This document shows, one piece after another, positions 1 through 31,767 of a stretch of 31,767 nucleotides of DNA. Source of the stretch: a virus; IMG/VR virus record IMGVR_UViG_3300033155_000623, positions 1-31,767 of that record. One strand, written 5' to 3'. Position 1 is the stretch's first letter. The number at the start of each line of letters is the position of its first letter. A program made the translations under genes and the position numbers. Under the pieces are notes generated by a model. That model ran no database searches. It saw nothing but the letters and a program-made list of their open reading frames with translations, and had not been told where the DNA came from.

Positions 1-106
1 TACGCCATTAGTAAAAAAGATAGATGCATTGCCCAGAAACAGAGGAACTACTTATAAAATAGATAACGGCTACAAACAAACTTGGGAAATATTAAAAACA
101 TTATGA
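1..106 (+). CDS. 3' end of an unidentified gene (partial)
   Basis: Frame 2 is open from the window edge to a TGA at 104-106 and gives a 34-residue C-terminus containing PRNRGTTYKIDNGY. The stop overlaps the ATG at 103 of the next gene in an ATGA arrangement, the coupling used repeatedly in this genome, which supports this as a real frame. Too little is present to name the family. It is probably the upstream member of the small-enzyme operon that follows. Confidence 0.6.
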   Translation, partial: TPLVKKIDALPRNRGTTYKIDNGYKQTWEILKTL

Positions 107-558
107 AACTTATAGCACACAGAGGAAATATGAACGGGCCATCTGCATTAGAAAATCATCCTGATCATATAAGAGAAGCATTACAAGCGGGCTTTGATGT
201 AGAAATTGATGTGTGGGTAGTCGACGGAGAGATATTTTATGGACATGATGAACCTCAGTATAAAGGAACATTACTAGACTTAAATAAAAGATGCTGGTTA
301 CATTGCAAAAATATAGATGCATTGCGTTTCTTTGGTGGAATAGAATTAAATGAAACAAATTCGTTTTGGCATGAGAATGATGATTATACTTTAACAAACA
401 AAAAGTATATATGGACAAACATAGGCAAAGAACTTTCAGGACGTAGTATTATGGTTATGCCTGAAGTTGATGACGAATCATTGCAGAATACAATAGACGT
501 AAAATGTGCGGGCATCTGTAGTGATTACGTACAAAAGATTAAAGTGATGAGAGGATGA
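103..558 (+). CDS. Miniature glycerophosphodiester phosphodiesterase-like protein
   Basis: The ATG at 103 gives 151 residues starting MKLIAHRGN. A longer reading from TTG at 82 is less likely because 103 is coupled to the upstream stop. Visible GDPD/PI-PLC-like motifs are HRGN at residues 5-8, EN soon after, a GFDVEIDVW strand with the metal-binding E-x-D pattern, and GHDEP, which matches the second catalytic histidine region. The end, GICSDYVQ, looks like the last strand of the GDPD barrel (usually DGIITDYP). Known GDPDs are about 240 residues, so this is a shortened barrel with both ends kept, not a simple C-terminal truncation. Likely role: phosphodiester hydrolysis on a glycerol- or sugar-phosphate substrate, by inference only. 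It overlaps the next gene by ATGA at 555. Confidence 0.6.
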   Translation: MKLIAHRGNMNGPSALENHPDHIREALQAGFDVEIDVWVVDGEIFYGHDEPQYKGTLLDLNKRCWLHCKNIDALRFFGGIELNETNSFWHENDDYTLTNKKYIWTNIGKELSGRSIMVMPEVDDESLQNTIDVKCAGICSDYVQKIKVMRG

Positions 559-1406
559 GATTAGTAGGTTGTGGTGATAGTTGGTGTTGGGGTGCAGAGT
601 TAGTAGACCCTGCTATAGATCCAGAACCAATTATGAATTTGCCCGGGGGCGGATTTGAACGACAAAGCATACCAGAGAACATAGAATATAGATTAAAGAA
701 TAGATACATTAATCGTCTTGCAGACATGTTATATGATGAAGGAAGACACGTTGAACTAATTGATTTAAGTGATCCATCATTATCAAATGATTCGATAACT
801 AGAAGATTGATAGAATGGTTGTCTACAGAAGGGTATCTTACAGGTAGAGATACTGCGGACTTATTCATATCTATAGGCTGGACTAGTCCTGAACGTAGAG
901 AATTTTATACTAGAAAGCCATGGCGACATAGTGAGACAGGATTTAATGAGCATTATATTCCTTTTGGTCCCTGGAGTATGGATCAAGACCATGAAGGAGA
1001 TGAAGATTTAAATCAATTCTTTCGATTATATTTTGATAAGTTTTGGTCAGAGTCTGAGTTTATTCATAGACACATTAATCAAGTTTGGCAGATGTCAAAG
1101 ATATTAGAAATGTATAACATAAAGTTTATTATGCATCAAGCATTTTATCATCACCATGAAAAGATGATATCTCAATGGGACGATGAAGAATATGAAAAGA
1201 ACTTTCATAAGATTACCCCAGGTGATAAAGCACTTTGGGAAGCAATAGATAACAAATCATTTATACGAGATACGACAGCATGGCAACATATGCTAACTAA
1301 AGGAACTGCTGAAGAAGTTTTTATTATTTTTCATCCTAGTGCTAAAGGACACCAACACTGGGCTGAATATTTATATCAACAATGTATAGAGAGTAAGTTA
1401 TGGTAA
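555..1406 (+). CDS. SGNH/GDSL-type hydrolase-like protein
   Basis: The 283-residue protein opens with MRLVGCGDSWCWG. GDSW at 7-10 is block I with the nucleophilic serine. The C-terminus carries HPSAKGHQHWAEYL starting at residue 260, matching the block V histidine region. The middle is rich in aromatic and acidic residues and has no signal peptide, so the protein should be cytoplasmic. Members of this superfamily deacetylate or de-esterify sugars, lipids or glycans; the substrate cannot be read from the sequence. It is translationally coupled to the GDPD-like gene by a 4-bp ATGA overlap and overlaps the next gene by 7 bp. A second, unrelated-looking SGNH protein lies at 16727-17686. Confidence 0.65.
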   Translation: MRLVGCGDSWCWGAELVDPAIDPEPIMNLPGGGFERQSIPENIEYRLKNRYINRLADMLYDEGRHVELIDLSDPSLSNDSITRRLIEWLSTEGYLTGRDTADLFISIGWTSPERREFYTRKPWRHSETGFNEHYIPFGPWSMDQDHEGDEDLNQFFRLYFDKFWSESEFIHRHINQVWQMSKILEMYNIKFIMHQAFYHHHEKMISQWDDEEYEKNFHKITPGDKALWEAIDNKSFIRDTTAWQHMLTKGTAEEVFIIFHPSAKGHQHWAEYLYQQCIESKLW

Positions 1407-1639
1407 TCAAAAAGAAAAGTAAAAAGAATCCACAAGTAGGAGACTTAATATATCACGTATGTAAACTTAACGGTAGATTTGAAGGTAAAGTTGTACAGAT
1501 GTTAGCAATGCAATTTGTTTATGAAACAGTTGATAAGAACAGACGTTTTTGTTTGTTCAGAGAAGATTGGGATTACATAGATGAATTATCGCCCATAAAG
1601 AGAAAAACTGTAAAGAAGACTAAAAAGAAAAGACGATGA
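1400..1639 (+). CDS. Small basic protein of unknown function
   Basis: The 79-residue protein has lysine-rich ends (KKKSKKNP at the start, KKTKKKRR at the end) around a short beta-rich core containing GDLIYHVCKLNGRFEGKVV, which resembles a small SH3-like barrel. No catalytic motif is visible. The start overlaps the SGNH gene by 7 bp with an AGAGAG-type ribosome site ahead of ATG 1400. The end overlaps the next start by 4 bp. The charge suggests nucleic acid binding, by inference only. The family was not recognised. Confidence 0.65.
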   Translation: MVIKKKSKKNPQVGDLIYHVCKLNGRFEGKVVQMLAMQFVYETVDKNRRFCLFREDWDYIDELSPIKRKTVKKTKKKRR

Positions 1640-2502
1640 AGAAAATGAAAAACATTGCTGTAGTGCTGAGAGGACATGTTCGTACATGGCACTTCAATGC
1701 GCCAAAAGTATTTGATTTTTATGATGCAATTGCAGACAATGTTGACTATTACTTTATAACTTGGGACATATCTAATACCAAAGGAGTCAAAGAAACATTT
1801 GAAAATAGAAATTTAATTAACTTTCAAATTATAAGTTGGGAACTAGAAAATAGTATATTAGAAGGTGATCCAGAAGGCAAATATTATAATGGACATCTTG
1901 GTCCTGCTTTTATGAACACACTTATATTACCGTATAAAAGATTACGAGAAAAAGAATTAAATCAAAAATATGATTGTGTATTTGATACTAGACCTGATGT
2001 TATGCCAGTCAGACTCAAACATCTTTGGGGAGGTAAATCAGGAACACCTATAGACACAATTGCGCCAGCAAAAGAAACTGTCTATACAACAGGATTAGAA
2101 ATACATACAAATCTCAGTAGTATTGCACAAGGTAAAGATATTGCTATACAAGATTGGTTCTTATACTGCGATAGTGATACGTTTGAAAAAACAACGTTAA
2201 GATATCATTCAGACAAATATGTATATGAACTAGGCAATGGTCCTGGGACACAGATAGAACTAAGAGAATATTATAGTCAAAATGAAATGTCGTTGTGTGT
2301 TACCGATTGGGTCAAAGCATATATGATAAGACCCAATGCATTTAAACTTGACTGGAAAGATCAGAGAGATAATGACAAAATAATAGATTCAATACGTGAA
2401 TGGCCAACATTAGATTCTGAAACAAAAACCAATTTGTGTGAACACTATGGCGTATCTATAAATGATTACAAAGATACACCTTCTATTACTTGTAAGATTT
2501 AA
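1636..2502 (+). CDS. Glycosyltransferase-like protein
   Basis: The 288-residue protein begins NIAVVLRGHVRTWHFN, followed by VDYYFITWD and later YDCVFDTRPDVMP. The Rossmann-like first strand, the predicted strand ending in D, and the central DTRPD segment suggest a GT-A nucleotide-sugar transferase fold, as in uncharacterised glycan-synthesis proteins of phages and bacteria. No perfect DxD motif is visible, so the assignment is tentative. It lies last in a coupled run of + strand genes and ends in a 17-bp convergent overlap with the metallopeptidase-like gene. Another possibility is a different nucleotide-binding enzyme of sugar metabolism. Confidence 0.45.
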   Translation: MKKMKNIAVVLRGHVRTWHFNAPKVFDFYDAIADNVDYYFITWDISNTKGVKETFENRNLINFQIISWELENSILEGDPEGKYYNGHLGPAFMNTLILPYKRLREKELNQKYDCVFDTRPDVMPVRLKHLWGGKSGTPIDTIAPAKETVYTTGLEIHTNLSSIAQGKDIAIQDWFLYCDSDTFEKTTLRYHSDKYVYELGNGPGTQIELREYYSQNEMSLCVTDWVKAYMIRPNAFKLDWKDQRDNDKIIDSIREWPTLDSETKTNLCEHYGVSINDYKDTPSITCKI

Positions 2503-2920
2503 GCAACTCGTTTAATATTTTTGACTGCCTATGTCTGACATCTGCTTCCCATGGTAACATTTGATAGTCTTTATAATGTATGTTTTGCAAATCAACTTCA
2601 TAGGGTAATGTGTCCCATATAAAAATACCGTCATTAGTAATCATCAGTTTGCCTTCATGCATTTGATTGACATGTATTAACTCATGCACTAGAGGAATCA
2701 TTATATCTTGTACTCGTAACTCTATATTCAACCTTACTAGTTTATTACTTTTGTTATCTAATGTAGAATCTCCATATACATTCTGAGGCATAAATGAGAA
2801 TTCTATTGTAAGTGTGTCAGGTAAAGTTATCATCTCTGCAACACCATCACAAATTGCACGTGCTACATTGCATTTGTTAGGATCAGTGATGTCTTTTGGA
2901 AAGATAAAGTTTAATTGCAT
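2486..2920 (-). CDS. HExxH metallopeptidase-like protein
   Basis: The chosen start, ATG 2920, gives 144 residues beginning MQLNFIFPKDIT. A longer frame to 3031 would run into the divergent gene and has no motif support. HELIHVNQMHEG is a classic zincin HExxH helix, and a downstream acidic residue in LPWEADVRHRQ could be the third zinc ligand, as in small SprT/ImmA-like or phage zincins. No signal peptide is visible. A late-type element, AGTAAATA, ends 5 nt before the start with no Shine-Dalgarno site, so the mRNA may be leaderless. The target is unknown; processing of a phage or host protein is possible. Confidence 0.6.
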   Translation of the reverse strand: MQLNFIFPKDITDPNKCNVARAICDGVAEMITLPDTLTIEFSFMPQNVYGDSTLDNKSNKLVRLNIELRVQDIMIPLVHELIHVNQMHEGKLMITNDGIFIWDTLPYEVDLQNIHYKDYQMLPWEADVRHRQSKILNELLKSYK

Positions 2921-2925
2921 AGTAC

Positions 2926-2933
2926 TATTTACT
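2926..2933 (-). promoter_or_regulatory. T4-type late promoter element, 5 nt before ATG
   Basis: AGTAAATA on the - strand resembles the T4 late consensus TATAAATA. Exactly 5 nt separate it from ATG 2920. If it occupies about -13 to -6 as in T4, transcription would start at the A of ATG. It sits back-to-back with the + strand element at 2935-2942. Confidence 0.45.
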
Positions 2934-2934
2934 G

Positions 2935-2942
2935 AATAAATA
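2935..2942 (+). promoter_or_regulatory. T4-type late promoter element, 6 nt before ATG
   Basis: AATAAATA lies 6 nt upstream of ATG 2949, with no Shine-Dalgarno sequence between them. Together with 2926-2933 it fills a 28-bp divergent intergenic region almost completely. Confidence 0.5.
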
Positions 2943-2948
2943 TAGAAT

Positions 2949-3584
2949 ATGGCATCACTCACGGACTTTATTGTTAACTGGGGAGAAGTTGTTGAACTTG
3001 ATTTCCCCAAAATGGACTTGAATAAAGTCAAAGATGTATGTGGTAAACATCCAGGATGGAAAGAATATCAAGCACATAAGCAACCAAACAATAGATTTGG
3101 TCTAAGTGTAACAAGTTTAGACGGAGGATTTACTGGTGAGCCTGATTTGTATAGTCTAAGAGAATGGCACAGAATACACGGAGAGTCTTTTACAGAAGGA
3201 GACTTTACAACAAGAACAAATATTTGTGCATTGCTTCCTGAGTTAGATGAATTTCTAAACTTTTGGGGCAAGAATTTAGGTAGATCACATTTCTTAAGAC
3301 TAGATCAAGGTGGATTTTTTCCACCGCATAGAGATAACGGCGCTTTAGTAGCAGTGCCTACTTTTAGAATTCTTGTGCCTATATATAACTTCGGTATAAA
3401 CGATGTCAAATGGATACAAGAAGAACGTGTGTTGAACTTAGAACTAGGAGCAACATACTTTATCAACACTAGCAGACTACATAGTTTGTTTAGTTTTGTT
3501 GACAATTGTTTGATGTTAGTGTTAAACATTAATACAGATGAACATATATTAAATAAAATGGTGAAGAAAGTTGTCGCAATATAA
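2949..3584 (+). CDS. 2-oxoglutarate/Fe(II)-dependent oxygenase
   Basis: The 211-residue protein has FPPHRDNG with the iron ligands H127-x-D129, a strand FRILVPIYNFG, and a distal TSRLHSLFSF with H178, followed by a strand ending LVLNI. This is the double-stranded beta-helix layout of the 2OG oxygenases, closest in look to the aspartyl/asparaginyl beta-hydroxylase or small phage dioxygenase type. It would hydroxylate a protein, nucleotide or small molecule; the substrate is unknown. The gene is first in its transcript, has no Shine-Dalgarno site and a late element 6 nt upstream. Its end overlaps the next gene by 14 bp. A second 2OG enzyme is at 8727-9500. Confidence 0.75.
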   Translation: MASLTDFIVNWGEVVELDFPKMDLNKVKDVCGKHPGWKEYQAHKQPNNRFGLSVTSLDGGFTGEPDLYSLREWHRIHGESFTEGDFTTRTNICALLPELDEFLNFWGKNLGRSHFLRLDQGGFFPPHRDNGALVAVPTFRILVPIYNFGINDVKWIQEERVLNLELGATYFINTSRLHSLFSFVDNCLMLVLNINTDEHILNKMVKKVVAI

Positions 3585-4572
3585 AACAGTTCCTTTTTAT
3601 AATGATTGGTTAGACATGTCTGGTCTTATTGCCGGTAATGGTAAAGGACATAAACTAAATGTACCGATGAAAACGATACGTGAAATAGAAACTATTAACG
3701 ATGAAAAGTTAAAGAAATGGAGAATAGAAGCCGCAACGAGATGCCATAAAACACTAGGGCCGTTTCCAGCATTATGTTTTAGTGGCGGTATTGATAGTCA
3801 AGCAATGTTGCATTGTTTTGCAGAAGCAGATTTAGAAGCACATGTTATTATTTTTACATTTAAAGACGGCTTAAATGCACATGATGTCGATCATGCTAAA
3901 TCATACTGTCATACATTTGATATACCTTACAGAGAAATTGAGTTTGATATCATTTCATTCTTAGCCAGAGATAACATGCAAGTAGGGCATCACTATGGTG
4001 GACTAAGTCCACAATTTAATACTCACTTTAGATTTGTAGAAATTTTAACTCACATGGGTTACACTGGTGTGTGTTTTGGTGGAGGTGCTCCTGCAAGAGA
4101 AGGCGGAGAGTACGGTAGCAACTTAGAAAAAAATGAGATGCACTGGGTCAAATGCCATGATAAATTTCAAATCGCAATGCAAGGTAGTTTCTTATCATTT
4201 AGTCCAGAGTTAGCATTAGCATTAGCAGTTTCAACTCCAGAGTCTGGTATGATGCTTACAGAAGATCATGCAGATTGGGAAACATATAAGAAAGTACGTC
4301 ACGCAAAATATGAACAAAAAGTGATTGGTTACAAACGCATGGGCTTTGATATTATGCAACAACCAACTAAGTATACAGGATTTGAAAAAGTTAAAGAATA
4401 TTTTGAAGAACAATCAGGTGATGGTTGGGCATTTGAAAGACAATTTAGAGATCCATTAGCAAAAGCACCGGGTGCTAATGCAGACATGAATAAGTATAAA
4501 TTAGATTTAAGTAAAGATCAAAAAGTATTCTTAGATTCAATCTACTTCAAGCACTTTCCCTCTAGGCCCTGA
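3571..4572 (+). CDS. PP-loop ATP pyrophosphatase (N-type ATPase) protein
   Basis: The frame opens at TTG 3571 (333 residues); an internal ATG at 3616 is an alternative. FSGGIDSQAML at about 70-80 is the PP-loop (SGGxDS), used by asparagine synthetase, NAD synthetase, QueC and tRNA-thiolation enzymes to adenylate a substrate. The following strand (AHVIIFTF) and helix fit this fold. No glutaminase domain and no QueC cysteine cluster are seen, so asparagine synthetase B and QueC are unlikely; it may amidate or modify a small molecule or surface sugar. The last 36 bp are shared on opposite strands with the metallophosphoesterase-like gene. Confidence 0.65.
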   Translation: MSQYKTVPFYNDWLDMSGLIAGNGKGHKLNVPMKTIREIETINDEKLKKWRIEAATRCHKTLGPFPALCFSGGIDSQAMLHCFAEADLEAHVIIFTFKDGLNAHDVDHAKSYCHTFDIPYREIEFDIISFLARDNMQVGHHYGGLSPQFNTHFRFVEILTHMGYTGVCFGGGAPAREGGEYGSNLEKNEMHWVKCHDKFQIAMQGSFLSFSPELALALAVSTPESGMMLTEDHADWETYKKVRHAKYEQKVIGYKRMGFDIMQQPTKYTGFEKVKEYFEEQSGDGWAFERQFRDPLAKAPGANADMNKYKLDLSKDQKVFLDSIYFKHFPSRP

Positions 4573-5346
4573 GCCTCTCCCAGGATTAGCAACTAAGTTA
4601 GCGCCTACATATTGTGCTGTTGATTCTTGTTGTGTTGTTACCCACAAACGTTCAAATAAATGTATGTTATATGATTTATACTTGATACCTTCTAGTCTAG
4701 GATCTTTATGAGGGTTTAAATGTGATGCAAGTATGCAATAATGTTTTGCAGTTACTTCCCAGTTTCTAATCATATCTTCTTGTTCTATAAATTTCTTTTG
4801 AATGTATTCTTCTGATGCCCATTTGTCTATGTCTCCGAAGATTTTAATATCAGTTTCAGGTAAAATATCTGAGTCTAACTCATATACAGGTATCTGTCCT
4901 TCACTGATATTGCAATAAAACCACGTATCTTCCCATCTACCCTCATAGTTTATGATATTGGGAAATCCAAATACAGGCCATACAGAAACAGTTTGGCCTG
5001 TTTGTAATAATATATCTAAACCGTCGGGTGATCTAGGATCTTTCCAATGTAGATTTTTAGGCCAGTCTGCTTGTTGTGTTCTTATGCTTATGTTATCTTC
5101 ATACTCATATGGACATTTGTCTACTATACCTCTGTATCTTTCTTTGTATCCTTCATTAAACACAAACTGTATATTATCATACATTTTTGCAAGTTCATAA
5201 GCAAAAAGCATACTTCGTTTGCCATGTTCTGCTAAGTTACCATTAAGAATAACTAAATCACATTCAGGTAAATTTAAATCAGCAGGATCGGTAGGCTCAT
5301 TGAAGCCATAGTTTAAATCATGTATAAGATGCACTTTAAAGGACAT
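4537..5346 (-). CDS. Metallophosphoesterase-like protein with altered metal motifs
   Basis: The 269-residue protein shows the order of calcineurin-type phosphoesterase motifs in altered form: HDLN near residue 9 (usually DxH), DLVILNGNLAEHG at 30-42 (usually GDxxD), FNEGYKE at 63-69 (usually GNHE), ASHLNPH at 207-213, a histidine at 229, and ANPGRGSGPRG at 253-263, which matches the NPGS-PR loop of YfcE/MJ0936-like enzymes. Loss of the usual aspartates suggests altered metal binding or a non-catalytic protein. The start, ATG 5346, has a late-type element exactly 5 nt upstream. The 3' end overlaps the PP-loop gene tail-to-tail by 36 bp. Confidence 0.5.
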   Translation of the reverse strand: MSFKVHLIHDLNYGFNEPTDPADLNLPECDLVILNGNLAEHGKRSMLFAYELAKMYDNIQFVFNEGYKERYRGIVDKCPYEYEDNISIRTQQADWPKNLHWKDPRSPDGLDILLQTGQTVSVWPVFGFPNIINYEGRWEDTWFYCNISEGQIPVYELDSDILPETDIKIFGDIDKWASEEYIQKKFIEQEDMIRNWEVTAKHYCILASHLNPHKDPRLEGIKYKSYNIHLFERLWVTTQQESTAQYVGANLVANPGRGSGPRGKVLEVD

Positions 5347-5351
5347 ATAAT

Positions 5352-5359
5352 TATTTAGA
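5352..5359 (-). promoter_or_regulatory. T4-type late promoter element, 5 nt before ATG
   Basis: TCTAAATA on the - strand is followed by 5 nt and then ATG 5346, with no Shine-Dalgarno site. It abuts the + strand GATAAATA at 5361-5368. Confidence 0.4.
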
Positions 5360-5360
5360 C

Positions 5361-5368
5361 GATAAATA
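5361..5368 (+). promoter_or_regulatory. T4-type late promoter element upstream of subtilase operon
   Basis: GATAAATA followed by G. It is the distal of two elements in front of the subtilase gene and would give a leader of about 88 nt. Confidence 0.4.
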
Positions 5369-5415
5369 GTAATGTGAAATTAAACTGTGTTTATCCTTGA
5401 GTATTCTCTATTAGT

Positions 5416-5423
5416 GATAAATA
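5416..5423 (+). promoter_or_regulatory. Second, proximal late promoter element for the subtilase operon
   Basis: GATAAATA followed by C lies 38 nt before the subtilase ATG at 5462. A predicted leader of about 33 nt carries TTGGAG at 5446-5451 as the ribosome site. Two elements 55 bp apart suggest strong late expression. Confidence 0.55.
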
Positions 5424-5461
5424 CAATATAGTTATGCACACAAATTTTGGAGCCCAAACAC

Positions 5462-7261
5462 ATGAGTAAATTAAAAGTCACATTTGACAGTGATGTAAAT
5501 GCTAAGGCGTTTGCTGATAAGTGGAAACTGTCTGCGCCAGAAGGCGTTACACTAGAACTAGAGTGGCATCTAGCAGAAGATGCAATCAAAGATAGTACAT
5601 GTTCACTAGAACAAAAAGATGAAGATGAACATGAATTTATCGTTAAAGGCGACAAAGCCGTTATCGAGGCACTTGACGGATCTAGTGTAGAAGAAGATTT
5701 GGGCAAAGGATTCTTCAGAGTTAAGTCAACTAAAGGTTTAGCATTAGGTGAAGCAGTAGACGGCATTGATATTTCAGATTCTGACGTAGAGTTCTTAGGT
5801 ACAAGTTCTGTATCTGCTATGGATGTTACTGAAACTGCTGTAGAACCAACTAGTGATGAAGGTCAATGGGCACGTATTAGATGTGCATCTACTTATCGTC
5901 CACTTGTATCTTCTTACACAATGAACGATACAACATATGTTCAAAAACCTGAACTATATATTATGGATACAGGTATTGATGAGACTCATCCAGAGTTTCA
6001 AGGCTCAGATTTAGAAATTGAAAAATGGTGGTGTGTACCTGGTATTTGGGAAGACGGAGATCAAAGAGGTCACGGAACTTCAGTAGCATCAATGGCTGTA
6101 GGTACTAACTTAGGTATTTCAGACAATGTTAAAATTAAAGTGTGTAAAATTGCAGGTAACAAATTAGACGCAGACGGAAACTTAATTGATCCGGGCGAGC
6201 CAAGATCAGCATCTGTATTAGAATTAGGTCAAGCATTAGATGCAATTGAAGCAGACGTAGTGGCAGATCCTACTAAGACACGTATTTTAAATGTCTCTTG
6301 GGGTGTTGCACGTTCATCATACTTAGATGCTAAATTTCAATCACTTATGGATGCAGGTGTAACAGTAATTGCGGCGGCAGGTAACAGCGGTATTGATGTT
6401 GAATTAGTTACTCCAGCAGGTATTGATGATTGTATCACAGTAGGTGCAAGTGACAAATATGATATCCCAGCAGGTTTTAACAATATCTCACCAGGAGATG
6501 AAAACTTAACTACAGCGGCAGGTTTATCATTAGATATCTTTGCCCCAGGCGAGTCTGTAATGGTAGCACATACTGCAGGGTCAACTAACCCATATGGTAT
6601 CACATCTGGTACATCATTCGCGGCTCCGCTAGTCGCAGGTATATGTGGCGTAGTTGGATCAATGACAGAAGGTATGGTAACTGCTAACGAAATGAAACAG
6701 ACTATCCTCGACACTGCGACTCCAAACGCATTGTTATTTGAAGATACTACATTCAGTGAAAATCAAAACAGATTAGCATATGTATTCACTTCTGATCCTT
6801 TAGCAAACTATAAAGACTCAGGTATGGTATCATACTTAGGGGTTGTAAACTCTGTTGAAGACGGTGGAATGATTGTAGACTTGAACTCAAACTTAGACTT
6901 TAGTAACTGGTTAAAATTATACCCAGATGACAAGCCTACATATTCAATTACATTTTTAGACCCTGCTATTGAAGCAAAGTACGGTAAACATATGAGTTTA
7001 GATACAGATACAGGTGTCTTAACAATTGCAACTGCAAAAGATGTTGTTTTACCAGCAGAAACTAAACTAGAAATGGTAGAGTTTGTTGGACATGGTCAAA
7101 CAAGCAGAGTCAAATTATCAACTAACACTAACTTTTACTTCCATAGTAATTCATGGAATGACGAGAGTGCTTTAGAAACACTACAATCAGACGTAACACT
7201 AGCATTGACTGATGTTAACAGTATTAGTTTCTTTGCATACTGGGCTAGAAACATTAAGTAA
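5462..7261 (+). CDS. Subtilisin-like serine protease (peptidase S8), possible virion protein
   Basis: The ATG at 5462 (599 residues) is preferred over TTG at 5447 because a TTGGAG ribosome site precedes it. The triad is complete: MDTGIDETHPEFQG with D169, RGHGTSVASM with H204, and SGTSFAAPLVAG with S385; the oxyanion asparagine N308 is in AAAGNSG. Residues 1-160 form an acidic N-terminal part, possibly a propeptide or virion-binding domain. Residues after about 425 form a beta-rich C-terminal extension. No signal peptide is present, so it acts in the cytoplasm or is packaged. It heads the operon with the small membrane protein, lipoprotein and cysteine peptidase. Roles in protein maturation, host proteolysis or virion structure are all possible. 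Confidence 0.85.
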   Translation: MSKLKVTFDSDVNAKAFADKWKLSAPEGVTLELEWHLAEDAIKDSTCSLEQKDEDEHEFIVKGDKAVIEALDGSSVEEDLGKGFFRVKSTKGLALGEAVDGIDISDSDVEFLGTSSVSAMDVTETAVEPTSDEGQWARIRCASTYRPLVSSYTMNDTTYVQKPELYIMDTGIDETHPEFQGSDLEIEKWWCVPGIWEDGDQRGHGTSVASMAVGTNLGISDNVKIKVCKIAGNKLDADGNLIDPGEPRSASVLELGQALDAIEADVVADPTKTRILNVSWGVARSSYLDAKFQSLMDAGVTVIAAAGNSGIDVELVTPAGIDDCITVGASDKYDIPAGFNNISPGDENLTTAAGLSLDIFAPGESVMVAHTAGSTNPYGITSGTSFAAPLVAGICGVVGSMTEGMVTANEMKQTILDTATPNALLFEDTTFSENQNRLAYVFTSDPLANYKDSGMVSYLGVVNSVEDGGMIVDLNSNLDFSNWLKLYPDDKPTYSITFLDPAIEAKYGKHMSLDTDTGVLTIATAKDVVLPAETKLEMVEFVGHGQTSRVKLSTNTNFYFHSNSWNDESALETLQSDVTLALTDVNSISFFAYWARNIK

Positions 7262-7274
7262 AGAGGAAAATCTT

Positions 7275-7475
7275 ATGGATAAAATTTTATCAATTTTTAA
7301 TTTTGTTAAAGGCTGGGTCGGAGACAGACTTAAAGAACGTACATCTTGGGACGGCGCGGCACTTATTACAGCAGGAGTTTGTTTCTTGTTGTTCAAAGGC
7401 ATTGCAACTTTAGTTGCTTGGGCCGCTATCGCATACGGTGCATGGACTTTATGGAAAAAAGAATACAGCAAGTAA
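7275..7475 (+). CDS. Small membrane protein (66 aa), possible holin-like
   Basis: The start ATG 7275 follows AGAGGA by 7 nt. The protein has an amphipathic N-terminus (MDKILSIFNFVKGWVGDRLK), then one long or two short hydrophobic segments from about residue 28 to 58 (ALITAGVCFLLFKGI, then LVAWAAIAYGAWTLW), and a KKEYSK tail. It lies 13 bp after the subtilase and overlaps the following lipoprotein gene by 25 bp in another frame. Size, topology and place before a lipoprotein and a peptidase fit a holin or pinholin, but there is no sequence signature that proves it. Confidence 0.6.
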   Translation: MDKILSIFNFVKGWVGDRLKERTSWDGAALITAGVCFLLFKGIATLVAWAAIAYGAWTLWKKEYSK

Positions 7476-7648
7476 TTAGTCTATTCGCAATCTGCCTCAT
7501 TGTAGGTTGCACATCATTACCCGAAGAACCAAAAGGCCCCACAGAAATGACAGGGGAGCCCGTCAATATTGTCCTTAAAGGACAAAAAGAAATGTGTGAA
7601 CGTGAACCTGAATCAATACTTTGTAAAGAGGAAGAAGTAGATGAGTAA
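7451..7648 (+). CDS. Small lipoprotein (65 aa), possible Rz1-like spanin
   Basis: ATG 7451 gives MEKRIQQVISLFAICLIVGC, a short lipoprotein signal with lipobox IVGC and acylated Cys at residue 20, followed by a proline- and glutamate-rich mature part with two more cysteines near the end (MCEREPESILCKEEE). The mature part is about 45 residues, in the size range of o-spanin lipoproteins such as Rz1, and like Rz1 the gene starts inside its neighbour. No long periplasmic coiled-coil i-spanin partner is seen. It overlaps the cysteine peptidase gene by 8 bp. Confidence 0.6.
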   Translation: MEKRIQQVISLFAICLIVGCTSLPEEPKGPTEMTGEPVNIVLKGQKEMCEREPESILCKEEEVDE

Positions 7649-8042
7649 GGAAATCGCAGATAAAGTTCACGCATTAGTCGAAAGTAAATTCACTTACTTA
7701 CATGATGACAAGCAATATATGCAAGCCGAACATTGGACTAGTCATGCTGATGAAGTATTAGCAGGAGAAGACTTCAGTGATGATTGTGATGGTTTTGCTA
7801 ATACATGTGCAGAATTATTAATCAAAGAAGGCATTGACAAATCAGATGTATCTGTGATATACTGTGTAACTGAAACAGGTGAGGATCATTTAGTTTGTGG
7901 TGTTGCTATCGATGGCAAAACATACATCTTAGAAAACAGATATGATAATCCTTATGATTGGAAAAGCAAACCAAAGTATGATTTTAAATACTTTATGAAG
8001 TTTGATGATCCTGGACAATGGTTCAAAGTCAGTAACTCGTAA
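7641..8042 (+). CDS. Transglutaminase-like cysteine peptidase (BTLCP-like)
   Basis: The 133-residue protein resembles the bacterial transglutaminase-like cysteine proteinases (PF06035 type): FSDDCDGFANTCAELL with the likely nucleophile C49, EDHLVCGVAIDGKTYILEN with H83, and N99 or a nearby Asp as third residue. ATG 7641 follows GAGGAAG by a few bases. There is no signal peptide, so access to the wall would need a holin. Family members include regulatory periplasmic proteases and phage-encoded forms. Here it could act as endolysin or peptide-crosslink hydrolase, by inference from its neighbours. Confidence 0.65.
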   Translation: MSKEIADKVHALVESKFTYLHDDKQYMQAEHWTSHADEVLAGEDFSDDCDGFANTCAELLIKEGIDKSDVSVIYCVTETGEDHLVCGVAIDGKTYILENRYDNPYDWKSKPKYDFKYFMKFDDPGQWFKVSNS

Positions 8043-8043
8043 C

Positions 8044-8697
8044 ATGGATGCCCAGCAGGCATCAGGATTATGCACTTTCAGGTGGAAAATCTTTTGTTGC
8101 GAAGGTACTGCAAATTTCTTACATATCCCAAAGACAGGTGGCACTTGGTTCAGAGAGTTAGTACATGCAACTGGGCCCAATAATCACGTATACCATTTAG
8201 ATAATATAGACAGTAATATTATGTTTATATTAAGAGATCCAATTGAAAGATTTCTAAGTGCATTAAGACATGTATTTCAACATCGTAAAAGTTTTACAAT
8301 AGATGATTGTATAACAGAGTACAGAAAACACGGTCATCCTAATCATCATTTGTTTAATACTATCAGTGATACATGGCTTGCTGACTTCAAACAACATGAA
8401 CATAAAATAATGAGAGTTTTTGATTTTTCAAACCTTAAAGATAGTGTATTACAAATGATGCCGTATTTAGAAAAAGAACCGATAATTAACACACCACTAA
8501 ATGTGACTAACAACAATTTCATCGGTATAGGTCCAAGTACAATTAATGATGACAATTTAAACTGGATGCAAAACAAATTCAAAAAGGATATAGAATTGTA
8601 TTCTTATATAAAACAACAACCTTATTTTAGTAGATGTAAATGCGGAGTAATACATGCTTCTGATTCTACTTGTTTTATTGAAGGATGTAAATGTTAG
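8044..8697 (+). CDS. Sulfotransferase family protein with Cys-rich tail
   Basis: ATG 8044 gives 217 residues and lies 1 nt after the upstream stop; the frame extends to 8002 but adds nothing conserved. FLHIPKTGGTWFRELV at 25-40 is the 5'-phosphosulfate loop and IMFILRDPIERFLSAL at 59-74 the 3'-phosphate motif of PAPS-dependent sulfotransferases (carbohydrate type). The C-terminal 22 residues carry five cysteines in C-x-C, C and C-x3-C-x-C order (RCKCGVIH, STCF, GCKC), like a small zinc knuckle. It would move sulfate from host PAPS to a glycan or protein. It is the last gene of the subtilase operon. Confidence 0.75.
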   Translation: MDAQQASGLCTFRWKIFCCEGTANFLHIPKTGGTWFRELVHATGPNNHVYHLDNIDSNIMFILRDPIERFLSALRHVFQHRKSFTIDDCITEYRKHGHPNHHLFNTISDTWLADFKQHEHKIMRVFDFSNLKDSVLQMMPYLEKEPIINTPLNVTNNNFIGIGPSTINDDNLNWMQNKFKKDIELYSYIKQQPYFSRCKCGVIHASDSTCFIEGCKC

Positions 8698-8713
8698 TGA
8701 CCTAAAATTAGAT

Positions 8714-8721
8714 CATAAATA
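8714..8721 (+). promoter_or_regulatory. T4-type late promoter element, 5 nt before ATG
   Basis: CATAAATA is followed by TCTTT and ATG 8727. No Shine-Dalgarno sequence lies upstream. T4-like spacing puts the transcription start at the A of ATG. Confidence 0.6.
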
Positions 8722-8726
8722 TCTTT

Positions 8727-9500
8727 ATGCTCGTTGATCAATATATCGAAACCGAACCCAATAAACATTGGCAAGACATTGCTCAACCTTTACATGCATA
8801 TCAATATACAGATGTATATGATGATCATTTCTACAAGACATTAAAGAATACAGTTATAACGTACTTAGATAGACCTGATAAAAGTACATACCTTACTCAC
8901 GGAACTTCATTTACGCACAGTGGCAAAAACATGCATGTAGTTTCACATAAACAAAATGCAAGAGAACAAGAAGTAGTTTATGATTTAACATTTAAAAAAG
9001 ATTGGTGGTATCAATCTACAGAATCTGTTATTGATTGGTCTTGGAGTGAATTAGAAAAGACAATTCACCCTGTATTTTTTCATCATCTGAATACATTTAG
9101 AAAACAAAAACCACATGATGATAATTGGATACCGTTTCGTTTACATCTAAATTACTTAGACTATCAAAGTTATCTTCACGCACATGCAGACATGGCTGAT
9201 CAATATTTCAACACTCCTTTAGCAAAGTTTGCAAGAGCCAGATCATTGACATTTTATCTACATGATCATGTAGAAGGTCATGGCGGAGAATTATATTTCT
9301 TAAGTGGGTATGTCTATAAGCCGAAACAAAATGAAGCAATATCTATTAATGGCAACGGAGCATTTCATGGTGTAAATTCAAATATGAGTCCAGACAAAAA
9401 ACCTAGACTAGCATTTACAGTTCGTTGGGCACACAAAGATGATTTATATCTTCCTGGATCACCTGATAAAGCATTGTACAACATAGGAACATATCAATGA
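8727..9500 (+). CDS. 2-oxoglutarate/Fe(II)-dependent oxygenase, prolyl-hydroxylase type
   Basis: The 257-residue protein has iron ligands H153-x-D155 in HAHADM, a strand SLTFYLHDHV, a GGELYF turn, distal H214 in NGAFHGVNSN and the 2OG-binding arginine in PRLAFTVRW (R227). This is the full set for the prolyl-4-hydroxylase-like branch. The first 140 residues are not recognised. Such enzymes are frequent in marine T4-like phages, where substrates are mostly unknown. The start has no ribosome site and a late element 5 nt upstream. A 4-bp ATGA overlap couples it to the GNAT gene. Confidence 0.8.
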   Translation: MLVDQYIETEPNKHWQDIAQPLHAYQYTDVYDDHFYKTLKNTVITYLDRPDKSTYLTHGTSFTHSGKNMHVVSHKQNAREQEVVYDLTFKKDWWYQSTESVIDWSWSELEKTIHPVFFHHLNTFRKQKPHDDNWIPFRLHLNYLDYQSYLHAHADMADQYFNTPLAKFARARSLTFYLHDHVEGHGGELYFLSGYVYKPKQNEAISINGNGAFHGVNSNMSPDKKPRLAFTVRWAHKDDLYLPGSPDKALYNIGTYQ

Positions 9501-10063
9501 TAGAAATAAAAAAGATTACGTTTGAAGATACGTTGATATTATGGAAAGAGGGTTTGCCTAATATGTCATTAGAACCATGTAGTGCAATGAGTTGTATGAA
9601 AAAAATGGTACTTAATGAGAATGATGAATATAATCAAGTTGATCATTATGACTTAGAAAATCAAAAGTTTACTCCTACATTTTGGGGTGCATTTTATGAA
9701 GACAAATTGATAGGATGTAATTCTGGTCATATGACCCTAGATAGATTATATAGATCAAGAGGATTATATGTAAAAGAAGAATACAGAGGTCAACGTGCAG
9801 GTCAAAAACTTTTGTTAAAAACTATATCACAAGGTGTGCATGAAAAAGCAATAGGTATTTGGAGTTATCCTAGACGAGAAGCCTGGATAACTTATCACCA
9901 CGTCGGCTTTTTGCTATCTTCTCACTCTTTTAACTTTGGTTGGGAATCTAATGAAGACGGTCAAGAAAATTCAAGGTGTCTTAGAGTTATAGACTCGGTA
10001 GAAGTTAGAAAACTTGAAAATGAAAAAGGAGATATATCTCCCTATTGGCCTGACAAAAAGTAA
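9497..10063 (+). CDS. GNAT-family N-acetyltransferase
   Basis: The 188-residue protein contains SRGLYVKEEYRGQRAGQKLLLKTI, the acetyl-CoA binding strand beta4 and the Q/R-x-x-G-x-G/A loop, followed by motifs typical of the fold (GIWSYPRREAWITYHHVGF). It would acetylate an amine on a sugar, a small molecule or a protein. AGGA upstream of ATG 9497 and the ATGA overlap indicate coupling to the 2OG oxygenase. The 3' end overlaps the - strand microgene at 10042 by 22 bp. Confidence 0.75.
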   Translation: MIEIKKITFEDTLILWKEGLPNMSLEPCSAMSCMKKMVLNENDEYNQVDHYDLENQKFTPTFWGAFYEDKLIGCNSGHMTLDRLYRSRGLYVKEEYRGQRAGQKLLLKTISQGVHEKAIGIWSYPRREAWITYHHVGFLLSSHSFNFGWESNEDGQENSRCLRVIDSVEVRKLENEKGDISPYWPDKK

Positions 10064-10206
10064 GTACCGAGCAGAAGAACTGAGATCGTTCCTAAAAATA
10101 GTGAAGCAAGGAGGAATGCAAAGATCAATATATTTGAAGCAGTCACATCAATTGGTCCACTCGGCTTACCCAAGCCCATCAGGGCTTTTACTGCATTTTT
10201 AATCAA
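10042..10206 (-). CDS. Small hydrophobic protein (54 aa from TTG, 45 aa from ATG)
   Basis: Reading from TTG 10206, which overlaps the upstream stop, or from ATG 10179, the product ends with SNILIFAFLLASLFLGTISV and LLLGTYFLSGQ. This is one long or two close membrane segments after a short polar start (GLGKPSGPIDV). The stop is at 10042-10044, convergent with the GNAT gene. It is the last of five coupled small ORFs. No family was recognised. The exact start is uncertain because neither site has a strong ribosome-binding sequence. Confidence 0.45.
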   Translation of the reverse strand: MIKNAVKALMGLGKPSGPIDVTASNILIFAFLLASLFLGTISVLLLGTYFLSGQ

Positions 10207-10370
10207 AACAAATATGAGTTAAGTAACATCACTGCTCCCATCATACCCAAGCACATGACTTGAATGATTGCGGGAACTACTACGAACAGTTTCATTACAC
10301 TGAAGTCTCCCTTCATAAAGAAGTCTTCTTCAAACCAATCTTTCTGTTCTTGTGGTGTTGCGTTTTTCAT
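10203..10370 (-). CDS. Small membrane protein (55 aa)
   Basis: ATG 10370 gives MKNATPQEQKDWFEEDFFMK, then a hydrophobic segment (MKLFVVVPAIIQVMCLGMMG) reaching the C-terminus NSYLF. The ATG shares its A with the stop of the upstream 43-aa ORF (TAATG), the usual sign of termination-reinitiation. The polar acidic N-terminus and C-terminal membrane helix suggest a tail-anchored peptide. Function unknown. An alternative in-frame start at 10430 would overlap the upstream ORF heavily and is less likely. Confidence 0.55.
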   Translation of the reverse strand: MKNATPQEQKDWFEEDFFMKGDFSVMKLFVVVPAIIQVMCLGMMGAVMLLNSYLF

Positions 10371-10501
10371 TATATGTATGCGATTTGAGCCATGCAAACA
10401 AACATAGATGACCAAAGCAATGCATAACATAATGCTTCTACTTTTTGATCTATCTTTTTGAAAATGCCTGACTTGTCTATTACTAATTTAATAGTATTCA
10501 T
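10370..10501 (-). CDS. Small protein (43 aa)
   Basis: ATG 10501 is preceded by GGAGTATT, a good ribosome site, and overlaps the upstream stop as ATGA. The peptide starts MNTIKLVIDKSGIFKKIDQK and continues with a moderately hydrophobic stretch (ALCYALLWSSMFVCMAQIAY). The TAA stop overlaps the next ATG. Function unknown; it belongs to the coupled microgene chain. Confidence 0.5.
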   Translation of the reverse strand: MNTIKLVIDKSGIFKKIDQKVEALCYALLWSSMFVCMAQIAYI

Positions 10502-10638
10502 AATACTCCTGTATGTCTAATCTGTGATTGTTGTACTTGTCTTAATGTTGAATAGATACCTGCCCCACCATTATCCATGATGTGTAAAGATACCATTAAC
10601 ATCGAATAGAAACTTAACCTAATAGTTTTTATCATCAT
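10498..10638 (-). CDS. Small protein (46 aa)
   Basis: Start ATG 10638 (or 10635) follows AGAGAAATATT. The peptide begins MMIKTIRLSFYSMLMVSLHI and has a glutamine-rich tail (TLRQVQQSQIRHTG). Its TGA overlaps the next ATG by 4 bp, and it begins 22 nt after the preceding ORF. The hydrophobic N-terminus could be a weak membrane or signal segment. Function unknown. Confidence 0.45.
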   Translation of the reverse strand: MMIKTIRLSFYSMLMVSLHIMDNGGAGIYSTLRQVQQSQIRHTGVL

Positions 10639-10659
10639 AATATTTCTCTGTGTGTATGT

Positions 10660-10761
10660 TCATGCTAATGGACTAATAGCCATAATAGAAATACAAAATA
10701 GAGTAATCAAGCAAAACAATTCTAACTTGTCCGCTACTCCCTCTTTTTGTCGCCCTGTCAT
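10660..10761 (-). CDS. Very small membrane peptide (33 aa)
   Basis: ATG 10761 is preceded by AAGGGTAATACC, giving a usable ribosome site. The peptide MTGRQKEGVADKLELFCLIT continues LFCISIMAISPLA, a polar head and a single hydrophobic helix. It is the first ORF of the microgene chain, with late-type elements upstream. Small size limits certainty. Confidence 0.45.
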   Translation of the reverse strand: MTGRQKEGVADKLELFCLITLFCISIMAISPLA

Positions 10762-10825
10762 GGTATTACCCTTATAAATGTGATTAATAATAATTTATAA
10801 CGTGAGGTTATAAATGTTTCGACTC

Positions 10826-10833
10826 TATTTATC
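10826..10833 (-). promoter_or_regulatory. T4-type late promoter element for the microgene chain
   Basis: GATAAATA on the - strand, 64 nt upstream of ATG 10761. The AT-rich sequence between holds a further weak TATAAAT at about 10796-10803 and AAGGG near the start codon. Nothing else was seen in 10762-10863. Confidence 0.4.
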
Positions 10834-10863
10834 CCTGGAAAACAAAAAGTATATTTTATCCAC

Positions 10864-10894
10864 AAAAAAAGGCGCCAATCGATTGAGAGGCGCC
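10864..10894 (-). terminator. Rho-independent terminator of the outer-membrane protein gene
   Basis: On the - strand, two GGCGCC blocks form a 6-bp GC-only stem around a 12-nt loop and are followed by seven T. It lies 18 bp after the stop of the gene at 10912. This is a textbook intrinsic terminator. Confidence 0.85.
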
Positions 10895-10911
10895 CTATGT
10901 TCTTAACTAAC

Positions 10912-11568
10912 TTAGAACGTGTAGATGTAACTTACGTATAAATTATCTTCATCTAAATGTCCTGAGTTATCATCAGCAGAAAATTCTGTCCAACCTACAG
11001 ATACACGACCTTTCGCCAAATCAAATCCTCTTGAAATTGACCAATGTGTTCCTATGCCTTCTCTGTCGCCATACGCCAGATCAACTACCTTTAAAAGGCC
11101 AGTTGAAAATTCTGTGTAGTCTGGTGCTTCGTCTTGTCCCATAAAATGCGACATTGTAACACCGGCTAGGGTTGCAGACAATAATATTTCTTCGCGGTCT
11201 AAAGACGAATCGCCTCTATATGCGTAATCTATATAGGCTACGTTAAAACCAATATGTTCCCAGTCTTTTTTAAGACCAATAACAGTATCGATTTCGTGTG
11301 TGGCTTTGCCATCACCGAAGTCTACTTCTGATGCCCATACACTTCCATACATACCTAACCATTCTGCATCTAAACTTGCAGAAAGTTGATGGTTACCTAT
11401 GTGCTGTGACTGACCTCTGAAGATATAGTCTGATGATACGCCAACAGTCCCGCTCATTGTTGGAGCGGCGTTGACACCTGATGCAATACAAACTAGTGAT
11501 AGTGCTATCACTAATTTTATTACGTTATCGAAATGAGCCGAAATAAGGCCCTTTATGTTTTCTAACAT
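10912..11568 (-). CDS. Outer-membrane beta-barrel protein, TIGR02001/Gcw_chp-like
   Basis: ATG 11568 follows AAAGGAG by 6 nt. The 218-residue product has a signal peptide (hydrophobic IKLVIALSLVCIASG, likely cleavage after VNA at residue 34), then SGTVGVSSDYIFRGQSQHIG, the hallmark start of the TIGR02001 family of proteobacterial outer-membrane proteins. Alternating beta strands follow (YGSVWASEVDF, IGFNVAYIDYAY), and it ends in YVSYIYTF, a C-terminal aromatic residue as recognised by the BAM complex. A phage gene for an exported outer-membrane barrel is unusual. It could change host permeability, adsorption or superinfection. It has a perfect TATAAATA late element upstream and its own terminator. 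Confidence 0.8.
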   Translation of the reverse strand: MLENIKGLISAHFDNVIKLVIALSLVCIASGVNAAPTMSGTVGVSSDYIFRGQSQHIGNHQLSASLDAEWLGMYGSVWASEVDFGDGKATHEIDTVIGLKKDWEHIGFNVAYIDYAYRGDSSLDREEILLSATLAGVTMSHFMGQDEAPDYTEFSTGLLKVVDLAYGDREGIGTHWSISRGFDLAKGRVSVGWTEFSADDNSGHLDEDNLYVSYIYTF

Positions 11569-11598
11569 ATTTTTCTCCTTTGCATGTAGCAATATTAT

Positions 11599-11606
11599 TA
11601 TTTATA
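11599..11606 (-). promoter_or_regulatory. Perfect T4-type late promoter TATAAATA
   Basis: A perfect TATAAATA on the - strand, 30 nt before ATG 11568. The predicted leader of about 25 nt contains the AAAGGAG ribosome site. Confidence 0.65.
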
Positions 11607-11620
11607 AGATGGGTTAGTTC

Positions 11621-11776
11621 TTACTTGCGATGTGTTTTTTTATATTTAGAGATTGTACCGCCTGCGCCTGATTTAGCACGTTTGGAACCACCTGAACTTT
11701 TGCCCTTGCGTTTTTTAGCAACAAGGAACACAACGCCGGCAATAATTGCAATTGCTAGTAGTGTTTGAAAATCCAT
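11621..11776 (-). CDS. Small membrane protein with basic tail (51 aa)
   Basis: ATG 11776 is preceded by GGAGGAAACAAT, a strong ribosome site. The peptide starts MDFQTLLAIAIIAGVVFLVA, one membrane helix, then KKRKGKSSGGSKRAKSG and a basic end. The positive C-terminus predicts an N-out, C-in topology. Its own late-type element lies upstream. Function unknown; the tail could bind nucleic acid or phospholipid. Confidence 0.6.
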   Translation of the reverse strand: MDFQTLLAIAIIAGVVFLVAKKRKGKSSGGSKRAKSGAGGTISKYKKTHRK

Positions 11777-11832
11777 ATTGTTTCCTCCATTAGATTTCAC
11801 TATACGGGGTGCTGAATGCATTCCCGTGTTAT

Positions 11833-11840
11833 TATTTAGT
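11833..11840 (-). promoter_or_regulatory. Late-type element upstream of 51-aa membrane protein
   Basis: ACTAAATA on the - strand, 56 nt before ATG 11776. The leader holds a GAATGCATTC palindrome (about 11814-11823) and GGAGG. The match is weaker than its neighbours. Confidence 0.3.
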
Positions 11841-11915
11841 CAAAAAACGGGGTTTTAAATAGTATTATATCTAAAAACCGTATTATTACAATAATTTAGA
11901 GCAACTTAATTACAT

Positions 11916-11923
11916 TATAAATA
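11916..11923 (+). promoter_or_regulatory. Perfect T4-type late promoter TATAAATA
   Basis: TATAAATA lies 28 nt before the methyltransferase ATG at 11952, with AAGGAG at 11942-11947 in the predicted leader. Confidence 0.65.
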
Positions 11924-11951
11924 ACAAAGAATACATAATATAAGGAGAAAT

Positions 11952-12509
11952 ATGACAGAAAAAGTTAATTGGCTGAACGAGATGGTAGAGATGGGTTATG
12001 CATACAATAATTACATTGTAGAATTATTTCCAAAGTATGTTGATCAAACATCTAAAGTTTTAGACTTAGGATGCGGTTCAGGTTACGTAGGAAAGAGTTT
12101 ACATGAAGTAGGATATAGAAACATACATGGTATTGATTACTCTACAGACATGTTAGCAAAAGCAGAAAGCAAAAATATATACATAAGCCTTACTGAAGCA
12201 AATTTAAAAAAGCCGATAGACATGATCGATTCAAATGTGATTGATGCAATCATGTGTACTGGCTTCTTTTGTAGAGGACATATGAGAGCAGAAATATTAG
12301 ATGAAGTGTTTAGAATATTAAACAAAGGTGGACATTTAATTTGTTCTATAGGTACAAACATCTATGAGTCATATGGTTTTGCTGATAAAATATTGCAATT
12401 AGAAAAAGACAACATAGTTGTTGTTGATGAAGTTACAGAACCATTCGTTGTGTTACCTGAAAACAATGCTACAGCAGAGTCTAAGATGTGGGTTATTAGA
12501 AAATTATAA
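11952..12509 (+). CDS. Class I SAM-dependent methyltransferase
   Basis: The 185-residue protein has motif I VLDLGCGSGYVG at about 36-47, the acidic residue after strand 2 in IHGIDYSTDML, and a GGHLICSIG strand, typical of small UbiE/Methyltransf_11-type enzymes. It has a strong ribosome site and its own late promoter. The substrate is unknown; a small molecule or surface component is more likely than DNA because no DNA-recognition domain or N/DPPY motif is visible. It would use SAM, which the phage MetK at 18294-19427 could supply. Confidence 0.8.
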   Translation: MTEKVNWLNEMVEMGYAYNNYIVELFPKYVDQTSKVLDLGCGSGYVGKSLHEVGYRNIHGIDYSTDMLAKAESKNIYISLTEANLKKPIDMIDSNVIDAIMCTGFFCRGHMRAEILDEVFRILNKGGHLICSIGTNIYESYGFADKILQLEKDNIVVVDEVTEPFVVLPENNATAESKMWVIRKL

Positions 12510-12560
12510 GTTTTTTACCCGTTTTTTCCTACTAAATCCAAGGATTTAAGTATACTTCTT

Positions 12561-12568
12561 TATAAATA
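12561..12568 (+). promoter_or_regulatory. Perfect T4-type late promoter TATAAATA
   Basis: TATAAATA lies 64 nt before ATG 12633. The leader has a 6-bp stem-loop at 12579-12593 and GAGGAGG before the start. It also holds an 8-codon ORF starting at 12607 whose TGA overlaps the ATG. Confidence 0.65.
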
Positions 12569-12578
12569 GCCTGAAATC

Positions 12579-12593
12579 CACTAAATATTAGTG
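12579..12593 (+). other. Perfect hairpin near the 5' end of the leader
   Basis: CACTAA-ATA-TTAGTG is a perfect inverted repeat starting about 5 nt after the expected transcription start. A hairpin at the 5' end could stabilise the mRNA, as known for some abundant phage transcripts; this role is inferred. Confidence 0.35.
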
Positions 12594-12632
12594 AGGAAAT
12601 GCAATAATGCAAATATTTGAGGAGGACTCAAT

Positions 12633-12854
12633 ATGAATAATGTAATAGCAATAGTCAATGACTTGGTCAAAGGACTAACTAACATCTTTATGGGCCTATT
12701 AGGTCTTGGTGTTTTAGCAGGCATTCTATTCGGTGACCTAATGGGTGTCGATGTTGTCGGCGGATTGCTAAACTTAGTTAACACTCTTGGACAACAAGGG
12801 TTAGTTGGACTACTAGTAGCAATCATACTAATTCATTTATTTACGAAAGAGTAA
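12633..12854 (+). CDS. Small hydrophobic protein (73 aa)
   Basis: The product has an amphipathic start (MNNVIAIVNDLVKGLTNIFM) and then glycine-rich hydrophobic segments (GLLGLGVLAGILFG; LVGLLVAIILIHLF) ending TKE. Two membrane helices with a short loop are likely. GAGGAGG precedes the ATG. It is a single-gene unit between a perfect late promoter and a strong terminator, so high late expression is expected. It could be a holin, a pore or a structural membrane peptide; no family was recognised. Confidence 0.65.
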   Translation: MNNVIAIVNDLVKGLTNIFMGLLGLGVLAGILFGDLMGVDVVGGLLNLVNTLGQQGLVGLLVAIILIHLFTKE

Positions 12855-12866
12855 ATTTAGAATATT

Positions 12867-12892
12867 AAAAAGCAGACTTCGGTCTGCTTTTT
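12867..12892. terminator. Bidirectional rho-independent terminator
   Basis: AAAAAGCAGAC-TTCG-GTCTGCTTTTT is a perfect inverted repeat with a UUCG tetraloop on the + strand and A/T runs on both sides. It ends both the + strand gene at 12633-12854 and the - strand ferredoxin reductase gene at 12898-13611. Confidence 0.9.
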
Positions 12893-12897
12893 ATTGG

Positions 12898-13611
12898 CTA
12901 TTGATCCACGAATGCTTTTTCAATAACGAATTGACCAGGCTCTCTATTTGAGCCTTCAGTCATACCTAATGCTTTGCACCACTCAACAACATCATAGTTG
13001 AATTGTAAATTACCACATGCCATAACACGATCATCTGCTTGTATAAATCTTGCATCTATACGTTGATCTCCCTCACCTGTGACTAGTGTAGTGTATTCTA
13101 GTTTATCTTTTAGCAACTCATGTAAATCAGGTTCATCTTCAAACGCAGACAGTAATTCATACCAATATGCAAGATCGTCTCTGTTTCTTACACTATGAAC
13201 TAAATGAATTTTATCATATGATTCTATTAAATCAATATCTCTAATAGTTGACATGAACGGAGCAAGACCTGTTCCTGTTGCTAATAATACGAGTCTTTTG
13301 CCGCCTTCTGTAAGAAACGTATTTCTTAATGTACCAGTACATTTAGGAAGCACTAATACTTCATCTCCTACTGACAGTTGACTAATTTGATTTGTTAACG
13401 GACCTACATTTTTAATACTGAGAAATTCTAAGTGTTCTGCCCAAGGAGGACTAACAACACTATATGCTCTGATAACTTTTTTGTTATCAACCATCTGACC
13501 GATCATAGCAAACTCTCCTGAGTTAAATCTAAATGTATCACTTCTAGTTGTAGTAAAACTAAATGTGCGATCAGACCAATGTTTAATTTCTAATACGTTT
13601 TCTGTTAACAT
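12898..13611 (-). CDS. fpr: Ferredoxin/flavodoxin-NADP+ reductase
   Basis: The 237-residue protein is full length for the Fpr type (E. coli Fpr is 248). RAYSVVSPP at 48-56 is the FAD-binding motif, LLATGTGLAPFMS the NADP-binding glycine loop, VMACGNLQFNYDV the later nucleotide motif, and the end REPGQFVIEKAFVDQ matches the C-terminal signature of bacterial subclass I reductases. It passes electrons between NADPH and ferredoxin or flavodoxin, useful for Fe-S assembly, radical SAM activation and redox balance. No ferredoxin is in the window. The ATG is 5 nt from the CCA end of tRNA-Leu and has no separate ribosome site; the operon begins at the sigma70 promoter at 14127-14155. Confidence 0.9.
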   Translation of the reverse strand: MLTENVLEIKHWSDRTFSFTTTRSDTFRFNSGEFAMIGQMVDNKKVIRAYSVVSPPWAEHLEFLSIKNVGPLTNQISQLSVGDEVLVLPKCTGTLRNTFLTEGGKRLVLLATGTGLAPFMSTIRDIDLIESYDKIHLVHSVRNRDDLAYWYELLSAFEDEPDLHELLKDKLEYTTLVTGEGDQRIDARFIQADDRVMACGNLQFNYDVVEWCKALGMTEGSNREPGQFVIEKAFVDQ

Positions 13612-13616
13612 GTGAT

Positions 13617-13703
13617 TGGTACCCGAGGCCGGACTTGAACCGGCATGACCGTAAGGTCGAGGGATTTTAAGTCCCTTGTGTCTACCAATTCCACCACTCG
13701 GGC
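13617..13703 (-). tRNA. tRNA-Leu (anticodon TAA)
   Basis: An 87-nt class II tRNA with acceptor GCCCGAG pairing CTCGGGT, discriminator A and encoded CCA. The anticodon loop CTTAAAA gives TAA. A long variable arm (CTCGACCTTACGGTCATG region) and GGTTCAAGTCC T-arm are present. It reads UUA/UUG, matching the AT-rich codon use. Confidence 0.95.
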
Positions 13704-13719
13704 AAAACTATTATGACAC

Positions 13720-13795
13720 TGGTGGAGCCGGGCGGGTTCGAACCGCCGACCTTCTGGTTGCAAACCAGACGTTCTCCCAACTGAACTACGGCCCC
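13720..13795 (-). tRNA. tRNA-Ala (anticodon TGC)
   Basis: A 76-nt tRNA. Acceptor GGGGCCG pairs with CGGCTCC and contains the G3-U70 wobble that defines alanine identity. The anticodon stem TCTGG/CCAGA encloses TTTGCAA (anticodon TGC). CCA is encoded. Its first G is also the last base of the stop codon of the upstream 72-aa gene. Confidence 0.95.
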
Positions 13796-14013
13796 TAGTC
13801 ATTTGTATTTGGATCTCCCCACGGAGTAGATTCTTCACATGCATCTTGGGCACACTGTATATACTCTCTATCTCCTTCTGATAAGACAGACCAAAATTTA
13901 CTAATGGAAAGAGTGTGTTCATAGACTTCATCTGCATGATCTAAATGATAATTGCTTTCCATCCAGGTTTGCAATTGATCCATTCTATCATTAATCTTCT
14001 CTGTTAGATTCAA
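13795..14013 (-). CDS. Conserved small acidic phage protein (72 aa) between tRNAs
   Basis: TTG 14013 is preceded by AGAGGG with suitable spacing; an ATG at 13983 is an alternative. The product contains KINDRMDQLQTWMES and SKFWSVLSEGDREYIQCAQD, a pattern that recalls small conserved proteins of T4-like cyanophages. It is acidic, probably all-helical, with no known domain. The TAG stop shares its G with the 5' base of tRNA-Ala, so RNase P cleavage would cut the message within the stop codon. Confidence 0.7.
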   Translation of the reverse strand: MNLTEKINDRMDQLQTWMESNYHLDHADEVYEHTLSISKFWSVLSEGDREYIQCAQDACEESTPWGDPNTND

Positions 14014-14029
14014 ACTATCCCTCTAAAAC

Positions 14030-14105
14030 TGGAGCTACCGGTCCGACTCGAACGGACGACCTACTGATTACAAATCAGTTACTCTACCAACTGAGTTACG
14101 GTAGC
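14030..14105 (-). tRNA. tRNA-Thr (anticodon TGT)
   Basis: A 76-nt tRNA. Acceptor GCTACCG pairs with CGGTAGC, discriminator T, encoded CCA. The anticodon stem ACTGA/TCAGT encloses TTTGTAA (anticodon TGT). It is the first gene of the - strand operon. Confidence 0.95.
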
Positions 14106-14126
14106 AATGTCATATATTTATTGAAT

Positions 14127-14155
14127 ATTATATCAACCGCAATATTTTTTGTCAA
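14127..14155 (-). promoter_or_regulatory. Perfect-consensus sigma70 promoter for tRNA/fpr operon
   Basis: On the - strand, TTGACA (14150-14155) and TATAAT (14127-14132) are separated by exactly 17 nt. Transcription should start near 14120, about 15 nt before tRNA-Thr. A consensus host promoter implies early or constitutive expression by host polymerase. Confidence 0.9.
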
Positions 14156-14169
14156 CGTATATTTTACCC

Positions 14170-14177
14170 ATTAAATA
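14170..14177 (+). promoter_or_regulatory. T4-type late promoter element, 5 nt before ATG
   Basis: ATTAAATA is followed by CATAT and ATG 14183, with no Shine-Dalgarno site. It is divergent from the tRNA operon promoter. Confidence 0.5.
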
Positions 14178-14182
14178 CATAT

Positions 14183-14734
14183 ATGGACTTATTATCATTT
14201 TCACACGGGCAAACACAAAGCAAACTTTGGTTATGTGATACTATTGAACAGTATATACCAAAAGATGCCGTGGTTGCCATACTTGGATGCTGGTATAATA
14301 TGTTAGGTTTTATGCTTTTAACTCGTAACCGAGACATGTATCAGCACATCTTAGGTGTAGATATTGACTCAGAGGCGATTAGAGGCGCTGACATTTTGTG
14401 TCAGGGCTTTATGTTGGGCAAAAACTCACAAATTAGAAACGTTTGTCAGAACGCAGATACGTATAATTTGCAAGGACATAGAGTTGTTATTAACACTAGT
14501 GTAGAGCATATGAAAGACGATTGGTACAACAACGTTGATCCTGGCGCTCTAGTTTGTATTCAATCAAGTGATGTCACTGAACACAGAAAACCGTGGTTAG
14601 TAACAAATCCTTGTGTCACATTAGAAGCATTAAAAGAACGATTTCAATTTACTGAACTTTTATTTGCTGAAACAAAATATTTTGATTACGGGAGTGCGAG
14701 TTACAATCGTTACATGATCATCGGAAAAAAATAA
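14183..14734 (+). CDS. Methyltransferase-like (Rossmann fold) protein
   Basis: The 183-residue protein has AVVAILGCWYNMLGFML in the motif I position (GCWYN in place of GxGxG), ILGVDIDSEAI with the acidic residue after strand 2, and VVINTSVEHMKDDW at the motif IV position. This is a divergent class I methyltransferase fold; the unusual glycine loop means SAM binding is not certain. It is coupled to the radical SAM gene by a TAATG overlap, which suggests the two act in one pathway. A late element lies 5 nt before its ATG. Confidence 0.55.
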   Translation: MDLLSFSHGQTQSKLWLCDTIEQYIPKDAVVAILGCWYNMLGFMLLTRNRDMYQHILGVDIDSEAIRGADILCQGFMLGKNSQIRNVCQNADTYNLQGHRVVINTSVEHMKDDWYNNVDPGALVCIQSSDVTEHRKPWLVTNPCVTLEALKERFQFTELLFAETKYFDYGSASYNRYMIIGKK

Positions 14735-15873
14735 TGTACGATTATGCAGACATTAAGACAGTTCATTTAGAAATTACAGAAAAATGTAATGCGGCATGTC
14801 CTATGTGTGCAAGAAATATAAACGGCGGAGAAGATAATCCATGGCTACAAAATGCCGAATTATCTCTCAATGATATTATTACTATATTCCCTACTGAGTT
14901 TATTAAACAAATTACGCATATGTATATGTGTGGTAACTACGGAGATCCTATTGTTGCAAAAGATACATTAAGAGTATTCAAATATTTTAGAGAAGTTAAT
15001 CCAACAATATATTTGAGCATGAATACGAATGGTTCTGCAAGACCTAAACAATGGTGGAAAGAATTAGCAGAAATAATAGGTAACGGATATGTAATTTTTA
15101 GCATCGACGGATTAGAAGATACTAATTATTTGTATCGTAAAAACACAATATGGGAAAAGATTATAGAAAACGCAGGATCGTTTATTGATGCCGGTGGAAA
15201 TGCTCATTGGGAGTATATAGTTTTTGAACACAATGAACATCAGGTAGAAGAGGCCAGAAGACTTGCAGAGCAAATGGGTTTCCAAAAGTTTCAAGTAAAA
15301 ACATCTAGTAGATTCTTTTCTAGTGTGTCTGGAAGCACTAAGTCATACATCAAAACAATCGACAGACATGGCTCTGAAATCGTCATTAGAGAGCCCAGAG
15401 GGGCGGCCTACGACAACTTATACACTAAAGAGATGTCGAGTATAGCCGAAGAAAAAGACATCATATTTCCAACAAAAAAAGAAGATTTATTAGGCAAATT
15501 AAACCCAGAATTATTTGATTCTAGGTCTCCTGTACAACAACATTACGACTCTACACCCGTTACTTGCAAAGTAAAAGAAGAAAAAAGTGTATATGTAAGT
15601 GCTGAAGGAATACTACAACCTTGCTGTTGGGTAGCAGGTCAAATGTATAATTGGTATCATACGCCTAAAGGTAGTCAGATATGGTCTGTAATTAATGAAG
15701 TAGGAAAAGACAAAATCAATGCCCTTAATTATACGATTGAAGAAATTTTAGAGAGTGGATACTTTGATCTGATTGAAGATAGTTGGAGTAAGTCTACATG
15801 TAATGACGGTAAACTTCAAGTGTGTGCAAAGACATGTGGATCAAACGATGCCTTTGCACATCAATATATTTAA
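14734..15873 (+). CDS. Radical SAM protein with SPASM-like Cys-rich C-terminus
   Basis: The 379-residue protein has EKCNAACPMCAR with C18, C22 and C25 (Cx3Cx2C), which binds the radical SAM 4Fe-4S cluster, followed by barrel strands such as YLSMNTNGSARP and YVIFSIDGLED. The C-terminal part has further cysteines (VTCKVKEEK, QPCCWVAG, STCNDG, VCAKTCG), as in SPASM/twitch domains that bind auxiliary clusters in peptide- or sugar-modifying enzymes. The substrate is unknown. It needs Fe-S assembly, SAM and low-potential electrons, and the window also encodes IscU, MetK and Fpr. Its stop shares TTAA with the convergent peroxiredoxin stop. Confidence 0.85.
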   Translation: MYDYADIKTVHLEITEKCNAACPMCARNINGGEDNPWLQNAELSLNDIITIFPTEFIKQITHMYMCGNYGDPIVAKDTLRVFKYFREVNPTIYLSMNTNGSARPKQWWKELAEIIGNGYVIFSIDGLEDTNYLYRKNTIWEKIIENAGSFIDAGGNAHWEYIVFEHNEHQVEEARRLAEQMGFQKFQVKTSSRFFSSVSGSTKSYIKTIDRHGSEIVIREPRGAAYDNLYTKEMSSIAEEKDIIFPTKKEDLLGKLNPELFDSRSPVQQHYDSTPVTCKVKEEKSVYVSAEGILQPCCWVAGQMYNWYHTPKGSQIWSVINEVGKDKINALNYTIEEILESGYFDLIEDSWSKSTCNDGKLQVCAKTCGSNDAFAHQYI

Positions 15874-16391
15874 CCTAATAATTCGTCGCCTTCGTCCCAA
15901 GCACAACCAGTTAATCCACCTGCTTGTAATGCTTTAAGTGTTCTTAATACTTCATCTGCATTTCTGCCTGTATCTAGTGCATTGATCGATGCATGTTGAA
16001 TAGTTCTGTCTTTATCAAAGATAAACGTTGCTCTATAACAAACACCTGCTTCTTCATGTACAATACCTAATTCACGTGATAATGCTAGTCCGCAGTCTGC
16101 GGCTAGAGTGTGATTGATACCGCCTATCAATGCATTCTCTTTCTTCCATGCAAGTTTACAAAACTCATTGTCGCCTGAGATACCAACAACATTAGCATGT
16201 TCTGCTAAAACGTCCATACCAGCAATCTCTGTTGGACAAACAAACGTAAAGTCTTTAGGATAAAAATAAACTACAGACCAATCTTTTTTGTGTGGTGTGT
16301 AATTTTCATGTATGTCTACTTGGACAAACTCGTTATTTTCATCAATACCCGGCAATGAGAATGCGGGAAATTTATCGCCTACTGTTTTCAA
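15870..16391 (-). CDS. Peroxiredoxin (AhpC/TSA family, 2-Cys type)
   Basis: TTG 16391 is the start; AGGAGA lies 6 nt upstream and no ATG fits. The 173-residue protein has KDFTFVCPTEI with peroxidatic C52, a catalytic arginine in VCYRATFIFDKDR, and resolving C163 in GCAWDEGDELLG, in the place where AhpC-like proteins have CPxxW. It reduces hydrogen peroxide or alkyl hydroperoxides; the reductase partner is not in the window. A phage copy may protect host metabolism, including ribonucleotide reductase and Fe-S enzymes, from oxidation during infection. Confidence 0.9.
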   Translation of the reverse strand: MKTVGDKFPAFSLPGIDENNEFVQVDIHENYTPHKKDWSVVYFYPKDFTFVCPTEIAGMDVLAEHANVVGISGDNEFCKLAWKKENALIGGINHTLAADCGLALSRELGIVHEEAGVCYRATFIFDKDRTIQHASINALDTGRNADEVLRTLKALQAGGLTGCAWDEGDELLG

Positions 16392-16429
16392 TATGTTCTC
16401 CTAAATAAGTTATTGTGTAGTATTTACTT

Positions 16430-16437
16430 GATTTATA
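16430..16437 (-). promoter_or_regulatory. Late-type promoter element for peroxiredoxin
   Basis: TATAAATC on the - strand, 38 nt before the TTG start, followed by a leader with AGGAGA. A second possible element, AGTAAATA, lies at about 16420-16427. Confidence 0.4.
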
Positions 16438-16521
16438 AAGAGTAAAAATATTTTTTGGCGATAGAAGGCATATATACTTATATGTCACAATTTTGTAACA
16501 TAACTGACACAATAGGTACAT

Positions 16522-16611
16522 ATGATAAGATTATACAAAAAATTACATAAAATAATGAAGGCAGGAAGAATCCATAAAGTTTGGAACAGAGTGTGTCCTT
16601 TAGAGAATTAA
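16522..16611 (+). CDS. Possible very small basic peptide (29 aa)
   Basis: ATG 16522 opens a 29-residue frame, MIRLYKKLHKIMKAGRIHKV followed by WNRVCPLEN, strongly basic. It is the only + strand candidate in the 335-base stretch 16392-16726, which otherwise holds the peroxiredoxin promoter and AT-rich sequence. There is no clear ribosome site, so the call is weak. Confidence 0.25.
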   Translation: MIRLYKKLHKIMKAGRIHKVWNRVCPLEN

Positions 16612-16726
16612 GATTCTTTTAACTTAATCACCGTTTTATTTTCTTTCTTTTTATTCAATAACTGAACTCTACGATTCCTTTGTTGGTTGGAACGCAACCG
16701 ATTTGAAAACCTACGTCTCTTATTAA

Positions 16727-17686
16727 CTATCTAAGTTTTATAAATTTTGGATCTAGTTTCTCGTAAAAATAATCAGCAACCATACCATTAGCCATTTTGC
16801 TCATGTGTCTATAATCTCGGTTGCGATAAAAATAACTCTTACATCTTGGTATAAGTTTTTGTAAAAAGAAATATGCATCACTATCACTTATAAGATCACC
16901 TAAATTATTGTGTGCCGCTAATTGATGATAGATTGCTTCTAAAGAAGGCCATCTAGGTGTAGAGTATAATTGATACTCCTGTGTGCATAATAATATAAAA
17001 ATTTCATAAGGGATATCTTTATATTTAAAATCATAGTCACGCATATATGCATGAGCCTCAGGGAAATGAGAATGCAGGATTTTTTGCATGTCCGGGTCCC
17101 AACACCATGGGGGAATAAATGCTATTTCTGATCCCATTGGCCATTCGTATTCTTTTAAGATATGTATCTTTGCTTCAGTTGAATTAGCATCTGCAAGTTG
17201 ATCTGCTGTTGCACCGCCATGTAAATTAAATAGACAGAATGTGTGTTGTACATCAAAGTACTTTCTCATTTTATCTACAATAAGATGATATGATTCAGGA
17301 CCTAATCCATCAACTCCACCGTTAAGAATTGGAATATTACATCGTTCTTGTAATTGACTAGGCCAACTATGTTCTAAAGGGCCACCTACGTTCATAGTAA
17401 AACTATCACCGATAGCCAAAATGATCTTTGCTTTTTCTCCGTCTACATTTAAGTCTTCGTAATTATAGTCTGCACGAAATCCCCATGAGTTGAACGTGTA
17501 GTCAAAATCTCTCTCAGGATGTAGTTCCATATATGAATTGTAGAATGCCATGTGTCTAAACATGTCATCTGATGCACAGTACTTGACAGTTTTGTTTCTA
17601 AATTTTAATAGTTGGCGCCACAGAGTTTTAGGTAGACCGAATCCTTTAGGTGTCATGTCCATCTTTTTTCTAAGTTCCTCGATCAA
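16727..17686 (-). CDS. SGNH-family hydrolase-like protein
   Basis: TTG 17686 preceded by AAGAGA is the likely start (319 residues); ATG 17662 is an alternative. Block I is IILAIGDSFTMNV with S95, a glycine-bearing NGGVDGLGPES fits block II, FNLHGG fits block III, and RDYRHMS with D291 and H294 is the D-x-x-H of block V. The order and spacing fit an SGNH esterase/acetylhydrolase of the kind that removes or adds acyl groups on polysaccharides. No signal peptide is visible. It overlaps the DUF1289 gene by 17 bp and is the last gene of the metK-iscU transcript. Confidence 0.65.
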   Translation of the reverse strand: MIEELRKKMDMTPKGFGLPKTLWRQLLKFRNKTVKYCASDDMFRHMAFYNSYMELHPERDFDYTFNSWGFRADYNYEDLNVDGEKAKIILAIGDSFTMNVGGPLEHSWPSQLQERCNIPILNGGVDGLGPESYHLIVDKMRKYFDVQHTFCLFNLHGGATADQLADANSTEAKIHILKEYEWPMGSEIAFIPPWCWDPDMQKILHSHFPEAHAYMRDYDFKYKDIPYEIFILLCTQEYQLYSTPRWPSLEAIYHQLAAHNNLGDLISDSDAYFFLQKLIPRCKSYFYRNRDYRHMSKMANGMVADYFYEKLDPKFIKLR

Positions 17687-17894
17687 AACTGATCTCTTTA
17701 ATACGTTGCATAGCCTTCTTATTTATTTCTGCTTTATCTTCATTCGTAAAAATGCGCCAGTTAGCAATTTCATCTATTGTTCTACCACAACCTTGACATA
17801 CTTGATGTGTTTCAAAATCTAAGTTGCATATTCCTTTGCACGGTGATTTAACAATTTTTGTCTCTGTAATCTTTGACTGCTTGTTTAATGGCAT
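17670..17894 (-). CDS. DUF1289 family Cys-rich protein
   Basis: The 74-residue protein has SPCKGICNLDFETHQVCQGC followed by GRTIDEIANW, the four-cysteine pattern (Cx3C, Cx2C) and W-containing helix of DUF1289, small proteobacterial proteins thought to bind a metal or Fe-S cluster. ATG 17894 places its first 47 bp inside the 3' end of iscU in a different frame; no closer standard start exists before the first cysteine. The link to iscU suggests a role in Fe-S or metal handling, by inference. Confidence 0.75.
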   Translation of the reverse strand: MPLNKQSKITETKIVKSPCKGICNLDFETHQVCQGCGRTIDEIANWRIFTNEDKAEINKKAMQRIKEISFDRGT

Positions 17895-18228
17895 CTTCCG
17901 CTAATACCGAGCAATGGATCTTGACTGGAGGGAGTGAGAGTTCTTCCGCGAGTTCAACGTTTTTAATTGCTTCTGCTTGTTCGAGGCTTTTCCCTTTGAC
18001 CCATTCTGTGAGGAGACTGCTTGATGCAATTGCAGACCCGCACCCATACGTTTTAAACTTAGCATCTTCAATAACTCCTTCGTCATTAACTTTGATTTGC
18101 AACCTCATCACGTCTCCGCATGCCGGTGCGCCTACCATTCCCGTACCTATACCGTCTTCGTTAGGATCCCATTTGCCAACATTACGAGGATTTTCATAAT
18201 GATCGATTACTTTATCACTATAAGCCAT
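17848..18228 (-). CDS. iscU: Fe-S cluster assembly scaffold IscU
   Basis: ATG 18228 gives 126 residues that align from memory with E. coli IscU almost end to end: MAYSDKVIDHYENPRNVG, GMVGAPACGDV with C37 and D39, YGCGSAIASSS with C63, and LPPVKIHCSVLAEDA with H105 and C106. All cluster ligands and the LPPVK site for the HscA chaperone are kept, so it should work with the host IscS and HscAB. The native ribosome site is weak, but a 17-codon upstream ORF with a strong site overlaps its start. Phage iscU genes are known in marine viruses. Here it is followed by DUF1289. Confidence 0.93.
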   Translation of the reverse strand: MAYSDKVIDHYENPRNVGKWDPNEDGIGTGMVGAPACGDVMRLQIKVNDEGVIEDAKFKTYGCGSAIASSSLLTEWVKGKSLEQAEAIKNVELAEELSLPPVKIHCSVLAEDAIKQAVKDYRDKNC

Positions 18229-18271
18229 GAGTACCAACTCTCGTTGATACTACGTTGATAGTCTGATTCAT
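18218..18271 (-). CDS. Possible 17-aa leader peptide overlapping iscU start
   Basis: ATG 18271 is preceded by AAAGGAG with 7-nt spacing, a far better ribosome site than that of iscU. It encodes MNQTINVVSTRVGTHGL, ending in TAG 11 bases into iscU. Ribosomes ending here could restart on the iscU ATG. No runs of one amino acid are present, so classic attenuation is not indicated. Confidence 0.4.
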   Translation of the reverse strand: MNQTINVVSTRVGTHGL

Positions 18272-18293
18272 AATTAGACTCCTTTGTCTAAGT

Positions 18294-19427
18294 CTATTTA
18301 TTCTTAACTGTTTTCTTCTTTGGCTTTTCTTCCGGGAACAAGTCGAGTTTTTCCCAAGGTAAGTATTCTTTTCCGAAGTGACCGTAATTTGTAGTCGCTC
18401 CGTATATAGGGGAAAATAGATCAAATCTATCAATGATGCCTTTAGGTGATAAGTCTACGTTATCTGTAATCCATTTAGTTAAATCTCTACTATCTCTATC
18501 ACTTTCTACATAAACACTTGTTGGTTGTTCTACACCAATTGCATAACTTAATTGAATGTTAGCCCAATCTGCTTGTCCACTTGCTACAATATTTTTTGCA
18601 AGATAACGAGCCATATATGCCGCTGATCTGTCTACTTTAGATGGGTCTTTTCCACTAAATGCTCCTCCACCATGAGGCGCCATACCACCATATGTGTCTA
18701 CTATAATTTTTCTACCAGTCAGACCTGAATCTCCGTCAGGTCCACCAATAACAAATCTACCTGTTGGATTAATTAAGTATTGCGTGTTTTCATCTAAAAG
18801 TTCTTCTGGTAATGTTTTCTGAATTACTTCTTGTATCTGTGCCCTCACAGTCTCTATATCGACCTGCTCTACGTGTTGTGTAGAACAAACTACCTTATCG
18901 ATGCGTTTAACTGTGTTATCGTCATTATATTCTACAGTGACTTGTGACTTAGAATCAGGACCCAACCAAGGAAGCATACCATTCTTTCTAATAACAGAAA
19001 GCATTTCTACGATTCTATGAGAGTAATACAAAGGTGCGGGCATATATGTTTCAGTATCTTTAGTTGCATAACCGAACATGATACCTTGGTCACCTGCGCC
19101 AAATGTATCTGTACCTAATGCAATGTCAGGAGATTGTCCGTGCAACAGATTAGAAATTGTTAAATTGTTCCAATGAAATCCTTCTTGCTCGTATCCTATA
19201 TTTTTTACTACTCTGCGTACAAGATATTCAACATCTAAACTATCGATTTGTCCTTTATATTCACCTGCAACTACTACTTGATTAGTAGTAACTAACGTTT
19301 CACAGGCACAACGTAGAGTAGGATCTTTATGTTGCATAAACGAATCAAGTATAGCATCACTGATTGCATCTGCAACTTTATCCGGGTGTCCTTCAGAGAC
19401 ACTCTCACTCGTAAAATAATAACTCAT
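18294..19427 (-). CDS. metK: S-adenosylmethionine synthetase
   Basis: The 377-residue protein is near full length (E. coli MetK is 384). SEGHPDKVAD holds H14, D16 and K17 of the ATP site; GAGDQGIMFGYA is the first signature; GGPDGDSGLTGRKIIVDTYG, then GGGAFSGKDPSKVDRSAAY the second. It makes SAM from methionine and ATP. The N-terminus MSYYFTSESVSEG is as expected and the lysine-rich tail is phage-like. AAAGGA lies before ATG 19427 and a near-consensus sigma70 promoter before that. It could raise SAM for the methyltransferases and radical SAM enzyme here, or keep SAM up for phage DNA methylation. Confidence 0.95.
   Translation of the reverse strand: MSYYFTSESVSEGHPDKVADAISDAILDSFMQHKDPTLRCACETLVTTNQVVVAGEYKGQIDSLDVEYLVRRVVKNIGYEQEGFHWNNLTISNLLHGQSPDIALGTDTFGAGDQGIMFGYATKDTETYMPAPLYYSHRIVEMLSVIRKNGMLPWLGPDSKSQVTVEYNDDNTVKRIDKVVCSTQHVEQVDIETVRAQIQEVIQKTLPEELLDENTQYLINPTGRFVIGGPDGDSGLTGRKIIVDTYGGMAPHGGGAFSGKDPSKVDRSAAYMARYLAKNIVASGQADWANIQLSYAIGVEQPTSVYVESDRDSRDLTKWITDNVDLSPKGIIDRFDLFSPIYGATTNYGHFGKEYLPWEKLDLFPEEKPKKKTVKNK
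18295..18302 (-). promoter_or_regulatory. Late-type element embedded in the metK stop
   Basis: The last codons of metK read AAT AAA TAG and form AATAAATA on the - strand. The predicted start near 18289 gives a short leader with AAAGGAG, so iscU, DUF1289 and SGNH could be transcribed late independently of metK. Confidence 0.5.
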
Positions 19428-19445
19428 ATATGGTCCTTTTAGTAT

Positions 19446-19474
19446 ATTGTATACTAATATTTAATACGAGTCAA
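19446..19474 (-). promoter_or_regulatory. Near-consensus sigma70 promoter for metK
   Basis: On the - strand, TTGACT (19469-19474), 17-nt spacer, TACAAT (19446-19451): 10 of 12 consensus bases with ideal spacing. The start would be near 19439, a few bases before the AAAGGA site. It suggests early expression by host polymerase. Confidence 0.75.
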
Positions 19475-19493
19475 GGGGTAGGTAGAAAAAGTT

Positions 19494-22400
19494 TTAACTA
19501 ATTAAATCCCAGCAATCACAGTTACAATGAATAACTTGTTCAATTGCCTCATCTGCTGATTGAGGTGGTACAAACGGAGGAGGTGCAGTTGTTGGTCCAC
19601 CACCGCCATCATTGTCTCCACCGCCACCACTTCCTGGCGTGAAGTCAGGTCCATCTCCGGGGTCGCCTTCATTACCTGGAGGAGGATCTCCGACTAAATC
19701 AGGAGGACCAGATGGAACTGTGGGTCCTACTTGAGGATTAGGATCCTTATTAATAATCGGATCGTAATTACCAGGACCTTCACCGTCTATAGGTTCAAAA
19801 ACAGGATCAACATATTTACCCCCGGCTCCTGTTGGGGGAGGGCCGTCTGGACCATATGGTCGAGGCCAACTTGGGTTAGTAAATTGTACATCATCAACCT
19901 CAATACCTTCTCTTGCGCCTTCAACAGTTCCATTATTTACTAGAGTTCGATGAATATTGTTTGGAATAATATCTGGTATATTGTTGTTTACTGGTATGCC
20001 ACAATTTGCTAGAGTTCTGTCATTGCGTTCTTGTCGTAATTGCGCCATAATATTTTGTCCTACATCGCAATTTCTATCTATAATAAGTTCTAGTGTTACT
20101 CTTGCTCCTATTCCTCGCGGTTGATTCCAATCTGAATAGTCCGGCATACTGTCAACAAAAGTTACTAAGTCTTGGTTACTATAAACAAAAGGATCTCTTG
20201 GAATTTCAACTCGTCCTAATGCATTATATCTACTGCGTTGCTCAACTTTCATTTGCTTACCTAATATTCTCCATTGAAGTTCAAGGGCGTTTAATGAATC
20301 TCTGTATGATGAGTTTGCAATACTAGAAATTTCTGAGTTGGCGGCATTAATATAATATTGCGTAACAGAATTATAATTATAACTAGATCCAAATGGTGAG
20401 TTAGTTCCGCCTGTAGGGGGTTGCCAACTATAAGTGCCTATTGGGGGATATTCAGGCTCTCCAATAACATCTACGTTGGCAACAGGGGCACCGTATCCTG
20501 GATTTGAATCTTGGTAGTTAGGATAAATACCACCTGGATCTTCAAAACCAACAGGTGGATCAGTTGGCTTTGGTATTCCAGAACCTTCCCAATTTGCGCC
20601 GGGGATGCCTGTAGCAAAATAAGTAGCAAAACCATCATAAACTTCTGCTCCTTGAACTCTTCCAAATGTCCCGGCGCCATTACTACCTGTTTGTGCATCA
20701 TTTCTGCCTATAGCGCCGATATTAATTTTTGACCCGTCTGAATTAAATGTTGTATAATTAATAGTGACTGCTGGATCCGGAGCACCACCTCTTCCATATC
20801 CTCCACCGTCATTAGTTAGTGGGGTATATTCACCTTGACTTGGTTTAATTCTATAACCTGCCGCCCACAATGAAGGTTGCCATTGATTATCTGTGTACTG
20901 TTTAGGATCATATGGCTCACCAGTATCCGGATCTACGAGTACATAGAGATAAGGATTATAATCTGGTAGTGCAGGATCCGGTTGATAATCTCCATTGGGT
21001 TGATTTTGTACTGCGTCCCTAGTACCAGCAGTGCCAGAACCCATAGTACACGTATACTCTAATTCTAAAGTAATTGCGGCAGGTTCCCAAGATACTGCTA
21101 AAAATAGTTGTTGATATATTCTTGCTAAATCCGAACGAGGGCTAGTAACATTCTCTATTTCTTCATCACCTGCTAGATAGTCATAAATTTGATCCCATGG
21201 ATAAGGATTACCTGACATACACCCAAAAAAGTCATCCATACGATAACTACCTTTCCAGCCAGATCCTAATCCCATTTGTTCTACTACTGTATCTACTAAA
21301 AGTTCGTTAACTGGTTTTTGTAAAGTATCAGCAGTTGCTACTGTACCGTTTGCCCCTGGTGTGTCTGTGGATAATATTTCTAAGAACTCTAAACAATCAC
21401 CTAATTCACCAGGAGTTATTTGCTCAATATTACTAATTTGTAAAAAAGAATATCTAAGAGCGCCTGCGGCTAATGCTACTTGTGCAGGAAGAATTTCATT
21501 TTGGGATCCTAAATACGAATCATATCCTTTTGGCAAAGTTAATAGTGAACTAAAAGTTTGTCTTGCTGTGCCATCACTTGGATCTGGTTGTCCTTTTGTA
21601 AATAAAGTACCTACTCTGTCTCTAACTGTTGCAGTACCTATTGCATTATTAGTAGAACCATCCTCATTGTATATTAAGTAATATGTTTTTGAGCCTGTTG
21701 GTAAATTTAATGTATCATTATATAAAGGAACAGTTAGTGTTTTTCTAGCATCAAGGAACAAATACCAAGGATCTAATAAATCTGCTAAAGTTCGTACTTT
21801 TAAAAAATCATAGAATCCAGAATTAACATTACTAAAACCAATTCTAAAATTAAGAAAATAATTATTATCTGTTAATGATGATGCTACAACTTTTAAATTG
21901 TCTCCTGTTATAGTTAAAAAGGCTGTATATATTTTTCTTTCTTGTGCCGAAGTTCCAGATTTATTTTGTGTAGAAAGTTTTTTAATTTCATTAGCAGATA
22001 ATCCGGCCGCGCCCAATGCTAAATTTAAATCTTGTGTTATTCCTCCGGCTTCATGTAATTGTTGCAATAGAGTTGACGGGAAGCCAAAACGATCAAGCCT
22101 TCTGAAATCAAAGATTTTTTGAATTTGTTTTAAATCATATGCAAGACCGTTAGTATACAAAGATACACCAGTTACATCTCCTGTAATAAGATCATTCATG
22201 TTACTAAATGACCCTGCTAAAAATTCTTCTGAGTTTGCCGCTGTGTTTACTGTATCATTAGTATATTGACAGTAACTAGCCGCTTCATTGAATGATCCAC
22301 AAAAATCTTCGTAACGGGGCACTGCTTGACCTTCCTTACCGTTTTGTGCATGCCAGTTGAATTCATTATGTGCTTGTAGAGCATGACATCTAATCCATCC

Positions 22401-22913
22401 CCATTGAGTAATACTGCTGTTTGGGTTTGTATTAGTGTAGGGCAACCATGTGGCTTGTTGACCGTAATCTGTTTTACCAGTTACAGAATACCCTGCATTT
22501 GCTGGTCCGGCAAGTGCACCTGTAACTCCTTGTGCTTCTGCAAACTCAAGTGCTTTACAATTTGCTGTTGTGTTTGGTGTTGCTCCTGCCCATGATTCAC
22601 TAGGATCTTCTGCAACATAAGTAGGAGGTTTAGCATTACCTAACGAATAACCTTCATTACCATTACCTGAAATTGAAATAATATTATTATAGGTCGATCC
22701 AGTTACATAACCTCTTAAATAAGCATCATTAATAGACCATACAAGCATTCTAAGAACGGTATTTCTTACAAGTGCACCAAACGTATAAGAACTATTTGAT
22801 GTGCTTATTCCCATATAATATTCGGCATTTTTATTAATTTCGAGGCATCTATTTTGTAAGATACCTCCTAGCACGTTCATGCCTAATGGACTTTGTTTAC
22901 CAGTATCAGCCAT
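19494..22913 (-). CDS. Large virion structural protein (cyanophage-type)
   Basis: The 1139-residue protein begins MADTGKQSPLGMNVLGGILQ and contains SNSSYTFGALVRNTVLRMLV soon after, a start I associate with large structural proteins of T4-like cyanophages coded beside the PAAR protein. The middle is asparagine-, glycine- and proline-rich. From about residue 1000 it is a Gly/Pro/Asp low-complexity tract, then a short end with HCNCDCWDLIS. No enzyme motif is visible. The place next to PAAR suggests a baseplate or tail-tip protein. A TAGGAT ribosome site precedes ATG 22913. Confidence 0.75.
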   Translation of the reverse strand: MADTGKQSPLGMNVLGGILQNRCLEINKNAEYYMGISTSNSSYTFGALVRNTVLRMLVWSINDAYLRGYVTGSTYNNIISISGNGNEGYSLGNAKPPTYVAEDPSESWAGATPNTTANCKALEFAEAQGVTGALAGPANAGYSVTGKTDYGQQATWLPYTNTNPNSSITQWGWIRCHALQAHNEFNWHAQNGKEGQAVPRYEDFCGSFNEAASYCQYTNDTVNTAANSEEFLAGSFSNMNDLITGDVTGVSLYTNGLAYDLKQIQKIFDFRRLDRFGFPSTLLQQLHEAGGITQDLNLALGAAGLSANEIKKLSTQNKSGTSAQERKIYTAFLTITGDNLKVVASSLTDNNYFLNFRIGFSNVNSGFYDFLKVRTLADLLDPWYLFLDARKTLTVPLYNDTLNLPTGSKTYYLIYNEDGSTNNAIGTATVRDRVGTLFTKGQPDPSDGTARQTFSSLLTLPKGYDSYLGSQNEILPAQVALAAGALRYSFLQISNIEQITPGELGDCLEFLEILSTDTPGANGTVATADTLQKPVNELLVDTVVEQMGLGSGWKGSYRMDDFFGCMSGNPYPWDQIYDYLAGDEEIENVTSPRSDLARIYQQLFLAVSWEPAAITLELEYTCTMGSGTAGTRDAVQNQPNGDYQPDPALPDYNPYLYVLVDPDTGEPYDPKQYTDNQWQPSLWAAGYRIKPSQGEYTPLTNDGGGYGRGGAPDPAVTINYTTFNSDGSKINIGAIGRNDAQTGSNGAGTFGRVQGAEVYDGFATYFATGIPGANWEGSGIPKPTDPPVGFEDPGGIYPNYQDSNPGYGAPVANVDVIGEPEYPPIGTYSWQPPTGGTNSPFGSSYNYNSVTQYYINAANSEISSIANSSYRDSLNALELQWRILGKQMKVEQRSRYNALGRVEIPRDPFVYSNQDLVTFVDSMPDYSDWNQPRGIGARVTLELIIDRNCDVGQNIMAQLRQERNDRTLANCGIPVNNNIPDIIPNNIHRTLVNNGTVEGAREGIEVDDVQFTNPSWPRPYGPDGPPPTGAGGKYVDPVFEPIDGEGPGNYDPIINKDPNPQVGPTVPSGPPDLVGDPPPGNEGDPGDGPDFTPGSGGGGDNDGGGGPTTAPPPFVPPQSADEAIEQVIHCNCDCWDLIS

Positions 22914-22921
22914 ATATTATC

Positions 22922-23200
22922 CTAAGGAACAAAGACTGTCTCTGCGCCTTCTACAATTTTATGTTTGCAATCATTACCAGATCCTACTCGGAGTACTGGT
23001 TTACCTTCACAAAAAACTGTAGGGCTACCTTCAGTTGTCTTTGCATTTTTATGAGGCTTTTCATTTGGTTTAGGGTTGTGGGGAGTGATTTCACTTACAT
23101 GTAAGCCGACAGGTTTCCCCTCACAAAACACAGTCTCGGAACCTTTTAAGATTTTACCGCCTGTAGTATTTTTATCTCCCTTTCGGCTCAGTTTGGCCAT
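22922..23200 (-). CDS. PAAR-domain spike-tip protein
   Basis: The 92-residue protein is made of glycine-rich short repeats with spaced C/H residues: two TVFCEGKPV units (in GSETVFCEGKPVGLHV and GSPTVFCEGKPVLRVG) and HKIVEGAETVF at the end, typical of the PAAR fold that sharpens the tip of contractile tail spikes and holds a metal ion. It lies 8 bp before the large structural gene and just after the Sm-like gene, in the late virion block. Confidence 0.85.
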   Translation of the reverse strand: MAKLSRKGDKNTTGGKILKGSETVFCEGKPVGLHVSEITPHNPKPNEKPHKNAKTTEGSPTVFCEGKPVLRVGSGNDCKHKIVEGAETVFVP

Positions 23201-23206
23201 GTAACA

Positions 23207-23518
23207 TTATCCTACTAATATTTTTTTCTCCGGTACAGTTACTCCGGTGGTCGCCTCTCTGTATTTGTCTTTAACTTCGTCTGCTGTTTCAGCAACAAGA
23301 GAAACACTAGTAGTATTTAGTCTTACGTTTTTCTTGGCATTTGCAGTAAACACACTAGGAACAAGTCCCATACCTTGTGGGCTAGGGGCAATTGATACTG
23401 GATCTTCTAAAACAAGTGTATCATCTTCTACTTCTACAACTTTTGATACAATCTCTTCACCACTGTTTATCTTTAGAGTATATACTCCACCTACTTTGAC
23501 ATCACTTAATATTGACAT
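23207..23518 (-). CDS. Small Sm-like phage protein (103 aa)
   Basis: GGVYTLKINSGEEIVSKVVE followed by DDTLVLEDPVSI looks like a small beta-barrel of the LSm type (Sm1-like strands), followed by GMGLVPSVFTANAKK and a polar tail. I recall proteins of this kind near PAAR in T4-like cyanophages, where they have no known function. GGAG precedes ATG 23518. RNA binding or a structural role are both possible. Confidence 0.6.
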   Translation of the reverse strand: MSILSDVKVGGVYTLKINSGEEIVSKVVEVEDDTLVLEDPVSIAPSPQGMGLVPSVFTANAKKNVRLNTTSVSLVAETADEVKDKYREATTGVTVPEKKILVG

Positions 23519-23529
23519 TATTTCTCCTA

Positions 23530-23772
23530 TTATAAACTGTTAGTATTAAAAGTAATCATTTCTTCTTTTAGTTCCATAAATCCACCCACGTACTTGTCTC
23601 CTAAAAAGATTTGCGGCGCAGTTCGTGCATTAGGTACTACGGCTAGTAAGTCTTCTAGTGTATATCCATGTCCAATTTTCTTTTCTTCATACTCAATGCC
23701 TTTTTCTTCAAGCAATTTCTTTGCTTGATCGCAATAAGTGCAGTTGTCTTTGCTCCATACAATGGCTTTCAT
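23530..23772 (-). CDS. grx: Glutaredoxin
   Basis: The 80-residue protein has the active site CTYC (C11, C14), a TAP cis-proline segment in ARTAPQIFLGDKYVGG, and the GG element that contacts glutathione. This matches the NrdC/GrxA type that reduces class Ia ribonucleotide reductase. AGGAGA precedes the ATG. It follows nrdB after 73 bp that contain a late-type element, so it can be made with the virion genes as well as with nrdAB. Confidence 0.92.
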   Translation of the reverse strand: MKAIVWSKDNCTYCDQAKKLLEEKGIEYEEKKIGHGYTLEDLLAVVPNARTAPQIFLGDKYVGGFMELKEEMITFNTNSL

Positions 23773-23804
23773 TCTTTCTCCTAGTTAGTTAAATGTTATA
23801 TCTT

Positions 23805-23812
23805 TATTTAAT
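23805..23812 (-). promoter_or_regulatory. Late-type promoter element upstream of glutaredoxin
   Basis: ATTAAATA on the - strand, 32 nt before ATG 23772, with AGGAGA in the leader. It could drive grx, the Sm-like gene, PAAR and the structural gene late. Confidence 0.4.
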
Positions 23813-23845
23813 GTGATATTACGATCAAATAATATTTTCTGGCTC

Positions 23846-24946
23846 TTACAACTCGGGTAAGGCTTCGTAATCAAGTGATTCTGACATAACTCCGATTACG
23901 TAGTTAGTTGATTCATTTTCTTGTAATGCTGTTTGCTTTTTGCTAGTATCACTGTGCTTGTTAAACCACGGAATAGGACTTGCTTTTGGTGCAGGTTCGT
24001 TATATTTTATACCGATTACTTTAAGTGATTCTAGTGCTGTGTAGTCTACAAATTCTTTAAGAATGTTTGCGTTCAGACCGATCACAGGACCTTTCTGAAA
24101 CAAGTAATCAGCCCATTCTTTTTCTTCTCTAATTACATCCATATACATAGCATACACTTCTTGTTCACATTCTTTTTGTGCTTTTAAGAATCGTTTGTCT
24201 TCTTTTACTACTTGATTGATGATCCAGCCTGTCCACCCTTTATGTAGCAATTCATCTTGTAAAATTAATGAAATGATATTACCATTACCAATAAAGATTT
24301 TGTTTTCTACCATTGCCAGTGATGTAGCAAATGATACCATAAATCTTAATGCTTCTAAAGCATAACTTGCATGTAATGCCATCCAAATTGCTTTAATATG
24401 CTCATGTTCATCAATCTTGTGACCCATTTCTTTTTTGCAATTAATCTGATGTAGTGCTTCATAGTATTCGCCCACACTAGATGCCATGTCTGCGATTTCT
24501 TTAGTATCATGGATAGTATCAAAGATGTCCTTAGGTACATTATAGATGTTTCTAATGATGTGACTGTAAGAACGTGAATGAATGTTAGTCTCAAAGAAAG
24601 ACCAATTGTAACATAATGCTTCTACTTCAGGTAGACTTACTACAGGAGTAAAAACTTGTGCAGGGCCTCTACCTTGTAAACTATCTAATGCAGTCTGCCT
24701 TAATAGATTAGCAGTAAAAATATGTTTAACCGCATCACTAGCATCTTTAAAATCAGATGCGTCCTTTGTTAAACTAATTTCTTCTGGTATCCAAAAGAAA
24801 CCTCTAGCAGTTTCTTCAAAGTTTGCTATCTTATCATATTTTACTTCTTCAAATCTTTGGATAGTTACAGGACCTGATGGATCCAAAAACATAGTGCTAT
24901 CTAAATAATTTGTTTGTTTTGCCAAATCATATTGTTCTTTACTCAT
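23846..24946 (-). CDS. nrdB: Ribonucleotide reductase class Ia, beta subunit
   Basis: The 366-residue protein has the diiron and radical residues: LDSLQGRGP with the first Asp, FFETNIHSRSYSHI with Glu, His and the radical Tyr, EALRFMVSF with Glu, and LQDELLHKGW with Glu and His. The C-terminal tail (SLDYEALPEL) is the part that docks to NrdA. Compared from memory with E. coli (FSETIHSRSY), one residue is inserted between the Glu and the His. AAGGG precedes ATG 24946. It lies 9 bp downstream of nrdA. Confidence 0.95.
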   Translation of the reverse strand: MSKEQYDLAKQTNYLDSTMFLDPSGPVTIQRFEEVKYDKIANFEETARGFFWIPEEISLTKDASDFKDASDAVKHIFTANLLRQTALDSLQGRGPAQVFTPVVSLPEVEALCYNWSFFETNIHSRSYSHIIRNIYNVPKDIFDTIHDTKEIADMASSVGEYYEALHQINCKKEMGHKIDEHEHIKAIWMALHASYALEALRFMVSFATSLAMVENKIFIGNGNIISLILQDELLHKGWTGWIINQVVKEDKRFLKAQKECEQEVYAMYMDVIREEKEWADYLFQKGPVIGLNANILKEFVDYTALESLKVIGIKYNEPAPKASPIPWFNKHSDTSKKQTALQENESTNYVIGVMSESLDYEALPEL

Positions 24947-24955
24947 AATTAACCC

Positions 24956-27289
24956 TTATAATTTACATGCTTCACAGTCATCATCATCAAATGCTGGCTC
25001 GTCAATGTATTGTTTTGCTATTTCTACTATTTGTTCATCTTGTCTTTTGACTCCTGCTTTATTTATTAAAGAATAATAAAAAGTCTTAAGTCCCCATTGA
25101 TGTGCCTGCATTAAGTTCTTTGCGATCAGTGTTGTAGGCACTTTCTGATCTTTAAAATGTGCTGGATTGTAAAATGTATTTGTTGATATGCTTTGATCTA
25201 CATAAGCCGCTAATACTGCCGCAGTCTTTAAATATGCATCACAATCTTGTTGCTCCCACATCAATTGATAAGAATTTCTTACACGTTTGATATGATAGTC
25301 TGGTACTACTTGTGTGAGTGATCCTGCTTTACTTTCTTTAACAGAGATTAAACTCATTGGCATTTCAATACCGTTTGTAGAATTGATAACTACACTAGAT
25401 GATTCTACTGGAGCAATTGCCATCAAAGTTGCATTTCTGACACCATGTTCTTTCATTTCTTTTCGTAATGCTTCCCAATCACACTCTGGCTTAAAGTTTG
25501 CTAGTTTATTAACACCTTTTGCTCTACGTTCCCAAGGGAACTTACCTTTACCATACCATGTCTTATCACTATCTAAACATTTACCTCTTTCTTTTGCTAG
25601 TTCTACTGTTGCTTCAGTTAAGAAAAATGCTTGATGTTCCATCCAAGTTTTAACATCTTGTAGTGCATCTTTGTCACCATATATGTAGTCACGTTTTGCA
25701 TGCCAATATGCTAAATTAGTAACACCAATACCCAAAGGTTGTATTTCATCGTTACTTAATTGACTCTGAATCGATAAGAAATCTTGGTAATCTAAGATAT
25801 TACACAAACTACGTTGTAGTACACGACATGCTCTACGCATGTCCTCAGGGTTTCTGAATGCTCCCCAGTTGATCGATCCCAATGTACACAATGCAATACG
25901 TCCCTCATCGTCATCTAAACGTTTAAAAGGCTTTGTAGGTAATAATATCTCACAACATAGATTGCTTTGATAAATTGGATGTTCAGTAGTATCAAACGGA
26001 CCTTGGTTAGATACGTTGTCTACATACACTAAGTAAATTCTTCCTGTATCTGTTCTTTCTTTTAATACACCAGATTTAAATACTTCTTCTGCTGACATTA
26101 CTTTCTTACTGAGGCTACGGGACCTTTCATATTTGAGATACAGTTCCTCAAATTTAGCAGTATCTGAATAGAATGCTTCATACAAATCAGGCACTTCGTT
26201 TGGATCAAAGAATGTAATGTTTTCTTTGTTTTTAAAACGTTTCCAAAAGAATGCATTAAGACATACGCCATAATCCATATGTCTTACTCTTGTTTCTTCA
26301 GTACCTTGATTGTTCTTTAGTACGATTAAATCATCAAATTGATGATGCCAAATAGGATAAAAGACTGTAGCACTAGCATTACGAATGCCACCTTGTGAGC
26401 ATGAACGTAAGTCTCCGAACCACTTCTTTAAGAAGGGTATCATTCCCGTATGCATGATCTCTCCGCCTCTTATAGGCGCTCCTAGGGGTCTTAAACGACC
26501 TATTTCAAGACCTATGCCAGCACGTTTACTAGCATACTTAGCCATCATTTCACCTGATGCAAAGATACTATCTAAGTCATCATCACTTTTAATTAATACA
26601 CAAGAACTGAACTGTTTAGTAGGTGTTCCTAATCCAGCAAGTACAGGAGTTGCTAGTGTAAATAACCCATCACTAGCACAGTTATAATATTCTTTAATAT
26701 ATTTCATTCTTGCTGATAAAGGTTCTTCTTTATGAAATACTGTTGCGGCCGCAATCATATATCTAACTTGCGGAGTTTCATATATCTGTCCTGTTGATCT
26801 GTTTCTGACTAGATATTTACCTATCATTTGTTCGATGGCGGCATAAGATAGGTTTTCATCTTTCTCGTGGTTGATGATCTTTTCCATTTTGTTCCAATCA
26901 TCTTCAGAATACCACTCAAGCAAGTCTGTAGTATATAAACCTGATTCTATATTCTTCTTAACAATTTCATATAGATGAGGTGGTTGATAGTCTCCGTATA
27001 CATCTTTACGCAACATAGATAAACGTTGTTTGCCGGCTACAAATTGATAATTAGTATGGCCTGTTTCTGGTGCTTGTTCTTCATCGATTAAATCAACGAT
27101 AGCACGTAAAGTAAGCCCATCAATTTCTCTTGTAGTAATACCGTCAAAGAAGTGTGGTTGTGATGTGATCTCAATCATTGATTGTGATACATCTGATACA
27201 CCTTCACATACTTTTGCTACTTGGGCTTGCCACTTTTCTAACTCTAATTCTACTACCTTTCCTGATCTTTTAGTGACTTTAATGTTCAT
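24956..27289 (-). CDS. nrdA: Ribonucleotide reductase class Ia, alpha subunit
   Basis: The 777-residue protein begins with an ATP-cone (MNIKVTKRSGKVVELELEKW, about 1-90). It has SSCVLIKSDDDLDSI and NLCCEI with active-site cysteines, the ALCTLGSINWGAF segment and the redox tail CEACKL (C772, C775) that is reduced by glutaredoxin. It reduces ribonucleoside diphosphates to deoxyribonucleotides for phage DNA synthesis. Length is close to E. coli NrdA (761). No intron or split is seen. It begins 7 bp after the conserved 27297-27734 gene, so the two are likely co-transcribed. Confidence 0.97.
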   Translation of the reverse strand: MNIKVTKRSGKVVELELEKWQAQVAKVCEGVSDVSQSMIEITSQPHFFDGITTREIDGLTLRAIVDLIDEEQAPETGHTNYQFVAGKQRLSMLRKDVYGDYQPPHLYEIVKKNIESGLYTTDLLEWYSEDDWNKMEKIINHEKDENLSYAAIEQMIGKYLVRNRSTGQIYETPQVRYMIAAATVFHKEEPLSARMKYIKEYYNCASDGLFTLATPVLAGLGTPTKQFSSCVLIKSDDDLDSIFASGEMMAKYASKRAGIGLEIGRLRPLGAPIRGGEIMHTGMIPFLKKWFGDLRSCSQGGIRNASATVFYPIWHHQFDDLIVLKNNQGTEETRVRHMDYGVCLNAFFWKRFKNKENITFFDPNEVPDLYEAFYSDTAKFEELYLKYERSRSLSKKVMSAEEVFKSGVLKERTDTGRIYLVYVDNVSNQGPFDTTEHPIYQSNLCCEILLPTKPFKRLDDDEGRIALCTLGSINWGAFRNPEDMRRACRVLQRSLCNILDYQDFLSIQSQLSNDEIQPLGIGVTNLAYWHAKRDYIYGDKDALQDVKTWMEHQAFFLTEATVELAKERGKCLDSDKTWYGKGKFPWERRAKGVNKLANFKPECDWEALRKEMKEHGVRNATLMAIAPVESSSVVINSTNGIEMPMSLISVKESKAGSLTQVVPDYHIKRVRNSYQLMWEQQDCDAYLKTAAVLAAYVDQSISTNTFYNPAHFKDQKVPTTLIAKNLMQAHQWGLKTFYYSLINKAGVKRQDEQIVEIAKQYIDEPAFDDDDCEACKL

Positions 27290-27296
27290 TCTTTAC

Positions 27297-27734
27297 CTAA
27301 TTTATTTTGTTATATAACACCTGCATGTCAATGTTTTTGACATTTCTGAAATCTGACAGCACAGTATTTACTACCGAATCTGGCCAGTAATTCAACACAT
27401 ATTTTGCGTTGTCTACCAGGACTAATACTACTTCTGTATCAGTATAATCTATTGCTGAACACAAGTCAACATCTTTTATACCCAATATTGCCAAAGTATA
27501 AATGTTGCCTAATGCACGTGCCCAAAAACAATAGTGATTGTCATGTAAAAGTTGCCATGGATTAGGCCAATCTTTTATATCATGTGGATGTAGATAGTAG
27601 TTATTTAGTGGACATTGTTGCCAAAACTTATCTACTTCAATACAAATTTCTTCTAATTCTGAATCTTTTAATGATCTTCTTAATTCATACCATTCTGCCA
27701 ATCTGGTATCAAAATTCATAGTAAAAGTATTCAT
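27297..27734 (-). CDS. Conserved phage protein upstream of nrdA
   Basis: The 145-residue protein contains FDTRLAEWYELRRSLK, VDKFWQQCPLNNYYLHPHDI and WPNPWQLLHDNHYCFWARAL, aromatic-rich motifs I recognise from uncharacterised proteins of T4-like cyanophages. ATG 27734 is taken as start; ATG 27719 (MNFDTRL) is an alternative. No catalytic set is evident. A GATAAGTA element lies 5 nt before the first ATG and no ribosome site is seen. Its place suggests a link with DNA or nucleotide metabolism. Confidence 0.6.
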   Translation of the reverse strand: MNTFTMNFDTRLAEWYELRRSLKDSELEEICIEVDKFWQQCPLNNYYLHPHDIKDWPNPWQLLHDNHYCFWARALGNIYTLAILGIKDVDLCSAIDYTDTEVVLVLVDNAKYVLNYWPDSVVNTVLSDFRNVKNIDMQVLYNKIN

Positions 27735-27739
27735 ACATA

Positions 27740-27747
27740 TACTTATC
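27740..27747 (-). promoter_or_regulatory. Weak late-type element, 5 nt before ATG
   Basis: GATAAGTA on the - strand followed by 5 nt and ATG 27734. It deviates from NATAAATA at one internal base; the spacing matches the other leaderless candidates. Confidence 0.3.
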
Positions 27748-27783
27748 TGTGGCCGAATTAGTGAACAAATTCCATATATGGAA

Positions 27784-27845
27784 AGAGAGTCTTTCGACTC
27801 TCTCTACATGTTAAGTGTGACTTAACGATTCTAAGGTAGTTAGAA
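27784..27845 (-). terminator. Triple-hairpin 3' region ending in a terminator
   Basis: Downstream of the fibre stop lie three perfect inverted repeats: TTCTAA/TTAGAA (27829-27845), a 7-bp GTTAAGT/ACTTAAC (27810-27826) and an 8-bp AGAGAGTC-GAAA-GACTCTCT with a GNRA-type loop (27784-27803). A short TTTCC follows. The last is the likely terminator; the short T-run makes it weaker than the other terminators here. Confidence 0.6.
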
Positions 27846-30800
27846 TTAGTTTTTACCTACTAGAACTTCGACTACACCTTCTGGTGTATCACCGTTGTAG
27901 GCTGAAATTGCTTTACCGATAATTGTACCTGGCTTAACATTATCTTCATCAACTGGGCGACATCCATATCCTGCTTCTTCAGAGGTTACGATTAGATCAC
28001 CTTTGTTGATAGGTCCTATAACTTTACATGGTACACGTCCAATCAATGCTAGTTCTACAACAAACTCGCCTTCGCCCGCAGAACATTCTGCGTTATAGAC
28101 TTGAGCAGGATTAGTTGTAACAATACCTGCTACTGCTGAACATCCATGTGCTCCTGTTGTTGATAATTCTGCATCTCCGCCGAATACTAATACTGTTCCT
28201 GGCTCATAATCTCTATCTGCTGTGTATTTCTCCGCCAAGTCAGCATATGTTGCGTTAAGAGTTGAACCTGATGTCAGTGTATAGTCACCAGTAATTGTAC
28301 CTGCTGTTGCCGCTGATCCTGTAGTGATCGTAGTAGACTGCATTGTACCAGCATTCATAGTTCCTGAAACAGTTAGTCCTGTTAAAGTACCTGTACTTGT
28401 AATGTTGGGCTGTGCCGCAGTTGTTACAGTACCTGCTGTAGTTGCTGATCCTGCACTTCCTGCTGAACCTGAAACGTTAATTCCCCATGTACCTGATGCT
28501 CCTGTACCGTCTACACCTGGTGCACCTACTGAGTTATAAGAAATAGTTCTTGCAGTTCCACCATCGTATGATGTTCCTGAGGCTGCACCTGATCCACCGT
28601 TGTTGAATGTTACTGATTCATCTACACTACCTGCTGTAGTTGCTGAACTTGCTGAACCAGTGACTGATCCTGCGATAGGATTAGTAACAGTTAGTCCTGA
28701 TAGAGTACCAACAGAAGTAATGTTTGGTTGTGCGGCACTTGAAACAGTTGCGGCATAACCTGTTGTGTTTTGGTTAAGAGTTGAAACATACGCCGCTCCA
28801 ATTGCTGTACCTTCCCATACACCTGTATCGATTGTACCGACTGATGTTAGAGATGAGTCTACAACACTTGAATTAAGAACTGTACCAGTTAGTACTCCTG
28901 CTCCTGCAGTAATTTCAACGTTAGCCGCCGCTGTCAATTGACCTCTTGCGTTAACTGTGAATGTTGCATTATGAGTACCGTTACCATATGATGCGGCTGA
29001 TACTGCTGTGTTAGTTATTGAGAACTCTGAACCACTTAGTGTAAGACCAGTTCCTGCTGTATATGTACCAGCACCTGAGAACTGTACGAATGTAATAGGA
29101 TCAGTACCAACTGTTGATACTGGATCTGTGTTAACAAAACCAGAGTCATTTAAGACTGTACCTGTTGATACGAATGTAAAGTCTCCACCTGCTATCTCAG
29201 TTGGTGTATCAAAGTCATCTGCTCTTGTTAGAACTGTAGATGATGTTTTAACATAGATACCGTTGTGTGCTGTATTGGATTCGTCTTTAACAAGAATTCT
29301 TTCTCCATTAGAGAATGATTCGCCGTCAATTGTATCAAAGTTACCAGAAGATGTTGTTAATGTTGCTCCAACACCTGCTGTTCCGTTATTATAAGTGATC
29401 GTTCCACCAGTGATAGATGTTAATGTTCCTGTAGTACCGACATCACAAGGAGCATGTACTGCTAAGCCTTGTGCAACATCATCAACATACTGCTTAGTAG
29501 CGGCATCTGTTGATGCAGTTGGTGTTGCTAGTTCTGTAATTCGTGCTGAGTTTACATCAACTGACCCAGAGCCTGTTGTTACTAATGAGATAGGCTGATT
29601 AGTTCCAATTGCTGTAATTGTGATTCCGCCTGTTTTACCGATGATGTCATCAGTTACAACGTTTGCTGTTGTATCAACGTTACCTGTAGTTGTTACAGCA
29701 CTTAAAGTACCTACTGAAGTAATATTTGGTTGTGCGGCTGTTGTTACAGTACCTGCTGTAGTAGCAGTTGCTACTGTACCACTTACATTAGCGGCTACGA
29801 CATTTGATAAACCACCTGCATCACCTGTAAACACTCCTGTGTTTGCTGTGATTGCTGAAGCAGTAATTGTACCGTTAACACCTAATGCACTTAATGTACC
29901 TACTGACGTAATGTTTGCTTGTGCGGCTCCTGATACTGTTCCTGCTACTGAAGCAAGTGCTACTGTACCAGAGACATTGCCTCCTGCTACTGAATTTGCT
30001 ACTTCTGCGAATGGAACTTCACCAGAAACGTTAGCGCCTGCAACTGCGTTAGCAGATGTAGCACTTGTTGCTAATGCAACTGCACCTGATACATTTCCAC
30101 CTGCAACTGCGTTTGCTGTTGCGGCAAATGCTACTTCACCTGTTACGTTTCCACCAGCAATTGATGATAAGTTAGCGCCATCACCTGATACGTATGTAAA
30201 GACACCACCTGTTCCGTTAGTATTACCTGATGTGATGTTTCCAGTTACTGCTAATGCACCTAATGTGCCTACAGAAGTGATGTTAGTTTGTGATGCAGTA
30301 CCTAATGTACCGTTTAATGTTGTTGCTGTTACAGTCGGTGCTGATAAAATGTTAGTATCTTTGTCGAATGTAAATGTTGAATCTGCTCCGAAGTCATTGT
30401 CATCATTAAAAATAACTTGTGTATTTGAACCTGCTGGCTGTTGAAAGTCAACTGGTGCTCCGTTTGCATAATAATAGTTGTCTGTTTTAATACCTGCTGT
30501 TGCAGTAATATTACCTGTTACGTTTAAGTAACCTGTTAAGAAGATATTTGCTTTACCTGTTGAACTGAATTTTAGGGCGCCTGCGTTATTGTCTACCAAT
30601 CCCCATTCTGCTGAACTTTCGATAGTACCAATTCCACCTGCCGCTAGATATAAAGCATAGTTGTTAACACTTGATCCTTGGGCTTTACCATATAGACCAA
30701 CGTTCATACCGCCTGAGTGAGTTGCGCCTGCAATACCTCTTACACCAACTGATGCTCCTGTATCTCCTGAAGCATCTACAAGACCTTCACCAAATACACC

Positions 30801-31767
30801 TGTACCTCTAGTTGCGCCTGCTGTTTCACCGTAACCCATAACACCGACACCTGGGATGCCTGTATCAGTTGAGTCACCTTTTGCTTCACCTACAACACCA
30901 ATATGACTACCTGATGCGGCGCCTGTGTTGTCTGCGGCGAATATTGCAATTGCATTTCCAAAATCTGCTGAAGAACCAGTACCACCTACGAGACTTGTTA
31001 CTGTACCAACAGAAGTAATGTTTGGTTGTGCGGCTGTTGTTACTGTACCAGCAGTTGTTGCCGCTGTTGCTAATGCTACAGTTCCTGAAATGTTTGCGGC
31101 CGGGAGTGCTGATAAGCCTGCACCTGAACCAATGAATACGTTACCGTGAACGTTACCAAATTTATTAACTGTAATAACTTCTGATGAGTTAGTAACGTCT
31201 TCACCAAAGATAAATTCTGATGCTGAGTTATCCCAACCCATAAATGCTACTAAGGCTTCACTATCATAGTATTGTAGATCAACACCACGATCTTTACCGT
31301 CGTCTGAAGTAGGGGCCGCGCCGTTTGCACCACCACCTAAATTGATTATTGGATCTTCAACAGTCATATTATCTACGTTAGTTGAAGTTGTTGTGCCGTT
31401 AACTGTTAAGTTACCAGTGATAATTGCATTACCTGAGAATGCCGCGTCTACACCTGCAACTTCTCCTGTTGCAGAGATATTTCCTGTTCCGATGTTTCCT
31501 GAAACTGTTAGTGCTGATAGGGTACCGACGGTAGTAATGTTAGTCTGAGCGGCAGTTCCAAGTAAACCGTTTAGTGTAGTCGCAGTAACTGTGGGTGCTG
31601 ATAGGGTATCAGTGTCTTTATCAAATGTAAATGTTGCGTCTGCACCAAATTGAGAATCGTCATTAAAAATAACTTGAGTGTTTGCGCCTGCTGGTTGTTG
31701 TAAGTCCCATGCAACGCCGTTAGCATATAACAGATTATCTGTTAAAACTCTAGTCGCCGCAACGTTT
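27846..31767 (-). CDS. Tail fibre protein, N-terminus outside the window
   Basis: The frame is open to the window edge, so the ATG at 31367 is internal and at least 1306 residues are encoded. It carries about seven NITSVGTL-type repeats (for example TTAAQPNITSVGTL), a run of NVSGxV units, and ATKQYVDDVAQGLAVHAPCD followed by GERILVKDESNTAHNGIYV, a segment common in marine T4-like fibres. The C-terminus has LAEKYTADRDYEPGTVLVFGG and GRVPCKVIGPINKGDLIV, a conserved fibre end domain perhaps related to chaperone-type ends. It probably binds the host receptor. It ends at the three-hairpin region. Confidence 0.85.
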   Translation of the reverse strand, partial: NVAATRVLTDNLLYANGVAWDLQQPAGANTQVIFNDDSQFGADATFTFDKDTDTLSAPTVTATTLNGLLGTAAQTNITTVGTLSALTVSGNIGTGNISATGEVAGVDAAFSGNAIITGNLTVNGTTTSTNVDNMTVEDPIINLGGGANGAAPTSDDGKDRGVDLQYYDSEALVAFMGWDNSASEFIFGEDVTNSSEVITVNKFGNVHGNVFIGSGAGLSALPAANISGTVALATAATTAGTVTTAAQPNITSVGTVTSLVGGTGSSADFGNAIAIFAADNTGAASGSHIGVVGEAKGDSTDTGIPGVGVMGYGETAGATRGTGVFGEGLVDASGDTGASVGVRGIAGATHSGGMNVGLYGKAQGSSVNNYALYLAAGGIGTIESSAEWGLVDNNAGALKFSSTGKANIFLTGYLNVTGNITATAGIKTDNYYYANGAPVDFQQPAGSNTQVIFNDDNDFGADSTFTFDKDTNILSAPTVTATTLNGTLGTASQTNITSVGTLGALAVTGNITSGNTNGTGGVFTYVSGDGANLSSIAGGNVTGEVAFAATANAVAGGNVSGAVALATSATSANAVAGANVSGEVPFAEVANSVAGGNVSGTVALASVAGTVSGAAQANITSVGTLSALGVNGTITASAITANTGVFTGDAGGLSNVVAANVSGTVATATTAGTVTTAAQPNITSVGTLSAVTTTGNVDTTANVVTDDIIGKTGGITITAIGTNQPISLVTTGSGSVDVNSARITELATPTASTDAATKQYVDDVAQGLAVHAPCDVGTTGTLTSITGGTITYNNGTAGVGATLTTSSGNFDTIDGESFSNGERILVKDESNTAHNGIYVKTSSTVLTRADDFDTPTEIAGGDFTFVSTGTVLNDSGFVNTDPVSTVGTDPITFVQFSGAGTYTAGTGLTLSGSEFSITNTAVSAASYGNGTHNATFTVNARGQLTAAANVEITAGAGVLTGTVLNSSVVDSSLTSVGTIDTGVWEGTAIGAAYVSTLNQNTTGYAATVSSAAQPNITSVGTLSGLTVTNPIAGSVTGSASSATTAGSVDESVTFNNGGSGAASGTSYDGGTARTISYNSVGAPGVDGTGASGTWGINVSGSAGSAGSATTAGTVTTAAQPNITSTGTLTGLTVSGTMNAGTMQSTTITTGSAATAGTITGDYTLTSGSTLNATYADLAEKYTADRDYEPGTVLVFGGDAELSTTGAHGCSAVAGIVTTNPAQVYNAECSAGEGEFVVELALIGRVPCKVIGPINKGDLIVTSEEAGYGCRPVDEDNVKPGTIIGKAISAYNGDTPEGVVEVLVGKN
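30256..30460 (-). repeat. Internal fibre repeat, copy 2
   Basis: This segment encodes QQPAGSNTQVIFNDDNDFG and the following TFTFDKDTNILSAPTVTATT, ending NITSVGTL. It matches the segment at about 31527-31722 with few changes. The two copies are about 1.26 kb apart in the same frame. Confidence 0.75.
31527..31722 (-). repeat. Internal fibre repeat, copy 1
   Basis: This segment encodes QQPAGANTQVIFNDDSQFG and the following TFTFDKDTDTLSAPTVTATT, ending NITTVGTL. It lies upstream of the internal ATG at 31367, which confirms that the fibre frame continues to the window edge. Confidence 0.75.

Follow-up and report, generated by a model that had tools for sequence, protein, structure and literature searches.

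A conserved chain of five microprotein genes in uncultured marine T4-like phages, with a probable role in respiratory electron transfer

Gene content of the locus

The window analysed here is the whole 31,767-nucleotide stretch of the IMG/VR virus record IMGVR_UViG_3300033155_000623. Between a GNAT gene and the gene for a TorF/Gcw_chp outer-membrane protein, its minus strand carries five short frames, named A to E (Table 1), all of which were found where the first-pass annotation had placed them and with the sizes that it had given. None of them exceeds 75 codons, as had been remarked, the longest mechanically called ORF being of 75 codons, and the reported couplings between consecutive frames are present: B and C join as ATGA, C and D as TAATG, and D and E overlap as TTGA, with 21 nt between A and B. 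C has an AGGAG site. E and the GNAT gene converge, and their 3′ ends share the final 22 nt of E. For the start of E, the 54-aa version that begins at the overlap with the D stop codon is preferred to a 45-aa alternative, because ATG or GTG is present at that position in relatives and because the E homologue in the bacterial host genomes (see below) begins at the same overlap with D. When the 759-nt region was shuffled 3000 times with its dinucleotides kept, a chain of five such ORFs arose only once.

The earlier description of these frames as containing mostly one hydrophobic helix each agrees with their hydropathy. The best 19-residue KD values clearly indicate one TM segment in A (2.39), D (2.24) and E (2.62); the value is weaker in C (1.66), for which such a helix is probable, and weak in B (1.14), which hardly qualifies. 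For both D and E, AlphaFold2 predicts a short helix together with a single long one (mean pLDDT of 80 and 87, respectively). Protein A has a conserved E ahead of its TM helix and a conserved P close to its C-terminus, and B is the fast-diverging member of the cassette.

Table 1. Positions of the microprotein genes and of the elements upstream of them in the window.
Feature	Position	Strand	Description
Microprotein E	10042..10206	-	54 aa from TTG; GxGK motif followed by one TM helix
Microprotein D	10203..10370	-	55 aa; short N-terminal helix and long TM helix; core member
Microprotein C	10370..10501	-	43 aa; KSGIFKK...ExLCYAMLWGS; one C-terminal hydrophobic helix
Microprotein B	10498..10638	-	46 aa; ATG start; N-terminal half weakly hydrophobic; conserved G..LR motif
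Microprotein A	10660..10761	-	33 aa; ATG start; single C-terminal TM helix
Conserved upstream element	10783..10833	-	Late-promoter-like ATAAATAGAGTCGAAA, then palindrome TTATAACnnnnnGTTATAA
Terminator-like hairpin	10866..10898	-	GGCGCC...GGCGCC and T-run 3′ of the outer-membrane protein gene, read directly
TorF/Gcw_chp outer-membrane protein	10912..11568	-	Upstream neighbour of the cassette

The core of the ATAAATAGAGTCGAAA...TTATAACnnnnnGTTATAA element is invariant in seven cassette loci, and the ATAAATA upstream of A resembles the T4 late promoter. Since TATAAATA is not enriched across the whole window (4 observed versus 4.2 expected), only position and conservation point to this element as a putative late promoter of A–E. 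The hairpin separates the outer-membrane protein gene from the cassette, and this gene is apparently a transcription unit of its own. Homologues of the outer-membrane protein, with 32–38% identity, are present in all 12 SAR86 genomes searched, which would also fit a SAR86-like host, but the family is a broad one.

Other small genes were noted in the window. A 51-aa microprotein with one TM segment and a basic tail (MDFQTLLAIAIIAGVVFLVAKKRKGKSSGG..., 11776-11624, minus strand) is encoded between the methyltransferase and outer-membrane protein genes, and is also kept in one of the related loci described below (L002). Three overlapping plus-strand genes (7275-8042) come after the subtilase gene. 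They code for a helical membrane protein of 66 aa, a putative lipoprotein of 58 aa and a cysteine peptidase of the BTLCP type (PF06035, E 4e-11), and are a possible candidate for a lysis-like or envelope group. Also near the subtilase gene, a short minus-strand frame (5394-5477) gives a weak score with the profile of C (E 0.03) and recurs in L001, L002 and L072.

Conservation and selection

Relatives of the locus were gathered via the upstream outer-membrane protein, which led to nine IMG/VR loci (L001-L009). Of these, L001 is identical to the window across the cassette region, and in L002, L003-L006 and L007/L008 the cassette is intact, with its order kept and its overlaps nearly so. The first-pass annotation had proposed a comparison of synonymous and nonsynonymous change in related phages, and this comparison indicates purifying selection on every member: pooled pN/pS lies between 0.17 and 0.51 (A 0.48, B 0.46, C 0.17, D 0.26, E 0.51), with the lowest value for C. 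For comparison, the outer-membrane protein has a value of 0.25, and both wrong frames of the cassette give 0.7–2.0 and contain many stops. Broken frames in relatives, which had been named as the sign against a functional set, were not encountered, the frames being intact in the related lineages. The five frames are a genuine conserved coding cassette; an origin as chance ORFs was rejected on the grounds of purifying selection and conservation.

The remaining locus, L009, lacks the cassette and carries in its place a speD-like S-adenosylmethionine decarboxylase gene (6795-7178; PF02675, E 6e-15), which makes the cassette position a swap site.

Searches of Pfam, PHROGs, NCBIfam and PADLOC returned nothing above noise for any of A–E, and the set is thus absent from the curated family libraries, as its earlier characterization as unrecognised implied. 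In profile searches of the PDB and in Foldseek, D gave no match and E and A gave noise, and none of these three could be recognised as similar to a known subunit of an oxidase or of bc1. Among annotated phage records, searched at the nucleotide and protein level, no relative was found of the region, of the outer-membrane protein, of D or of the cytochrome c discussed below. INPHARED likewise yielded neither D nor this cytochrome c, and a second query with D returned from annotated phage records only noise in Klebsiella and Erwinia phages.

Distribution and gene order in phages

Among the IMG/VR phages, profile searches reached 46 loci with D and 19 with C, and a six-frame iterated search brought the number of distinct variants to about 30 for each of A, D and E. 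These are bona fide phage genomes, as indicated by the T4-type capsid protein Gp23 in the records of relatives, including the 128-kb record G487, and by phage-type genes inside the window (NrdA/NrdB, PAAR and others). The genes for D and E are adjacent and stop/start coupled in nearly all phage loci, and those for A, B and C vary in place: the window has the order A-B-C-D-E, and B-A-C-D-E (L027, L029), A-B-D-E (L020, L023, L033) and D-E-A (L037-L042) were found elsewhere.

Two further genes were observed next to phage cassettes. A gene for a two-cluster (4Fe-4S) ferredoxin lies directly downstream in L021 (5372-5695) and L052 (5250-5510), and in several phages, among them L027 (5458-6402) and L029, the cassette is followed by a gene for a 314-aa multi-pass membrane protein that belongs to no known family.

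Redox carriers within the phage cassettes

Genes for periplasmic-type redox carriers are embedded in several of the phage cassettes. In L077, a pseudoazurin gene is part of a single run with the order B-A-C-pseudoazurin-D-E. Its product has a signal peptide and all copper ligands intact, scores 131.8 bits against an NCBIfam cut-off of 109.85, and matches solved pseudoazurins at E 4e-25; it shares 63% identity with the pseudoazurin encoded next to D in SAR86. In L025 the order is A-cytochrome c-B-D-E, and the membrane-anchored cytochrome c encoded between A and B is 47–56% identical to a SAR86 carrier over 69–79 residues.

A scan for this cytochrome c returned 209 viral stretches, of which 80 were kept; A, B, D or E directly flanks the cytochrome gene in 55 of these 80, a figure that includes many near-duplicate loci, so that such co-occurrence counts overstate the number of independent events. 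Pseudoazurin was found on eleven viral contigs, with microproteins beside it in three of them: L303, which is the contig of L077, and L306 and L307, both of which have it together with D. In L310, pseudoazurin stands in tandem with cytochrome c. A second clade of D (D2) has cytochrome c as its neighbour in phages, whereas the homologue of D2 in SAR86 (E 1e-27) adjoins pseudoazurin.

The window's own cassette, on its 31.8-kb fragment, has no carrier gene. No carrier was found in its closest long relative, G487 (128 kb, possibly incomplete), and of 15 cassette records searched, all of which may be incomplete, G501 alone yielded a cytochrome c elsewhere in the record. The microproteins thus do not depend on having a carrier encoded in cis; linkage to a redox carrier was observed for the family and not for the window copy.

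Homologues in SAR86 chromosomes

A scan of genomes with D identified ten bacterial loci, nine of which are titled SAR86; the tenth comes from an unassigned gammaproteobacterial single cell and has the same gene order as in SAR86. These loci lie in housekeeping DNA and several are from single-cell assemblies, on which grounds prophages or contamination as the source of the host copies were rejected. Within the SAR86 order, D is present in 27 of 121 genomes, and a class-wide sample of 369 genomes yielded no convincing further D, only two weak matches.

In 25 of the 27 D-bearing genomes a pseudoazurin gene adjoins D on the same strand, and in one SAR86 clade D, E and pseudoazurin form an overlapping operon, with E located between D and the secreted blue copper protein. 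Since 85 of the 121 genomes of the order encode a pseudoazurin, this protein is often found without a recognised D. Homologues of A were detected in four of five SAR86 genomes (E 1e-6 to 1e-7), where the gene is located just upstream of one for a secreted glutathione peroxidase. Homologues in a cellular, non-phage context were in this way found for A, D and E; no homologue of C was found in 12 SAR86 genomes.

As a recipient for the electrons, each of the eight SAR86 genomes examined has one heme-copper oxidase, of the aa3 type where it was read. No recognised microproteins are present beside the SAR86 cox genes, and D, E and A are not adjacent to cox. At one SAR86 locus, the C-terminal domain of an anchored carrier is a cytochrome c in three genomes, and a pseudoazurin takes its place in a further one; this domain swap was observed between L159 (8491-9078) and L156-L158, which have the anchor segment in common. 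Heme and copper carriers are thus interchangeable, and the microproteins go with either kind.

Proposed function and alternative explanations

The host homologues of A, D and E, the linkage of D and E to pseudoazurin in SAR86, and the carriers linked to the cassette in phages lead us to propose, with a probability of about 0.7, that A–E are a phage auxiliary cassette for respiratory electron transfer, consisting of single-pass membrane subunits of SAR86 type. Several findings count against it: the cassette of the window is without a carrier, and most other cassette records searched yielded no cytochrome c; D, E and A have no recognised likeness to oxidase or bc1 subunits and lie away from the cox genes in SAR86; and no host homologue of C was seen in 12 genomes. 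According to this proposal, a T4-type late promoter would drive expression of A–E late in infection, and the proteins would enter the inner membrane and associate with the bc1/aa3 cytochrome c oxidase segment of the host or dock a periplasmic carrier there. In a SAR86-like host, the carrier would connect bc1 with the aa3 oxidase, and electron flow, proton-motive force and ATP would hold up during the shutdown of host synthesis. The version in the window would provide membrane subunits only, and would work with the carrier of the host or with one encoded beyond the 31.8-kb fragment. The partner complex, the direction of the effect and the identity of the host as SAR86 are inferred.

It is conceivable, though we advance this only tentatively, that the phage remodels the terminal oxidase or the bc1-oxidase supercomplex of its host, with microproteins that replace or add supernumerary subunits and so set the feed from heme versus copper carriers. 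Small size and a single TM segment, as in respiratory-oxidase subunits, are indicated by hydropathy and, for D and E, by the AlphaFold2 models; likeness in sequence or fold to the described small oxidase subunits was not found in Pfam, NCBIfam, the PDB or Foldseek. If such remodelling were true, D, E and A of SAR86 would be an undescribed set of respiratory-chain subunits in a very abundant ocean heterotroph.

The tight linkage to carriers, and not to cox genes, would also fit factors for carrier maturation or anchoring (copper or heme delivery, tethering) in place of oxidase subunits. This is unlikely, however, since the phage cytochrome c already bears its own N-terminal anchor segment, the same microprotein families serve copper and heme carriers, whose maturation needs differ, and carrier-free cassettes are common. 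Microproteins commonly function as modulators, and dominant-negative subunits that throttle or re-route host respiration (e.g., to a phage ferredoxin, or for oxygen protection) could be envisaged, ferredoxin genes adjoining the cassette in L021 and L052; yet the intact carriers with their full ligand sets look like supplementation and not like inhibition, and we hold such throttling to be distinctly improbable.

Lysis, superinfection exclusion or host takeover, as suggested in the first-pass annotation, found no support. Proteins that are small, have a single TM segment and are encoded in what is probably a late transcription unit of the phage could form pores, set the timing of lysis or block DNA entry, but neither a holin or spanin match nor an adjacent muralytic enzyme was found, the neighbours being the GNAT and TorF-type protein genes with no endolysin among them, and PADLOC and PHROGs gave no match to defence or other families. 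Moreover, the chromosomal homologues in SAR86 lie beside pseudoazurin or glutathione peroxidase genes, and the phage versions have carriers embedded in them; in view of these host homologues and embedded carriers, lysis and exclusion were rejected as highly improbable.

Relation to known systems

The nearest precedent for a respiratory electron-transfer cassette is provided by plastocyanin (petE) and the other photosynthetic electron-transport genes of cyanophages, for which our search gave matches in 172 records, named petE or plastocyanin where annotated. A phage electron-transport model has been described (PMC5082946). The cyanophage genes and the present cassette both involve a host-derived, phage-borne blue copper carrier or electron-transport part in T4-like marine phages. 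They differ in that the present cassette would concern the respiration of a heterotroph of SAR86 type, in that its carrier is either a pseudoazurin about 27–35% identical to petE or a membrane-anchored cytochrome c, and in that it is an operon of novel single-TM microproteins. Supernumerary oxidase subunits of the CcoQ and CydX type resemble the microproteins in their length (30–70 aa), in having a short helix and one TM segment and in being encoded by scattered small genes, but there is no detectable match in sequence or fold, and the cassette is linked to a carrier and not to an oxidase operon. Viral oxidative-phosphorylation genes have been reported from an Indian Ocean virome, with SAR86 as a predicted top host (PMC3474794); these code for cbb3 oxidase subunit I and NADH dehydrogenase, and not for the A–E cassette.

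Our literature search found no prior report of a phage pseudoazurin, a phage cytochrome c or the A–E cassette, and the D-E-pseudoazurin operon of SAR86 was not named in any source found. Although the photosynthetic electron-transport genes of phages are familiar, neither the papers nor the family libraries and annotated phage records searched contained a recurrent phage cassette for the aerobic respiration of heterotrophs that is assembled from membrane proteins of fewer than 60 residues around a cytochrome c or pseudoazurin. Proteins of this size are smaller than gene finders usually call. The cassette points to candidates for new subunits in the respiratory chain of SAR86 and ties a group of uncultured T4-like phages to a putative SAR86-like host, and with it the question of whether phages keep host respiration going during infection becomes testable.

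The D-E-pseudoazurin operon of SAR86 has homologous D and E with similar stop/start overlaps. It differs from the phage unit in lacking B and C and in having A elsewhere, whereas the phage unit gathers A–E and may lack the carrier. In other SAR86 genomes (L212, L214, L215 and L221, at about 1490-1650), an E-like single-TM microprotein was observed (E 6e-4 to 9e-3), the gene for which adjoins genes read as electron-transfer flavoprotein and NfuA-like.
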